DNA from: Streptomyces sp. SLBN-118 | GTDB lineage: Bacteria > Actinomycetota > Actinomycetes > Streptomycetales > Streptomycetaceae | Assembly: GCF_006715635.1 (NCBI RefSeq) | Contig: NZ_VFNP01000001.1 | Location: forward strand, 2,170,001 to 2,234,000 | DNA: 64,000 nucleotides | Direction of reading: 5' to 3' | Shown: positions 1-64,000 of the stretch, piece by piece | Position numbering within the stretch: position 1 is the first letter of the stretch | Layout: each line of letters begins with the position of its first letter | The notes under the pieces: model-generated | What the model was told of the DNA's origin: nothing | Seen by the model: only the letters and a program-made list of their open reading frames with translations | Databases searched by the model: none | Made by a program: the position numbers and the translations under genes

Positions 1-1631
1 AGGATCGTCGAAAGAGCCATCGCCTGACCGTAGTTGAGCTCCCCGGGCCGTCCGAGCAGGCGTGCTACGGCGACCGGCAGGGTCGGACGGTCGGGCCGGG
101 CGATGAAGACGGTCGCCCCGAACTCACCGAGCGACACGGCGAAGGCGAACCCCGCCGCGATCAGCACGGCACGCCGCACCATCGGCAGATCGACCTCACG
201 CCAGACCCGTAGGGGCGAGGCCCCGAGCACGGCCGCGGCCTCGCGCAGCCGGTCGTCGACCGCTCGCAGGACGGGCAGCATGGTCCGTACGACGAAGGGG
301 ACACCGACCAGCGCCTGCGCCAGTGGTACGAGAATCCATGAGGTCCGCAGATCCAGCGGCGGCTCGTCGAGGGTGATCAGAAATCCGAAGCCGACGGTCA
401 CCGCGGAGACCCCGAGCGGAAGCATCAGCAGCGCGTCGAACCCGCGCACGAGCCGTCCCGCGCGCCGGGTGAGCGCCGCGGCCGCGAGCCCGCCGACGAG
501 CAGTGCGACGCCGGTCGCCGCCAGCGCATACTGCATCGAGTTCCAGATCGCCTCGATCGGCGGGACGAGGAAGCTGCTGCCTGCGTCGCCGGTCGACTGC
601 AGGGCCCGGTAGAAGTCGAGACCGTAGCCGCCCTGCCCGTCCAGCGAGCGTTCCACGAGCACTCCGAGCGGCACCAGGATCAGCAGCAGCACGGTGAGCA
701 GGACCCCGCCGAGCAGCGCCCACTGCCGCGCGCCGCGCGGCCGGTGCGCGGTCTGGGCCGGGTCGACCAGCTTCAGCGCGGTCTCCCGCCGCCGGACCGT
801 CGAGGCGTGAACCGCCAGGATCGCGCCGACCGCGGCGAACTGGACCATGGTGAGCACGGCCGCCGTCGGCAGATCCAGCAGCTGGGCCGTCTGCCGGTAG
901 ATCTCCACCTCGAGCGTCGAGAAGGTCGGTCCGCCGAGGATCTGTACGACGCCGAACGAAGTGAAGGTGAAAAGGAAAACCATCAGGGCGGCCGCCGCGA
1001 CAGATGGTCCGAGCGCGGGCAGCGTCACCCGCCGCCAGGCGGCGAACCGCCCTGCACCCAGCACCCGGGCGGCCTCCTCCTGGCGCGGGTCAAGCTGTGA
1101 CCACAGGCCACCCACGGTCCGTACGACCACCGCGTAGTTGAAGAAGACATGCGCGAGCAGAATCGCCCACACGGTGGTGTCCAGCCTGACGCCCCACAGC
1201 TCGTCGAGCAGTCCGCCACGGCCGAGGAGCGCCAGGAACGCGGTCCCGACGACGACGGTCGGCAGCACGAAGGGAACGGTCACCACCGCCCGCAGCAGTT
1301 GCTTGCCCGGGAAGTCGAAGCGCGCGAAGACATACGCGCCGGGCAGCGCGATCAGCAGTGTGAGGACGGTGGAGGCGAGCGCCTGCCAGACGGTGAACCA
1401 CAGCACATGCTGGATGTCGCCGCGGCTCAGCACCTCGCCGATCCGCCCGAACTGCCATACCCCGTCGACCTGGAGGCCGCGGCCGACGATCGAGACGACG
1501 GGGTAGGCGAAGAAGACCGCGAAGAACACGGCGGGCCCGGCCATCAGCCCGAGCCGCGCCGCACTGCTCCGTAGGGAACCGCGGACGGAACCCGGGACGG
1601 ACTTCGTTACTTCAGTACGAGCGAGGACCAT
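1..1631 (-). CDS. thiP: Thiamine ABC transporter permease, two fused membrane domains (3' end cut by window edge)
   Basis: Inner-membrane permease that would carry the substrate delivered by the lipoprotein encoded just upstream. About 543 codons are visible and the frame is open to the left edge. Two copies of the ABC-permease EAA loop are readable: EEAARVLGAGRFAAWRRVTLP-like near residues 185-205 and REAAAVLGASPLRVWREVD near 465-485. This is the fused double-permease layout of ThiP and FbpB. Long hydrophobic stretches flank each loop. I start at the ATG at 1631, which overlaps the binding-protein gene by 25 bases; a later in-frame ATG lies near 1544. Thiamine is inferred from the TPP riboswitch in front of the operon, because the fold alone would also fit ferric iron. 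The partner ATPase must lie beyond the left edge. Confidence 0.85.
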   Translation of the reverse strand, partial: MVLARTEVTKSVPGSVRGSLRSSAARLGLMAGPAVFFAVFFAYPVVSIVGRGLQVDGVWQFGRIGEVLSRGDIQHVLWFTVWQALASTVLTLLIALPGAYVFARFDFPGKQLLRAVVTVPFVLPTVVVGTAFLALLGRGGLLDELWGVRLDTTVWAILLAHVFFNYAVVVRTVGGLWSQLDPRQEEAARVLGAGRFAAWRRVTLPALGPSVAAAALMVFLFTFTSFGVVQILGGPTFSTLEVEIYRQTAQLLDLPTAAVLTMVQFAAVGAILAVHASTVRRRETALKLVDPAQTAHRPRGARQWALLGGVLLTVLLLILVPLGVLVERSLDGQGGYGLDFYRALQSTGDAGSSFLVPPIEAIWNSMQYALAATGVALLVGGLAAAALTRRAGRLVRGFDALLMLPLGVSAVTVGFGFLITLDEPPLDLRTSWILVPLAQALVGVPFVVRTMLPVLRAVDDRLREAAAVLGASPLRVWREVDLPMVRRAVLIAAGFAFAVSLGEFGATVFIARPDRPTLPVAVARLLGRPGELNYGQAMALSTI

Positions 1632-2698
1632 GACTGGACCCACTGCTCACGATTCTTGGCGATCTTGTCGGGAGCGACGGTCTCCGGCTTGTCGACGCTT
1701 GCGCCGAACTTGGTGAACGCCTCGGGCAGCTTCGCCCCCTTGACCACCGGGTAGACGAACATGTTGAGCGGCATGTCCTCCTGGAACTGCTTGGAGAGCA
1801 GGAAGTCCAGTAGGGCCTTGCCGCCCTCCTCGTTCTTCGCGCCACTCAGGAGTCCCGCGAACTCCGTCTGGCGGAAGCAGGTTCCGGTCGCGACGCCGGT
1901 GGGCGCCTGGGTCGGCTGCGGCTTGGCGAAGACGACTTCGGCCGGCGGGCTGGAGGCGTACGAGACGACCAGCGGGCGGTCCGCCTTGGCCTTCTTGCCA
2001 CCGGCGGAACCGGAGAACTCGCTGTTGTACGCCTGCTCCCAGCCGTCGACGACCTTGACGCCGTTGCTCTTCAGCTTCTTCCAGTAGTCCTGCCAGCCGT
2101 CCTCGCCGTACTTGCCGACACTGCCGAGGAGGAAGCCGAGACCGGGCGACGAGGTCGCCGCGTTCTCCGTGACCAGCAGGTTCTTGTACTCGGGCTTGAT
2201 CAGGTCGTCAAAAGACCGGGGCGGGGCCAGCTTCTTGTCGGCGAAGTACTTCTTGTCGTAGTTCACGCAGATGTCGCCGGTGTCGACAGGCGTGACGCGG
2301 TGCTTGTCCTTGTCCAGCTGCACCTCGTCGGGCACCTGGTCCAGGCCCTTGGCCTCGTACGGCGTGAACAGGTCGTTGTCCAGAGCACGCGAGAGGAGGG
2401 TGTTGTCGACGCCGAAGAACACATCGCCCTGCGGGGAGCCCTTGGTGAGGATCTCCTTGTTGAGGGCGGCGCCCGCGTCGCCGCTCTGGAGCAGCTTGAC
2501 CGTGTAGCCGGTCTCCTTGGTGAACTGCTTCAGTACGGCGGGCGAGGCGACAAACGAGTCATGGGCGACGAGTGTCACGGTCTTGGACGTCGGACCGCTG
2601 TTCTTGGCGGAGTCCTTGGACTCCCCGCACGCAGCCAGCGTCGAGACGCCGAGCGCGACGGCGACGGCGGAAACCGCCACCTTCTTGGTGGTGCTCAC
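1607..2698 (-). CDS. tbpA: Thiamine ABC transporter substrate-binding lipoprotein
   Basis: Extracytoplasmic binding protein of 363 residues that hands thiamine (or a related precursor) to the permease. The N-terminus has a short basic start, a hydrophobic core and the lipobox LAAC with the lipidated cysteine at residue 24. The body matches the TbpA/ThiB periplasmic-binding family, with a VTLVAHDSF strand near the start of the mature protein and a QEDMPLNMFVYPV segment near the end. The start is a GTG at 2698, preceded by a perfect AGGAGG six bases upstream. Longer in-frame starts would run into the riboswitch and are rejected. The gene sits directly behind the TPP riboswitch, so expression should fall when thiamine pyrophosphate is plentiful. 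Confidence 0.9.
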   Translation of the reverse strand: MSTTKKVAVSAVAVALGVSTLAACGESKDSAKNSGPTSKTVTLVAHDSFVASPAVLKQFTKETGYTVKLLQSGDAGAALNKEILTKGSPQGDVFFGVDNTLLSRALDNDLFTPYEAKGLDQVPDEVQLDKDKHRVTPVDTGDICVNYDKKYFADKKLAPPRSFDDLIKPEYKNLLVTENAATSSPGLGFLLGSVGKYGEDGWQDYWKKLKSNGVKVVDGWEQAYNSEFSGSAGGKKAKADRPLVVSYASSPPAEVVFAKPQPTQAPTGVATGTCFRQTEFAGLLSGAKNEEGGKALLDFLLSKQFQEDMPLNMFVYPVVKGAKLPEAFTKFGASVDKPETVAPDKIAKNREQWVQSWSSLVLK

Positions 2699-2778
2699 TG
2701 AATTCCTCCTGGAGTGACCAGGAAGAGACGCGGCCCCGCTCACATGGAGTGAGCAGGGCGCAACAGCTTGAGTGATGA

Positions 2779-2886
2779 CCGAACTTCCTACCCAGAATGA
2801 CCTGGGCAAGGTTCAGAGGGTCTGCGACCAGATGCCTGTTTCCACGCATGTGCCGCACTCTCAGCGCTGTGGCGCTCCCCTGTCGG
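2779..2886 (-). ncRNA. TPP riboswitch (THI element)
   Basis: Read on the minus strand, the segment carries the classic THI-box blocks in order: an outer stem CCGA..TCGG, GCGCTGAGAGTG, GACCCTCTGAACCT, and CAGGTCATTCTGGGTAGGA. These are the conserved pyrimidine- and pyrophosphate-binding arms of the TPP aptamer. It lies about 80 bases ahead of the tbpA GTG start, the usual place for a thiamine-repressed transporter leader. The 5' edge is only about 25 bases from the rlmN stop. Confidence 0.95.
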
Positions 2887-2910
2887 AATATGCAAGTGTT
2901 CGAGCCCAGA

Positions 2911-4017
2911 CTACCGCTCGGTCGCCGCCAGCTGTCCGCACGCTCCGTCGATCTCCTGGCCACGGGTGTCCCGTACGGTCACAGGCACACCGTGGGCCGC
3001 GATCGCATCCACGAAGGCCTTCTCGTCCTCGGGCCGCGATGCGGTCCACTTCGAGCCCGGCGTCGGGTTGAGCGGGATCAGATTCACGTGAACCCGCTTG
3101 CCCTTGAGCATGCGGCCCAGCAGATCGCCCCGCCACGCCTGGTCATTGATGTCCCTGATCAGCGCGTACTCGATGGAGATACGGCGGCCGGACTTCTCCG
3201 CGTACTCCCATGCGGCATCCAGGACCTCGCGGACCTTCCAGCGGGTGTTGACCGGGACCAGGGTGTCGCGCAGCTCGTCGTCCGGCGCGTGGAGCGAGAC
3301 GGCGAGACGGCACTTGAAGCCCTCGTCGGCGAAGCGCAGCATCGCCGGCACCAGACCGACGGTGGACACGGTGATCCCGCGCTGCGAGAGACCGAGACCG
3401 TCCGGCTCGGGGTCGGTGAGACGGCGGATGGAGCCGACGACCCGCTTGTAGTTGGCCAGTGGCTCGCCCATGCCCATGAAGACGATGTTGGACAGCCGCG
3501 CCGGGCCTCCGGGCACCTCGCCGTCGCGCAGGGCGCGCATGCCGTCGACGATCTGGTGCACGATCTCGGCGGTCGACAGATTGCGGTCGAGTCCCGCCTG
3601 ACCGGTGGCGCAGAAGGGGCAGTTCATCCCGCAGCCGGCCTGCGAGGAGATGCACATCGTCACCCGGTCCGGGTAGCGCATGAGCACGGACTCGACGAGC
3701 GTGCCGTCGTGAAGCCGCCACAGGGTCTTGCGGGTGGTGTCGTCGTCGCACGAGATGTGCCGTACGACCGACATCAGATCCGGCAGCAGCTCGGCTGCGA
3801 GCTTCTCGCGCGCGGACGCGGGGATGTCGGTCCACTGGGCGGGATCGTGGGCATAGCGCGCGAAGTAGTGCTGCGAGAGCTGCTTGGCACGAAACGGCTT
3901 CTCGCCGATGGCGGCGACGGCGTCCTTGCGCTCGGCGGGCGTGAGGTCGGCGAGGTGCCGCGGGGGCTTGTTGGCTCCGCGGGGCGCGACGAAAGTGAGT
4001 TCTCCGGGCTTGGGCAT
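2911..4017 (-). CDS. rlmN: Dual-specificity 23S rRNA/tRNA adenine-C2 methyltransferase
   Basis: Radical-SAM enzyme that methylates C2 of an adenine in 23S rRNA (A2503 in E. coli) and of A37 in some tRNAs. It has 368 residues, normal for the family. The CxxxCxxC iron-sulfur cluster motif is C129, C133 and C136 (CGMNCPFC). The two mechanistic cysteines that match E. coli C118 and C355 are C122 (TMCISS) and C360 (DGACGQL). It is last in the leftward pyrH-frr-cdsA-rlmN run, 95 bases after cdsA. Confidence 0.96.
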
Positions 4018-4112
4018 GGTGCTACCAGTGTCGCAGAGATACGAAGAGGGGTTCGCCGTCCCTCGGACACCGAACCCCTCAGCCGAACGCGCAGGTCAGC
4101 AGGGTCAGCAGG

Positions 4113-5222
4113 TCAACCGGACCCTACGAAGATCACCATCAGCAGCCACACCACCGGAGCCGTCGGCAGCAGCGAATCGAGCCGGTCCATGATGCCGCCG
4201 TGTCCCGGCAGCAGCGTGCCCATGTCCTTGATCCCGAGGTCCCGCTTGATCATCGACTCGCCCAGGTCACCGAGCGTCGCGCTGGCCGCGACCGCGAAGC
4301 CGAGCAGCAGACCCTGCCACCAGGTGCCGTCGTCGATCACGAACTCCATGAGCAGCGCGCCCGCAGCCATCGCGAACGTCACCGCGCCCACCAGGCCCTC
4401 GCGGGTCTTCCCGGGGCTGATGCGCGGCGCGAGCTTGTGGGTGCCGAAGCGCCAGCCCACCGCGTACGCACCCGTGTCGCTGACCACGGTCAGTACCAGG
4501 AAGGTGAGCACCCGCTGCGGCCCGTCGTCGGCGGTGAGCATCATCGCGACGAACGTCGCCAGGAACGGCACATAGAACGCGGCGAAGACACCCGCCGTGA
4601 CGTCCTTCAGGTAACCCTCGGGCGGCTCCGTCATCCGCCAGACCAGGACCGCGAGCGCCGTCAGCGCCATCGCGACCCAGGCGCCCTCCGCACCGCGGAC
4701 ATAACCGGCCACGACCATTGCCGCGCCGCCCACCGCGAGCGGTACCAGCGGCGCCTTGATCTGCTTGCGCTCCTCGAGACGCGAGGTGAGCTCCCACAGC
4801 CCGACGACGACGGCGACCGCTATCACGCCGACGAACACGGCCTTGACGACGAAGAGCGATGCCACGATCACGGCGCCGAGCCCGACACCGACCGCTATGG
4901 CCGCACGCAGATCACGACCCGCCCGCTTCTTCTGAGGCGGCTGGGCCGCCGGCGGCGGGGTGGGCATGGGCTCCTGCGGAATCTCGTCCCGGAACAGCGG
5001 GCCGCTCAGCCGAGCGGCCCCCCGGTCGCGGTCGTCGTTCAGGTCGCGGTCGTTACGGTCTTCGGCGTCTCTACCTGCGTCGGGAAAGTCCGGCACGATG
5101 GGCATGGGCCGAGTCTGCTGTGCGTCATGCTCATCGTATGCGGGACCCGCCGGGGCAGGCCCCTGGTCGGGCGGTCCCCAGAAACCGGCACTCGGCGGGG
5201 CCCCCCAGGAAGAGTCGTTCAT
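4113..5222 (-). CDS. cdsA: Phosphatidate cytidylyltransferase
   Basis: Makes CDP-diacylglycerol from phosphatidic acid and CTP, the branch point to the anionic phospholipids and phosphatidylethanolamine. Of 369 residues, roughly the first 100 are a hydrophilic, Pro/Asp/Arg-rich cytoplasmic extension, a common feature of actinobacterial CdsA. The rest is a chain of membrane helices. The C-terminal signature is readable: SDTGAYAVGWRFGTHKLAP followed by SPGKTREG, GDLGESMIKRDLGIKD and LPGHGGIMDRLDSL. The start ATG at 5222 shares a base with the frr stop codon (TGATG), so translation is probably coupled. Confidence 0.96.
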   Translation of the reverse strand: MNDSSWGAPPSAGFWGPPDQGPAPAGPAYDEHDAQQTRPMPIVPDFPDAGRDAEDRNDRDLNDDRDRGAARLSGPLFRDEIPQEPMPTPPPAAQPPQKKRAGRDLRAAIAVGVGLGAVIVASLFVVKAVFVGVIAVAVVVGLWELTSRLEERKQIKAPLVPLAVGGAAMVVAGYVRGAEGAWVAMALTALAVLVWRMTEPPEGYLKDVTAGVFAAFYVPFLATFVAMMLTADDGPQRVLTFLVLTVVSDTGAYAVGWRFGTHKLAPRISPGKTREGLVGAVTFAMAAGALLMEFVIDDGTWWQGLLLGFAVAASATLGDLGESMIKRDLGIKDMGTLLPGHGGIMDRLDSLLPTAPVVWLLMVIFVGSG

Positions 5223-5779
5223 CAGACCTCGAGCAGCTCGGCTTCCTTGTGCTTGAGCAGCTCGTCGACCTGCGCTACGTACTTCGCGGTGGTGTCGTCG
5301 AGCTCCTTCTCCGCACGGCGGCCCTCGTCCTCGCCGACCTCGCCGTCCTTGATGAACTTGTCGATCGTCTCCTTGGCCTTGCGGCGCACGGAACGGATCG
5401 AGATCTTGGAGTCCTCGGCCTTGGTCTTGGCGACCTTGATGTACTCCTTGCGGCGGTCCTGCGTCAGCTCCGGGAACACCACCCGGATGATGTTGCCGTC
5501 GTTGCTCGGGTTGACGCCGAGGTCGGAGTCGCGGATGGCCTGCTCGATATTGCGCAGCGCGCTCTTGTCGAACGGTGTCACCACGGCCATCCGCGCCTCG
5601 GGAACCGAGAACGAGGCCAGCTGGTTGATCGGGGTCAGCGCACCGTAGTAGTCCGCCACGATCTTGTTGAACATCGCCGGGTGCGCACGTCCGGTGCGGA
5701 TCGCGGCGAAGTCATCCTTGGCGACCAGGACGGCCTTCTCCATCTTCTCCTCGGCCTCGAGGAGGGTCTCTTCGATCAC
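5222..5779 (-). CDS. frr: Ribosome recycling factor
   Basis: Works with EF-G to split post-termination ribosomes. I place the start at the second of two adjacent GTG codons (5779), six bases after AGGAG. This gives 185 residues beginning [13 protein letters not shown], the normal RRF length; the frame stays open upstream but that part has no RRF similarity. Typical RRF blocks are present: [11 protein letters not shown] near residue 30 and [11 protein letters not shown] near 130. It lies in the usual pyrH-frr-cdsA order and overlaps cdsA by one base. Confidence 0.96.
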
Positions 5780-5907
5780 CACTTGCTCCTGCGTGTCTTG
5801 AGTAGGCCCGGCGTTCGACTGGGCCGGCGGAACCTGCGTCGCGTCTGTTCCCTGCACGGTGTCCGACCGGCAGGACTTTGTCCATCCCTCGAGGGAAGTC
5901 CCCCGGG

Positions 5908-6690
5908 TCAGGCCCTGGTGCCCTGGTCGCTCACGAGCGTGCCGATCTTCTCACCCTTGACGGCCCGAGCGATATTGCCTTCGGCGAGCAGCTCGAAGAC
6001 GAGGATCGGAAGAGCGTTGTCGCGGCAGAGAGTGATGGCCGTGGCGTCGGCGACCTTGAGGTTGCGGGTGAGTACCTCGCCGTACTCCAGCGCGTCGAAC
6101 TTCACCGCGTCGGGGTTGGTCTGGGGGTCGGAGTCGTAGACCCCGTCGACGCCGTTCTTGCCCATCAGCAGGGCTTCGGCGTCGATCTCCAGGGCGCGCT
6201 GCGCGGCGGTGGTGTCGGTGGAGAAGTACGGCATACCCATACCGGCGCCGAAGATGACGACGCGCCCCTTCTCCAGGTGGCGTACGGCGCGCAGCGGGAT
6301 GTACGGCTCCGCGACCTGCCCCATGGTGATGGCGGTCTGGACACGGGAGGCGATGCCCTCCTTCTCCAGGAAGTCCTGGAGGGCGAGGCAGTTCATCACC
6401 GTGCCGAGCATGCCCATGTAGTCGGAGCGAGCCCGGTCCATGCCGCGCTGCTGCAACTCGGCCCCGCGGAAGAAGTTGCCGCCGCCGATGACGACCGCGA
6501 TCTGCGCACCGTCGCGGACGACCGCGGCGATCTCGCGCGCGATGGCGTGTACGACGTCGGGGTCGACGCCGAGTCCGCCGCCGCCGGCGAAGGCCTCACC
6601 GGACAGCTTCAGCATGAAGCGCCCGGCCTGCTTGACGTCGTGGTCGCTCTTGTCGTCGGCTGCCTGGTTGGCGTCCGCGCCCTTGTTCAT
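5908..6690 (-). CDS. pyrH: UMP kinase
   Basis: Phosphorylates UMP to UDP in pyrimidine nucleotide synthesis. The protein has 260 residues from the ATG at 6690, which follows GAGGAGATCTCC. It has the bacterial amino-acid-kinase fold: [11 protein letters not shown] near residue 26, [10 protein letters not shown] in the nucleotide site, and [11 protein letters not shown] near the C-terminus. About 20 extra hydrophilic residues precede the kinase core. It lies between tsf and frr in the conserved run; a hairpin in the gap to tsf may tune read-through. Confidence 0.96.
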
Positions 6691-6718
6691 GGAGATCTCC
6701 TCGTGCACATACGAAGAA

Positions 6719-6760
6719 GGCCATTGCCTTGGGGTGCTGGTGTCCCTGTCGGCAATGGCC
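6719..6760 (-). terminator. Hairpin between tsf and pyrH
   Basis: A perfect 10-base inverted repeat, GGCCATTGCC (6719-6728) and GGCAATGGCC (6751-6760), with a 22-base loop in the 160-base tsf/pyrH gap. There is no run of T on either side, so it is more likely a partial terminator or processing hairpin than a strong stop. Confidence 0.55.
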
Positions 6761-6850
6761 TCCTCGTCAGATCTGCGGTCGTCCGGCGCGAGCGCGACCG
6801 GCGACTGCGTAAGAAACCCTAGCGGGCTCCCGTGTCGATCGCTCAACGGG

Positions 6851-7687
6851 TCAGATGCCGACCTTGATGCGCGAGAAGCGCTTCAGCGTGACACCGGCCT
6901 CGTCCAGAACCTTCTGGACGGACTTCTTGTTGTCGAGCGCGTAGGGCTGGCCAAGGAGAGTGGCCTCCTTGAAGAAGCCGTTGACGCGTCCCTCGACGAT
7001 CTTCGGGAGGGCAGCCTCGGGCTTGCCCTCGGCGCGGGTGGTCTCCTCGGCGACGCGGCGCTCGGACTCGACGACCTCCGCCGGGACGTCCTCGCGGGAG
7101 AGGTACTTCGGCGCGAAGGCGGCGATGTGCTGCGCGACGCCCTTGGCGACCTCGGCGTTCTCCTTGTCGAGTTCGACGAGGACACCGATCTGCGGCGGGA
7201 GGTCAGGCATGGTGCGGTGCATGTACGCCGTGACGTAGGCACCGGAGAACTGCGCGAAGCGGTCGAGGACGATCTTCTCGCCGAGGTTGGCGTTGGCCTC
7301 GTCGACGAACGCCTGGACGGTCTTGCCGGCCTCGATCTCGGAGGCGAGCAGCGCGTCGAGGTCGGCCGGAGAGCTCGCGGCGACGTGGGTGGCCAGAGCG
7401 TTGGCGACGGCCTGGAACTTCTCACCCTTGGCGACGAAGTCCGTCTCGCACTTCAGCTCGACGATGACACCGGAGGTGTTGTCGTCGGCGATCAGGGAGA
7501 CGACGGCGCCGTTCTCGGCGGAGCGGCCCTCGCGCTTGGCGACGCCCTTCTGGCCCTTGATGCGCAGTGCCTCGACGGCCTTGTCGACGTTGCCCTCGGC
7601 CTCGTCCAGGGCCTTCTTGCAGTCCATCATGCCGGCGCCGGTGAGCTCGCGGAGCTTCTTGACGTCAGCGGCGGTGTAATTCGCCAT
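6851..7687 (-). CDS. tsf: Elongation factor Ts
   Basis: Nucleotide-exchange factor for EF-Tu. The protein has 278 residues and starts [20 protein letters not shown], the conserved N-terminal domain. It is followed by the [10 protein letters not shown] helix and the core motif [13 protein letters not shown] near residue 80, which contacts EF-Tu. It is second gene of the rpsB-tsf pair, about 100 bases after rpsB, with a hairpin in the gap. Confidence 0.97.
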
Positions 7688-7728
7688 GTCCTTGAATCTC
7701 TCTCGAAAGTCGAAGATCTACGGGTGAG

Positions 7729-7765
7729 CGGCGGGGGCCGGCGCTTGTGGCACCGTCCCCCGCCG
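7729..7765 (-). terminator. Hairpin in the rpsB-tsf gap
   Basis: Inverted repeat CGGCGGGGG (7729-7737) and CCCCCGCCG (7757-7765) with a 19-base loop between rpsB and tsf. There is no T tract. Its position suggests an attenuator that lowers tsf relative to rpsB. Confidence 0.5.
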
Positions 7766-7786
7766 TCAACTACCGAACCTGTGCGG

Positions 7787-8701
7787 TCAGGCCTGCTCGG
7801 CGTCCGCGGCCGGCTTCTCAGCCTCGGCCGCCGGGGCAGCCTCGGCGGCCGGGGCGGCCTCGGCGGCCGGAGCCTCAGCAGCGGCCTCGGCCGGCTTCTC
7901 GGCCTCGGCGTCGTCAGCCTTCTTCTCGCCCTCGAGGAGGTCGCGCTCCCACTCGGCCAGCGGCTCGCCGGCGGCCTTCTCGCCCGGCTTGGAGTCGCCG
8001 GTGGCGACACCGGAACGGGCGATGAGGCCCTCGGCGACGGCGTCGGCGATCACGCGGGTGAGCAGGGTGACGGAGCGGATGGCGTCGTCGTTGCCGGGGA
8101 TCTTGTAGTCGACCTCGTCCGGGTCGCAGTTGGTGTCCAGGATCGCGACGACCGGGATGTGGAGCTTGCGCGCCTCACCGACGGCGATGTGCTCCTTCTT
8201 GGTGTCGACGATCCAGACGGCGCTGGGCACCTTCTGCATCTCGCGAATACCACCAAGGGTCTTCTCCAGCTTGGCCTTCTCGCGGGAGAGGACCAGGAGC
8301 TCCTTCTTGGTGAGGCCGGACGCGGCCACATCCTCGAAGTCGATCTGCTCAAGCTCCTTCAGACGCTGAAGGCGCTTGTAGACGGTGGAGAAGTTGGTGA
8401 GCATGCCGCCCAGCCAACGCTGGTTGACGTACGGCATGCCAACGCGCGTCGCCTGCTCGGCGATGGCCTCCTGGGCCTGCTTCTTGGTACCGACGAACAT
8501 GATGGAGCCGCCGTGGGCGACGGTCTCCTTGACGAACTCGTAGGCGCGGTCGATGTACGACAGCGACTGGAGCAGGTCGATGATGTAGATGCCGTTGCGC
8601 TCCGTGAAGATGAATCGCTTCATCTTCGGGTTCCAACGACGGGTCTGGTGACCGAAGTGGACGCCGCTTTCCAGCAGCTCCCGCATCGTGACGACGGCCA
8701 T
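7787..8701 (-). CDS. rpsB: 30S ribosomal protein S2
   Basis: Small-subunit protein of 304 residues. The start is the ATG at 8701 ([19 protein letters not shown]) behind AAGGAGATACGGCC. The S2 core is clear, with [15 protein letters not shown] and the [11 protein letters not shown] block. The last 40 or so residues are an Ala/Glu/Pro-rich low-complexity tail, common on actinobacterial S2. The frame stays open far upstream of the start, but that part shows no S2 similarity. Confidence 0.97.
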
Positions 8702-8958
8702 GGCCGTATCTCCTTGGATTCTCGGTTTTGTCCTGACGCCCCGACGCGCCGTGCCACAAGGGACCGAGGAGCGCGGCCACCGACCTGAAGAGGGTGTGGT
8801 GGCGGGGCGTGCGAAGTCGACCCGGTGACCCGGATCGCCAGAAGAAGTGTACGGGACCCGCGCGGTGCCGGGTGACGGCGCTGTCCACAACCGGTCGGTA
8901 CTCCACAGATTCGGACCATGATCCACTGGCCTGCGAAATTCGCGGGACGGTCTGTGCC

Positions 8959-10038
8959 ATGTACCGCGCCACGTTTCGCAGACTTCTCCTCCTGCTCGTT
9001 CTGATGTTTTGGGCGGCCTGGGCGGGCACCGGCCCGGCCGCGGCCGACGATTCCCGCGACCGGAGCTGGCCCCTGGGGCCGCCACGTCCTTTCGTCGTGC
9101 GCGGGTGGGAGCCGCCGGCCTCGGCATACGGGGCGGGCCACCGCGGGGTGGACCTGGCCGCGCCGCCCGGCACAGCGGTACTGGCGGCCGCGCGCGGCCG
9201 GGTCTCGTTCGCGGGCCGGGTCGCGGGCCGAGGCGTACTCTCCGTGACCCTCACCGGTACGGGTGACCCGCCACTGCGCACGACCTATGAGCCGGTGCGC
9301 CCGCTGCTGCCCGAGGGCACGGAGGTGAGCGCGGGGCAGGTGGTCGCGACCGTGGAAGCGGGGCCGTCGCACTGCACTCAGGGGTGCCTGCATTGGGGAC
9401 TGCTGCGCGGGAAGGAGTATCTGGATCCGTTGTCCCTGCTGCCGCCCTGGCTGCTGCGCCGTCCCCCGTCACGGCTGCTGCCGGTGTTCGGCGTCCCGGC
9501 TCTGGGGTCGACCGCTGCTGCGGCCGCCCCCGCGATGCGCGAGCCGGTTCTGGCCGGGGCAGGCGGGGCGCTGCACGCGGTGATCCTCGTGGTCGCGGCC
9601 GCCGTGTCGAGGTGGGGTCTGCGGCGCGGCCCGCGCGGGCCGGGTAGGCGAGGCCTGTGGCGGGCGAGCGGTCCGGGTGGGCGGGGCGAGCGGTCCGGGT
9701 GGGCGGGGCCTGTGGCGGGCGAGCGGTCCGGGTGGGCGGGGCCTGTGGCGGGCGAGCGGTGCGCGCCCGCGCCGGCTCAGCCACGTACGCCTCGAAGTGC
9801 CATCGCCACGGCCGCGTCGGCGATCGCCTCCGGGTCCTCCCCCGCGCCGATCTCGATGCGGCGCACCGCCGCGTCCACGACACCCTGCAGCAGCATCGCC
9901 GCCAGCCGGGGCTGCTCCTGGCCCAGCTCGCCCAGCGCCTCGACGATCATCGCGATCAGCCCGCCGTGGGCGGCGCGGATCTTCTCCCGTGCCCCCGCGT
10001 CCAGTTCGCTCGCGGAGATCGCGACAACCGCCCGGTGA
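8959..10038 (+). CDS. Exported M23-like (LytM) protein with repeat-extended C-terminus
   Basis: The ATG at 8959 opens a signal peptide ([20 protein letters not shown]). An M23 domain follows, with one zinc-ligand motif (GHRGVDLA) and the end motif CLHWGLL. The first histidine of the usual HxH is replaced by cysteine, so peptidase activity is doubtful. A hydrophobic stretch ([13 protein letters not shown]) near residue 205 may anchor it. After that the frame runs through an in-frame 33-base tandem repeat and then 262 bases antisense to the tetR gene. The real protein probably ends near the repeats, and the C-terminal 90 or so residues are low-complexity and suspect. The start lies 257 bases from rpsB on the other strand. 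Confidence 0.65.
9654..9760. repeat. 33-base tandem repeat inside the M23-like gene
   Basis: Unit CCTGTGGCGGGCGAGCGGTC plus 13 more bases, at 9654-9686 and 9709-9741. A 22-base partial copy sits at 9687-9708 and a third, 19-base copy starts at 9742. The 33-base unit is 11 codons, so the frame of the M23-like gene is kept while the copy number can change. Confidence 0.9.
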
Positions 10039-10358
10039 CGCCGGTCGCCCACGAGGTCCAGCTGCCTGCGCACATACGCCTCGACCTTGCCCTCGGCCGA
10101 GTCCGCCTGCTGCATCGCGGTCTCGACCTCCGCCGCCCAGACGGGGAAGTCGACCGCGCACAGCTCTTCGACGACCGCGGCCCGGGAGCGGAAGTACTCA
10201 TAGACGGAGGACCTGGCCAGGCCGGTGCGCTCGGCGAGGGCGGGGAAGGTCAGCGCCTCCGTGCCGCCCTCGGACAGCAAGGAGCGCGCGGCGTCCAGCA
10301 GGGCGCCGCGCTGCATGGTCCGGTGCTCGGCCACAGAGGCCGCTCGAATCCTGGGCAC
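9777..10358 (-). CDS. TetR-family transcriptional regulator
   Basis: The protein has 193 residues. The N-terminal helix-turn-helix reads LTFPALAERTGLARSSVYEY at about residues 41-60, followed by the FRSRAAVVEEL segment that starts the ligand domain. The C-terminal ligand domain is unassigned. It lies just downstream of whiG in the same direction (47 bases from the whiG stop to this start), and its 3' end is antisense to the open tail of the M23-like frame. Target and ligand cannot be read from the sequence. Confidence 0.9.
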   Translation of the reverse strand: MPRIRAASVAEHRTMQRGALLDAARSLLSEGGTEALTFPALAERTGLARSSVYEYFRSRAAVVEELCAVDFPVWAAEVETAMQQADSAEGKVEAYVRRQLDLVGDRRHRAVVAISASELDAGAREKIRAAHGGLIAMIVEALGELGQEQPRLAAMLLQGVVDAAVRRIEIGAGEDPEAIADAAVAMALRGVRG

Positions 10359-10405
10359 GCCTCCACTGTACGGATGCCGGTGGACGAGGCAGGGACGATT
10401 CGGCG

Positions 10406-11242
10406 TCAGCGCCCGACGTCGGCCAGCTTCGCGCGCAGTTGCAGAACCGACTTCGTGTGGATCTGGCTGACCCGGCTCTCGGTGACCCCGAGGACATTGC
10501 CGATCTCGGCGAGGGTGAGGCCCTCGTAGTAGTAGAGGGTGACGACGGTCTTCTCGCGCTCGGGGAGGGTATTGATGGCACGGGCGAGCAGCCGGCGCAA
10601 CTCCCTGTCCTCGGCGACCTCGACCGGATTGTCGGCAGCCGTGTCCTCAAGGGTGTCCATCAGACTGAGCCGGTCGCCGCCCTCGCCGCCGACATGCAGC
10701 AGCTCCTCCAGCGCCACCACGTTCGCGAGGGACAACTGGCTGAAAACCGCGTGTAGTTCGTCCACCGCGATCCCCATCTCGGCGGCGACCTCGCACTCCG
10801 ACGGTGTACGCCGCAGCTGTGCCTCGAGCGTGCCGTAGGCCCGCTCCACGGCCCTTGCCTTCTGCCGCACGGAGCGCGGAATCCAGTCCAGGGCCCGCAG
10901 TTCGTCGATCATCGCGCCACGGATACGGGTGATCGCGTACGTCTCGAACTTGATCGACCGGTCGATGTCGAACTTCTCGATGGCGTCGATGAGTCCGAAG
11001 ACCCCGGAGGAGACAAAGTCCGCTTGTTCAACGTTGGACGGCAGCCCCACGCTCACCCGGCCCGCGACGTACTTCACCAGAGGTGAGTAGTGCAGGATCA
11101 ACTGCTCGCGCAGCCGCTCGTCACCCGTGGCCTTGTACGACCGCCACAACTCGTCGAGCGACGAGGGAGCGGGGGGCCGCACGGTGCCACGGGCAGAGGG
11201 GGGCACTGCCGCGCGGTCAGACCCGGAGGTGTGCTGGGGCAT
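10406..11242 (-). CDS. whiG: RNA polymerase sigma factor WhiG (sporulation)
   Basis: FliA-type sigma factor that commits aerial hyphae to sporulation in Streptomyces. It has 278 residues from the ATG at 11242 ([19 protein letters not shown]); the upstream extension of the frame has no similarity. Region 2 is readable as [31 protein letters not shown] and [19 protein letters not shown]. Region 4 is [20 protein letters not shown] near the C-terminus. In Streptomyces WhiG is held inactive by the anti-sigma factor RsiG with c-di-GMP; that partner is not in this window. Confidence 0.97.
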
Positions 11243-11484
11243 GCGTTGCCTTGAGCCGTTCTGCTGTGAGGGGGGAGGAGACGAGCATCTGGGCCGGAAC
11301 CTTGGTGAGCGTAGCGTGACTGCGGCGTTGCGGTGGGCGAAGGACGGGGGAACGAACCTGTGCGGGTATGGGCTGTCGTCCACACCTTCGAACCGGGGCG
11401 GCCACCGCGCGCGCCGGTCTCTCAGATGTCGCCGACAGGCCTGCAAAGGTCATCGGCATCACCTTTTCACCCGAATGCTCCAGG

Positions 11485-12672
11485 TCAAGGACCGCCTCGC
11501 CGCGCGTTCGAACCGCGGATCGCGCTACGCGTCAAGTGCCATCCATCTCCCTCCCGTTCGACGAAGCCCAGCGCGTGCAGTTCGTACAGCCTGCCGAGCG
11601 TCTCGTCGGGCGTCGTCCCGGTGGCCCGCGCCAGCCACCGGCCGTCGACCGCACCTCGGGCAGGTATGGCCTCAAGAATCCGCGCGCTGACGGGATCCAG
11701 CAGATCCCTGGGGAGCACAGGCCCCCGCCGGTCAGGCGCAAGGTCACCGATGTTCCCTACGAGTTCTGCCACTTCCGCGGCGTCGGTGACCAGCACTCCC
11801 TCCCCGCGCAGGAGTTCGTGCACACCGGCCGAGAGCCCGCTGGTGGCCGGACCGGGGACTCCCATCGTGTAGCGGCCGAGCTTCTGTGCGCTGCGTGCAG
11901 TGGCGAGGGAGCCGCTGCGGTATTCGGCCTCGACGACCACGGTGCCCCTGGTCAGGGCTGCGATGACCCGATTACGCAGGACGAATCTGCTGGGCGTGGG
12001 ATGGTCGCCTGGCGGCAACTCTCCGATGACCAGCCCCTGTTCGGCGATGCGTCCGATCAACTCGGCATGTCCGCGTGGATAGACGACATCGACCCCGCAG
12101 GCGAGTACGGCGACGGTGGCCCCGCCCAAGGACAGTGCGCCCCGGTGCGCCGATCCATCGACACCGAAGGCCGCTCCCGACACCACGACCCAGCCACGCT
12201 CGGCGAGCCCCGCGCACAAGGTGGCCGCCATGTGCGCGCCGTACGGAGTGCAGGCTCGCGCTCCGACCACAGCGACCGAGCGCAGCGCCCATGTGCGCAG
12301 GTCGGCCCGCCCCCGCACCCAGAGTCCGATTGGTCTGCCGTCACCGAGGTCGTCGAGCTGGGTCGGCCATTCCTGGTCGCCCGGGCAGATGAAGCGGCCC
12401 CCTGCGGCGGCGACCGCGGCCAGATCGCGGTCGGGGTCGGCCCCCGCCGCCCGTGTCCGGTAGCCCGCGAGCCGCCTGGCCGTGGCTCCGGTCAGCCCCG
12501 CCTCTTCGTGCTCACGTGCGGTCAGCCGCGCCATGAGGCCCCGGGCCCCGAACTCGCGCAGCCATCGCCCGCCGTGCTCGTCCCCCGGCTCGATCACCCG
12601 TGTCAGCGCGGCCCGCGCCAACCGCTCATCCTCCCTGGTGACCGTCCGGAGCTCTCCCCCTGCGTCCGGCAT
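11485..12672 (-). CDS. dprA: DNA-processing protein DprA
   Basis: Single-strand DNA-binding RecA loader, known from natural transformation and kept in many non-competent bacteria. The protein has 395 residues. The Rossmann-like core shows VAVVGARACTPYG, VVSGAAFGVDGSAHRGAL and GVDVVYPRGH. A C-terminal winged-helix-like segment (GRLYELHALGFVEREGDGW) follows. The ATG at 12672 overlaps the comM stop (TGATG), so the two are translationally coupled. The frame is open further upstream, inside comM, but that part has no DprA similarity. Confidence 0.94.
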   Translation of the reverse strand: MPDAGGELRTVTREDERLARAALTRVIEPGDEHGGRWLREFGARGLMARLTAREHEEAGLTGATARRLAGYRTRAAGADPDRDLAAVAAAGGRFICPGDQEWPTQLDDLGDGRPIGLWVRGRADLRTWALRSVAVVGARACTPYGAHMAATLCAGLAERGWVVVSGAAFGVDGSAHRGALSLGGATVAVLACGVDVVYPRGHAELIGRIAEQGLVIGELPPGDHPTPSRFVLRNRVIAALTRGTVVVEAEYRSGSLATARSAQKLGRYTMGVPGPATSGLSAGVHELLRGEGVLVTDAAEVAELVGNIGDLAPDRRGPVLPRDLLDPVSARILEAIPARGAVDGRWLARATGTTPDETLGRLYELHALGFVEREGDGWHLTRSAIRGSNARRGGP

Positions 12673-14288
12673 CAGGGCCCTCCCGCGCCGATGGGCATGG
12701 GCGCCCCGCGCGCGATGCCGGTTCGCAGTTCCAGGGCCAAGCCGACGTCGGGGGCCTGTGGCCGGTCCCGTCCCGCGAGGTCCGCAATCGTCCACGCAAC
12801 CCGCAGCACCCGGTCGAGGCCCCGCGCCGTCAACAGCCCCCGTTCCATGTCACGCTCGGCCGCGGCCAGCGCCCCGGGCGCGACCAGCCAACGCGTACGC
12901 AGCTCATGACCCGGCACCTCGCTGTTGACGTTCCACGGCGTGCCCTGCAGCCGTGCCGCGGCACGCTCCCTGGCCTCCCGCACCCGGGTCGCGACGACCG
13001 CCGTCGGCTCGCCCCGGCCGCCCTGGCCCATCAGATCTCCGCGGTTGACGGGCTCGACCCCGACCCGCAGATCGACGCGGTCGAGCAAAGGTCCGGACAG
13101 CCGCGCCTGATACCGCCGGATCACCGACGGCGGGCACTCGCATCCCGCCCCGACCAGCGTGTGCCGCCCACACGGGCATGGATTGGCCGCAAGGACCATG
13201 AGGAATCGTGCCGGCAGCCGCACCACTCCCGCGCTCCGCGCCACCACCACCTGCCCCGATTCCAGCGGCTGCCTCAAAGCATCGAGCGCCTTGGCCGAAA
13301 ATTCGGGTGTCTCATCGAGGAACAGCACGCCCCTGTGGGCTAGCGAGACCGCTCCCGGTCTCGGCAGGCCGTTTCCGCCGCCGACGAGCGACTGCATCGT
13401 CGCCGAATGATGCGGCGCGCAGTATGGAGCCGCCCGCACCAGAGGCTCGCCCGGCGGCAGGATGCCCGCCACCGAGTGAACGGCGGTGACCTCCAGGGAC
13501 TCCCGTCTGGTCAGCGGCGGCAGCACCCCGGGCAGTCGCTCGGCCAGCATGGTCTTGCCCGCGCCGGGCGGTCCGTGCAGCAGCAGGTGATGGCCGCCCG
13601 CCGCCGCGACCTCCAGTGCTGTCCGTGCGGCGCTCTGCCCGGCGACATCGGCCAGGTCCGGTCCTTCGCCGGGCTCCCTCGCCAGCCCCGTGCCGACTCC
13701 CGCGCCCGGCACCATCAGCCCGGCCAGCATGGGATCCGGACTTCCTTCCGGGACCGGCTCCTCCTCGGGCACCGGTTCATTGGTCAGTACGGCGATGAGC
13801 TGGCGCAGACTGCGGACGCCCAGCACCGAGACCCCCGGGACCAGCGAGGCCTCCCCGGCTGTCTGCTCAGGGACCACCACCTGCCGGTAGCCCGCCTCCG
13901 CGGCCGCGAGAACGGCGGGCAGCACTCCGCGTACGGGTCGCACCCTGCCGTCCAGGCCGAGTTCTCCGATCAGGACCAGATCGGCGATGTCCTTCGCATC
14001 GATGCGTTCCGCCGCACCGAGCACCGCGCAGGCCACCGCCAGATCGAAGCCGCTTCCCCCTTTCGGGACGGAAGCCGGGCTGAGCCCCACGGTCAGCTTC
14101 TTCTGCGGCCACTCCGCGCCGGAGTTGACCACCGCCGCCCTGACCCGGTCCCGGCTCTCCGAGAGGCTCTTGTCCGGGAGGCCCACCAGCGTGAAGGCGG
14201 CCACGCCCGGCTCCAGGTCCGCCTGGACCTCGACCACCACGCCCTCGACGCCGACCAGCGCCACGGAACACGCACGCGCGAACCCCAT
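12672..14288 (-). CDS. comM: ComM/YifB-type AAA+ ATPase (Mg-chelatase-like)
   Basis: The protein has 538 residues. An N-terminal Lon-like domain starts [16 protein letters not shown] and contains SPASVPKGGSGFDLA. The AAA+ module has Walker A HGPPGAGKTMLAERL and the Walker-B region GVLFLDETPEFSAKALDAL. The zinc-like stretch NPCPCGRHTLVGAGCECPP follows, then a C-terminal Mg-chelatase domain. ComM is a branch-migration helicase that helps integrate taken-up DNA in Vibrio; in Streptomyces its role is inferred. The start at 14288 overlaps the yraN stop (TAATG). Confidence 0.93.
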   Translation of the reverse strand: MGFARACSVALVGVEGVVVEVQADLEPGVAAFTLVGLPDKSLSESRDRVRAAVVNSGAEWPQKKLTVGLSPASVPKGGSGFDLAVACAVLGAAERIDAKDIADLVLIGELGLDGRVRPVRGVLPAVLAAAEAGYRQVVVPEQTAGEASLVPGVSVLGVRSLRQLIAVLTNEPVPEEEPVPEGSPDPMLAGLMVPGAGVGTGLAREPGEGPDLADVAGQSAARTALEVAAAGGHHLLLHGPPGAGKTMLAERLPGVLPPLTRRESLEVTAVHSVAGILPPGEPLVRAAPYCAPHHSATMQSLVGGGNGLPRPGAVSLAHRGVLFLDETPEFSAKALDALRQPLESGQVVVARSAGVVRLPARFLMVLAANPCPCGRHTLVGAGCECPPSVIRRYQARLSGPLLDRVDLRVGVEPVNRGDLMGQGGRGEPTAVVATRVREARERAAARLQGTPWNVNSEVPGHELRTRWLVAPGALAAAERDMERGLLTARGLDRVLRVAWTIADLAGRDRPQAPDVGLALELRTGIARGAPMPIGAGGP

Positions 14289-14650
14289 TACGCCACCCCC
14301 CGAGCGTGCTCGACGGTGGGGGCTCCGCGCCTGGGCATCACCACACCCACCAGGTCGATGCGCACGCCGCCGGGCGGCGGCCCGCCGGTGCGCTCCAGCC
14401 AGCATTCGGCGAGCCGTCTCAGCCGCTGTGCCTTCGTCGGCGTGACCGCCGCCATCGGATGCTCGAACGCGCCCGACCTGCGGGTCTTGACCTCGCAGAC
14501 GACGACCGTGTCGCCGTCCCGGGCCACGATGTCGATCTCACCGGCCCGCCCGCAGCGCCAGTTCCTCGCCAGCACCGTCATTCCGGCCTCGGTCAGCAGC
14601 CGCGCCGCCAGATCCTCGCCGTACCGCCCCAGTGCCCCCGTAGCGTTCAT
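14288..14650 (-). CDS. YraN/UPF0102-family endonuclease-like protein
   Basis: The protein has 120 residues, normal for the family. The nuclease-like fold is visible as [12 protein letters not shown], then [21 protein letters not shown], which contains the E-x-D and E-x-K pattern of restriction-endonuclease-like enzymes. It is coupled to comM and dprA through overlapping start and stop codons, so a DNA-processing role is reasonable, though biochemical function is not established. Confidence 0.92.
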
Positions 14651-14766
14651 ATCGGCACCACCTCCGGCACCGACTGTGACGCGTCGGGCGTCAACTCGTG
14701 GATCTTGGTGGACAGCCCGTCGATTGTGGATAACTCAGTCACCCAGAAGTGGACTCACCTGGAAGT

Positions 14767-15075
14767 TCAGCCGCTGGGGAGTTCGAGATCGCTCTTGTTG
14801 AGCTCCTCGATGTTCACGTCCTTGAACGTCAGCACGCGCACCTGTTTGACGAACCTGGCCGGTCGATACATGTCCCAGACCCACGCGTCCGCCATCGAGA
14901 CTTCGAAGAAGACCTCGCCCTGCACCGAGTGCACCTGCATCTCGTAATCGTTGGTGAGGTAGAAACGCCGCTCGGTCTCGATCACGTATTTGAACAGCCC
15001 GACGACGTCTCGGTACTCCCGGTAGAGCTTCAGCTCCATCTCGGTCTCGTACTTCTCGAGGTCCTCGGCGCTCAT
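14767..15075 (-). CDS. DUF2469 family protein
   Basis: The protein has 102 residues from the ATG at 15075 (MSAEDLEKYETEMELKLYRE), behind AAGGGGAACATGCC. It is acidic and rich in aromatic residues (YRDVVGLFKYVIETERRFYL; ADAWVWDMYRPARFV). It matches the highly conserved actinobacterial DUF2469 family, which has no known function. It lies 55 bases downstream of the Nudix gene in the same direction and may be co-transcribed with it and sipZ. A longer in-frame start upstream is not supported. Confidence 0.85.
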   Translation of the reverse strand: MSAEDLEKYETEMELKLYREYRDVVGLFKYVIETERRFYLTNDYEMQVHSVQGEVFFEVSMADAWVWDMYRPARFVKQVRVLTFKDVNIEELNKSDLELPSG

Positions 15076-15130
15076 GGCATGTTCCCCTTCAGCCGTGCGT
15101 CCCCCTATTGTGCGCCAGCCCCGCGCGCCT

Positions 15131-15637
15131 CTAGACGATTTCGGGGGCCAGGACAACCGGCGCACTCGGAGGACCCTCGTCGAGCAGCGTTCGCAGCAGC
15201 TCGGCGAGCCTGGTCGGATACACCGTCTCACGGGCCGCCGACAGTTCGGCGGACGTCCACCACCTCAGACCCGCGACACTGCGCCGCTCAAGCTCCGTCA
15301 GTCCGCCCGGGGCCGTCGACGTCTGTGCCGTACGCGCAAGGAAGTACCACTCGTCCTGGTCCCAGCGGCGTCCGTCGAACGGAAAGGAGCAGGTCCGCTG
15401 CCACAGCACCGGTCCCAGTTCCACGTCTGTGATCCCCGTCTCCTCGGCCAGCTCGCGCAGCGCGGCCTCCTCCCGGGTCTCCTCGCCTTCCAGACCGCCG
15501 CCGGGGGTGAACCACCAGCGGTCGGCCGGATCCTCCGGCTCGTGCCCGTGAATCAGCAGAATGCGGTCATCGGGGTCGAGCAGGACGACGCGGGCCACCT
15601 TGCGCAGCTCGCCGGGCGCCGGCTCCTCATCCGACAC
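15131..15637 (-). CDS. Nudix hydrolase
   Basis: The protein has 168 residues. The Nudix box is complete: G-x5-E-x7-REUxEExGU appears as GLEGEETREEAALRELAEET at about residues 48-67. The substrate is not predictable; MutT-like nucleotide clean-up or another diphosphate is possible. The start overlaps the end of sipZ by 11 bases. In S. lividans sipZ was reported to lead an operon that includes a mutT-like gene, which fits. Confidence 0.92.
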   Translation of the reverse strand: MSDEEPAPGELRKVARVVLLDPDDRILLIHGHEPEDPADRWWFTPGGGLEGEETREEAALRELAEETGITDVELGPVLWQRTCSFPFDGRRWDQDEWYFLARTAQTSTAPGGLTELERRSVAGLRWWTSAELSAARETVYPTRLAELLRTLLDEGPPSAPVVLAPEIV

Positions 15638-16388
15638 CGGCGGTCGCCTTCGTGCGGCCGCCGCCTGCGGCCCCGCGCCGCCTCGCTGTCAGCTTCCGCG
15701 CGACGGGACCGTACGAAGCCCCGCCCACGATCAGTGCGGCCCCGACCACCACCGACACGACCAGTAGCTTCACCGGTCCGGGCGAGGACACCCCGCCCTG
15801 CAGCGCGGCGAAGCCCGCGGGCCGCTCCAGCAGGCCGCCGGTCAGGGGCCACGCAACGGCGTCCAGCCGTCCTTCGACGGCCGAGCGCGGCACCGACCCC
15901 TGCCCGGGGTCCTGAAGGTGTACGCGGGAGTCCTGTGACCCCATGCGCTCGTCGCCCAGCATGAACAGCTGCCCCTTGGGCACGGTCGCCGTGAAGGTGT
16001 TCGAAGCGGCTCCCTTGGTGCGCAGATACGGTTCCTCAATGGCCTTGCCGTTGATGGTCAGCTTGCCGCCGTCCCCGCAGCAGGCGACCGTGTCGCCGCC
16101 CACGCCGACGACGCGCTTCACCATGGGCATGTCGCCCCACTGTTTGTCCCGGAAGACCACGATGTCACCGCGCCGCACCTGGTCGCCGTCTATCCGCTCC
16201 GCAAGCACCCGGTCCCCGGCGTGCACGGTCGGCGTCATCGAGTCGGTCGGCACGGTGTAGGGCTGGTAGACCAGCGCCCCCCAGATGAACCCTCCGAGGA
16301 AGAGCACACAGCCGACGGCCACGGCCAGGCCCGACAGTGCGTTGCCGAGCCGGCCGTGGCCGTCGTCCGAACGTATCGTCCCGCTCAT
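15627..16388 (-). CDS. sipZ: Type I signal peptidase SipZ
   Basis: Removes signal peptides of exported proteins at the outer face of the membrane. The protein has 253 residues. One N-terminal membrane helix (GLAVAVGCVLFLGGFIWGAL) precedes box B with the catalytic serine (VPTDSMTPTV), and box D carries the general-base lysine (MVKRVVGVGGDTV). The GDERMGSQDSR box follows. A second hydrophobic helix lies near the C-terminus (KLLVVSVVVGAALIVGG), as in two-span Streptomyces Sips. Gene names follow the S. lividans order sipW-X-Y-Z read from rplS. Confidence 0.93.
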   Translation of the reverse strand: MSGTIRSDDGHGRLGNALSGLAVAVGCVLFLGGFIWGALVYQPYTVPTDSMTPTVHAGDRVLAERIDGDQVRRGDIVVFRDKQWGDMPMVKRVVGVGGDTVACCGDGGKLTINGKAIEEPYLRTKGAASNTFTATVPKGQLFMLGDERMGSQDSRVHLQDPGQGSVPRSAVEGRLDAVAWPLTGGLLERPAGFAALQGGVSSPGPVKLLVVSVVVGAALIVGGASYGPVARKLTARRRGAAGGGRTKATAGVG

Positions 16389-16462
16389 CCCAGCTGCTCC
16401 CCACTTCGGAGATTCGGTCCCCGGGCATCGAACCCCGGGAATCGGCGATCTGGGACGGCACC

Positions 16463-17419
16463 CTACCCGGCAGTACGCCCGGAGGTCAGCCTCCTCCGGC
16501 GCCGGAGAACGATCGGCAGGGCGCCGATCGTGCCCAACGCCAGGGGCGCGGCCGAGGCGGCGGCCGCGGCAGCGGAGTTGATCCCCGGCTGGTCGAAGGT
16601 CTCGGGCACCGGCAGTGTCGCCCAGCGGTTCAGCGGCCAGGCCACCACCACGGCTCGTCCGACGACCTTGTCGACGGGCACGAATCCGCCGTTCACGTCT
16701 TCCATGTGGTAGCGGGAGTCACGGGAGTTCTGGCGGTTGTCGCCCATGACCCAGATCCGGTCCTTCGGCACCTTGAAGGGCCCGAAGGGCTGGTCGTCGC
16801 AGGGGGTGCTGCCGGGGAAGGTGTACGGCTCGTCGAGCGCCCTGCCGTTGACCTTGACCGGGCCGCCCTTCTTGCATTCCACGGTGTCGCCGGCGACCGC
16901 GATCGTCCTCTTGATCAGATCCTTCTCCTCGGACGACGGCATCAGGCCGATGAAGCTGAGGAAGTTCTGCAGGGCGTTCGGTTTGGGGGTGGGCTCACCG
17001 TCCAGCCAGCCGCCCGGGTCGTGGAAGACGACGACCTCGCCGCGCTCCGGCTCGGAGCCGAACCACGGGGTGAGTTTGTCGACCAGCACCCGGTCGCCCC
17101 GCTGGAGGGTGTTCTGCATCGAGTCCGAGGGGATCGAGAACGCCTGCACCAGGAAGGTCTTGATGAGCAGCGCGAGAAGCAGCGCGATACCGATCAGGAG
17201 CGGCAGTTCCTTCCAGAAGGACCGCTGCTTCTTCTGTCCCGTACCACTGCCCTCGGAGGAACCGCCCTCGGGGCCCTCCTCGTCCACACCGCCCGCCGTC
17301 CCCGGCGGATGCGCCGCCGATTCGTCCGTCACGGCTGCGGGTGACTCGGCGGGTTCTTCCCCCGGCCTCTCCTCCGGCCCGTCGTGTCCGGATCGTGCGC
17401 CGACCGCCACGTCCCCCAC
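16463..17419 (-). CDS. sipY: Type I signal peptidase SipY
   Basis: The protein has 318 residues. A long hydrophilic cytoplasmic N-terminus of about 70 residues precedes the membrane helix (LPLLIGIALLLALLIKTFLV). Box B is IPSDSMQNTL, the lysine box is LIKRTIAVAGDTV, and GDNRQNSRDSRYH follows. I choose the GTG at 17419, five bases after GAGGAG; the GTG at 17425 overlaps the ribosome site. The start lies inside the 3' end of sipX (91-base overlap). The C-terminus has an Ala-rich hydrophobic stretch and a basic tail. Confidence 0.9.
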   Translation of the reverse strand: MGDVAVGARSGHDGPEERPGEEPAESPAAVTDESAAHPPGTAGGVDEEGPEGGSSEGSGTGQKKQRSFWKELPLLIGIALLLALLIKTFLVQAFSIPSDSMQNTLQRGDRVLVDKLTPWFGSEPERGEVVVFHDPGGWLDGEPTPKPNALQNFLSFIGLMPSSEEKDLIKRTIAVAGDTVECKKGGPVKVNGRALDEPYTFPGSTPCDDQPFGPFKVPKDRIWVMGDNRQNSRDSRYHMEDVNGGFVPVDKVVGRAVVVAWPLNRWATLPVPETFDQPGINSAAAAAASAAPLALGTIGALPIVLRRRRRLTSGRTAG

Positions 17420-18387
17420 ATCCACTCCTCAGTCCGTGCGAACCGCCTGCCCCGAAGCCGGAGCAGGCCCACTACTCCCATAACGAGCGGGAGTTCCGCA
17501 GGGCTCGGGAGCGGGATCATTCCGTTCAGATCCTGAGGTGACACCCTATTCGACGGGTGGAGCGCTGATGTCGCCCCGGCGCGCGCGTTCGGTACGGATG
17601 CGTACGTCTCGGGCTCCTCCAGCTTCCGCCAGTGGCCGATCGGCCAGGCGATGACGACGGCGCGTCCGACGACCTGCTCCTCCGAGACGGTGCCGCGGTC
17701 CTTCTCGTCCAGGTGGAAGCGCGAGTCCGCCGAGTTGGCCCGGTGGTCGCCCATGACGAAGATCCGCCCGGCAGGCACCTTGACCTCGAACTTCAGGGTC
17801 GAAGGAACGTTTCCGGGGTTCAGATACGGCTCGATGAGCGGTACGCCGTTGACGGTGACCCGTCCGTCCTTGTCGCAGCACTTGACGGTGTCCCCGCCGA
17901 CCGCGACCACGCGTTTGATCAGATCCTGCTCGTCGTCGGAGGGCAGCAGTCCGATGAAGGACAGGCCCACTTTCACCTGCTTGACGACGACCGGGTCGTT
18001 CTGCTTCGGATTCTGCTCCTGCCGGAGCCAACCGCCGGGGTCCTTGAACACGACGACGTCACCCCGCTGGGGCTTCGAGCCGAACCAGGGAGTGAGCTTG
18101 TCCACGAGCACGCGATCCTGGATGCGTATCGTCTGCTCCATCGAGCCTGACGGGATCACGAAGGCCTGCACCAGGAACGTCTTGAGAACCAGCGCGATCA
18201 TCAGCGCCACGGTGATCAGGAGAGGTATCTCCTTCACGGCCGAACGTCGGCGCTTGCGCTTCACCTTCTGAGCGAGCCTGCGCCGTTCCGCACGGCCCGG
18301 CAGCGTCCGGGAACCGTTGGTCGGCCGGGTCCCTGTGGGCAGCCTGGTGTCGGCCCGGTGGCTCGCTCGACGCCCGCGGTTACCCAT
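17329..18387 (-). CDS. sipX: Type I signal peptidase SipX
   Basis: The protein has 352 residues from the ATG at 18387 (MGNRGRRASHRADTR), which overlaps the sipW stop by eight bases. A very basic N-terminus (KVKRKRRRSAVKE) precedes the membrane helix IPLLITVALMIALVLKTFLV. Box B is VIPSGSMEQTI and the lysine box is LIKRVVAVGGDTV; GDHRANSADSRFH follows. A short hydrophobic segment ([14 protein letters not shown]) precedes a basic C-terminal tail whose coding sequence overlaps sipY. Confidence 0.92.
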   Translation of the reverse strand: MGNRGRRASHRADTRLPTGTRPTNGSRTLPGRAERRRLAQKVKRKRRRSAVKEIPLLITVALMIALVLKTFLVQAFVIPSGSMEQTIRIQDRVLVDKLTPWFGSKPQRGDVVVFKDPGGWLRQEQNPKQNDPVVVKQVKVGLSFIGLLPSDDEQDLIKRVVAVGGDTVKCCDKDGRVTVNGVPLIEPYLNPGNVPSTLKFEVKVPAGRIFVMGDHRANSADSRFHLDEKDRGTVSEEQVVGRAVVIAWPIGHWRKLEEPETYASVPNARAGATSALHPSNRVSPQDLNGMIPLPSPAELPLVMGVVGLLRLRGRRFARTEEWMWGTWRSAHDPDTTGRRRGRGKNPPSHPQP

Positions 18388-19183
18388 GGGCGCCGCCCGG
18401 CGTTCGTTTCGCCTCCGGGACGCGCGCAAAGGCACCCGACGGCTCCAGCGAGGTCCAGCGGCCGACCGGCCAGCCGATCCACTCCGCCCGTCCGATCACC
18501 TGGTCGACGGGCACCATGCCGCCGCCGGGCTCCCCGAGATGGTCGCGGGAGTCGCGCGAATTGCTCCGGTGGTCTCCCATGACCCACAAAGTGCCCTGCG
18601 GAACGACGATGTCGAAGGGGACCTCTGAGGGGACGTCACCAGGGTGCAGATATCCCTCGTCGACGGCTACGCCGTTCACCTCGACCCTTCCCCCCTTGTC
18701 GCAGCACACCACGCGGTCACCGCCCACGCCGACCACGCGCTTCACGAAGTCGGTCTCTGCGGGCTCGGCCAGCCCCAGCGCCGCGAAGACGCCCCGCGTC
18801 GCCGCGCTGACCGGGTTCTCCTCAAGTCCCTCCTGAACGAAGGATCCGGTGCCGTCGAAGACGACGACGTCCCCCCGCTCGGGCCCCGAACCGAAACGGT
18901 ACGCCAGCTTGTTCACCAGAACGCGGTCCCCGACCTGAAGGGTGGGCTCCATCGAACTGCTGGGGATCTGGAACGGCTGCACCACGAAATGGCTGAACAG
19001 CAGCACAACGACGGTGCAGGCGAGGCCGAGAAGCCCGACCCTGCGCCACGACATCCCGGAGAGGCGCCTACCCAGGTGGCCGGAGGAGCGCGATGAACGC
19101 ACAGAGCGCGACCCCTCTCCCTCTTCCCCGGTGTCGGGGGCGGAAGAGCGGTCGCGCTCCGTGTGCTTCGTTTCGGTGTCCAT
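18380..19183 (-). CDS. sipW: Type I signal peptidase SipW
   Basis: The protein has 267 residues and is first of the four sip genes after rplS. The hydrophilic N-terminus ends at a membrane helix (VGLLGLACTVVVLLFSHFVV). Catalytic serine is in IPSSSMEPTLQ and lysine in FVKRVVGVGGDRV; GDHRSNSRDSRDHL follows. Unlike SipX, SipY and SipZ I see no clear C-terminal membrane segment, so it looks like the single-span member. From memory, S. lividans sipW-X-Y form one operon and sipZ starts another. Confidence 0.92.
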   Translation of the reverse strand: MDTETKHTERDRSSAPDTGEEGEGSRSVRSSRSSGHLGRRLSGMSWRRVGLLGLACTVVVLLFSHFVVQPFQIPSSSMEPTLQVGDRVLVNKLAYRFGSGPERGDVVVFDGTGSFVQEGLEENPVSAATRGVFAALGLAEPAETDFVKRVVGVGGDRVVCCDKGGRVEVNGVAVDEGYLHPGDVPSEVPFDIVVPQGTLWVMGDHRSNSRDSRDHLGEPGGGMVPVDQVIGRAEWIGWPVGRWTSLEPSGAFARVPEAKRTPGGAHG

Positions 19184-19264
19184 CGGGGCCAGAGCCTATC
19201 CGGCCACCATGTGAACCCGGCGTCAGTGTGAGCCGAAGCTCAGGCGCGAGAGGCGAGCCGGGGC

Positions 19265-19615
19265 TCAGTTGTCGCGCTTCTCCTTGATCTTGGCGGCCTT
19301 GCCGCGCAGGTCGCGGAGGTAGTACAGCTTCGCGCGACGGACGTCACCGCGGGTGACGAGCTCGATCTTCTCGAAGATCGGGCTGTGCACCGGGAAGGTG
19401 CGCTCGACGCCGACGGAGAAGGAGACCTTGCGGACCGTGAAAGTCTCGCTGACGCCCGAGCCCTGGCGGCGGATGACAACGCCCTTGAACTGCTGGATAC
19501 GCGAGCGGTTGCCTTCGATGACACGCACGTGGACGTTCACGGTGTCGCCGGGGCGGAAGGCGGGGATGTCGCTGCGCAGCGAAGCCGCGTTGACGTTGTC
19601 GAGCAGGTGAGCCAT
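19265..19615 (-). CDS. rplS: 50S ribosomal protein L19
   Basis: Large-subunit protein at the 30S/50S interface. It has 116 residues from the ATG at 19615 ([18 protein letters not shown]), behind GAGGAAG. The family core [26 protein letters not shown] and [12 protein letters not shown] is complete. It sits between trmD and the sip genes. An 8-base inverted repeat (19638-19645 and 19709-19716) lies in its leader but is too widely spaced to call. Confidence 0.97.
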
Positions 19616-19746
19616 GTTGGTCTGCTTCCTCGCTGATGCCACAGGTCATCAGCGGAACGATCGAGATGAGAATCAGGGTGCCGCTCACGTCGGGCGGGCG
19701 TCGTTCCCCCTGTGGCAGGGGCGCCGACCGGACGCACAGCAGCGGC

Positions 19747-20568
19747 CTATTCTTCCACGGCCTGGGGCCTGCGCCAAAATCGGCCGCCCGGCTCCGGCGC
19801 CCAGCCCAGAATGGACAGGATCTCCCGGTCCTTCTTGTCGAAGGCAGAGGCATCGCAACGCTCAATCAGATCCGGCCTGTTGGCGGCCGTGCGCCGCAGC
19901 GCCTCGTCCCGCCGCCAGCGCGCGATCTTCCCGTGGTGCCCGCTGACCAGCACGTCCGGAATGGCGCGACCACGCCACTCGGGCGGCTTGGTGTAGACGG
20001 GGCCTTCGAGCAGATTGGCCATGGCGCCGGGTGCGAAGGAATCGTCCCGGTGCGACTCGGCATTGCCCAGGACGCCCGGAAGCAGCCGGGCCACGGCCTC
20101 GGTGATCACCAGGACGGCGGCCTCGCCTCCGGCCAGGACGTAGTCCCCGATGGACACCTCGTACACCGGAATCCGGGTCGCGTACTCGTCGACGACCCGG
20201 CGGTCGATGCCCTCGTAGCGGGCGGGGGTGAAGATCAGCCAGGGCCGCTCGGAGAGCTCGACGGCGAGTTCCTGGGTGAAGGGGCGTCCGCTGGGGGTGG
20301 GCACGACCATGACCGGGCCGTGAGCGCCCGCCTCGTACCCGCCGGCCAGCGCGTCGTCGAGGGCGTCGCCCCACGGCTCGGTCTTCATGACCATGCCGGG
20401 ACCGCCGCCGTACGGAGTGTCGTCGACGGTGCTGTGCCGGTCATACGTCCACCGGCGCAGGTCGTGCACATGGACGTCGAGCTGTCCACGCGCGCGTGCC
20501 TTGCCGACGAGCGAGACGTTCAGCGGTTCGAGGTACTCGGGGAAGATCGTGACGACGTCGAGCCGCAT
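19747..20568 (-). CDS. trmD: tRNA (guanine-37-N1)-methyltransferase
   Basis: Methylates G37 next to the anticodon and prevents frameshifting. The protein has 273 residues. The knot-fold motifs are readable: [16 protein letters not shown] at the start, DDTPYGGGPGMVMK near residue 50 and IGDYVLAGGEAAVLV near 135, part of the SAM site. It overlaps the rimM stop by one base. Order rpsP-khpA-rimM-trmD-rplS is the usual actinobacterial one. Confidence 0.97.
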   Translation of the reverse strand: MRLDVVTIFPEYLEPLNVSLVGKARARGQLDVHVHDLRRWTYDRHSTVDDTPYGGGPGMVMKTEPWGDALDDALAGGYEAGAHGPVMVVPTPSGRPFTQELAVELSERPWLIFTPARYEGIDRRVVDEYATRIPVYEVSIGDYVLAGGEAAVLVITEAVARLLPGVLGNAESHRDDSFAPGAMANLLEGPVYTKPPEWRGRAIPDVLVSGHHGKIARWRRDEALRRTAANRPDLIERCDASAFDKKDREILSILGWAPEPGGRFWRRPQAVEE

Positions 20569-21125
20569 CAGGTTTCGTCCCGGCTTTCGTCCCGCGACGA
20601 TGCGATCTCGGCCTCGCTGTCGTCGATCAGCCCGGGCGGCGGTGTGATGACCGCCCGCTGCTCCTCCAGGTCGATCTCGCTCACGATGTCCTCGACGAAG
20701 GGGATCATCACCTCGCTGCCGTCCGGCCGCTCCACGATGAAGAGGTCCTGCGAGGGCAGATGGCTGATCTCGGTGATCCGGCCGATCCCGGTGCCGTCGG
20801 CGAGGACGACATCGAGGTCCATCAGCTGGTGGTCGTAGTACTCGTCCGGTTCCCCGGGCAGCTCCTGCGGGTCCACGTCCGCGATCAGCAGGGTGTTGCG
20901 CAGGGCCTCGGCGGTGTTGCGGTCCCGTACGCCCTCGAAGCGCAGCAGCAGCCTGCCGCTGTGCACCCGGCCGGTCTCGATCGTCAGCGGACCCGCTGAG
21001 GCCGGGTCGGTGGCCAGCACGGCGCCGGGGGCGAGCCGCAGCTCCGGCTCGTCCGTGCGCACCTCGACGGTGACCTCGCCCTTGATGCCGTGGGCGCGGC
21101 CGATCCGCGCGACTACCAGCTGCAC
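20568..21125 (-). CDS. rimM: Ribosome maturation factor RimM
   Basis: Late 30S assembly factor that binds S19. The protein has 185 residues from the GTG at 21125, six bases after AAGGAGA; translation begins [18 protein letters not shown]. The RimM N-domain is followed by a PRC-barrel region with [13 protein letters not shown] and [17 protein letters not shown]. An Asp/Glu/Arg-rich tail ends the protein. The upstream in-frame extension shows no family similarity. Confidence 0.95.
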
Positions 21126-21204
21126 ATGCTTCTCCTTCGATACGACTACGGGCCGGGGCGGGCTCGTAAGCCCTCCCCGGCCCGAGCCGGTGTTCAACAA
21201 CGTG

Positions 21205-21444
21205 TCAGCGAACCTGGTCCACGTCGACGAGGTCGACGCGGATGCCACGGCCGCCGATGGCGCCCACGACGGTGCGCAGAGCGCGTGCGGTGCGACCGTT
21301 GCGGCCGATCACCTTACCGAGGTCGTCGGGGTGGACCCGGACCTCGAGCACACGCCCGCGGCGCAGGTTGCGCGAGGCGACCTGCACATCGTCCGGGTTG
21401 TCGACGATGCCCTTCACGAGGTGCTCGAGAGCCTCCTCGAGCAT
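21205..21444 (-). CDS. khpA: KH-domain RNA-binding protein KhpA
   Basis: The protein has 79 residues and is a single KH domain with the GxxG loop in [18 protein letters not shown] at about residues 43-60. KhpA pairs with KhpB/EloR in Gram-positives to bind RNA and affect growth. Gene order rpsP-khpA-rimM is typical, and only two bases separate it from rpsP, so the two are surely co-transcribed. Confidence 0.94.
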
Positions 21445-21446
21445 GC

Positions 21447-21896
21447 TCAGGCCTCGGTCGACTCAGCGGCGGATGCCGACGAGGCAGCCTCGGCCTCGTC
21501 CGCCTTCTTGTCGGCCTTCTTCGCCTTCGGGGTGATCGCCTCACCCTTCGGCTCGTCGCCCTCGATGGCCTTGGTGAAGGCCTCGAACGCGGCGCGCTTG
21601 TCCTTCGGCTCCGCGACGAGCAGCGGCGCCGGGGCCGGCAGGCCCTTGTGCTTCTGCCAGTCACCGGTGAGCTTCAGGATGGCGAGGACCGGCTCGGTCG
21701 GCTGGGCGCCGACGGACAGCCAGTACTGCGCGCGCTCGGAGTCGACCTCGATGCGCGAGGGGTTCTGCACCGGGTGGTACAGGCCGATCTCCTCGATGGC
21801 CCGGCCGTCACGGCGGGTACGGGAGTCGGCAACGACGATGCGGTAGTGAGGCGAACGGATCTTGCCCAGACGCTTCAGCTTGATCTTGACTGCCAC
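21447..21896 (-). CDS. rpsP: 30S ribosomal protein S16
   Basis: The protein has 149 residues from the GTG at 21896 ([18 protein letters not shown]), with AGGAG twelve bases upstream. The S16 core [15 protein letters not shown] and IEEIGLYHP is clear. After residue 85 or so there is a long charged tail ([17 protein letters not shown]) typical of actinobacterial S16. It is first gene of the rpsP-khpA-rimM-trmD run. Confidence 0.97.
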
Positions 21897-22116
21897 GGAA
21901 GTGGTGTCTCCTGGTCTTGACGTGGTTGGGCACAACAAGATGCCACGTGGGGTTGCGGTACTCGGGTGCCCGATGGACGCGTCAGCCGGAGGCGAGAGGG
22001 TTCCTGTGCGGCTGTCGAGTACAGCTAGCCATTGTGCCACACACCTGCGGCAGCCTCGCACCCGACCGGAGTCGCACCGCCCCCGTCGGGCGGCCCGACC
22101 CGGCGGGCGGCGTCGA

Positions 22117-22710
22117 TCAGCTCGCGGCGGCGACCGCTTCCGGGATCCGGAAGGGCTTGCCGCAGCCGCCGCAGACGATGGGGGCCTGGGCAAGAACGGA
22201 CGGAACGACCCGGACGTTGCGCCCGCAGTCGCAGACCGCCTTCACCCGCACTCCGCCGCCGGACGAGCCGTGGCGGGCGGCAGGCCCGCGGAAGGAGCGC
22301 TTGGTGTCGGAGGCCGTGGCGACCGTGTGCGCCTTGAGCGCGCGCTGCAGTCTCTCGATCGTGGGTCGGTACCGCCTCTTCGCCTCGGGATTGAGCATGA
22401 CCAGCGAGAAGCCGCTGCTCGGATGCGGCTCGTCGACATGGTCGAGGCCCATCTCCTCGGCGATCGCCAGGAATCGGCGGTTGTGATAGCGGCCGGCGCG
22501 TGAGGTGTCGCGGACACCTCGGGCGGCGGCGATGCCGTGGACTGCCTCATGGAGCAGTCGCTCGAAGGAGAGCTCGGCGCCGCAGGCGGACGAGGACTCT
22601 CCGATAAGGGACTCTGGCGCGGCAAGATCGGGCAGCTCGGGGTGGTGCCGCTGAATGTCGGCCCACGCCTGTGCCAGCTCTGCGGCGAGAACAGGTGGTG
22701 TCGTGCTCAC
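22117..22710 (-). CDS. SprT-like zinc metalloprotease-type protein
   Basis: A zinc-metalloprotease-type motif [12 protein letters not shown] sits in the first third, and a C-terminal zinc-ribbon-like segment is [10 protein letters not shown] plus VCGGCGKPF. This layout resembles the SprT/Spartan group, but the substrate is unknown. I prefer the GTG at 22710 ([16 protein letters not shown]), where similarity would begin, giving 197 residues. Two in-frame starts lie upstream (near 22746 and 22761) and neither has a strong ribosome site, so the start is uncertain. Confidence 0.75.
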
Positions 22711-22935
22711 GTCGTGATAACGAGCCGAAGCCCTCGCGGGTTCCATTCCGGGGCATCCCAAATAATTTGCACGTACCCGTCAGTTGCCGTTGATGCGTCC
22801 TGACGAGGGCGGGTGCGCTGATCTGCGGAGAAGCCTCGCAGGTCACAACAAGGTGGTACGTAGCGGCGCGTACGCCCCAGCGCGTAGACAAGTTTCGCGC
22901 GCCGGGGCGGCACCCGCTGCGGAGCAGCTCAAGCG

Positions 22936-24409
<1,474 letters not shown>

Positions 24410-24532
24410 TCAACCCCTGGACTTGCGGACGCATGCGGAGTTCTCTGGCATACGGGGGAGCGCAGGCGTACGCACACGGGGGGCTGTCCTTCAGGGCTCG
24501 GCTGACCTCTTGGCGGATTGGGGCGCTTTCTT

Positions 24533-25372
24533 ATGACACCAACGCTCGTCCAGCACCGACCCCATGCGGCGTCCGCGGCTCCGTCCCCGGCTCAGGCGGG
24601 CGCGCTGGCCCGGGACTGGGCCGAGATCCAGGAACGGATGCTGGTGCCGCTCTACGAGGCGGTGTACGAGCGCCTGGAGGTCGGTCCGGGCACGCGGCTG
24701 CTCGGCCTCGGCTGCGGGTCCGGTCTGGCGCTGCTGATCGCGTCGGCGCGCGGTGCGAGCGTGACCGGCTGCGACACGGATCGCGAACGGCTGGCGCTGG
24801 CGCGGGAACGGATGGCTTCGGACGCGGGTGCGCACCGTGATGTCGAACTGGTGGAGGGCGAGACGGCGGTGGATCCGGCGCGGCCGCCGTACAACCTGAT
24901 CACCGCGTTTCAGCCGATTGGCTGTACGGCCGGTGACTCGGAGGGCCTCGTGCCCGCGCTGACGGCGGCCGTGGAACTGGCCGAGCACGGCAGCGCGGTG
25001 GTCCTGGCCGGCTGGGGCCCGCCGGAGCGCTGCGCCACGTCGGGCGTCCTGCGGGTGGCGGGCCGGCTGACGGACCCCGTGCGCACCGGCGGCTGGCGCC
25101 CGGCCCTGCGCGACGACCTGGAGGACGTCGCGTCCCGGGCGGGCCTGAAGCCGGACGGCTCGGGGCGAGTTGCATGCCCCTTCGGCTACGCGGACATGGA
25201 GAGCGCGGTGCGGGGGCTGCTCTCGACGGGGTTGTACGGGGCGGCGGTGCGGGCGACGGATCAGACGCGGGTTGAGAAGGAGATCACGGAGGCACTGCAT
25301 GCGTATCGGCGGCGCGACGGGACGGTGTGGATGCCGAATGTGTTCCGGTACCTGATTACGCGGACGCGCTGA
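24533..25372 (+). CDS. SAM-dependent methyltransferase (class I)
   Basis: The protein has 279 residues. The SAM-binding motif I is LLGLGCGSGLALLIASARGA near residue 60, followed by the acidic end of strand 2 (VTGCDTD). The C-terminal half holds helices typical of Rossmann methyltransferases (HGSAVVLAGWGPPERC). The substrate is unknown; it is a stand-alone gene. I start at the ATG at 24533 rather than the TTG at 24518. It is divergent from proS across about 210 bases, and nothing in the neighbourhood hints at a pathway. Confidence 0.85.
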   Translation: MTPTLVQHRPHAASAAPSPAQAGALARDWAEIQERMLVPLYEAVYERLEVGPGTRLLGLGCGSGLALLIASARGASVTGCDTDRERLALARERMASDAGAHRDVELVEGETAVDPARPPYNLITAFQPIGCTAGDSEGLVPALTAAVELAEHGSAVVLAGWGPPERCATSGVLRVAGRLTDPVRTGGWRPALRDDLEDVASRAGLKPDGSGRVACPFGYADMESAVRGLLSTGLYGAAVRATDQTRVEKEITEALHAYRRRDGTVWMPNVFRYLITRTR

Positions 25373-25755
25373 GGGGGCCAGTCGGGGCCGGGCTCGGGTC
25401 GTGGCCGCGCGGGGTTCCCCACCCACGGACGGCAACTCCGCGCAGGGGCAGGCCATTCGCGCCGATCCGGCGGCTGTCCGCGGCAGGCCCGGACGGCAAG
25501 GGCGAGGGCCTGCGCGAGGTGCGGGTCCCCTCGCGGCACCGTGGCACTCGTTCCGCAGCGGCCCCGGCCGGCCGACACCCCGTCACGCCTTCTCGTTGAC
25601 CCGCACGATGCCGCCCGCGCGATGCCGCCCGCGCGATGCCGCCCGCGCGATGCCGCCCGCGCGATGCCGCCCGCGCGATGCCGCCTGCGCGGTACGCCAC
25701 TTCTCCTCGGCGCACCCGCGAGCCCCCATGGTAGTCCCGCCGCCCAGCCGAACGC
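25373..25755. other. Gene-free stretch between the methyltransferase and ffh
   Basis: No supported gene is seen on either strand; the frames that stay open are Arg/Ala-rich and look like chance in high-G+C DNA. The only clear structure is the 14-base tandem repeat at 25607-25690, followed by the ffh terminator just outside this stretch. Confidence 0.7.
25607..25690. repeat. Six-copy 14-base tandem repeat
   Basis: Unit GATGCCGCCCGCGC repeated six times head to tail. The first five copies are identical and the last has one C to T change. It sits in the gap downstream of the methyltransferase and ffh, outside coding sequence. Confidence 0.95.
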
Positions 25756-25792
25756 ACAAGGGCCCGCGGCCGGTCCGGCCGCGGGCCCTTGT
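25756..25792 (-). terminator. Strong hairpin terminator after ffh
   Basis: An 18-base perfect inverted repeat, ACAAGGGCCCGCGGCCGG and its complement, closes on a one-base centre at 25774. It starts nine bases past the ffh stop and could act in both directions. The tail has no long T run. Confidence 0.85.
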
Positions 25793-25801
25793 GGACCGCT
25801 G

Positions 25802-27352
25802 TCAGCCCATGAACTTCTTGAACTCGTCGGGCAGTTCGAAGTCCTTGCCCGGCTCGCCCGCCGGGAGTCCGAACGCCCCGCCCTGCGCCGCCTGCTCGCG
25901 GCGGGCCGCTGCCGCCTGCTCCTCGGCCTTGCGCTTCATCGGGTTGCCGCTCTTGCGCTTGCCCTTGGCCTGCTTGACCTGCTTCTTCTGACGGCCGGGG
26001 CCGCCACCCATGCCAGGCATCCCGGGCATTCCCGGCATCCCGCCGCCCTGGGCCATCCTCGACATCATCTTGCGGGCCTCGAAGAACCGCTCCACCAGAC
26101 TCTTCACGGCGCTGACCTCGACACCCGAGCCCTTGGCGACACGGGCCCGGCGCGAGCCGTTGATGATCGTCGGGTCCTGGCGCTCGGCCGGGGTCATCGA
26201 CTTGATGATCGCGGCGGTACGGTCCACGTCCCGCTCGTCGATGTTGTTGATCTGGTCCTTGATCTGGCCCATGCCGGGCAGCATCCCGAGCAGCTTGGAG
26301 ATGGAGCCCATCTTCCTGACCTGCTCCATCTGGGCCAGGAAGTCGTCGAGCGTGAAGTCCTTGCCCTTGCTGCTCGCCAGCTTGGAGGCCATCTTGGCGG
26401 CCTCTTCCTGGCTGAAGGTCTGCTCGGCCTTCTCGATCAGGCTGAGCATGTCGCCCATGCCGAGGATGCGGGACGCCATGCGGTCCGGGTGGAACGCGTC
26501 GAAGTCGTCCAGCTTCTCGCCGTTGGAGGCGAACATGATCTGGCGACCGGTGACGTGCGCGATGGAGAGCGCGGCACCACCGCGGGCATCGCCGTCGAGC
26601 TTGGAGAGCACCACGCCGTCGAAGCCGACGCCGTCGCGGAAGGCCTCCGCGGTGTTGACCGCGTCCTGGCCGATCATCGCGTCGACGACGAAGAGGACCT
26701 CGTCGGGGCCGACGGCGTCGCGGATGTCCGCGGCCTGCTGCATCAGCTCCTGGTCGATGCCGAGGCGGCCGGCGGTGTCGACGATGACCACGTCGTACTG
26801 CTTGGCCCTGGCGTGTTCGACGGAGTCCTTGGCGACCTTGACCGGGTCGCCGACACCGTTGCCCGGCTCGGGCGCGTAGACCGCGACGCCGGCGCGCTCG
26901 GCGACGACGGCGAGCTGGTTGACCGCGTTGGGGCGCTGAAGGTCACAGGCGACGAGCAGCGGCGCGTGGCCCTGGCCCTTCAGCCAGAGGCCCAGCTTTC
27001 CGGCGAGCGTGGTCTTACCCGCACCCTGGAGACCGGCGAGCATGATCACGGTCGGCGGCTGCTTGGCGAAGCGCAGGCGGCGCGTCTCGCCACCGAGGAT
27101 GCCGATGAGCTCCTCGTTGACAATCTTGATGACCTGCTGGGCCGGGTTCAGTGCCTGGGAGACCTCGGCGCCGGTCGCGCGTTCCTTGATCTGCTTGATG
27201 AAGGCACGGACGACGGGCAGCGCCACGTCGGCCTCGAGCAGCGCGATACGGATCTCGCGCGCCGTGGCGTCGATGTCCGCCTCGGACAGGCGGCCCTTGC
27301 CCCGGAGGTTCTTGAATGTCGCGGCAAGGCGGTCGGAGAGGGTGTCGAACAC
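25802..27352 (-). CDS. ffh: Signal recognition particle protein Ffh
   Basis: GTPase that binds signal peptides on the ribosome and delivers them to FtsY. The protein has 516 residues. The N domain (MFDTLSDRLAATFKNLRGKG) is followed by the G domain, with LAGLQGAGKTTLAGKLGLWL near residue 105, DTAGRLGIDQELM and SKLDGDARGG. The M domain follows with a Met/Gly-rich C-terminus (GGGMPGMPGMPGMGG) after the RNA-binding segment (GSRRARVAKGSG). FtsY is encoded about 8 kb away at 34646-35854. Confidence 0.97.
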   Translation of the reverse strand: MFDTLSDRLAATFKNLRGKGRLSEADIDATAREIRIALLEADVALPVVRAFIKQIKERATGAEVSQALNPAQQVIKIVNEELIGILGGETRRLRFAKQPPTVIMLAGLQGAGKTTLAGKLGLWLKGQGHAPLLVACDLQRPNAVNQLAVVAERAGVAVYAPEPGNGVGDPVKVAKDSVEHARAKQYDVVIVDTAGRLGIDQELMQQAADIRDAVGPDEVLFVVDAMIGQDAVNTAEAFRDGVGFDGVVLSKLDGDARGGAALSIAHVTGRQIMFASNGEKLDDFDAFHPDRMASRILGMGDMLSLIEKAEQTFSQEEAAKMASKLASSKGKDFTLDDFLAQMEQVRKMGSISKLLGMLPGMGQIKDQINNIDERDVDRTAAIIKSMTPAERQDPTIINGSRRARVAKGSGVEVSAVKSLVERFFEARKMMSRMAQGGGMPGMPGMPGMGGGPGRQKKQVKQAKGKRKSGNPMKRKAEEQAAAARREQAAQGGAFGLPAGEPGKDFELPDEFKKFMG

Positions 27353-27449
27353 GGTGGTCGCGGGTCCTCAGATGTCGGGGGCGGGCGGACAGTGTCCCCC
27401 AGGGTATCCGGCCGCGCGAGGTGGGGTCTGCCCCGTGGGGGGTCTCACA

Positions 27450-29903
27450 TCAGCCGCGCAGCAGCGCTTCCAGGGCACTGGCGGTTCTGGCCGCCTCCTC
27501 GGCGGGCAGTGGCGCCCCCTCGGCATCGGTCACATAGAAGGCGTCAACAGCGTTCGAGCCGAGGGTGGAGACATGGGCGCTGCGCACCCGTACCGCCTCG
27601 TCCTCCAGTGCCCGGCCGATCCGGTGCAGCAGACCCGGGGCGTCCTGGGCGCGGACCTCGATGACCGTGGCCAGGCTCGAACCGGCCGCGGCGACCGTTA
27701 CCAGCGGTGGCGGGGCCTGAGCTCCACGGCGGCGCGGGTAGGCGGCCTCACGCTCGGCGAGCCTGGCCGGGATGTCGAGCGAGCCGTCCAGGGCCCGGAC
27801 CAGATCGCTGCGCAGCCGGGCGGCCTGCGGCAGGGAGCCGTACTCCGCGGCGACGCGCCAGCTCAGCAGCAGTACGCCGGCGGGTCCACCCAGTTCGCTG
27901 GGCAGCTCGATGGAGCGCAGATCGGCGGCGCGCACGGTCAGCCGGTGCAGGGCGAGCACTCCGGCCGCGGCGGGCAGGACGCCCGGCTGGTCGGGCAGCG
28001 CGATCAGCAGCTCGACGCCGACCGGTCCGGGCTCGTCCCCGCCGGGCGCCTCGGGTTGCGCGTGCAGCGAGAGTACGGGTTCGCCGGTCCGCAGCGCCTC
28101 GATGGCGAGGCGTTCCTGTTCGGCGCTGGGTTCGGCGGGCTCCGGCTCGGCGGGGGCGTTGCCCGCGAGGACCGCCGCCACGCGGTTGACCAGGTCCGTC
28201 ACGAGCGAGCCGCGCCAGGACGACCAGGCCGCGGGCCCGGTGGCGAGCGCGTCGGCCTCGGTGAGGGCGTGCAGCAGCTCCAGGGTGCTCACCGAACCCA
28301 CGACGTCGGCGACGGAGGCGACCGTCGCGGGATCGTCCAGATCGCGCCGGGTGGCCGTTTCGATCAGCAGCAGGTGGTGGCGTACGAGTGTGGCGATGAC
28401 GGCCACGTCCGCGCGGTCGAATCCGATCCGGGTGGCGACGTCCCGCGCGATGGTCTCGCCGGCCACCGAGTGGTCGCCGGGCCAGCCCTTGCCGATGTCG
28501 TGCAGCAGGGCGGCGATCAGCAGCAGGTCGGGGCGGCCGACGCGGCGGGTCAGCGACGAGGCCTTGACCGCGGCCTCGACGAGATGCCGGTCGACGGTCC
28601 AGGTGTGCACGGCGTTGCGCTGCGGGCGGCACCGTACACGCTCCCAGTCGGGCAGCAGCCGGGTGATCAGGCCCTCGGCCTCCAGCGCCTCCCACACACC
28701 GATCGTCGACTCCCCCGCGCCCAGCAGAGTGACCAGTTCCTCGCGCGCCTCGGCGGGCCAGGGCACGGGCAGCGGCTTGGTGGTGGCGGCGAGGCGGCGG
28801 ACCGCGTGCAGGGAGATCGGCAGACCCGACTGCGCGGCCGCGGCGGCGGCTCGCAGCGGTAGCACGGGGTCGCGCTCGGGCTTGGCGGTGCGCGCGAGCA
28901 CCACCTCACCGTCCTGCTCGACGACGCCTTCGGCGAGCGGGCTGCGCTCGGGCTGCTGTCCACGGCCACCGCTGAGCATGGCGCGCAACCGGGGTCGTAC
29001 GGCCCGCGACCTGAGCACCCGGTTCACCTCGCGCCAGGTGACATCGGTGGCGTACGAGACGGTGCGCGCGGCCTCGTACACCTGGCGCAGCAGCGCGTCG
29101 GCGTCCAGCAGCCCCAGCTCGGCGGCGACCTGGTCCTGCTCCTGGAGGGCGAGGCGGTCGGTGGCCCGCCCGGTCGTCAGATGCAGCGCGTCGCGGGCGT
29201 CCAGGAGCGTCCGCCGCGCCTCGGCGAGCCCTTCGCGCGGCGCGTCGGCGAGCCAGGATGCGGCGACGGCACGCAGTGCGGTGGCGTCACGCAACCCGCC
29301 CCGCGCCTCCTTCAGGTCGGGCTCCAGCAGGAACTGCAGCTCCCCCTGGCGCTCGGCCCGTTCCCGGCAGAGCTCGTCGAGTTCGGGCAGCCGCTTGGGG
29401 GCCTGGTTGCGCCAGTCGGCCAGTACGGCAGTGCGCAGCCCGGCGACCAGACCCGGATCGCCCGCGACCGGGCGCGCGTCCAGGAGCCCCAGCTGCACCT
29501 TCAGGTCCTCCCCCGCGGTCTTGCGGGCCTCGCCGGGGGTGCGTACGGAATGGTCGAGGGCGAGCCCCAGGTCCCACACCGGGTACCAGATCCGGTCCGC
29601 GAGCGCGGCGAGAGCGCCCGCTTGGGCGCTCCCGTCGTGCAGCAGGAGCAGATCGAGGTCGCTGCGCGGCGACAGCTCCCCGCGTCCGTAGCCGCCGACG
29701 GCGACGAGCGCCGCGCCCCGCACCTTCGTCTCCAGACAGGCGGTGGTGAACAGCGCGGACAGCCACTCGTCGGTCAGCCTGGCCAGGGCAGCACGGCGCG
29801 GCGGCCCGGACTGCTCCTTCTCGTTGAGAAGGCGCAGCCGGGCCGCCGCATAGCCGCTGGGTCCCGAGTCTTCCGCTTCGGTGGTCACTTCCACGCTCGT
29901 CAC
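27450..29903 (-). CDS. glnD: PII protein uridylyl/adenylyltransferase GlnD
   Basis: Modifies the PII protein GlnK according to nitrogen status; in S. coelicolor GlnD was reported to adenylylate GlnK. The protein has 817 residues from the GTG at 29903, eight bases after CAGGAG. The nucleotidyltransferase motif is GGYGRGELSPRSDLDLL at residues 70-86. The HD domain reads LLIAALLHDIGKGWPGDHS in the middle. Two C-terminal ACT-type domains follow (around ELLIALPDQPGVLPAAAGVL and EVRAQDAPGLLHRIGRAL). It lies 34 bases after glnK in the amtB-glnK-glnD operon. Confidence 0.95.
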   Translation of the reverse strand: MTSVEVTTEAEDSGPSGYAAARLRLLNEKEQSGPPRRAALARLTDEWLSALFTTACLETKVRGAALVAVGGYGRGELSPRSDLDLLLLHDGSAQAGALAALADRIWYPVWDLGLALDHSVRTPGEARKTAGEDLKVQLGLLDARPVAGDPGLVAGLRTAVLADWRNQAPKRLPELDELCRERAERQGELQFLLEPDLKEARGGLRDATALRAVAASWLADAPREGLAEARRTLLDARDALHLTTGRATDRLALQEQDQVAAELGLLDADALLRQVYEAARTVSYATDVTWREVNRVLRSRAVRPRLRAMLSGGRGQQPERSPLAEGVVEQDGEVVLARTAKPERDPVLPLRAAAAAAQSGLPISLHAVRRLAATTKPLPVPWPAEAREELVTLLGAGESTIGVWEALEAEGLITRLLPDWERVRCRPQRNAVHTWTVDRHLVEAAVKASSLTRRVGRPDLLLIAALLHDIGKGWPGDHSVAGETIARDVATRIGFDRADVAVIATLVRHHLLLIETATRRDLDDPATVASVADVVGSVSTLELLHALTEADALATGPAAWSSWRGSLVTDLVNRVAAVLAGNAPAEPEPAEPSAEQERLAIEALRTGEPVLSLHAQPEAPGGDEPGPVGVELLIALPDQPGVLPAAAGVLALHRLTVRAADLRSIELPSELGGPAGVLLLSWRVAAEYGSLPQAARLRSDLVRALDGSLDIPARLAEREAAYPRRRGAQAPPPLVTVAAAGSSLATVIEVRAQDAPGLLHRIGRALEDEAVRVRSAHVSTLGSNAVDAFYVTDAEGAPLPAEEAARTASALEALLRG

Positions 29904-29937
29904 CCAGTAGCTCCTGATTCTGTAAAGCGGTCGCGAC

Positions 29938-31628
<1,691 letters not shown>

Positions 31629-31969
31629 CGGCGTCTCCTCGTCGTCGGTGCGGCCGCGTGCGGGCGAAGCCTGAGCGGAAGGGCGGGCCGGTTATTCGCC
31701 CTGAGGTTGGCGCAATGCCGTTTCGGTCGATGCCGCACGATGTTTCGCCGCAGTGACGAAGAGGTCCGGCGTGTTACACCGCCATGAACTGCGGGGTCAC
31801 GAGTACGTAACGGGAGTACCCTCTGCGCACGTCGCGGGCCTGAGGAATAACGGCTCGCAGGCCGCCTCGCTGAACCGGCCGCGACGTCACCCGGATGACC
31901 TGCGGCGGGGGAGCCGAGTCGGACTGTTCGGGGTGAGCGTCGCGGCCGGGGCCTTGAAGGAGCGGCCTC
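31629..31969. other. Gene-free stretch between nsdA and amtB
   Basis: This holds the amtB leader and the GlnR-like half-sites at 31773-31811. Nothing else is supported; the frames seen here are short and Arg-rich. Confidence 0.7.
31773..31811 (-). promoter_or_regulatory. Candidate GlnR operator upstream of amtB
   Basis: On the minus strand the region reads GTTAC-n6-GTGAC-n6-GTTCA-n7-GTAAC. This approximates two GlnR boxes (gTnAC-n6-GaAAC) with an 11-base half-site spacing, as known at amtB, glnA and nirB promoters in S. coelicolor. The outermost half-site is displaced by one base. It lies about 145-185 bases ahead of the amtB start, so nitrogen limitation would be expected to turn the operon on. 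Confidence 0.7.
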
Positions 31970-33439
31970 TCAGACCGCTTCCGCGGTCTCGGGCAGCTGG
32001 GAGGTGAGCTGGTCGGTGAGGTGGACGACCTCGGCCACGTCACCGAAGTCCCGGGCCGCGCTGTCGACGGTCTTGCGCAGCCGGGTGTTGACCCGCTCGG
32101 AGCGGACCCGCTTGGCGACCTTCAGCGCCTCCCCGGCCAGGGCAGTCGACTGTTCGGGCTCCCTCTTGAGCAGATGAACGGTGGCCATACCGATCAGGTT
32201 CAGCGCGTACGACCGCTGGTGCTCCTGGTCCTGGCCGAAGAGCTCCACGGCGCGCTGCATTATCGGCTCGGCGAGCGAGGCGTACGTGGGGCTGCGGCCT
32301 GCCACATAGGCCAGATCACGGTACGAGTGGGCGTTCTCGGCATTGAGCTCGGCCTCGGAGAAGAAGCGGATCCAGTCCGGCTCCGGCTCGCCGTCCATAC
32401 CAGCGTCGGCGAAGGTGTCCTCGGCCATCCGGACGGCTCGCTTGCACTTGCTGGGCTGGCCCATATTGGCGTAAGCGCGGGCCTCCATCGCATACAGCAT
32501 CGCCTGGGTGCGCGGGGTGGCGCAGTCGCGGCTGCCGTACTGCGCGAGATGAATGAGCTCCAGGGCGTCGTCCGGCCGCCCCAGGTGGATCATCTGGCGG
32601 CTCATGGAGGACAGGATGTACGAGCCGAGAGGCTTGTCGGCCGCCTCCTTGGCGGCGTGCAGCGCGAGCACGAAGTACTTCTGCGCGGTGGGCTGCAGGC
32701 CGACGTCGTAACTCATCCAGCCGGCCAGCTCGGCGAGCTCGGCCGCGCATGTGAACAGGCGCTGGGCCGTGCCTTCGGGCTGCGGCTCCTGCAACAGGTC
32801 GGTGACCTCGTGCAGTTGGCCCACCACGGCCTTGCGGCGCAGTCCGCCGCCGCACTGTGCGTCCCACTGGCGGAACATCGCCGTGGTGGACTCCAGCAGG
32901 TCGAGCTCGGGCTTTGACAGCCGTGAGGACCTGCGCGCTGCGGCCGGCTGCGCTGCCGGCTCGCCGGGCGGTGAGGCCACCAGCCAGCGCTGCATGGGCT
33001 CGACGAGGGCGGGGCCCGCGGCCAGGGCGAGTGAGGTGCCGAGGAAGCCGCGCCGCGCCAGCATCAGATCGCTGCGGGAGAACTCACCGAGGAGGGCGAC
33101 GGTCTGCGGGCCGGCCCACGGCAGGTCGACCCCGGACACCGACGGTGACTGGTGCGCCGTGCGCAGACCGATGTCCTCGATGGCGACCACGCACCCGAAG
33201 CGCTCGGAGAACAGCTCGGAGAGAATGCGGGGGATCGGCTCGCGCGGCTGTTCCCCGTCGAGCCAGCGGCGCACCCGTGAGGTGTCCGTGCTGATGTGGT
33301 GTGCGCCCATCTGGCGCGCCCGGCGGTTCACTTGGCGCGCCAGCTCGCCCTTCGACCAACCGCTGCGCACGAACCACGAACTCAACTGCTCGTTCGGGCG
33401 CTTGCCGGTATTCGTACCGCCTGCGCCGGTGCCCGCCAC
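31970..33439 (-). CDS. nsdA: NsdA, TPR-type negative regulator of sporulation and antibiotic production
   Basis: The protein has 489 residues. An N-terminal helix-turn-helix-like part (LSSWFVRSGWSKGELARQVN ... TSRVRRWLDGEQPREPIP) precedes a hydrophobic stretch (RRGFLGTSLALAAGPALVE). A series of TPR-like helical hairpins follows from about residue 170 (AGWMSYDVGLQPTAQKYFVL; LGRPDDALELIHLAQYG). This fits NsdA of S. coelicolor (SCO5582 from memory), whose loss raises antibiotic production and sporulation. Its place next to amtB is also the S. coelicolor order. Confidence 0.88.
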   Translation of the reverse strand: MAGTGAGGTNTGKRPNEQLSSWFVRSGWSKGELARQVNRRARQMGAHHISTDTSRVRRWLDGEQPREPIPRILSELFSERFGCVVAIEDIGLRTAHQSPSVSGVDLPWAGPQTVALLGEFSRSDLMLARRGFLGTSLALAAGPALVEPMQRWLVASPPGEPAAQPAAARRSSRLSKPELDLLESTTAMFRQWDAQCGGGLRRKAVVGQLHEVTDLLQEPQPEGTAQRLFTCAAELAELAGWMSYDVGLQPTAQKYFVLALHAAKEAADKPLGSYILSSMSRQMIHLGRPDDALELIHLAQYGSRDCATPRTQAMLYAMEARAYANMGQPSKCKRAVRMAEDTFADAGMDGEPEPDWIRFFSEAELNAENAHSYRDLAYVAGRSPTYASLAEPIMQRAVELFGQDQEHQRSYALNLIGMATVHLLKREPEQSTALAGEALKVAKRVRSERVNTRLRKTVDSAARDFGDVAEVVHLTDQLTSQLPETAEAV

Positions 33440-33866
33440 TGGATTGCCCCCATCCGCTGAAACGCTGTGTCGCCCGAACCCTTACCAGAATGCCGTGAGT
33501 TGAGGCTCTCCGGTGGAGGTTGCACCCCATCGAGTGGGAAACCGAGTTGCCTCCGGCATACCCACGGATGTGCAGAACTCCAGGGCTCGTGTACTGAACG
33601 TAGCCCCACGATCACCCGTCCAGCGAGGGCGATTCCAGAAACGCCACCATTCGCCACCCCTTCGAATGAACTCACCTGCCGCCAGGCGCGATTCACTTGA
33701 CACACGACGATCAGGAGTCGGCGGAGCGGTGCGCGCGCAGGCGCGCGACCCGGGCCGCGCCACCCCTCCTGCCACAATGCGCCGCCGGACCTTCACGGAT
33801 TGCGACGCAGTGTAACGAGCAGACTTCAGGTGGTAACCACCGGCGATTCGACCCGTTGGAGGGGGC
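33440..33866. other. Gene-free stretch between nsdA and the Prim-Pol-like gene
   Basis: This is the divergent promoter region of two genes. A TTGACA hexamer sits near 33694, but no well-spaced -10 follows. No gene, repeat or clear terminator is seen; the short open frames are not supported. Confidence 0.55.
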
Positions 33867-34523
33867 ATGGGCTTCACGATCGGCGGCAGCCGGGGGATCA
33901 GGGAGATCAGGCCCGGCTCACGGCGCCGTGCCCGCACCGCGGAGTGCACCGTCGTGGCGGAGTACACGGGACTGTGGGGCTGGGACGTGGCGCCGGGGGC
34001 GCGAACGGCTTCCGGCGAGTGTTCCTGCGGGGCGGGCGACTGCCCGTCCCCGGGGGCCCATCCACTCGGCTTCGCCCCCGAGGTCCCCGCAGGCGCCACG
34101 GTGGACGAGGTCACCACGGCATGGGCCGAGGTACCCGGCGCGGCGCTCCTGCTGCCGGTCGGCCGCACCTTCGACATCCTGGACGTCGCCGCCCCGGCGG
34201 GCCGGCGGGCGCTGGTGCGCCTGGAGCGGATGGGCCTGCCGCTCGGCCCGGTGACGGCCACGCCGGACGGCCGCTGCCAGTTCTTCGTCGCGCCGGGCGC
34301 GGCCGACGAACTCCCGCAACTGCTCTACCGGATGGGCTGGGACGACGCGGACCTGGACCTGCACTGCCTGGGCCCCGGCGCGCACATCACGGCCCCGCCG
34401 TCGGACCACGCCGGCCTTGGCCCGGTCAGCTGGCTGCGCCCGCCGTCGCTGGACACGGCGGCGGCGCCGCCGGAGGCGCGGCTGCTGCTGGGGACGCTGG
34501 CGTACGTCTGCCACCGTTCCTGA
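33867..34523 (+). CDS. Short protein resembling the N-terminal Prim-Pol (primase/polymerase) domain
   Basis: The protein has 218 residues from an ATG behind GGAGGGGGC. It carries a cysteine and glycine segment, SGECSCGAGDCPSPGAHPLG at about residues 49-68, as found in the so-called bifunctional DNA primase/polymerase family widespread in Streptomyces. The C-terminal helicase/primase partner is missing and I do not see the family's catalytic acidic pair clearly. Function is not established. It lies convergent with ftsY across 122 bases. Confidence 0.7.
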   Translation: MGFTIGGSRGIREIRPGSRRRARTAECTVVAEYTGLWGWDVAPGARTASGECSCGAGDCPSPGAHPLGFAPEVPAGATVDEVTTAWAEVPGAALLLPVGRTFDILDVAAPAGRRALVRLERMGLPLGPVTATPDGRCQFFVAPGAADELPQLLYRMGWDDADLDLHCLGPGAHITAPPSDHAGLGPVSWLRPPSLDTAAAPPEARLLLGTLAYVCHRS

Positions 34524-34645
34524 AGCGGCGGCTTCGCCCGGGACCCCGCTCCTCAATATCCCCCGGACTTCGCGGCGGGACCCCCGAGCGGCTGGATGCG
34601 GCCGAAGGTCGCCCGCCGGGCCCCGGGGCAAAGCCTGGGCGCGAT

Positions 34646-35854
34646 CTACTCGCCGATCAGTGCGTCCACGAACGCCTCCGGCTCGAACGGCGCCAGGTCG
34701 TCGGGCCCCTCGCCCAGACCCACCAGCTTCACCGGGACGCCCAGCTCGCGCTGGACCGCCACCACGATGCCGCCCTTGGCCGTGCCGTCCAGCTTGGTCA
34801 GCACGATGCCGGTGATGTCCACGACCTCTGCGAAGACCCGCGCCTGCACCAGGCCGTTCTGTCCGGTCGTCGCGTCCAGGACCAGCAGGATCTCGTCCAG
34901 CGGGCCATGTTTCTCGACGACGCGCTTGACCTTGCCGAGCTCGTCCATCAGGCCCGTCTTGGTGTGCAGCCGGCCCGCGGTGTCGATCAGTACGATGTCC
35001 GCGCCCTCGGCGATGCCCTCCTTGACCGCGTCGAACGCGATCGACGCCGGGTCGCCGCCCTCGGGGCCGCGCACGGTGCGCGCGCCGACCCGCTCGCCCC
35101 AGGTCTGGAGCTGGTCCGCGGCAGCCGCACGGAAGGTGTCCGCCGCTCCGAGTACGACCGAGCGGCCGTCCGCGACGAGCACCCGCGCCAGCTTTCCGGT
35201 CGTGGTGGTCTTTCCGGTGCCGTTGACACCGACAACCATGACGACGCCCGGGGTGTCAAGACCGCTCTCGGTCTTTACCGCACGGTCGAAGTCGGTGCCG
35301 AGGAGGTGCAGCAGCTCCTCGCGCAGCAGCCCGCGCAGCTCGTCGGGCGTACGCGTGCCGAGCACCTTCACCCGCTCGCGCAGCCGCTCGACCAGCTCCT
35401 GGGTCGGCGCGACGCCGACGTCCGCCGTGAGCAGGGTGTCCTCGATCTCCTCCCAGGTCTCCTCGTCGAGGTGCTCGCGCGACAGGAGTGTGAGCAGCCC
35501 CTTGCCGAGGGAGTTCTGGGAGCGGGCGAGACGCGCGCGTAGGCGGACCAGCCGGCCCGCGGTCGGCTCGGGGATCTCGATCTCGGGGGCGAGGGGCTCC
35601 TCGACGACGACCGGAGCCGTGGCTCCTGTGGTGTCGGGGAGGTCGACCTCCTCGATCGTGCGGCGCGGCTCCTCGACCGTCGGGGCGGCGTCCTCACCGA
35701 CCTGAGGCTCGGCGGGCGGGGCAGTGATGGTCGGCGTGCTCGACGGTGCCGAGGGCGGCAGCTGCTTCTTCTTCTTGCGGCTGCTGACCACGAGCCCGCT
35801 GATCGCGCCGACCGCGACCAGGGCGATGACTACAGCAAGGATGAGGATTTCCAT
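34646..35854 (-). CDS. ftsY: Signal recognition particle receptor FtsY
   Basis: Membrane-associated GTPase that docks the SRP and its ribosome. The protein has 402 residues from the ATG at 35854. An N-terminal membrane helix (MEILILAVVIALVAVGAISG) is followed by an acidic Pro/Glu-rich linker and the NG domain, with GVNGTGKTTTTGKLAR near residue 207, GAADTFRAAAADQLQTW, DTAGRLHTKTGLMDELGK and TKLDGTAKGG. The transmembrane N-terminus is the Gram-positive form of FtsY. Confidence 0.97.
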   Translation of the reverse strand: MEILILAVVIALVAVGAISGLVVSSRKKKKQLPPSAPSSTPTITAPPAEPQVGEDAAPTVEEPRRTIEEVDLPDTTGATAPVVVEEPLAPEIEIPEPTAGRLVRLRARLARSQNSLGKGLLTLLSREHLDEETWEEIEDTLLTADVGVAPTQELVERLRERVKVLGTRTPDELRGLLREELLHLLGTDFDRAVKTESGLDTPGVVMVVGVNGTGKTTTTGKLARVLVADGRSVVLGAADTFRAAAADQLQTWGERVGARTVRGPEGGDPASIAFDAVKEGIAEGADIVLIDTAGRLHTKTGLMDELGKVKRVVEKHGPLDEILLVLDATTGQNGLVQARVFAEVVDITGIVLTKLDGTAKGGIVVAVQRELGVPVKLVGLGEGPDDLAPFEPEAFVDALIGE

Positions 35855-36046
35855 AACCCGTCCAGTATGCGTGACCTCGCAGATGGCCGTTTGCTCCCCC
35901 GGCCGGGCACGCAGCCCTTCCGACCGGGCCGGCCGGCCACCCTCCACGGCAGTGGCGGAACCGGGTCCGCCCCTCTATCAATCTGACACGACGTCAGCTA
36001 CCGTCCCTCCTCGCCGTGCTCATACGCTGCGGAGGGGGACGTTCCC

Positions 36047-37018
36047 ATGGCTTTCACGGTGGCCCGCTTCAATCTCGTCGATCCCGACGCGACACCCGAA
36101 ACCCTTGCGGCCCGCTATCGCGCCGCCCTGGAGATGGCCGCGTACGCCGACGACCGCGGCATCGACACGATCCAGACCGAGGAGCACCACGGCGCCGGGA
36201 ACAACTGGCTGCCCTCCCCCTTCGTCTTCGCCGGCGCCGTCCTCGGCTCCACCCGCCGTATCGCGGTCACCGTCTCCGCGATCATCGGTCCGCTGTACGA
36301 CCCGTTGCGGCTGGCCGAGGACATCGCCGTGCTCGACCTGATCGGCAGGGGACGTCTGGTCACGGTCGCGGGCATCGGATACCGGCCCGAGGAGTACGAG
36401 GCCCACGGCGTCGACTGGGGCCGGCGCGGCAAGATCCAGGACCTGCTCCTGGAGACCCTCCTCAAGGCGTGGACGGGCGAGCCCTTCACCTACGAGGGCC
36501 GTACGGTACGGGTCACCCCGCGCCCGTACACCCAGCCGCACCCCCTGCTGCTCGTCGGCGGCTCGTCGCAGGCGGCGGCCCGCCGCGCCGCCCGCCTCGG
36601 ACTGCCGTTCTTCCCGAGCGCGCATCTGCCGGAGCTGGAGTCGTACTACCAGGACAGGCTCGCCGAATACGGCACCGAGGGCTGGACGATGATGCCCGCC
36701 GAGAAGACGCCGCTCCTGCATCTCTCCGACGACCCCGACCGCACCTGGGCCGAGTACGGGAAGCACTTCCTCCACGAGGCTCGGATGTACGCCTCGTGGC
36801 AGTCCAAGGACATCCGTTCGGCGGTGAAGTCCACGGCCACCACCGTCGAGGAGCTCCGCGCCGAGGGTGTGTACCGGATCGTGACACCGGACGAGTGCGT
36901 GGCGCTGGGCGGGGAGAGCCTTGTACTGCATCCGCTGTGCGGCGGGATGCCGGTGGACGAGGGCTGGCGCAGCCTGCAGCTGCTGTGCGAACACGTACTG
37001 CCCCGGCTCACTGGTTGA
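36047..37018 (+). CDS. LLM-class (luciferase-like) oxidoreductase
   Basis: The protein has 323 residues from the ATG at 36047. Blocks of the bacterial-luciferase fold are visible: EMAAYADDRGIDTIQTEEHH near residue 28, LVTVAGIGYRPEEYEAHGVDWGRR-like in the middle (RLVTVAGIGYRPEEY), and HPLLLVGGSSQAAARRAARL near 165-185. This group uses FMN or F420; the F420 precursor gene cofC is also in this window. The substrate is unknown. The last bases of the gene form half of the terminator with glcP on the other strand. Confidence 0.88.
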   Translation: MAFTVARFNLVDPDATPETLAARYRAALEMAAYADDRGIDTIQTEEHHGAGNNWLPSPFVFAGAVLGSTRRIAVTVSAIIGPLYDPLRLAEDIAVLDLIGRGRLVTVAGIGYRPEEYEAHGVDWGRRGKIQDLLLETLLKAWTGEPFTYEGRTVRVTPRPYTQPHPLLLVGGSSQAAARRAARLGLPFFPSAHLPELESYYQDRLAEYGTEGWTMMPAEKTPLLHLSDDPDRTWAEYGKHFLHEARMYASWQSKDIRSAVKSTATTVEELRAEGVYRIVTPDECVALGGESLVLHPLCGGMPVDEGWRSLQLLCEHVLPRLTG

Positions 37019-37028
37019 GCCGGGGCAG
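36998..37028. terminator. Convergent terminator between the LLM oxidoreductase and glcP
   Basis: Perfect 13-base inverted repeat CTGCCCCGGCTCA / TGAGCCGGGGCAG with a 5-base loop. It includes the stop codon of the LLM gene and sits 29 bases from the glcP stop on the other strand. Confidence 0.85.
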
Positions 37029-37057
37029 TTCCGTGACGAGGAGAGGGGCAGCGGGGA

Positions 37058-38479
37058 TTAGCCCATCTCCTCCAACGCCTTGCCCTTCGTCTCCTTGACG
37101 TACCTGAGCACGAAGGGGATCGAGAGCACGGCGAAGACTGTGTAGATGACATACGTGGCCGAGAGATTCCAGTCCGACAGGCTCGGGAAGCTCGCGGTGA
37201 TGGCCCAGTTGGCGATCCACTGGGCGGAGGCCGCAACGCCGAGTGCCGCGGCACGGATCCGGTTGGGGAACATCTCGCCCAGGAACACCCAGACCACAAC
37301 ACCCCAGGACAGGGCGAAGAAGAGCACGAAGACATGGGCGGCGACCAGGGCCACGACACCCTGGGTGGTGGGCAGCTTGCCGTCGACGAGATCGGCGGAG
37401 AAGGCCCAGGCCTCAAAGGCCAGCGCGATCGCCATACCGGCGGAGCCGACGAGGGCGAGCGGACGCCGGCCGATCCTGTCCACGAACACCATCGCGATCA
37501 CGGTGCCGATGATGTTGATGATCGAGGTGGTGAAGGAGTAGAGGAACGAGTCGGTCGGGTCGATGCCGACGGACTGCCACAGCGTCGAGGAGTAGTAGAA
37601 CGCGACGTTGATACCGACGAGCTGCTGGAAGACCGAGAGTCCGATGCCGACCCAGACGATGGGCAGGAAGCCGAAGCGGCTGCCCAGCAGGTCCTTGAAG
37701 GTCGACTTGTGCTCGCTGCGCATCGCCTGGTCGATCTCGGCGACACGGGCGTACAGGTCGACGCCGTGGCCCTCGACCTCGCCGAGGACCTCCTTCGCCC
37801 GGTCCGCCCTGCCGACGGAGATCAGGAAGCGGGGCGACTCGGGGATCGCGAAGGACAGCAGTCCGTAGAGCACCGCGGGCACGACCATGACGCCGAGCAT
37901 CCACTGCCAGGCCTCGAGCCCGCCGATCTCGCCGCGCTGCTCACCGTCGGCAAGCTGCAGGATGCCGTAGTTCACCAGCTGGGAGACGGCGATGCCGATG
38001 ACGATCGCCGCCTGCTGGAAGGAGGCCAGCCGGCCGCGGTAGGCGGGCGGGGACACCTCGGCGATATAGGCCGGGCCGATGACCGATGCCATGCCGATGG
38101 CGAAGCCGCCGATGATCCGCCAGATGGCGAGGTCCCAGAGGGCGAAGGGCACGGCGGAGCCGACCGCGCTGATGGTGAAGAGCGTGGCGGCTATCTGCAT
38201 ACAGCGGATGCGGCCGATGCGGTCGGCGATCCGGCCGGCTGTGGCGGCGCCGATGGCGCAGCCGATCAGGGCGATCGCGATGACCTGGGCGAGCGTGCCG
38301 GAACCGATGTCGTAGCGGTCACGTATGGCCTCGACGGCACCGTTGATGACGGAGCTGTCGTAGCCGAAGAGGAAACCGCCCATCGCGGCGGCGGCCGTGA
38401 TGAAGATGACATGGCCGAGGTGGTCGGGATGTGCCTCACGGGCCCCCGGTACAGGGGGGTGCTGCGCGGTGCTGGTCAC
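37058..38479 (-). CDS. glcP: Glucose permease GlcP (MFS sugar porter)
   Basis: Main glucose:proton symporter of Streptomyces. The protein has 473 residues with twelve predicted membrane spans. Sugar-porter motifs are readable: FGYDSSVINGAV in helix 1, AGRIADRIGRIRC between helices 2 and 3, PESPRFLISVGR near the middle loop, and FVDRIGRRPLALVG between helices 8 and 9. It matches S. coelicolor GlcP1 (SCO5578 by position, from memory). Paired repeats in front of it may be operator sites. Confidence 0.93.
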   Translation of the reverse strand: MTSTAQHPPVPGAREAHPDHLGHVIFITAAAAMGGFLFGYDSSVINGAVEAIRDRYDIGSGTLAQVIAIALIGCAIGAATAGRIADRIGRIRCMQIAATLFTISAVGSAVPFALWDLAIWRIIGGFAIGMASVIGPAYIAEVSPPAYRGRLASFQQAAIVIGIAVSQLVNYGILQLADGEQRGEIGGLEAWQWMLGVMVVPAVLYGLLSFAIPESPRFLISVGRADRAKEVLGEVEGHGVDLYARVAEIDQAMRSEHKSTFKDLLGSRFGFLPIVWVGIGLSVFQQLVGINVAFYYSSTLWQSVGIDPTDSFLYSFTTSIINIIGTVIAMVFVDRIGRRPLALVGSAGMAIALAFEAWAFSADLVDGKLPTTQGVVALVAAHVFVLFFALSWGVVVWVFLGEMFPNRIRAAALGVAASAQWIANWAITASFPSLSDWNLSATYVIYTVFAVLSIPFVLRYVKETKGKALEEMG

Positions 38480-38590
38480 GTGTACTCCTCGGGCGTCCGG
38501 CAGCGTCGCCGGGCGTGGGGGGCGAGCCCTTCAAGCGGCGTACAACAAGCCGCCGCCCACCACTTGAAGGTAAATGCAACGCAGCAGAGA

Positions 38591-38674
38591 CTATTCGTTC
38601 ACGTTTCGAAGTCAAGAGGCGGAACAAGCCGGATTCACGACGCAGCTCCCTAGCTTTTCGTTCAAGTGTTGAAG
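38591..38674 (-). promoter_or_regulatory. Paired 21-base repeats in front of glcP
   Basis: Two copies, at 38591-38611 and 38654-38674, match at 17 of 21 positions. They share the core TTCGTTCA on the plus strand and start 63 bases apart, near six turns of the helix. The second copy contains a perfect TTCAA-n3-TTGAA inverted repeat. They lie 110-195 bases ahead of the glcP start and next to the smc stop, so they belong to the glcP control region if they are operators. Confidence 0.55.
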
Positions 38675-38698
38675 ATGTGTTCAGAGTGCGGAGAAGCG

Positions 38699-41600
38699 TC
38701 AACGAAGGCGTTGGCTGATGACCTTGGAGACCCCGTCGCCCTGCATGGACACGCCGTACAGCGCGTCGGCGACCTCCATCGTCCGCTTCTGGTGCGTGAT
38801 CACGATCAGCTGCGAGGACTCCTGGAGCTCCTGCATGATCCGGATCAGCCGCTGGAGGTTGGTGTCGTCGAGCGCCGCCTCGACCTCGTCCATGACATAG
38901 AACGGGCTCGGCCGCGCCTTGAAGATCGACACCAGCAGCGCCACCGCCGTCAGCGACCGCTCACCGCCCGAGAGCAGCGAGAGCCTTTTCACCTTCTTGC
39001 CGGGCGGCCGGGCCTCGACATCCACACCCGTGGTGAGCATGTTGTCGGGATCCGTCAGAATCAGCCGTCCCTCACCGCCGGGGAAGAGCCGCGAGAAGAC
39101 GCCCTCGAACTCGCGCGCGGTGTCCCGGTACGCCTCGGTGAAGACCTGCTCGACGCGCTCGTCGACCTCCTTGATCACCTGAAGGAGGTCGGCCCTGGTC
39201 TTCTTCAGGTCTTCCAGCTGCTCGGAGAGGAACTTGTGGCGCTCCTCCAGTGCCGAGAACTCCTCCAGCGCAAGCGGATTCACCTTCCCGAGCTGCTGGT
39301 AGGCCCGTTCCGCGGACTTGAGGCGCTTCTCCTGCTCACCGCGTGCGAAAGGTTTCGGCAGGTTCCGCGGGTGCTCGGGGTCCTGTGGCAGTTCCTCGCC
39401 CTCGGCGGGCGGTGAGGGCGGCACCAGCTGGTCGGGCCCGTACTCCGCGATCAGCCCGGCCGGTTCCACGCCGAGCTCCTCAAGAGCTCTGGTCTCCAAC
39501 TGCTCGATCCGCAGTCGCTTCTCGGCCCCGAGCACCTCGCCGCGGTGCACCGAGTCGGTCAGCTTGTCGAGTTCGCCCTTGAGGTCACGCCCCTGGCTGC
39601 GGGCGGCGCCGAGATCCTGTTCACGCTCGGCCTTGGCCGCCTCGGCGGCCACCCGTTCCGCCTCGGCCCGCACGAGGGAGACCTCGACATGGGCGAGCAG
39701 CTGACGGGCGCCGCTCGCCACCGCGGAGGCGACCTCGGCCTCGTGGCGCAGCCGGGCGCGCCGCTGTTCGGCCCGCGCCCGTGCCTCGCGCTCGGCGCGC
39801 GCTCCCCGGTCGAGCGCATCCGCCCGTCCCGCGAGCCCCTTGACACGCTCCTCGTGCGTACGAACCTGGAGGCGGGCCTCCATCTCGGTCTGGCGGGCGT
39901 TGGCTCCGTCGGCCGCGAGCCGGTCCCGTACATGCGTGTCGGGCTCCTCCTCGACAGGAGCCTCCTCGGCGACCAGCAGCCGCTCGGCCAGCTCCTCGGC
40001 CTCCTCACGGGCGCGCTCCAGCGCTTCCTGCGCCCGGGCCGCGGCCGCAGACGTCCGCTCGGCCTCGCCCGCTGCGCCGCGCGCCTGCCCGGCGAGCCGC
40101 CCGAGCTGCCCCGACACCGCGGACTTCTCGCGGTCGGCGGCCCGGCGGCGCTCCCCCAGCTCCTCCACCAGGGCGGCGCATTCACGCCGGCGATCAGCGG
40201 CCTGCTGCTGGGCGGCGGCCAGTTCCTCGCACCGGACGGCCAGCTCCTCCAGCTCGGCGGCGGCCTCGTCGACGGAGGCCTGCACCTCAAGCAGGCTCGG
40301 CGCACCGGCGGAGCCGCCCTGCGCGAAGTGCGCGCCGAGGACGTCGCCCTCGGCGGTCACGGCGGTGAACTCGGGCCGCGCATAGACCAGATGCTCGGCA
40401 TCCTCCAGCGTCCCGACGACGACGATGCCTCGGAGCAGTCTGCGCACGGCGGGCATCAGCTCGTCGGGCCCGCGCACCAGATCGGCCGCGAACGGCGAAG
40501 GGTCGGGGCGCCGCTCGGGCGCCGGGGACTCGGGCGCGCCACTCAGCAGTATCGCGGCGCGTCCCGCGTCGGACTTGCGCAGCAGCCGCAGCGCTTCGGC
40601 TGCCGTCGCCGGGGTCGACACGGCCACGGCGTCCGCGGCAGCGCCGAGCGCCGCCGCCACCGGAACCTCGTATCCGGTGGCCACCGTCAGCAGCTGGGAG
40701 GCCGGGCCCAGCAATCCGCTCAGCCGGTCCTTCGCGGCGAGCAGCGCACCCGTGCCGTCCTTGCGGCGCAGACCCAGGGCGAGCGCTTCGCGGCGGGCGG
40801 CGACGGCGGCGCGCTCGCGTTCGGCGGCGGTGAGCGCCTCACGGGCCGAGCCGAGCGCGGCTTCCGCCTCTGCCAGCTCCCGCCGTGCAGCGTCGTGCTG
40901 CTCGCCGAGCGCGGAGTCCCCGGCGTCGAGACCGTCGACCTCGGCCTTGAGCTGCTCGTACTCCTCTTGTGCTGCGACGGCCCGCTCCTGGGCCTCGTCG
41001 CGTGCGGCGGCCAGCCGGTCGATCTCGGCCTGTGCCGAGGCGGCCCTGCTGCGTGCCGCGTTGACCTGACCGCCCAGCCGGGCAAGGCCCTCGCGCCGGT
41101 CGGCGATCGCCCGGGCGACGTCCTTGAGCCGCCGCTCCTCGACCGTCAGCTCCCGCTCAAGCTCGGCGCGGTGCGCGACGGTGTCCTCCAGGGCGCGCTC
41201 GGCCGCCTCCAGCGCGGCCTCCAGCTCCGCCTCCTGCTCACGGATCCTGGCGGCCTCGCGCTCCATGTCCTCCGGATCGCGTCCACGCCGCTCGTCCGCG
41301 GGCGCAGCGCTCGCGCTCTTGACCCGTGCGTCGGCCAGCGAGATCGTGCCGCGCACCCGCTCGGCCAGCTGGGAGAGCTCGTACCAGCTCTGCTGTGCCT
41401 GCTGCAGCCGTGGCGCGAGGCGCCGTACCTCGTCCTCCAGCTCCGCCTCGCGCGTCAGCGCCGCCTTGAGCTCCGCCTCGGCCGCGTCCTTGCGTTCCTT
41501 CAGCGCGGCCTCGTCGGCGATCTCACTGCGCAGCGCCTCCCGCAGCCGTACGAGATCGTCCGCGAGCAGCCGCAGCCGGGCGTCGCGCAGATCGGCCTGG

Positions 41601-42253
41601 ATGACGGCGGCCCGCCGGGCAACGGCTGCCTGCCGCCCCAGCGGCTTGAGCTGGCGGCGCAGCTCGTCGGTCAGATCCTGTACGCGTGCGAGGTTGGCCT
41701 GCATCGCGTCCAGCTTCCGCAGCGCCTTCTCCTTGCGCTTGCGGTGCTTGAGGACACCCGCGGCCTCCTCGATGAAGGCCCTGCGTCCCGTCGGGTCGGC
41801 GTGCAGTACGGAGTCGAGCTGGCCCTGGCCGACGATGACGTGCATCTCGCGACCGATGCCGGAGTCGGACAGCAGTTCCTGGATGTCCAGGAGCCGGCAG
41901 GTGTCGCCGTTGAGCTGGTACTCGCTGCCGCCGTTGCGGAACATGATCCGCGTAATGGTGACTTCGGCGTAGTCGATGGGGAGCGCGCCGTCGGAGTTGT
42001 CGATGGTGAGGGAGACCTCGGCGCGGCCCAGCGGGGGCCGCCCGGTCGTCCCGGCGAAGATGACGTCCTCCATCTTGCCGCCGCGCAGCGACTTGGCCCC
42101 CTGCTCCCCCATGACCCAGGAGAGCGCGTCCACCACGTTGGACTTGCCCGAACCGTTGGGCCCCACGACGCAGGTGATGCCCGGCTCGAAGCGCAGCGTC
42201 GTGGCGGACGCGAAGGATTTGAACCCGCGAAGGGTCATGGCCTTGAGGTGCAC
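38699..42253 (-). CDS. smc: Chromosome segregation protein SMC
   Basis: The protein has 1184 residues, full length for a bacterial SMC. The N-terminal ATPase half has MTLRGFKSFASATTLRFEPG and Walker A GPNGSGKSN near residues 35-43. Two long coiled-coil arms, very rich in Ala, Glu and Arg, flank a Gly-rich hinge near residues 520-650. The C-terminal half holds the signature LLSGGERSLTAVALL and the Walker B PFYVMDEVEAALDD. It needs ScpA and ScpB, which are not in this window. The start is a GTG at 42253. Confidence 0.97.
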   Translation of the reverse strand: MHLKAMTLRGFKSFASATTLRFEPGITCVVGPNGSGKSNVVDALSWVMGEQGAKSLRGGKMEDVIFAGTTGRPPLGRAEVSLTIDNSDGALPIDYAEVTITRIMFRNGGSEYQLNGDTCRLLDIQELLSDSGIGREMHVIVGQGQLDSVLHADPTGRRAFIEEAAGVLKHRKRKEKALRKLDAMQANLARVQDLTDELRRQLKPLGRQAAVARRAAVIQADLRDARLRLLADDLVRLREALRSEIADEAALKERKDAAEAELKAALTREAELEDEVRRLAPRLQQAQQSWYELSQLAERVRGTISLADARVKSASAAPADERRGRDPEDMEREAARIREQEAELEAALEAAERALEDTVAHRAELERELTVEERRLKDVARAIADRREGLARLGGQVNAARSRAASAQAEIDRLAAARDEAQERAVAAQEEYEQLKAEVDGLDAGDSALGEQHDAARRELAEAEAALGSAREALTAAERERAAVAARREALALGLRRKDGTGALLAAKDRLSGLLGPASQLLTVATGYEVPVAAALGAAADAVAVSTPATAAEALRLLRKSDAGRAAILLSGAPESPAPERRPDPSPFAADLVRGPDELMPAVRRLLRGIVVVGTLEDAEHLVYARPEFTAVTAEGDVLGAHFAQGGSAGAPSLLEVQASVDEAAAELEELAVRCEELAAAQQQAADRRRECAALVEELGERRRAADREKSAVSGQLGRLAGQARGAAGEAERTSAAAARAQEALERAREEAEELAERLLVAEEAPVEEEPDTHVRDRLAADGANARQTEMEARLQVRTHEERVKGLAGRADALDRGARAEREARARAEQRRARLRHEAEVASAVASGARQLLAHVEVSLVRAEAERVAAEAAKAEREQDLGAARSQGRDLKGELDKLTDSVHRGEVLGAEKRLRIEQLETRALEELGVEPAGLIAEYGPDQLVPPSPPAEGEELPQDPEHPRNLPKPFARGEQEKRLKSAERAYQQLGKVNPLALEEFSALEERHKFLSEQLEDLKKTRADLLQVIKEVDERVEQVFTEAYRDTAREFEGVFSRLFPGGEGRLILTDPDNMLTTGVDVEARPPGKKVKRLSLLSGGERSLTAVALLVSIFKARPSPFYVMDEVEAALDDTNLQRLIRIMQELQESSQLIVITHQKRTMEVADALYGVSMQGDGVSKVISQRLR

Positions 42254-42463
42254 GCAGCCGGACTCTACCGTGCGCTTCGCTCACAAGGCCGGAGCATGTT
42301 GGCTCGGGCCTGCCACATGGGGTTTCCTGCCGGGCCCCCGGGGGGGGTACCCGCCGGGGAAGACACAGTGCTCGCGGTTTCGCCCATGAAGGTGCAGGGC
42401 ACATCTGACGGTAAGCGAACGACGGTAAGGGGCGGGACAAAGAAACAGGCGGGGCAAAGAAAG

Positions 42464-42485
42464 AAGGGACGCCGAGGCGTCCCTT
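42464..42485 (-). terminator. Hairpin terminator after the 72-residue gene
   Basis: AAGGGACGCC (42464-42473) pairs with GGCGTCCCTT (42476-42485) around two bases. On the minus strand it is followed by CTTTCTTTG, a partly T-rich tail. It starts 41 bases past the stop of the 72-residue gene. Confidence 0.75.
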
Positions 42486-42525
42486 GCATATCTTGTGCGC
42501 GATGATTCTCGAGCGGACACAGTGC

Positions 42526-42744
42526 TCAGGTGAGCGCCGGCTCCGCCTGGGGTACGTCGATGTCGATGCCTTCAAGCAACGACTCTCCAGGGTGCTGAGC
42601 GACGGCAGCGTTGAGCGCGTCGTTCTCGGACTGGATCCGTACAAGCTCGGATTCCAGGTCCTGGACGCGCTGCTGAAGCCGTCGCATCTCGGCGAGGAGT
42701 CGCGGGTCGTTACCGCCGACGTAACCGAGAAGCGCCTTTGCCAT
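42526..42744 (-). CDS. Small coiled-coil protein of unknown function
   Basis: The protein has 72 residues. The centre is a predicted coiled coil (LLAEMRRLQQRVQDLESELV), flanked by MAKALLGYVGGNDPRLL and an acidic tail (EGIDIDVPQAEPALT). I do not recognise a named family. Good codon pattern, an own terminator and a separate leader support it as a real gene. It lies between smc and the acylphosphatase gene. Confidence 0.65.
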   Translation of the reverse strand: MAKALLGYVGGNDPRLLAEMRRLQQRVQDLESELVRIQSENDALNAAVAQHPGESLLEGIDIDVPQAEPALT

Positions 42745-43135
42745 GATGGATGGTCCTCCACAATGAGTGACCGACCGAAGCGGTGTGGGTCGTGAGGGAT
42801 TCGCACCCGCGGTGCTCGACAGTGCTTGTTAGTGATCGATATGGCTGCGGTACTTACTGCCAAACAGCTAAGGTGCGCGGGGCTTCCAGAGTCTCACCAA
42901 AAAGTTTGACGGTCAACACGATCACGCCCCGCATGAGCGGGCAAACCCGGGGGCATACGGCCGCGGAACGCGCGGCGGAGCCTCTGAAGCGGGGCCCAGG
43001 GGGCGTGGAGATCATTCTTCCTGGCGCAGCCTGACACGACAAGCCCTTCTTGGCAACCACCAGGCAATTTCTGCCAACGGCAGGTGCCCGGGGCATGCCG
43101 GCGAGGGCCGCTTCCGGGGAAAATGCGCGATGACC
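42745..43135. other. Gene-free stretch upstream of the small coiled-coil gene
   Basis: No gene is supported on either strand. It should contain the promoter of the 72-residue gene. The one structure of note is the tRNA-3'-end-like segment at 42784-42810. Confidence 0.55.
42784..42810 (-). other. tRNA 3'-end-like fragment (T arm plus acceptor)
   Basis: On the minus strand GGGTGCGAATCCC is followed by TCACGACCCACA. This looks like a tRNA T loop and 3' acceptor strand and resembles the 3' end of tRNA-Lys as I remember it from E. coli. One base pair of the T stem is mismatched, and neither the 5' acceptor strand nor a D or anticodon arm is present. It could be a leftover of a tRNA or integration site, or a chance match. 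Confidence 0.3.
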
Positions 43136-43417
43136 TCAGCGGATCGCGAAGCCGTCGTAGCCGCCGCGCGGGGTGTCCCAGATCTCGGTGACACCTTCGA
43201 CCCGGCCGGGCGTGTCGTCCGACTGCAGCCACTCCAGCAGACGGTGGCAATTCTCACGTGGCCCCTCTGCCACAACCTGCACTCTGCCGTCGTCGAGATT
43301 GACGGCGAATCCCGTGATGCCGCCGATCTCCAGAGCATTCGCCCTGGTGAACCAGCGGAAGCCCACTCCCTGTACTCGGCCGCGTACCCAGGCGGTGAGC
43401 CGTGCGACATCGTTCAT
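43136..43417 (-). CDS. Acylphosphatase
   Basis: The protein has 93 residues from the ATG at 43417, the normal length. The catalytic loop is [18 protein letters not shown], which holds the phosphate-binding arginine, and the asparagine lies in [18 protein letters not shown]. It hydrolyses carboxyl-phosphate bonds such as acetyl phosphate. A longer form from a GTG at 43444 is possible but adds nothing to the fold. It is divergent from the CAP-domain gene. Confidence 0.93.
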
Positions 43418-43567
43418 GCGTGCACGGTAACCGCCCAAATGCACTCAGAGCACTTCGCCCCCACGCGTCATGGCGTACAGTCCCGTCGCAATGAGCTTCA
43501 CCCATTTGGGTGAGTCAGTTTGACGTTTGACCGTCGAGCTCCGTCGAGCACGAGGAAGGCACAGCAG

Positions 43568-44446
43568 ATGGGACGCCATCGACGCTCCGCCGACGCACCC
43601 GCCCCGCACCACCACGCGGACGCAGCCGCAGGCCGGCACCGGGGTGGTACACGCCGGAAGAAGCGGTCGGGCATGCCTGTACGCACCGGGCTGCTCGGCG
43701 CCTCCGCAGCCATGGCCGTAGGCGCTGTCGCCGTCGCGTCCGGCCTGCTGCCGGGCGGCGACACGTTCAACGTCAGCGGCGGCAGTGAACCGAGCGGGAA
43801 GATTCGCGCCGAGGACTCCGCCCAGCTGCAGACCCAGGGCGACGCGAGCGCCGAGCCGACGAACGGGACCTCGCCGTCCGCGAGCCGGACCGCGCCGCGG
43901 CCGAAGGCACCGTCGAAGACTCCCTCCGCCAAGCCGGCCAAGCCCTCGGCGACTCCGTCGAAGCAGACGAAGGCCCCGGTGGTGGAGAAGAAGAAGACCG
44001 CCCCGGCCCGTACCGAGGCCCGCCCCTCCAGCCGTCCGCCCGAGCGGGCCAAGCCCGTCGTCTCGGGCGCGGCCGGCGCCGAGGCCGAGGTTCTCGCCCT
44101 GGTCAACAAGGAGCGGGCGAAGGTCGGCTGCAGCCCGGTACGTACCGATTCCGGTCTTGCGGATCTCGCCGGGGACTTCAGCGCCGACATGGCCGCGCGC
44201 GGCTTCTTCGACCACACCGACCCCGACGGGGACACTCCCTGGGACCGCGCCGACGAGGCGGGCGTCAGGGGCCTCGGCGGCGAGAACATAGCCCGTGGGC
44301 AGGCCGACGCGGCCGCGGTGATGAACTCCTGGATGAACAGCGACGGTCACCGCGCCAACATCCTCAACTGTGACTACAAGACGCTGGGCGTCGGTGTGGT
44401 CATGGGCGACGGCGGCCCCTGGTGGACCCAGGACTTCGGCTTTTGA
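43568..44446 (+). CDS. Exported CAP (SCP/PR-1) domain protein
   Basis: The protein has 292 residues from the ATG at 43568, behind GAGGAAGG. An N-terminal His/Arg/Ala-rich cytoplasmic segment precedes a membrane or signal segment (LLGASAAMAVGAVAVASGL). A long Pro/Lys/Ala/Ser-rich linker (residues 85-170) follows, then the CAP domain, with EVLALVNKERAKVGCSPVR, FFDHTDPDGDTPWDRADEAG and NSWMNSDGHRANILNCDY. CAP proteins are often exported; function here is unknown. Confidence 0.88.
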   Translation: MGRHRRSADAPAPHHHADAAAGRHRGGTRRKKRSGMPVRTGLLGASAAMAVGAVAVASGLLPGGDTFNVSGGSEPSGKIRAEDSAQLQTQGDASAEPTNGTSPSASRTAPRPKAPSKTPSAKPAKPSATPSKQTKAPVVEKKKTAPARTEARPSSRPPERAKPVVSGAAGAEAEVLALVNKERAKVGCSPVRTDSGLADLAGDFSADMAARGFFDHTDPDGDTPWDRADEAGVRGLGGENIARGQADAAAVMNSWMNSDGHRANILNCDYKTLGVGVVMGDGGPWWTQDFGF

Positions 44447-44579
44447 GATAACAGCAGTTCAGGGGCTTACGAGCTCTTCCGGGCCGTCTCCGGGCCGTCT
44501 TGCGCAGGGTCGTGGTTATTGACGACTGATCCACGGCGGCCCGGGCCCGGGTCTCGCCTGTCGAGGTTTGCACGATCAT

Positions 44580-46697
44580 TCATTCCTTGTTGCGGGCGCG
44601 GACGACGTTCTCCTGGCATTCCTTCGCGATGTCCCAAGCGCCTCTGCTGTTGGCCGTCAGGTCGTTGTCCTCGAATACGCCGCCACCCCCCTCGTGAATC
44701 CTTACTGCCGCATTTTTGTTGCGGTGAATCCGGTTGCGGCGCAGGGTGGGCTCCGCGCCCGTCTTGGTCTCAACACCCGCGTAGGCGTTGCCGGTGATGT
44801 CGTTGTCCTCCAGCGTGCCCCCGCCGCTGTCCTGGACGAACACGCCGTTCTGCTTGTTGTCGTGAATCTGGTTGCGGCGCAGGGTGGGGCTGCCACCCGT
44901 CCGGATCGTCACACCCGCGTAGGTGTTGCCGGTGATGTCGTTGGCCTCCAGCGTCCCCACGCCGCTGTCGTAGACGAAGACGCCACCACCCTTGTTGTCG
45001 CGGATCTGGTTGCCGCGCAGGGTGGGATTGCCGCCCGTCTTGATCTCAACACCCGCGTAGGCGTTGCCGGTGATGTCGTTGTCCTCCAGCGTCCCCACGC
45101 CGCTGTCCTGGACGAACACGCCGCTCTGCCTGTTGTCCCGAATCTGATTGCGGCGCAGGGTGGGGCTGCAACCCGCCTGGATCTCAACACCCGCCAAAGC
45201 GTTGCCGGTGATGTCGTTGTCCTCCAGCGTCCCCACGCCGCTGTCGTAGACGAAGACACCACCACCCTTGTTGTCGTGAATCTGGTTGCCGCGCAGGGTG
45301 GGGCTGCCTCCCGCCTTGATCGTGACACCCGCCAAAGCGCTGCCGGTGATGTCGTTGGCCTCCAGCGTCCCCACGCCGCTGTCCTGGACGAACACGCCGC
45401 TCTGCCTGTTGTCCCGAATCTGATTGCGGCGCAGGGTGGGGCTGCCACCCGTCCGGATCGTCACACCCGCCAAAGCGTTGCCGGTGATGTCGTTGTCCTC
45501 CAGCGTCCCCATGCCGCTGTCATGGACATAGACGCCGCCTCCCCCGTTGTCGCGGATCTGGTTGGCGCGCAGGGTGGGGTTGCCGCCCGTCTTGATCTCA
45601 ACACCCGCGTAAGTGTTGCCGGTGATGTCGTTGTCCTCCAGCGTGCCCCCGCCGCCGTCACGGACGAAAACGCCGCTCTGCTTGTTGCCGTGGATCTGGT
45701 TGCGGCGCAGCCGCGGATCGGCGCCATTGCCGATGGCGACGCCGGCGAGCCCCTGGCTGCTGATGTCGCAGCCTTCAAGCTCCAGCCGCCCCTGGGTGAT
45801 GTCCACGCCGTGCCACGCACCACCGGTCTGGCGCAAGGTGAGGTTCGCGACCCGGCCGATGCCGGCCCGAAACGCCAGGACGTACGAGTCGTGGGCGCGG
45901 ATCTGGATGTCGGCGAGGGGCCCGTCGCCGAGGATTTCCAGGGGCTTGTCGACCACCAGGCCCTCCTCGTACAGGCCAGGCCGCACCAGGATCCGGTCAC
46001 CCGGCTGCGCGGCCTTGATCGCCGCGCCGACCGTGGCGAAGTCACCCCGGTGATAAGGGTCCACCACATGCGTCGGCGGCTCGGACTTGGCCACGACCCT
46101 GGCAGTGTCGCCCGTCTGCTCCGTGGACCCGGCCGCTGCTCCGCCGGCTTCCGCAGTCCTGACGGGCCGCGCCCGGGTGGGCGCGGGCGGATGCCAGAAG
46201 GTATCCCGCATCCGCGACGCCAACTGCGCGATCGCCTTGCGCACCAGCGGTGAGGTGAACGGCTCGAACCGTAACTCCCGCCAGTCGGCGTGCTGCCGAG
46301 AAGCCAGCACCCGCGCCATCTCATCGGCCTCCCGCAGCTCGGGATCATCCAGCTCCCGGGCACTGATGTAGTACACGGGCAGGATCAGGCCCTGGCGGCC
46401 CAGCTCACCCTCCCGCTCCAGGAACCGTGCCACCTCCGCCCGGCAGGCGGGGCTGCGGAACAGACTCGGCGTGATGATGACCAGCAACAGGGTCACCGCG
46501 TCCAGCGCCTCATCGATGCGCTGCTGCCAGTTCTGCCCCCAGGCGACGTCATTGCGATCCTGGAAGATCGCGAACTCCTCGCCGGTCTGCGCCCGGACCT
46601 CGGTGCCCAGCCGTTCCCGGAGCTGAGTGAGCAGACCGTCATCGTGCTCGTCATTGAAACGGACATAGCTCATGAACGCCGCAGGCGTACCAGGCAT
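44580..46697 (-). CDS. TIR domain fused to a repeat-built right-handed parallel beta-helix
   Basis: The protein has 705 residues from the ATG at 46697, behind GGAGGGGATGCC. Residues 6-110 form a TIR domain: AAFMSYVRFND, DRNDVAWGQNWQQRIDEALD, TLLLVIITPSLFRSPACRAE, then GLILPVYYI. E88 in CRAE occupies the place of the catalytic glutamate of NAD-cleaving TIR domains. After a linker, residues 205-330 start a beta-helix (RILVRPGLYEEGLVVDKP; LEILGDGPLADIQI). Seven 46-residue repeats, each two helix turns, follow to residue 651, plus one worn copy. No signal peptide or membrane segment is seen. The gene is divergent from an HxlR regulator and contains a TTA codon. Function is unknown; a ligand-sensing NADase or immune-type protein is an inference. 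Confidence 0.85.
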   Translation of the reverse strand: MPGTPAAFMSYVRFNDEHDDGLLTQLRERLGTEVRAQTGEEFAIFQDRNDVAWGQNWQQRIDEALDAVTLLLVIITPSLFRSPACRAEVARFLEREGELGRQGLILPVYYISARELDDPELREADEMARVLASRQHADWRELRFEPFTSPLVRKAIAQLASRMRDTFWHPPAPTRARPVRTAEAGGAAAGSTEQTGDTARVVAKSEPPTHVVDPYHRGDFATVGAAIKAAQPGDRILVRPGLYEEGLVVDKPLEILGDGPLADIQIRAHDSYVLAFRAGIGRVANLTLRQTGGAWHGVDITQGRLELEGCDISSQGLAGVAIGNGADPRLRRNQIHGNKQSGVFVRDGGGGTLEDNDITGNTYAGVEIKTGGNPTLRANQIRDNGGGGVYVHDSGMGTLEDNDITGNALAGVTIRTGGSPTLRRNQIRDNRQSGVFVQDSGVGTLEANDITGSALAGVTIKAGGSPTLRGNQIHDNKGGGVFVYDSGVGTLEDNDITGNALAGVEIQAGCSPTLRRNQIRDNRQSGVFVQDSGVGTLEDNDITGNAYAGVEIKTGGNPTLRGNQIRDNKGGGVFVYDSGVGTLEANDITGNTYAGVTIRTGGSPTLRRNQIHDNKQNGVFVQDSGGGTLEDNDITGNAYAGVETKTGAEPTLRRNRIHRNKNAAVRIHEGGGGVFEDNDLTANSRGAWDIAKECQENVVRARNKE
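44745..45710 (-). repeat. Seven 138-base repeats in the TIR/beta-helix gene
   Basis: Each 138-base unit encodes 46 residues, L-R-x-N-Q-I to P-T, for example RRNQIRDNRQSGVFVQDSG followed by ANDITGSALAGVTIKAGG. Two unit types alternate, so the pattern also repeats every 276 bases. Segments 45085-45169 and 45361-45445 are identical for 85 bases, and 44947 onward matches 45223 onward nearly as well. Confidence 0.95.
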
Positions 46698-46804
46698 GGC
46701 ATCCCCTCCCCCGCCACAACGTGTGAATTGTGACACGCCGGACCCCAGGCCACCCATCGATTGTCCTCGGTTTCCAGCCCCTCCTGGAACGCTGACGAAC
46801 AGCC

Positions 46805-46821
46805 GCTTACGAATAGTTAGC
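46805..46821. promoter_or_regulatory. Candidate operator in the TIR/HxlR divergent region
   Basis: GCTTACGAATAGTTAGC is an AT-rich imperfect palindrome (12 of 17 positions match its own complement) in a high-G+C region. It sits 22 bases ahead of the HxlR start and 108 bases from the TIR gene start. HxlR proteins usually bind such sites next to their own gene. Confidence 0.35.
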
Positions 46822-46843
46822 GCGCCGGAGTAGGGTGCCCCTC

Positions 46844-47233
46844 ATGGACGACGGCGGCCACCCCTTCGACGTTTTCTCCAAGCAGTGCCCCTCACGCGGC
46901 ACTCTCGAGCACGTGACGGGCCGCTGGGGCAGCCTGACGATCGGGGCCCTGCACGAGGGGACCTTCCGCTTCAACGAACTGCGCCGGCGCATCGACGGTG
47001 TGAGCGAGAAGATGCTCTCCCAGACCCTTCATGCGCTGGAGCGCGACGGCCTGGTCCACCGGGAAGCACAGACCACCAATCCCCCGCGCGTGGACTATGA
47101 ACTCACCCCGCTGGGACGCGCCGTCGCCGAGCGGCTGCTCGGGCTGATCCACCTGATCGAGGGCCGGATGCCCGAGGTGCTTGCCGCCCGCGCGCGCTAC
47201 GACGAGGAGCGCGAAGGCCTCGGCGCCCGCTGA
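46844..47233 (+). CDS. HxlR-family transcriptional regulator
   Basis: The protein has 129 residues. The winged helix-turn-helix is typical: [60 protein letters not shown] and [11 protein letters not shown] lone cysteine near the N-terminus (SKQCPSRG, C15) is at the spot used by thiol-sensing HxlR proteins. It is divergent from the TIR gene, which makes that gene the likeliest target. Its 3' end overlaps mutM on the other strand by 37 bases. I use the ATG at 46844; a GTG at 46835 is an alternative. Confidence 0.9.
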
Positions 47234-48066
47234 CAGCGCGGGCAGAAATAGCTGGAACGATTCATCCAGGGACGGCGGCGCATGGGTGTGCCGCAGCGTC
47301 GGCAGGGCTCGTCCTCGCGGCCGTACGCATCCAACGACCGGTCGAAATAGCCCGATTCGCCGTTCACGTTCACATACAGGCTGTCGAAGCTGGTGCCGCC
47401 GACGGCCAGGGCCGCGTTCATCACGTCCCGTACATGACCGAGCAGTTCAGCCGCGCGGGGGCGCGTCAGGGTCGCGGTGGGGCGCTCGTAGTGGAGCCGG
47501 GCGCGCCACAGTGCCTCGTCCGCATAGATGTTCCCGACGCCGCTGATCAGCGACTGGTCGAGCAGCGCACGCTTGACCGTCGTCCGGCGCAGCCGCAGCG
47601 CCACAGGGAAGGCCGCGTCGTCGAAGGCCGGGTCCAGCGGATCGCGGGCGATGTGGGCGATCGCGTCCGGGAGCCCTTGAGGCGTGTTGTCGTGCAAGGA
47701 CAGACCCCCGAAGGTGCGCTGGTCGACAAAGCGCAGCTCGGTGCCGAGCCGGTCCTCGAAGCGGATCCGGATCCGCAGATGCTTCTCGTCGGCGGCGTCC
47801 TCGGGCTGTACGAGCAGCTGCCCGCTCATGCCGAGGTGGCCCAGGATCGATGTGTCGGTGTCTGCCAGTGGCAGCCAGAGGTACTTGCCGCGGCGGCGGG
47901 CGATCCCGACACTGTGGCCCTTGAGCCGGGCCGCGAAGTCCCCGGCGCCGGCCGGATGGCGGCGGACCGCACGCGGGTGCAGCACCTCGACCTCGGCGAT
48001 CGTCCGCCCGCTGACCCAGCGCTGGAGTCCGCGACGTACGACTTCGACCTCGGGCAGCTCGGGCAC
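47197..48066 (-). CDS. mutM: Formamidopyrimidine-DNA glycosylase (MutM/Fpg)
   Basis: Removes oxidised purines such as 8-oxoguanine. The protein has 289 residues from the GTG at 48066, which follows AAGGAG; translation begins [16 protein letters not shown], giving the catalytic proline right after the start. Conserved features are [12 protein letters not shown] and a C-terminal zinc finger: [13 protein letters not shown] plus [12 protein letters not shown]. The frame stays open upstream but with no similarity. It ends the DUF177-rpmF-rnc-mutM run and is 127 bases from rnc. Confidence 0.96.
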
Positions 48067-48193
48067 AGGGCTCCTTCGGGCAACTCTCAGGGTGACGCCC
48101 GCAGCGTACCTCCGCGCCGGAGACGCAAAACCGCGAGGCCCCAGCGCTCCTGACGAGCGAGGGGCCCCGCGGTGAACTGCGGAAAGGGTGGAC

Positions 48194-49078
48194 TCAGGCC
48201 GAGGCCCGGTCCCCGGATTCCGAGGCCGAAGGGGCGTCGGCGGCCCCTTCGTCACCAGCAGCGGTCGCTTTGGCCTCCGCCTCGGCCCGGGCCTTGGCCC
48301 CGGCCTCGGCTTCGGCCTTCGCGGCAGCCGCGCGCTCGTCCGCGGCGGCACGGATCTCCCGCCATGCGGACTCCGCCGCCTGCTGCTCCGCTTCCTTCTT
48401 GCTGCGGCCGGTGCCGGTGCCGTACGAGACACCACCGACGCGGGCGGCAGCAGTGAAGGTCTTCTCGTGGTCCGGGCCGGTCTCGGTGACGAGATACTCC
48501 GGAACTCCGAGCCCCTCGGCGGCGGTGAGCTCCTGGAGACTGGTTTTCCAGTCCAGGCCCGCGCCCAGGTTCGAGGACTTCTCGATCAGCGGGTCGAAGA
48601 GCCGGTGCACCAGCTCCGAGGCCGCTTCGAGGCCCTGGTCGAGATAGACCGCACCGATCACCGCTTCAAGGGTGTCGGCGAGGATGGACGCCTTGTCCCG
48701 GCCTCCCGTGCCTTCTTCGCCCCGGCCGAGCCGGATGAAGAGGCCGAGTTCGAGGCCGCGGCCGACCTCCGCCAGCGCACGCGAATTGACCACCGCGGCC
48801 CGCAGTTTGGCCAGCTGGCCTTCGGGCAGGTCGGGGTGGGTGCGGTACAGCGTGTCGGTGACCACCAGGCCGAGCACCGAATCCCCAAGGAATTCGAGAC
48901 GCTCGTTGGTGGGCAGACCGCCGTTCTCGTACGCGTACGAACGGTGGGTCAGCGCACGCACCAGAAGGGCGGACTCGAGGTGATACCCGAGCCGCCCTTC
49001 CAGAAGCGTGTGGGACGAGGCTGCGTTGGCTGTGTTTACTGCGTCTGCCTGCTTCTTGGCATTGGACAGCTCAGACAT
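48194..49078 (-). CDS. rnc: Ribonuclease III
   Basis: Double-strand-specific RNase that processes rRNA and many mRNAs. In S. coelicolor the gene is also called absB, and mutants fail to make antibiotics. The protein has 294 residues from the ATG at 49078. The RIII signature is [18 protein letters not shown]; the second acidic pair lies in [13 protein letters not shown]. The double-strand RNA-binding domain follows ([20 protein letters not shown]). The last 50 residues are an Ala/Glu-rich tail. Confidence 0.97.
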
Positions 49079-49097
49079 CGGGCCTCTCACCAGCCGC

Positions 49098-49271
49098 TCA
49101 GACCTCGAGGACCTGGCGCTTGTTGTAGGTGCCGCAGCTCGGGCACGCGATGTGCTGCTGCTTCGGCTCCTGGCAACGCTCACACGAAACCAGAGTGGGG
49201 ACCGCAGCCTTCCACTGCGACCGGCGGTGGCGCGTGTTGCTGCGCGACATCTTCCGCTTCGGAACAGCCAC
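49098..49271 (-). CDS. rpmF: 50S ribosomal protein L32
   Basis: The protein has 57 residues from the GTG at 49271 ([20 protein letters not shown]), behind AGGAGA. It has the zinc-binding pairs CERCQ and CPSC. It is two bases from the DUF177 gene, the usual bacterial pairing. The upstream in-frame extension is not coding. Confidence 0.96.
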
Positions 49272-49273
49272 GG

Positions 49274-49879
49274 CTACTTCTCCTGCTTCTCGTCGACGCC
49301 CGCTTCGGCGCCGCCCATGTTGTCCTTCTCGCCGTCCTGAATGGTCTCGGCGAGTCCCTGCAGTGCCGCCCAACGAATGTCGACGGCGTCATGGTGGTGG
49401 TCCGGGTTCTCGTCCAGCCTGATCCCGCATTCGGGACACAGGCCGGCACACGTTTCCCGGCACACCGGCTGCATCGGCAGTGCGAGCACCACCGCATCAC
49501 GCAGCACGGACTCGAGGTCGAACATGCCGTCCTCGAGAAAGAGCCTGTCCTCGTCCTCGGCGTCGTCGACCGGCTCCGCAGTGCGACTGCGGCCCCGGTC
49601 ATCGGCGTCGGGGTACGAAAACATCTCCTGGAAGTCCGCCGCGACCTCTTGGCTCAGCGGCTCCAGACACCTTACGCACTCCCCTTTGGCCGATGCACGG
49701 GCGGTGCCTGTGACAAGCACACCTTCCATGACCGACTCCAGACGGAGTCCGAGTTCCACGGGCGCGCCTTCCGGCACGCCGATGACCCCTTCGATACCGA
49801 AGTCCCTGGGGGCATCGACCGAGCGGGTCAGCCGCTGGAGGGCACCAGGACGCCGCCCCAGCTCGTGTGTGTCGAACAC
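49274..49879 (-). CDS. DUF177/YceD family protein
   Basis: The protein has about 201 residues, with two cysteine pairs: [10 protein letters not shown] and CAGLCPECG. YceD sits beside rpmF in most bacteria and has been linked to 23S rRNA processing. The GTG at 49879 gives [19 protein letters not shown]. Eleven codons upstream (CTG at 49912, reading L-STRLDHRNPL) the sequence still fits the family as I recall it, so the true start may be there. A further ATG, GTG or TTG start is not evident. Confidence 0.85.
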
Positions 49880-50051
49880 GAGGGGGTTGCGGTGGTCGAG
49901 GCGCGTGCTCAGGACTTTTCCTGCTTTCGGGTCGTGGGGAGGGGCCGTCCCGGCTTCTGGGTGCGAAGCGGGCAGCCGTGATCGCGGAGCTACGCGCGAC
50001 CGAAGAGCCAGGATACTGGACGGGCCGCCGTAGACCCAATCCGCGCCTTCG

Positions 50052-50081
50052 AGGTCCTGTCCGGTCGACCGGACAGGACCT
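50052..50081 (-). terminator. 30-base perfect palindrome at the end of the DivIVA-like gene
   Basis: AGGTCCTGTCCGGTC and its exact complement run without a loop from 50052 to 50081. The palindrome takes in the last base or two of the stop codon (TAG, 50080-50082). No T run follows, but the stem is long enough to end transcription. Confidence 0.7.
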
Positions 50082-51153
50082 AGCGCCCCTGCTCGTACCG
50101 GCGCAGCCGGTCCAGGTCGATCATGCCGGTGTCGAACAGGCTGGTCTCGTCGAGGGCGGCGCCCTGCTGCTGGACCTGCTGCTGCGGCTGGTGCTGGACC
50201 TGCTGCTGATACGCGTACGGGTCCTGCTGGGCGTACTGCTGCTGGTCGTAGCCCTGCTGCTGGTACGCGGCGTACGGATCGGACTGGTAGCCGGCGTACG
50301 CGTCCTGCGGCTGTCCCCCGTAGCCCGACGCGCCCCCGGCGTACGGATCGGGCTGGGCCGGGACCTGGGGCTGCTGCTCGGCCACGGGCTGGTACTGGTG
50401 CTGGGGCTGCGCCTGCGGCTCGGGCTCGGCCAGCTCCGCGAGCCCGGCCAGATAGTCGGCGTCGCTGGCATGCTGCCGGCCGCCCGCCGCATCCTGGGCG
50501 GCCATGTGCTCGCCCAGGGCGTCACTGGCGGTCCGGCCGTGCAGCTTCTGGCGGCCGCGGCCGACCGCGTCGAGCGTCTTGGAGAGCACGGCCTCGAAGG
50601 CACCCAGCTTGGTGTCCACGTACTCGTCGGCACGCTGGATCAGGGTCTGCGGGTCCGCGCTGTACTCGGGGGCGTCCTCGTCCGCGTAGCCCTGCTCGTC
50701 CAGGCCCGGGCCGCGGCCGAGCAGCTTCTCGCGGCCACGGTCGACGGAGCCGATGGTCTTGGTGAGGACGACCTCGAAGTTGGCGAGCTTGGAGTCGACG
50801 TAGTCGTCGGCCTCGGCACGGATCTCCTCGGCCTCCCGGCGGGCCTCCGCGAGGATGCGGTCGGCCTCCTCCTGGGACCGGCGGGCGACCTGGGTGTCCG
50901 AGATCAGTGAGCCGCGCTCGGCATGGGCGGTCTCGATGATCCGCTCGGCCTCCTGGCGGGCATGCTCGACCATCTGCTCACGGCCGCCGATCAGCTCCTG
51001 GGCCTGGGCCAGGGAACCCGGCAGGGCCTGACGGACCTCTTCGAGCATGGCGAGCAGCTCGGCGCGGTTGACCACGCAGGAGGCCGACATGGGCATGGAC
51101 CGGGCGCTGCCGACCGCATCGACGATCTCGTCGAGCTTCTTCTGGACGTCCAC
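50080..51153 (-). CDS. DivIVA-like coiled-coil protein with Gln/Tyr-rich tail
   Basis: The protein has 357 residues from a GTG at 51153 (V-DVQKKLDEIVDAVGSARS). The first 200 residues are mostly charged helix of the DivIVA/ATP-synthase-b-like type (RQEAERIIETAHAERGSLIS; ADRILAEARREAEEIRAEAD). A similar module occurs twice: DDYVDSKLANFEVVLTKTI and DEYVDTKLGAFEAVLSKTLD. Residues 240 onward are rich in Gln, Tyr, Ala and Pro. The function is unknown; polar or membrane-edge scaffolding is an inference from the family. A short hydrophobic segment is absent. Confidence 0.75.
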   Translation of the reverse strand: MDVQKKLDEIVDAVGSARSMPMSASCVVNRAELLAMLEEVRQALPGSLAQAQELIGGREQMVEHARQEAERIIETAHAERGSLISDTQVARRSQEEADRILAEARREAEEIRAEADDYVDSKLANFEVVLTKTIGSVDRGREKLLGRGPGLDEQGYADEDAPEYSADPQTLIQRADEYVDTKLGAFEAVLSKTLDAVGRGRQKLHGRTASDALGEHMAAQDAAGGRQHASDADYLAGLAELAEPEPQAQPQHQYQPVAEQQPQVPAQPDPYAGGASGYGGQPQDAYAGYQSDPYAAYQQQGYDQQQYAQQDPYAYQQQVQHQPQQQVQQQGAALDETSLFDTGMIDLDRLRRYEQGR

Positions 51154-51248
51154 CGTGCTTCGCCACTCTCTGCCTGATATGAGACGGACGGGACGACTGT
51201 ACGGGCAGTCGGCGCCCGCCCGACACCGGGTGACGAACTGTCAGTTCG

Positions 51249-51758
51249 TCACTTCTCGGCCAGGCGACGGGTCAGGGCCTCGTTGACGACCGGAGGCAGC
51301 AGATGGGAGACGTCACCGCCCCAGGCGGCGACCTCCTTGACGAGGCTGGAGGACAGGAAGCTGTAGGTGGGGTTGGTCGGGACGAAGAGGGTCTCGACGC
51401 CCGAGAGGCCGTTGTTCATCTGGGCCATCTGCAGCTCGTAGTCGAAGTCGCTGACCGCGCGCAGTCCCTTGACGATGGCCGGGATGTCGCGCTGCTTGCA
51501 GAAGTCGACGAGAAGGCCGTGGTGGGACTCCACGACGACGTTCCCGTACTCGCTGGTGACCTGGCGGATCATGTCCATCCGCTCTCCGACCGTGAACAGT
51601 CCCTGCTTGGACTGGTTGATCATCACCGCGACATGTACGACGTCGTACAGCTTGGAGGCGCGGGCAATGATGTCGAGGTGCCCATTGGTGATGGGGTCGA
51701 ATGACCCCGGACAGACTGCGCGGCGCAACTGAAGTCCCTCGCTCTCCGAACCGGTCAT
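51249..51758 (-). CDS. coaD: Phosphopantetheine adenylyltransferase
   Basis: Fourth step of coenzyme A synthesis. The protein has 169 residues. The nucleotidyltransferase motif is [20 protein letters not shown] near residue 20, and the second conserved block is [18 protein letters not shown]. The ATG at 51758 overlaps the rsmD stop by four bases (ATGA). A shorter start at the family's usual MRRAVCPGS position would lack a start codon here, so the ATGA start is preferred. Confidence 0.96.
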
Positions 51759-52339
51759 CGTGCGTCTTCGCACGTAGAGGCGGCGCGACCGTACCAAAGC
51801 GTGCCCTCGCCGTAGCGACGGGCCCGCAGTGGCTCGAAGCCCTGCGGCCAGACGAATTCGCCGCCTCTGGTGCTGCGCTCCACGGTGGCGAGCGCATCGT
51901 CCGCGAGCCAGCCCTGGCGACGGAGTGTGAGCAGAATCTCCCGAAGATCGTCATCGGTGACGGCGTACGGCGGGTCGAGGAAGACGACGTCGTACGGGAG
52001 CTCGGGCGCCGGTCCCGTCACGATCTGTTCCGCTTTGCCGGTACGGACTTCGGCACCGGGCAGTCCGAGCGCGCGGACGTTCTCCCGGACGATGCGGGCG
52101 GCGCGGTTGTCCGCCTCGACCAGGAGGGCGTGGGACGCGCCCCGGGACAGTGCCTCCAGGCCGACGGCGCCGGAGCCCGCGTACAGATCGGCGACACGGA
52201 TGCCGCCGAGCGTGCCGAGGAGGGACTCCCAGCTGGAGAAGAGCCCCTCGCGAGCGCGGTCGGATGTGGGGCGGGTGCCGGTGCCGGGCGGGACGGCGAT
52301 ACGGCGCCCGCCGGCCGCGCCGGCGATCACGCGGGTCAT
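51755..52339 (-). CDS. rsmD: 16S rRNA (guanine-966-N2)-methyltransferase RsmD
   Basis: The protein has 194 residues. Motif I is [20 protein letters not shown] and the catalytic motif is [11 protein letters not shown], with DPPY as in the N2-guanine group. It starts [19 protein letters not shown], the usual family N-terminus. It is coupled to coaD by an ATGA overlap. Confidence 0.95.
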
Positions 52340-52660
52340 CTGAGTCTGGTCCTTAAAGGCGGAGGCGGATGAGGCTTGAGGCTGCTGAGCGGAGCGCCGA
52401 GCTGCGGTGCTTGGCGGATGTGCTTAAACGATAGGCCGTCGCAGGGATTCGGTCCCCTCAGGCTGGGAGCCTCCGTATCAGTCCTCGGTCCGGTCGAGGC
52501 GGCGGGCACGGTCGTCCGCTCCCGGGCGAAGGCCGTTCCCGAGCCGGCGCGAACCGATGCGTGACGGTGAATGCCCCTCAGCGCATGACCGGCTGCACAT
52601 GACCGGCTGCACATGACCGGCTGCACATCCGGTCAGCCAATGGCAGACGGCGAATCCCCG
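52340..52660. other. Gene-free stretch between recG and rsmD
   Basis: This is the downstream end of recG and the upstream region of rsmD. The only structure seen is a triple 14-base repeat at 52584-52625. No convincing gene, terminator or promoter is seen. Confidence 0.6.
52584..52625. repeat. Three-copy 14-base tandem repeat
   Basis: ATGACCGGCTGCAC three times in a row, identical copies, 36 bases from the recG stop. Confidence 0.95.
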
Positions 52661-54847
52661 TCAGCCCTTGTCGAGGTACTGCTCCCGCTCCGTGTCGACC
52701 AACGCGTCCAGCGCCGTACGCAGCTCCGGCAGATGCTCGAGATCCGGATCCGCGGAGACGATCGCGACGGCCTCCTCCCGGGCCGCCGCGATGGTCTCCT
52801 CGTCGTCGATGACCGTGAGCATCCGCAGCGAGGAGCGCACACCGGACTGGGCCTGGCCGAGCACATCGCCCTCACGGCGCTGTTCGAGGTCGATACGGGA
52901 AAGCTCGAAGCCGTCCAGCGTGGAGGCGACCGCGCCGAGCCGGGCGCGGGCGGGTGCGGCCTCGGGCATGTCGGTGACCAGCAGACACAGCCCGGGGGCC
53001 GAGCCACGGCCGACCCGGCCGCGCAGCTGGTGCAGCTGCGACACCCCGAAACGGTCCGCGTCCATGATCACCATCGCGGTGGCGTTGGGAACATTGACGC
53101 CGACCTCGATGACGGTGGTGGCGACCAGGACATCGACATCGCCCGCGGCGAAGCGGCGCATGACGTCGTCCTTGTCGTCGGGCTGCATCCGGCCGTGCAG
53201 GACTTCCACCCGCAGGCCCTTCAGCGGGCCCGCCGCAAGCTGGCCGGCGATCTCGATCACGGCCAGCGGAGGGCGCTTCTCGGCCTCGTCCTCCACGGAC
53301 TTCTTCCTCGGCTCCTCCTCTTCGTCACCGATGCGGGGGCACACCACATACGCCTGATGGCCACTCTGGACTTCTTCGCGCACCCGCTCCCAGGCCCGCG
53401 CGAGGAAGTGCGGCTTGTCCTGGGCGGGGACCACATGGCTGGCGATCGGCGAACGCCCGGCCGGCAGCTGGTCCAGGACCGAGGTCTCCAGGTCGCCGAA
53501 GACCGTCATCGCGACCGTACGCGGAATGGGGGTGGCCGTCATGACCAGCAGATGCGGCGGCTGCCTGCCCTTGGAACGCAGGGCGTCGCGCTGCTCCACG
53601 CCGAAGCGGTGCTGCTCGTCGACGACCACCAGCCCCAGATCGTGGAACTGCACCCTGTCCTCGATCAGCGCATGCGTTCCGATCACGATCCCGGCCTCGC
53701 CGGTCACCAGATCGAGCAGCGCCTGCCTGCGCGCGGCGGCGCCCATCGAGCCGGTCAGCAGCACCACCCTGGTCGCGTGCTCGGCGCCGCCGAGCATCCC
53801 TCCCTCGGCGAGCTCGCCCATCATCTCGATGATCGAGCGGTGGTGCTGCTGGGCGAGGACTTCGGTGGGCGCGAGCATGGCCGCCTGCCCGCCCGCGTCG
53901 ACGACGGTGAGCATCGCCCGCAGGGCCACCATGGTCTTGCCCGATCCGACCTCTCCCTGGAGCAGGCGGTGCATGGGGTGCTCCGTCGCCAGGTCGTCGA
54001 AGATCTCCTTGGTGACCTTCTGCTGGCCCTCGGTCAGGGTGAAGGGCAGCTTGGCGTCGAAGGCGTCGAGCAGCCCGTCCGGCCGTGGTGTGCGGGCCAC
54101 GGCGGGCAGTTGGGTGTCGGCGTACCGGCGGCGGGCGAGGGCGACCTGGAGGACGAAGGCCTCGTCCCACTTCAGGCGGTCGCGTGCGACGGCGATGTCC
54201 GCCTTGGTGTGCGGCCGGTGGATCTTCAACAGGGCCTCGGGGAGCGGAACGAGGTCGCGTCCTTCACGCAGTGCCTCCGGCAGGGGGTCGACGGCCTCCC
54301 GGGCTCTGGGCAGTGCGGCGTCGAGGGCCTTGGCGATCTTCCAGGACTCCAGCTTCGTGGTGGCCGGATAGATCGGGATGAGTGCTCCGGCCCAGGAGTC
54401 GACGGCCTCGTCGCTGTCTCCGTGGAGCAGTTCGTACGCGGGGTGGGCGAGCTGCAGCTTGCGGTTGAAGACCGACACCTTGCCGGCGAACATCGCGCGG
54501 GTGCCCGGCAGAAGGTCCTTGTGGGGCTTGTGAACGCCCTTGCCGAAGAAGACCAGTTGCAGTTGACCGCTGCCGTCCGTGATGACGACCTCCAGGCGCT
54601 GGCCCCGGCCCTTGGAGCCGCTGAAGGTGAGCACGCGGGCGCTCGCCACCTGGGCGACCACGGTGACGTGCTCGTCCAGCGGCAGGTCGGACAGGTGCGT
54701 GAGCTCGCCCCGCTCCGCGTACCTGCGCGGGTAGTGGTGGAGCAGATCGCCGAGGGTGTGCAGGTCCAGATGCTCGGCCATCACCTTGGCGGTGGCGGCT
54801 CCGAGCGTCTTCTTCAGAGGTTCGTCGAGCGCGGACACGCGATCCAT
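52661..54847 (-). CDS. recG: ATP-dependent DNA helicase RecG
   Basis: Branch-migrates and reverses stalled replication forks. The protein has 728 residues from the ATG at 54847 (MDRVSALDEPLKKTLGAATA). An N-terminal OB-like wedge domain is followed by the helicase core: Walker A LLQGEVGSGKTMVALRAML, motif II VVVDEQHRFGV and motif VI QLRGRVGRGSAPGLCLLV. The TATPIPRT motif is also present. The frame is open further upstream with no family similarity. Confidence 0.97.
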   Translation of the reverse strand: MDRVSALDEPLKKTLGAATAKVMAEHLDLHTLGDLLHHYPRRYAERGELTHLSDLPLDEHVTVVAQVASARVLTFSGSKGRGQRLEVVITDGSGQLQLVFFGKGVHKPHKDLLPGTRAMFAGKVSVFNRKLQLAHPAYELLHGDSDEAVDSWAGALIPIYPATTKLESWKIAKALDAALPRAREAVDPLPEALREGRDLVPLPEALLKIHRPHTKADIAVARDRLKWDEAFVLQVALARRRYADTQLPAVARTPRPDGLLDAFDAKLPFTLTEGQQKVTKEIFDDLATEHPMHRLLQGEVGSGKTMVALRAMLTVVDAGGQAAMLAPTEVLAQQHHRSIIEMMGELAEGGMLGGAEHATRVVLLTGSMGAAARRQALLDLVTGEAGIVIGTHALIEDRVQFHDLGLVVVDEQHRFGVEQRDALRSKGRQPPHLLVMTATPIPRTVAMTVFGDLETSVLDQLPAGRSPIASHVVPAQDKPHFLARAWERVREEVQSGHQAYVVCPRIGDEEEEPRKKSVEDEAEKRPPLAVIEIAGQLAAGPLKGLRVEVLHGRMQPDDKDDVMRRFAAGDVDVLVATTVIEVGVNVPNATAMVIMDADRFGVSQLHQLRGRVGRGSAPGLCLLVTDMPEAAPARARLGAVASTLDGFELSRIDLEQRREGDVLGQAQSGVRSSLRMLTVIDDEETIAAAREEAVAIVSADPDLEHLPELRTALDALVDTEREQYLDKG

Positions 54848-54954
54848 TGCACACCACAGCACTGACAGACGTCGTGCACCTGTGGATAGCCGCTGGTCAC
54901 AGCGGTGCCGCGAGCGCGGCACAGGTCCCCGCGCCGGCCGGGCGGCACCGCCTC

Positions 54955-56556
54955 CTACTCCACCCCGATCAGCAGCGGGGACGCCCCCCGGCCGCCCAGG
55001 TAGACCACCGTGTCCACCGCCAAGTGGCCTTCCCGCACATGCCGTTCCAGGCGCTCGGCCACCGCGTCCCCGTCCGGTACGTCGTCGCCCAGGATCAGCG
55101 TCACCAGTTCGCCGCCCGCCGCCAGCATCCTGTCCAGGACCGCTTCCGCCGTGCCCGGCAGGTCCGCGCCGATCACCGCCACGTCGCCGTCGATCAGGCC
55201 CAGGACGTCACCGGCCTGGCACACGCCCGCCGTCGTCCACGACTGCCGTTCCGCCACGGCCAGTTCGGCATGGCGGGTCGCCCCCGCCGCCGCCGTCATC
55301 GCGACGACGTCCTCGTCGAAACGGCGGTCAGGCTCGTGGACGGCGAGCGCCGCGATGCCCTGAACCGCGGCGCGGGTGGGGACGAGGGCGACCCGTACGC
55401 CCTCCGTACGGGCCTGTTCTGCGGCCGCCGCCGCGGTGTGCCGCAGCTCCGGCGAGTTCGGCAGCAGGACGACCTCGCGGGCATGCGCGCGCCGGATCGC
55501 GTCGACCAGTTCGCCGCTGGCCGGCGGCTCCCCGGGGCGCGCAAGCACAGTCGTCGCGCCCGCCTCGGCGCACAGGTCCGCCAGGCCCTCCCCGGGGACA
55601 ACCACGACGACCGCCCGCTGCACCTGCTCGCGCGACATCTCCGCGGCGGAGTCGAAGTGGGTGATCCGGATCCGGTACGGCCGCCCGGCCTCGACGCCCG
55701 CCTCCACCGCGGCGCCCGCGTCATCGACGTGCACATGCACGTTCCACAGCCCGTCGCCGCCGACGACGACCAGCGAGTCGCCGAGCCCGTCCAGCCGGGT
55801 GCGCAGCCGGGCCACGGCCGCGTCCTCGGCCTCCAGGAGGTAGATCACCTCGAACGCCGGCCCTCCGTCCGCACACGGTTCGCCGCCTCCCTCCGCGACG
55901 GCCACCATCGCAGCGGGGTGTACATGCGTGGGCCCCGGCGCGGCCGGGACCTCCCCCGTCACCGCCTCCACGAGCGCGCCCAGCACCGCCAGCAGCCCGC
56001 GCCCGCCCGCGTCCACGACCCCCGCGCGGTCCAGCACGGCAAGCTGCCCCGGCGTCGCGTCCAGCGCGGCTCGCGCTCCCTCGTAGGCGGCGCGCACGGG
56101 ATCGTCCGGTGAGGACTCCGCGGCGCGGGCCGCAGCAGCCGCAACCGTCAGGATCGTGCCCTCGACGGGATGCGCGACCGCCTCGCGCGCCAGAGCAGCC
56201 GCCCGGCGCATCGCGTCGGCGATGTGGTCTCCGGCCCCGAGCCGTTCCGCCATGCCCCGCAGCAACTGCGCCAGGATCGTCCCGGAGTTCCCCCGGGCGC
56301 CTATCAGCGCGCCATGGGCCATCGCCCGGACCACATCGGCGGGCCGGGGGGCCGAGCCTTCGGTCTCGTGCGCGGAGAAGACCGCCTCCACGGCCCGGGC
56401 CGCGGACTCGACAGTCAGATACAGATTCGTGCCGGTGTCCCCGTCCGCGACCGGGTAGACGTTGATCGCGTCGATCTCCTCGCGCTCCCGGCCCAGCGCT
56501 TCCAGTGCCAGTGAGCACCAGGTGCGTACCGCTGTGGCGTCGAGGGTCTGCGGCAC
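54955..56556 (-). CDS. FakA-like protein (DhaL domain plus DegV-like C-terminus)
   Basis: The protein has 533 residues from the GTG at 56556, eight bases after AAGGAGG. The N-terminal DhaL nucleotide-binding domain shows NVYPVADGDTGTNLYLTV near residue 32 and IGARGNSGTILAQLLRG near 85. The rest fits the C-terminal part of the FakA/YloV family. In Firmicutes FakA phosphorylates fatty acids held by FakB. Here the fatty acid role is inferred; older annotation calls such proteins dihydroxyacetone kinases. It is divergent from rpmB. Confidence 0.85.
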   Translation of the reverse strand: MPQTLDATAVRTWCSLALEALGREREEIDAINVYPVADGDTGTNLYLTVESAARAVEAVFSAHETEGSAPRPADVVRAMAHGALIGARGNSGTILAQLLRGMAERLGAGDHIADAMRRAAALAREAVAHPVEGTILTVAAAAARAAESSPDDPVRAAYEGARAALDATPGQLAVLDRAGVVDAGGRGLLAVLGALVEAVTGEVPAAPGPTHVHPAAMVAVAEGGGEPCADGGPAFEVIYLLEAEDAAVARLRTRLDGLGDSLVVVGGDGLWNVHVHVDDAGAAVEAGVEAGRPYRIRITHFDSAAEMSREQVQRAVVVVVPGEGLADLCAEAGATTVLARPGEPPASGELVDAIRRAHAREVVLLPNSPELRHTAAAAAEQARTEGVRVALVPTRAAVQGIAALAVHEPDRRFDEDVVAMTAAAGATRHAELAVAERQSWTTAGVCQAGDVLGLIDGDVAVIGADLPGTAEAVLDRMLAAGGELVTLILGDDVPDGDAVAERLERHVREGHLAVDTVVYLGGRGASPLLIGVE

Positions 56557-56811
56557 CTGGTGATCCTCCTTGAGCGGCCGGAAGGGCCCTGAGCAGCGGG
56601 TTGCACCGCAGGGTAGACCCCAGGTGGGAGCGGGGTCCGGGCCGGGGGCGGGAGAAGCCATGGTAGTTTCGTATCTCGGACGCAGTCGTTGTATGCTGCT
56701 CCGGTTGCCCGATGAGAGTCGGGCCATTCCCCCGGCAAAGCCACCAATCAGATCACTGATCCGGCGCGCCGGAATTCACTGTAAGTGCATCTGAAGTCTT
56801 TGGAGTGACCC

Positions 56812-56997
56812 GTGGCTGCCAACTGCGACGTCTGCGGCAAGGGGCCGGGCTTCGGCAACAACATTTCGCACTCGCACCGCCGTACGTCCCGTCGCTGGAA
56901 CCCGAACATCCAGCGTGTGCGTGCCGTGGTCGGTCGGACGCCGAAGCGGCTCAACGTCTGCACCTCGTGCATCAAGGCCGGCAAGGTCTCGCGCTAA
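56812..56997 (+). CDS. rpmB: 50S ribosomal protein L28
   Basis: The protein has 61 residues from the GTG at 56812 ([20 protein letters not shown]), after TGGAGTG. Zinc-binding cysteines are present as CDVCG and CTSC, so this is the C-plus form. A small hairpin (GCCCGA / TCGGGC, 56707-56724) lies in its leader. A strong terminator follows the stop. Confidence 0.96.
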
Positions 56998-57038
56998 CCG
57001 CGACGTTTCGTCGTAGCGCAGCCCCTCCGGTTGCCTTG

Positions 57039-57070
57039 AAAGCCGGTCCACCTCGGTGGGCCGGCTTTTT
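57039..57070 (+). terminator. Rho-independent terminator after rpmB
   Basis: AAAGCCGGTCCACC pairs with GGTGGGCCGGCTTT (one G-T pair), followed by five T. It lies 42 bases past the rpmB stop and also faces the end of thiD on the other strand. Confidence 0.93.
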
Positions 57071-57124
57071 GCCGTGCCCGGGGTGCGGTCACCGGACGGC
57101 AATCACCGGACGGCAGGCCGGCGG

Positions 57125-57922
57125 TCAGCGCAGACGCCAGCCGTGATCCACCGGGCCGATCCCTCCCCCCAGTGCGAACCCCGCGGTGATCGCCCCCGTG
57201 ACGTACTCCTTGGCGACCCGTACGGCTTCCGGCACCTCCATCCCCTTCGCCAGCCCCGAAGCGAGGGCGGAGGCCAGCGTGCAGCCCGTCCCGTGCGTGT
57301 GCCGGTTGTCGTGCCGGGGCGCACGCAGCCAGTGTTCCTGCTCGCCGTCCGTCAGCAGGTCCACCGCGTCGCCCGCGAGATGCCCGCCCTTGATCAGCGC
57401 CCACCGCGGCCCGAGGCCCAGGACCGCGTCCGCGGCCCGGCGCAGATCCGCCTCGGCCCGCACCCGTACGCCCGTCAGCTGCTCGACCTCGTCCAGATTC
57501 GGGGTGGCCACGGTCGCGAGGGGCAGCAGCCTGCCGCGTACGGAGTCGAGCGCGGAGGCGGCCAGCAGCGGATCCCCGTGCTTGGAGACGCCCACCGGGT
57601 CCACGACGACCGGCGCCTCCGTTCCGGCCAGTAGCTCGGCGACCGTCTCGACCAGAGGCGCGGAGGCCAGCATGCCGGTCTTCACGGCCTGTACACCGAT
57701 GTCGTCGACGACGCTGCGGTACTGGGCCCGTACCGCGTCGACGGGCAGTTCCCACGTGTCCTGCACACCCAGCGAGTTCTGCGCGGTGACCACGGTGAGC
57801 ACGCTCATGCCGTGCACACCGAGCGCCAGCATCGTCTTCAGATCGGCCTGAATGCCCGCACCGCCGCCGGAGTCGGACCCGGCGACGGTGAGCACGCGAG
57901 GAGGCAGGGCAGGTACGTCCAT
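57125..57922 (-). CDS. thiD: Hydroxymethylpyrimidine/phosphomethylpyrimidine kinase
   Basis: Phosphorylates the pyrimidine half of thiamine twice. The protein has 265 residues from the ATG at 57922 ([20 protein letters not shown]). The ribokinase-like fold shows [20 protein letters not shown] at the start and [20 protein letters not shown] near the C-terminus, which carries the catalytic aspartate/anion-hole region. It lies 10 bases after thiL. No TPP element is seen next to it; its regulation is not apparent. Confidence 0.95.
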
Positions 57923-57932
57923 ACCGCCGAAT

Positions 57933-58904
57933 CTACTTGCCGTCCTCGATGTCCCCGAAGTGGTCCCAGCCGCTCTTGTTGGTCCAGGGCGCACCGTCGA
58001 CCGTCACCTGCGGAAGCGCCGACGGGTTGAGCACCTCGCCGATCACCTTCCAGCGGGCCGGAAGCTTAGCGTCCGGCGGGAAGGTCGCGACGATCGCGTG
58101 GTCCTCTCCCCCGGTCAGCACCCACTGGAGCGGGTCGACGCCGACGGCCTGACCGATGTCGTTCATCTGCGAGGGGATGTCGATGGAGCCCGAGCGCAGA
58201 TCGATACGGACCTTGCTGGCCTCCGCGATGTGCCCGAGGTCGGCTACGAGTCCGTCGCTGACGTCGGTCATGGCGGTGGCGCCGAGTCCGGCCGCCGCGG
58301 GGCCGGCGTGGTAGGGCGGCTCGGGCCTGCGGTGTGCCTCGACAAAGGCGCGCGGCGAGCGGAAGCCGCGGGAGAGCACCGCGTGCCCGGCGGCCGACCA
58401 GCCCAACCAGCCGGTGTACGCGACGACATCGCCGGGCTGGGCGCCGGCCCGGGTGACCGGCTCGTGGTTGCGCAGATCACCGAGCGCGGTGATCGCGAGG
58501 GTGATGAGGTCTCCGCGTACGACATCGCCGCCGACCACCGCCGCCCCGGCCACCTGGCACTCGTCGCGGATGCCGTCCATGAGCTCGGTGGCCCAGGTGA
58601 CCGGGAGTTCGGCCGGGACGACCAGGCCGAGCAGCAGCGCGGTCGGGACCGCGCCCATCGCGGCGATGTCGGCCAGATTCTGTGCGGCGGCCTTGCGCCC
58701 CACGTCGTATGCCGTCGACCAGTCACGGCGGAAGTGCCGCCCCTCCAGGAGCACGTCCGTGCTCGCCACGACCCTGCGGTCGGGTGCGGCCACGACCGCC
58801 GCGTCGTCACCGGGTCCGAGCCGGACCGCCGGGGTGGAGGTGAGCCGTGAGGTGAGTTCCCTGATGAGCCCGAACTCCCCCAACTCGCCCACAGTGCCCT
58901 TCAC
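57933..58904 (-). CDS. thiL: Thiamine-monophosphate kinase
   Basis: Last step to thiamine pyrophosphate. The protein has 323 residues from a GTG at 58904 ([20 protein letters not shown]). Key motifs are [11 protein letters not shown] near residue 30, [21 protein letters not shown] and [14 protein letters not shown], which hold the magnesium and nucleotide ligands. It forms a two-gene unit with thiD. Confidence 0.95.
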
Positions 58905-59131
58905 CGAGTCTCACCTCTCCGTCGTCCTGCCGGGACCTCCGGCAGTGCTGCTCGCTTGCGGTCGCGAGCGGTGTGCGCCCTGGGTACCGTCAAGAGATAC
59001 GTCAACTTCTGCTCTCCGTACGCCACGCTGCGGGCGTCACCCGGCGCGCGGGTCTCCCCGCGGCCCGCGGCGACGCGATACCGTGGCGTCCCTTCCCCCC
59101 ACATGATCCTCGTGGCCGCCCTGGAGGTTCC

Positions 59132-59365
59132 GTGGTACAGGCGTACATCCTCATTCAGACCGAGGTGGGCAAGGCGTCGACCGTCGCCGAGACCATCGGC
59201 AAGATTCCGGGAGTGATTCAGGCCGAGGACGTGACCGGTCCCTATGACGTGATTGTGCGCGCCCAGGCCGAGACGGTAGACGATCTCGGCCGCATGGTGG
59301 TCGCCAAGGTCCAGCAGGTGGACGGCATCACCCGCACCCTGACCTGCCCGGTCGTGCACCTGTAG
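59132..59365 (+). CDS. Stand-alone Lrp/AsnC ligand-binding (RAM) domain
   Basis: The protein has 77 residues from the GTG at 59132, four bases after GGAGG. The sequence V-VQAYILIQTEVGKASTVAET and GPYDVIVRAQAETVDDLGR is the C-terminal domain of AsnC regulators without the helix-turn-helix. Such single domains can oligomerise and bind amino acids. Its regulator partner is not in view. The frame stays open upstream without similarity. Confidence 0.85.
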   Translation: MVQAYILIQTEVGKASTVAETIGKIPGVIQAEDVTGPYDVIVRAQAETVDDLGRMVVAKVQQVDGITRTLTCPVVHL

Positions 59366-59385
59366 CCCCCGTCTACGCTTGGCCG

Positions 59386-59868
59386 GTGACATCTTCCCGC
59401 CGCCGGCCTTTCTTTCTGTCCGCTGCCGCCCTGGTGCTGCTGGCTGCCGCGGGCTGCGACTCCACGGACGCAGCGGCGTCGGTCACGGTTCCCAGCCCGC
59501 CCTCGGACCAGGCTGCACTGTGCGGCGCGCTGCACAAGGAGCTGCCGAAGTCCGTGGCCGGTCAGGACCGCAACGACCCCGAGCCGGCTTCCGATCTGAC
59601 CGCCGGCTGGGGCGACGCGGCGATCGTACTGCGCTGTGGAGTCCCACGGCCCGCGAAGATGAGCGACGCCCAGTCGCAGGCAGTGGAGGCGGACGGGGTC
59701 AACTGGCTCCTGGAGGAGCGGCCCGAGGGCCCCCGCCTGACCACCACGTACCGCAAGACCTACGTCGAGGTCACGATGGACGAGCGGTTCGCCCACGATG
59801 TCACGCCGCTCGCCGAACTGGCCGGCGCCGTCAAAAAGACGGTGCCGGCCACCCTCGTGGTCCCGTAA
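59386..59868 (+). CDS. DUF3515 family lipoprotein
   Basis: The protein has 160 residues from a GTG at 59386. A signal peptide (RRRPFFLSAAALVLLAAAG) ends at a lipobox cysteine (AAAGC). The rest fits DUF3515, a family of actinobacterial surface lipoproteins of unknown function. It lies 20 bases after the RAM-domain gene, so they may be one unit, and converges with ddl. Confidence 0.85.
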   Translation: MTSSRRRPFFLSAAALVLLAAAGCDSTDAAASVTVPSPPSDQAALCGALHKELPKSVAGQDRNDPEPASDLTAGWGDAAIVLRCGVPRPAKMSDAQSQAVEADGVNWLLEERPEGPRLTTTYRKTYVEVTMDERFAHDVTPLAELAGAVKKTVPATLVVP

Positions 59869-59874
59869 AGAGCC

Positions 59875-61032
59875 CTAGCGCAGGCCGGTCGAGCGGCGCA
59901 GCGCCGCCTGGATCAGCCGGTCGACGAGATCGGAGTAGTCGATACCGCTCTCCTGCCACATGCGCGGGTACATCGAGATCGGCGTGAAGCCGGGCATGGT
60001 GTTGATCTCGTTGATGACGAACTCGCCGTCCTCGGTGAGGAAGAAGTCCGCTCGTACGAGACCCTCGCAGGACGCGGCGTCGAACGCCTCGACCGCGAGC
60101 CGGCGTACCTCGGCGGTCTGCTCCTCGGTCAGCGGCGCGGGCACCAGACCGGCCGCCGAGTCGATGTACTTGGCCTCGAAGTCGTAGAACTCGTGGGCCG
60201 TGACGGGCGGGATCTCGGCCGGGACGCTGGCACGCGGGCCGTCCTCGAACTCCAGCACCCCGCACTCGATCTCGCGGCCGCGCAGCAGCGACTCCACAAG
60301 GATCTTGGGGTCGTGGCGCTGCGCCTCGCCGATCGCCTCGTCCAGGCCGGAGATGTCGTCGACCCTGCTGATGCCGATGGAGGATCCGGCACGCGCGGGC
60401 TTGATGAAGAGCGGCCAGCCGTGCTCACCCGCGAAGTCGATGATCTTCTTGCGGGCGGCGGAGGGGTCGAGCTCCCACTCGCGGGGGCGGATGACCGTGT
60501 ACGGGCCGACGGGCAGGCCGAAGGAGATGAAGACACGCTTCATGTACTCCTTGTCCTGGCCGACGGCCGAGGCGAGAACGCCAGAGCCGACGTACGGGAC
60601 GCCGGACAACTCCAGGAGGCCCTGGAGGGTGCCGTCCTCGCCGTACGGGCCGTGCAGCACGGGGAAGACGACGTCGACCTCGCCGAGCGCCTTGGGGACG
60701 GCGCCGGGCTCGCTGTAGACGACCTCGCGGTTGGCGGGGTCCACGGAGAGCACGACGCCGCCCTCGGTGGAGTCGGCGAGCTCCTCGACGCTGGGCGTAC
60801 GGCGGTCGGCGATGGCCATCCGCTCCGGCTCGTCGGCGGTCAGCGCCCACCGGCCATCCGACGTGATGCCGATCGGCAGCACGTCGTACTTCGTACGGTC
60901 GATGGCGCGCAGTACGGCGCCGGCGGTGACCACGGAGATCCCGTGTTCGGAGCTGCGACCGCCGAAGACGACGGCTACGCGCGGCTTGCGCGGCTGCTGC
61001 TCAGGGCTCTGGGGGAGGTTCTCGCTGCTCAT
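59875..61032 (-). CDS. ddl: D-alanine--D-alanine ligase
   Basis: Joins two D-alanines for the peptidoglycan stem. The protein has 385 residues. The ATP-grasp motifs are VVFGGRSSEHGISVVTAG at the start, SGVLASAVGQDKEYMKRVF, KPARAGSSIGISRV and FVINEINTMPGFTPISMYP. The omega-loop block YDFEAKYID keeps the lysine-tyrosine pair of normal D-Ala:D-Ala enzymes rather than the VanA-type D-lactate ligases. It follows gpsA in the same direction. Confidence 0.96.
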   Translation of the reverse strand: MSSENLPQSPEQQPRKPRVAVVFGGRSSEHGISVVTAGAVLRAIDRTKYDVLPIGITSDGRWALTADEPERMAIADRRTPSVEELADSTEGGVVLSVDPANREVVYSEPGAVPKALGEVDVVFPVLHGPYGEDGTLQGLLELSGVPYVGSGVLASAVGQDKEYMKRVFISFGLPVGPYTVIRPREWELDPSAARKKIIDFAGEHGWPLFIKPARAGSSIGISRVDDISGLDEAIGEAQRHDPKILVESLLRGREIECGVLEFEDGPRASVPAEIPPVTAHEFYDFEAKYIDSAAGLVPAPLTEEQTAEVRRLAVEAFDAASCEGLVRADFFLTEDGEFVINEINTMPGFTPISMYPRMWQESGIDYSDLVDRLIQAALRRSTGLR

Positions 61033-61066
61033 ATCGCGTTGAGACTACCCGCTGGCTGGAATCACG

Positions 61067-62080
61067 TCAGTGCCGCTCGGCCTTGGCGCTGCGCGACATG
61101 AGTTCCTTCAGCGCGACGACCGGCGGCTTGCCCTCGTGGACGATGCCGACGACCGTCTCGGTGATCGGCATGTCGACGCCGTGCCTGCGGGCCAGATCCA
61201 GTACCGACTCGCAGGACTTGACACCCTCGGCGGTCTGCTTGGTGGCCGCGATGGTCTCCTCGAGCGTCATCCCGCGGCCGAGGTTGGTGCCGAAGGTGTG
61301 GTTGCGGGAGAGCGGCGAGGAGCAGGTCGCGACCAGGTCGCCCAGTCCGGCGAGCCCGGAGAAGGTCATCGGGTCGGCGCCCATCGCGAGACCGAGGCGG
61401 GTGGTTTCGGCGAGGCCACGCGTGATCAGCGAACCCTTGGCGTTGTCTCCGAGGCCCATGCCGTCCGCGATGCCGACGGCGAGGCCGATGACGTTCTTGA
61501 CGGCGCCGCCCAGTTCACAGCCGACCACATCTGTGTTCGTGTACGGCCGGAAGTACGGGGTGTGGCAGGCGGACTGGAGCCGCTGGGCGACGCTCTCGTC
61601 ACGGCTGGCGACCACCGCGGCGGCGGGTCGGCGTTGAGCGATCTCCTTGGCGAGGTTGGGGCCCGTGACGACGGCGACGCGTTCGGCGGGGACCTTGGCG
61701 ACCTCTTCGATGACCTCGCTCATGCGCTTGGCCGTGCCGAGTTCGATGCCCTTCATCAGGGAGACGAGCACGGTGTCCGGCGCGAGGAGCGGTGCCCACG
61801 CGGCAAGGTTGCCCCGCAGGGTCTGGGAGGGGATCGCCAGAACCGTGAACTCGGCCCCGGCAGCCGCATCGGCGGGGTCGCTGGTCGCCCGTACCGCCTC
61901 GGGAAGCTCAATTCCCGGCAGATAGTCGGGGTTGGTCCGGGTCGCGTTGACCGATTCGGCGAGTTCGGCGCGGCGGGCCCACAGGCTCACCTCGCAACCG
62001 GCGTCGGCGAGAATCATGGCGAAGGCCGTGCCCCAGGAGCCGGTTCCGAAAACTGCTGCCTTGGTGGCGGCGCGCGTCAC
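61067..62080 (-). CDS. gpsA: Glycerol-3-phosphate dehydrogenase (NAD(P)+)
   Basis: Makes sn-glycerol-3-phosphate for phospholipids. The protein has 337 residues from a GTG at 62080. The nucleotide fold is AAVFGTGSWGTAFAMILADA, followed by KGIELGTAKRMSEVI, VTGPNLAKEIA and the catalytic-lysine block ELGGAVKNVIGLAVGIADGM. It overlaps the plsC stop by four bases (GTGA). Its product feeds the acyltransferases of the same pathway, which explains the pairing. Confidence 0.96.
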   Translation of the reverse strand: MTRAATKAAVFGTGSWGTAFAMILADAGCEVSLWARRAELAESVNATRTNPDYLPGIELPEAVRATSDPADAAAGAEFTVLAIPSQTLRGNLAAWAPLLAPDTVLVSLMKGIELGTAKRMSEVIEEVAKVPAERVAVVTGPNLAKEIAQRRPAAAVVASRDESVAQRLQSACHTPYFRPYTNTDVVGCELGGAVKNVIGLAVGIADGMGLGDNAKGSLITRGLAETTRLGLAMGADPMTFSGLAGLGDLVATCSSPLSRNHTFGTNLGRGMTLEETIAATKQTAEGVKSCESVLDLARRHGVDMPITETVVGIVHEGKPPVVALKELMSRSAKAERH

Positions 62081-62829
62081 TTAGTGCCCTCCTCGGCGGC
62101 CTTGCGGCGCTGCTGCGCGAGGACTTCGCGCAGATCGAACGGCTTGTCCGGGGCCTTCTCGCCGCGGATCTCCTCCAGCAGGGCGGTGATCGCGGCCATG
62201 ATGTCCCCGGTCGCCTCCTTCAGCACCTCGGGCGTCGGCTCCTGGCCGTAGAAGCGGTCGAGGTCGACCGGCGGGCCGGCTTTCACCTGAAGCGTCTTGC
62301 GCGGGAAGAGACGGAGCTTGTTCTCCTTGGCGTACGGCGGCATTGCCAAGTTCGCGCCCCATTGGGCGACCGGAATGACCGGCGCTTTGGTCAGCAGCGC
62401 CGCGCGTGCGACTCCGGTCTTCGCCGTCATCGGCCACATGCCGGGATCGCGGGTGAGCGTGCTCTCCGGGTAGAAGGCGACGCATTCACCGCGCTCGATG
62501 GCGTCGACGGCCGCGCGGAAGGCGCCGAAGGCGTTGGAGGACTCCCGGTAGACGGGAATCTGGCCCGTGCCCCGCAGGAGGGTGCCGACCACGGGCGCCT
62601 TGAAGAGCGCGGCCTTGGCCAGGAATCGGGGCACACGTCCGCTGTTGTACTGGAAGTGCCCGTAGGAGAACATGTCGAGGTACGAGTTGTGATTGATAGC
62701 GGTGATGAATCCGCCGTCCGCCGGAATGTGTTCCATTCCCTGCCAGTCCCGCTTGAACAGAACCAACAGCGGCGGTTTAGCGATGACCGCCGCCAGGCGG
62801 TACCAGAAGCCGATTCTACGGCGGGACAC
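62077..62829 (-). CDS. plsC: 1-acyl-glycerol-3-phosphate acyltransferase (PlsC family)
   Basis: Adds the second acyl chain to make phosphatidic acid, the substrate of CdsA. The protein has 250 residues from the GTG at 62829, behind GAGGAAGG. The HX4D motif is NHNSYLDMF near residue 45, followed by FLAKAALFKAPVVGTLLRG and the FYPESTLTRDPG block, which is a variant of the usual PEGTR. It is first gene of plsC-gpsA-ddl. Confidence 0.9.
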   Translation of the reverse strand: MSRRRIGFWYRLAAVIAKPPLLVLFKRDWQGMEHIPADGGFITAINHNSYLDMFSYGHFQYNSGRVPRFLAKAALFKAPVVGTLLRGTGQIPVYRESSNAFGAFRAAVDAIERGECVAFYPESTLTRDPGMWPMTAKTGVARAALLTKAPVIPVAQWGANLAMPPYAKENKLRLFPRKTLQVKAGPPVDLDRFYGQEPTPEVLKEATGDIMAAITALLEEIRGEKAPDKPFDLREVLAQQRRKAAEEGTK

Positions 62830-62977
62830 TCGGACACCTTCCTCTATTGCCGGGCTGCCGCCCGGCTGCTGGGGGTCAAGTGTCGCCCCAGGCCCCTGGT
62901 CTGTCGAGAACACCGTACGCCTCGGCTCCGGGACCGGGCCCCCGGTCCGTCAAGGGCTCGCGCCACAATGGGGTCCG

Positions 62978-63655
62978 ATGCGCATGGACGGAGAGCTCGC
63001 CACGAACACCGACGCGACGAACGGCTGGTCCCTGGTGGTCCCGCTGAAGCCCCTTGTTCTGGCCAAGAGCAGGCTCGCGGGGACCGCGGCGGGCATTCTG
63101 CGGCCGCATCTCGCGCTCGCCTTTGCCCAGGACACGGTGGCCGCGGCGCTGGCGTGCGATGGAGTACGGGATGTGGCGGTCGTCACGGACGATCCGGCGG
63201 CGGCCGGCGAGCTGGCCGCGCTGGGGGCCCGGATCGTCCCGGACTCCCCGGGCGCCGGTCTCAACGCGGCGCTCGCGCACGGGGCCGAGGCAGTACGGGC
63301 GCTGCGTCCCGACGCGGCCGTCGCGGTACTCAACGCCGATCTTCCCGCTTTGCGTCCCGAGGAATTGGCCCGGGTACTGGTTCGCGCTTCGGTATTTCCC
63401 CGGGCATTTCTGACGGATGCGGCCGGAATCGGCACGACATTCCTCTCCGCGGCACCGGGGACGGAATTGCGTCCCGCTTTCGGCGGCCGGTCCCGCCGTC
63501 GGCATTTGGCGTCGGGGGTCGCGGAAATCCTGCTCGACGGCGTGGATTCGGTGCGGCAGGACGTGGACACGGGAGCCGATCTGGCGGCCGCGCTGGCCCT
63601 GGGAGTGGGCCCGCGGACCGCGGAGCGCTGGGCTGCGGGCGCCCACGCACCGTAG
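62978..63655 (+). CDS. cofC: 2-phospho-L-lactate/PEP guanylyltransferase (coenzyme F420 synthesis)
   Basis: CofC/FbiD activates the lactate or phosphoenolpyruvate side chain of F420 with GTP. The protein has 225 residues from the ATG at 62978 (a second ATG is at 62984). The fold shows WSLVVPLKPLVLAKSRL at the start, VAVVTDDPAAAGELAALGA, AVLNADLPALRPEELARV near residue 118, and FGGRSRRRHLASG. Order next to plsC and hupS is as in other Streptomyces. Confidence 0.9.
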   Translation: MRMDGELATNTDATNGWSLVVPLKPLVLAKSRLAGTAAGILRPHLALAFAQDTVAAALACDGVRDVAVVTDDPAAAGELAALGARIVPDSPGAGLNAALAHGAEAVRALRPDAAVAVLNADLPALRPEELARVLVRASVFPRAFLTDAAGIGTTFLSAAPGTELRPAFGGRSRRRHLASGVAEILLDGVDSVRQDVDTGADLAAALALGVGPRTAERWAAGAHAP

Positions 63656-63679
63656 AGAGACACCCCCTAAGCTGCCGGT

Positions 63680-63883
63680 ATGCAGGCGACCTCGTACACC
63701 TACGACTCCGACACCCGCAGCGGCAGTGTGCTGCTCGACGACGGCACCCCCGTGGAGTTCGATGCCGCGGCCTTCGACGCGGGCGGTCTGCGGCTGCTGC
63801 GGCCGGGCCAGCGGGTACGTATCGAGACCGAGGGCGAGGGCGAGGCCCTGCGCATCACGCTGGTGACCCTGGCCACGCTCTGA
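63680..63883 (+). CDS. Small conserved protein of unknown function
   Basis: The protein has 67 residues, beginning MQATSYTYDSDTRSGSVLLD. The pattern of short strands with GxV turns (GLRLLRPGQRVRIETEGEGE) resembles the small beta-barrel proteins of the cold-shock/OB type, but I cannot assign a family. It is 24 bases after cofC and ahead of a convergent terminator. Confidence 0.65.
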   Translation: MQATSYTYDSDTRSGSVLLDDGTPVEFDAAAFDAGGLRLLRPGQRVRIETEGEGEALRITLVTLATL

Positions 63884-63890
63884 AACGCCG

Positions 63891-63922
63891 CGGGCCGGGC
63901 TCCCCGAGGGGAGCCCGGCCCG
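63891..63922. terminator. Convergent terminator between the small gene and hupS
   Basis: CGGGCCGGGCTCCCC pairs perfectly with GGGGAGCCCGGCCCG around two bases, eight bases past the small gene's stop and 32 bases from the hupS stop. A stem this long needs no T run and would work for both strands. Confidence 0.9.
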
Positions 63923-63953
63923 GCGCGTGAATGGCCCTGTGACCTTGTGCCGC

Positions 63954-64000
63954 TTACTTCCTGGCGGCGGTCTTCTTCGCGGCGGTCTTGCGCGCCGTCG
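63954..64000 (-). CDS. hupS: HupS-type HU protein, C-terminal tail only (5' part beyond right edge)
   Basis: The last 15 or so codons read TARKTAAKKTAARK before the TAA at 63954. The repeated Lys/Ala/Thr pattern is the lysine-rich C-terminal tail of the two-domain HU protein HupS, which compacts spore DNA in Streptomyces. The HU core is outside the window. Confidence 0.85.
   Translation of the reverse strand, partial: TARKTAAKKTAARK

Follow-up and report, generated by a model that had tools for sequence, protein, structure and literature searches.

TIR domains are often capable of degrading NAD+ in the course of an immune reaction. Bacterial TIR effectors are known in numbers, and the open part of the problem is how each of them detects its trigger. 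The available part of one report (PMC12847820) describes SpbK of Bacillus subtilis as a single-protein TIR NADase that becomes active when it clusters at a phage portal. Larger multidomain conflict systems of prokaryotes combine TIR, caspase-like, AP-ATPase, vWA and FGS modules with repeat 'superstructure' domains, as set out in the accessible parts of PMC7159879 and PMC10907252; the main text of PMC7159879, as far as it was available, does not contain the term 'beta-helix'. No architecture joining a TIR domain to a beta-helix, NosD or parallel beta-helix repeat was found in the literature searched, which lay mostly outside subscription papers and bioRxiv. In some of the papers that mention a 'TIR domain' as well as a 'beta-helix', the two expressions refer to other subjects.

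Here we have characterized a gene with this architecture in a window of 64,000 nt (the whole stretch of DNA analysed) from the soil bacterium Streptomyces sp. SLBN-118. The open reading frame (44580..46697, minus strand) encodes 705 aa from an ATG at 46697 that is preceded by a plausible ribosome-binding site. A second in-frame ATG lies upstream at 46757, and the start column is the same in five of the 11 proteins of alignment A1, our own included, the rest beginning earlier or later. The 5' stretch at 46698..46736 (minus strand) is alike in Streptomyces copies, clearly so in the window and in loci L005, L008, L009 and L011 and more weakly in L010, and probably represents the promoter end and ribosome-binding site.

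The predicted protein opens with a TIR domain, which a linker connects to a right-handed beta-helix built from 46-residue repeats of two coils each. The Pfam model TIR_2 matches residues 41-140 above its threshold (E 7.9e-10; 39.7 bits against a cut-off of 28). This bears out the TIR domain proposed in an earlier note made from the bare sequence, which gave it 110 residues; its length needs correction, as family alignments define a conserved region with a DWRxLRFE tail of about 165-170 residues (residues ~5-170; 46188..46685, minus strand). A variable linker follows (residues 171-209; 46071..46187), visible as a gappy stretch of alignment A1, then a first, non-repeated part of the beta-helix that is conserved in the family (residues ~210-330; 45708..46070) and finally the 46-residue repeats with the C-terminal end (44583..45707), all on the minus strand. 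The helix is matched by Beta_helix (Pfam PF13229, E 6.2e-85), by the broader Pfam model NosD, which it passes (E 1e-47), and by the NCBIfam para_beta_helix repeat TIGR03804 in 9 stretches (E 2.2e-57). Eight repeat anchors lie exactly 46 residues apart, at 351, 397, 443, 489, 535, 581, 627 and 673, each repeat being made of two 23-residue coils, and the underlying DNA holds 7.1 copies of a 138-nt unit with a superimposed 276-nt period. The beta-helix of 46-residue repeats described in the earlier note is thus upheld, as is its lack of an evident leader: no hydrophobic stretch was seen at the N-terminus when the translation was judged by eye.

By the features tested, the predicted product belongs to both the TIR and the beta-helix proteins, and by cut-offs or matches it is not a Thoeris ThsB, an FxsC or a member of the NosD copper subfamily. 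The NCBIfam models FxsC (FxSxx-COOH; 37.1 bits against a cut-off of 130), NosD_copper_fam (TIGR04247; 90.8 against 300), AlgG and Thoeris ThcB4 (17.5 against 220) all matched below their cut-offs, as did ThsB_TIR (12 against 21.2), and in PADLOC the protein matched PDC-S66 (E 6.1e-6), ThsB (E 0.036) and nothing else. It shares with ThsB a TIR domain of weak profile similarity, and differs from it in that a beta-helix is fused to the TIR and no partner gene recurs beside it.

The glutamate that the earlier note had singled out as catalytic, E88 (codon 46434..46436, minus strand), lies in C85-R86-A87-E88 and is Glu in all 243 rows with a residue in a profile alignment of 244 proteins, the remaining fragment being gapped. 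These proteins, near-copies included, came from searches (215) and from 29 of the 46 family loci described below, truncated, short or distant frames having been left out of both this count and the tree. In a smaller set of pattern-cut homologues, 11 of 120 having been dropped because the pattern could not cut them, the column is Glu in 108 of 109 and gapped in one. A profile of the TIR family matches 28 distinct sequences of solved structures at E <= 0.1 (best E 6.6e-9); Cat1 and AbTIR are also matched, and in three HMMER alignments E88 is paired with a glutamate of plant L6 (in two chains) or of 7uxr. The residue sits at the catalytic TIR position. According to the accessible part of PMC7075850, a catalytic Glu is present in >70% of TIRs and critical for the NADase activity of a subclass. 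NADase activity through E88 is therefore likely.

Our main reading, to which we assign a probability of about 0.55, is that the protein is a one-protein receptor in which ligand-driven clustering makes the TIR cleave NAD+. Such a receptor would be cytosolic, and its beta-helix (residues ~210-705) would bind a ligand mainly along one variable face, the ligand probably being a foreign or damage-related macromolecule. Several receptors on one repetitive or oligomeric ligand would bring their TIR domains together, and the clustered TIRs would cleave NAD+ via E88, so that the cell is stopped or killed in the course of anti-phage or other conflict. That this face binds the ligand, that clustering activates the protein, that NAD+ is cleaved and that the protein acts in conflict are all inferred; the mechanism is proposed by analogy with SpbK at the phage portal, as described in the available part of PMC12847820. 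Like SpbK, in that same part of the report, the protein would be a single polypeptide with a TIR effector and a separate recognition domain. SpbK, however, has a small helical bundle for recognition and a C-terminal TIR, whereas here a long variable beta-helix follows an N-terminal TIR.

The proposed division of labour is consistent with the other partners of this TIR type. TIRs with the DWRxLRFE tail are joined to CobT-type vWA, NB-ARC with TPR, ERCC4 with HhH and FGE-sulfatase domains, and further to AAA, caspase with TPR, CHAT, cNMP-binding, NUDIX, GAF-GGDEF, SBP_bac_11 (in P0205) and HSP70 domains, part of these names being ones that we take to be correct from their Pfam numbers; the beta-helix accounts for 94 of the 120 listed rows of the partner survey by our own count. 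NB-ARC/TPR, SBP and cNMP-binding domains are sensor or switch modules, and caspase and CHAT are effector-type; this partner set suggests that the beta-helix fills the place of a sensor. A 100-row TIR tree calls for at least 15 changes between the beta-helix and another partner, a number that is uncertain because starred branches force only 2. This range of partners makes the TIR type look like a plug-in effector.

Among the described designs, the fusions to NB-ARC and TPR (STAND, NLR-like) carry the same TIR type; examples are L031, P0121-P0128 and P0208, most of them with TPR and the named ones archaeal. They differ from the TIR-beta-helix protein, which is without an NTPase switch. The multidomain conflict systems are alike in having TIRs, shared module types and repeat domains, as far as PMC7159879 and PMC10907252 were accessible, and differ in an adaptor or ternary partner that is absent here. 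Among the rarer fusions, TIR with CobT-type vWA occurs in alphaproteobacteria at L033 and L037 (Pfam) and at L038 and L054 (from translation). TIR with an ERCC4 nuclease domain and HhH occurs in a Methanosarcinales locus (L020, 4858-6081). This gene and two TIR-beta-helix genes of Methanosarcinales (L027 and L036) each start <60 nt after a gene of one synthetase family. In L029 a lectin domain was at first suspected by eye, an idea that we dropped because Pfam gave no match to it.

The family is broad. When 5.8 billion proteins were searched, 1577 of 8000 scored candidates matched at E <= 1e-5, and in the best 120 of these 1577, by our own count, 119 have the TIR match and all 120 the beta-helix; homologues are thus not confined to secreted wall enzymes, an outcome that would have spoken against the earlier note. 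Scanning a genome collection with a pattern from the TIR alignment returned 46 loci in Streptomyces, Frankia, Chloroflexota, Desulfobulbaceae, Blastocatellia, several Pseudomonadota, Methanothrix, ANME-2 and others, so that the family is present in several bacterial phyla and in archaea. From their translations, 21 of the 46 were labelled TIR with beta-helix (Pfam was run on two of the 21); the remaining loci have other partner domains, are cut short or are distant TIRs. As the best homologues combine TIR and beta-helix and the hosts span several bacterial phyla and archaea, these proteins may form a sizeable class that has no name in the PADLOC defence library.

This distribution bears on the main rival to our reading, a non-defence cell-death switch in which an internal or wall-derived ligand would turn the TIR chemistry to programmed death or development in filamentous or aggregating microbes. 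We consider it unlikely. It would suit several of the hosts, since Streptomyces, Frankia, Electronema, Methanothrix and ANME-2 are, we assume, filamentous or aggregate-forming, as other hosts are not. It sits less well with the sporadic occurrence of the gene within its own genus: the TIR part was matched at E <= 1e-30 in only four of 150 Streptomyces genomes, at >90% identity in two of them (our own and one other) and near 40% in the other two.

The gene lies between a gene for a CAP-type protein (43520..44446, plus strand; named by eye) and an HxlR-type regulator gene (46835..47233, plus strand; so named in the earlier note), both of which we place outside the system. CAP and HxlR genes stand side by side in eight of 20 other genomes (nine loci), ~89-1004 nt apart, and in none of these nine loci is there a TIR match; in the window the distance is 2388 nt. 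On this comparison the TIR-beta-helix gene is a single-gene insertion between the two. The earlier note had set HxlR beside it in a short islet; the islet is the TIR gene itself, and HxlR is not its partner because the two flanking genes adjoin without a TIR gene in eight related genomes, where HxlR is the ancestral neighbour of CAP.

The same genome holds a second copy (L005, contig C2 of G000, 10650-12545, minus strand), near a glutamine-synthetase-like gene (named by eye), with a TIR 97% identical and two repeats fewer. In a blastn comparison, likeness between window and paralogue is confined to 44571..46766 (minus strand), a segment that takes in the gene together with ~69 nt before its start and 9 nt past its end, and the flanks beyond are unrelated. 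With a simple ORF caller, none of the window's neighbours was matched in the paralogue locus or in those of four other Streptomyces (L008-L011), which also argues against a non-defence switch.

No partner gene recurs near the family. In neighbour clusters built from 580 ORFs, which a simple script had called in the window and in 37 loci, none of the 25 largest qualified as a recurrent partner; the largest reach five loci each and were named by eye as DnaX-like, methyltransferase and LepA-like. Because neighbouring partners do not recur and the TIR type joins other sensor and signalling modules, the sensor and effector are probably contained in one protein, as the earlier note had suggested. 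The predicted product looks like an undescribed one-protein cellular alarm, and it would work like a TIR receptor that carries a recognition module of its own.

The lack of a recurrent partner also weighs against the idea that the TIR makes a messenger of the cyclic ADP-ribose type for an effector encoded elsewhere, in the manner of Thoeris. TIRs with a conserved Glu, such as those of Thoeris and plants, can make such products, and a few partners of this TIR type are linked to nucleotides (NUDIX and cNMP-binding). SpbK, too, makes N1-cADPR (PMC12847820, available part). Against this stand the poor match to the PADLOC ThsB profile given above and a second ThsB profile that found nothing in the genome at E 0.01, and we regard this route as improbable. 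ThsA is not among the 25 families listed of the 113 PADLOC families matched by the 142 of 178 close neighbours scanned. The NUDIX-like fusions form a group of P0207 (from its source name only), P0210, P0211 and P0188, in which the NUDIX-like partner might process NAD-derived nucleotides.

PADLOC matches are scattered among the neighbours. In the same scan, mad2 was matched three times, BrxL and PDC-S03 twice, and HEC-03, NsnB, AriA and IetA once each, along with others, counts that stand without a matched control. Ten hand-picked neighbours included no BrxL and one RtcR-like gene. The Pfam families of the neighbours are mainly metabolic or general, with Uma2 found twice and BrxL_ATPase once (25 of 185 families listed), and several are housekeeping or metabolic, which a non-defence switch would explain. 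The scarcity of mobile copies would fit such a switch as well: among 72,556 plasmid records there was no match over 80% of the protein and 59 were partial at <60% identity. The TIR alone matched two plasmid records (46.6% and 32.1% identity) and two of 50,697 phage records, which belong to a single Enterococcus phage and reach 31.5% identity. As the plasmid matches are partial and those in phages weak, mobile carriage has no support from these records. A scan of IMG/VR returned one locus, a TIR-vWA gene that is like the Hoeflea copy among the alphaproteobacterial TIR-vWA genes named above in coordinates, length and printed stretch.

Returning to the proposed receptor, its putative recognition module changes faster than its TIR. 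Between the two paralogues, 71 of the 220 codons compared in the repeats differ but only 10 of the 170 in the TIR; the figure for the first, non-repeated part of the beta-helix is 21 of 121. The repeats also vary in number, with eight anchors in the window gene and six in the paralogue. Such rapid change of the repeats would not be expected of a developmental switch, which should be more constant.

With strands and faces assigned from the repeat pattern, variation is concentrated on one strand and the turn preceding it. The outward positions of strand 3 (17, 19, 40 and 42) had a mean entropy of 2.9 bits and the preceding turn one of 2.7. Values were lower in strand 1 (0.4), strand 2 (1.5), the turn that follows strand 3 (1.5) and the inward positions (0.5). 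For 80 repeats of a distant set, from proteins with TIRs <70% identical and 15 loci, the values in the same order were 3.0, 2.6, 0.5, 1.6, 1.5 and 0.5 bits. Single positions were counted over 366 repeats of 112 proteins (those of 416 spacings that were exactly 46), and rows were unweighted throughout. On this assignment the TIR is conserved, and the repeats diverge mainly on one predicted face and in number.

A variable outward face is unlike a conserved active site, and this counts against a protein that acts on sugars or that enters other cells as an effector or toxin. Right-handed beta-helices are frequent among secreted enzymes, and at E 1e-5 the full-length profile has no solved relatives except the alginate epimerases 4nk8, 4ozz, 4nk6 and 4ozy. 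The TIR nevertheless stands at the very N-terminus with no hydrophobic leader seen by eye, the NosD and AlgG models of NCBIfam fall far below their cut-offs, and we think delivery or sugar processing very improbable.

The variation could instead reflect neutral slippage in a tolerant solenoid without selection by a ligand. Consistent with this, duplications have occurred within genes (repeats 2 and 4, for example, are 96% alike), and in 65 within-gene pairs of Streptomyces repeats pN/pS at the variable positions, which were taken from the distant set alone, was 1.13 (bootstrap 0.92-1.43), compared with 0.57 elsewhere and 0.12-0.40 for the TIR parts of the window copy against five others. A value of 1.13 is compatible with relaxed constraint and not clearly >1. 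Slippage alone, however, does not readily account for an outward strand 1 that is almost fixed while strand 3 varies, in the whole and in the distant set, nor for a surface as non-random as that of coil B, where strand 3 is aromatic (71% Y/F/W/H at position 40, 65% Y/H/F at position 42). On balance we hold the neutral explanation to be rather unlikely.

A beta-helix linked to an AAA ATPase, whose family also occurs in this genome, provided a control. Over its 11 matched coils, of which one was falsely matched within the AAA part, the entropy was 3.1 and 2.4 bits at strand 3 and 2.3 and 2.2 bits at strand 1; at an equal number of coils, the TIR family had 2.7 and 2.7 at strand 3 and 1.5 and 1.3 at strand 1. 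The strand-3 bias is thus partly general, because the AAA-linked beta-helix also peaks there, as neutral slippage would allow; the contrast between the strands is nonetheless larger in the TIR family.

If the one-protein receptor is correct, repeat number and one exposed face may diversify to track changing ligands, with a fixed TIR re-plugged onto different sensors, a tentative proposal that we would not yet favour. Equally tentative is the further idea that such a family would be a prokaryotic counterpart of repeat-built immune receptors, with a face that is charged in one coil and aromatic in the next. LRR proteins and lamprey VLRs are repeat-based immune receptors and likewise solenoids, in which repeats duplicate and one face varies; this comparison concerns only how they work, as the fold is unrelated and their somatic diversification is not seen here. 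What the family offers is the union of a large, repetitive, fast-changing and putative recognition module with a TIR on one polypeptide. Since the two are joined in this way and the TIR type accepts other partners, the trigger could be tested by swapping repeats.

Several related arrangements were seen alongside. The AAA-linked gene of this genome (L007, 5748-8357; beta-helix and AAA ATPase with AAA_lid_6) has similar 23-residue coils and differs in having no TIR; its family is slowly evolving, because Streptomyces homologues sampled from it (20 of the best 120 of 2079) average 90% identity over the whole alignment. Single Desulfobulbaceae/Electronema assemblies carry two genes of the TIR family with differing C-terminal parts (L013/L019, L016/L018 and L017/L022). 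The Streptomyces genome itself has eight TIR_2 matches, including two close pairs at G000:C2:991036-993671 and C2:1446844-1449349, the open frames of which encode 1340 and 455 aa and 1431 and 456 aa.
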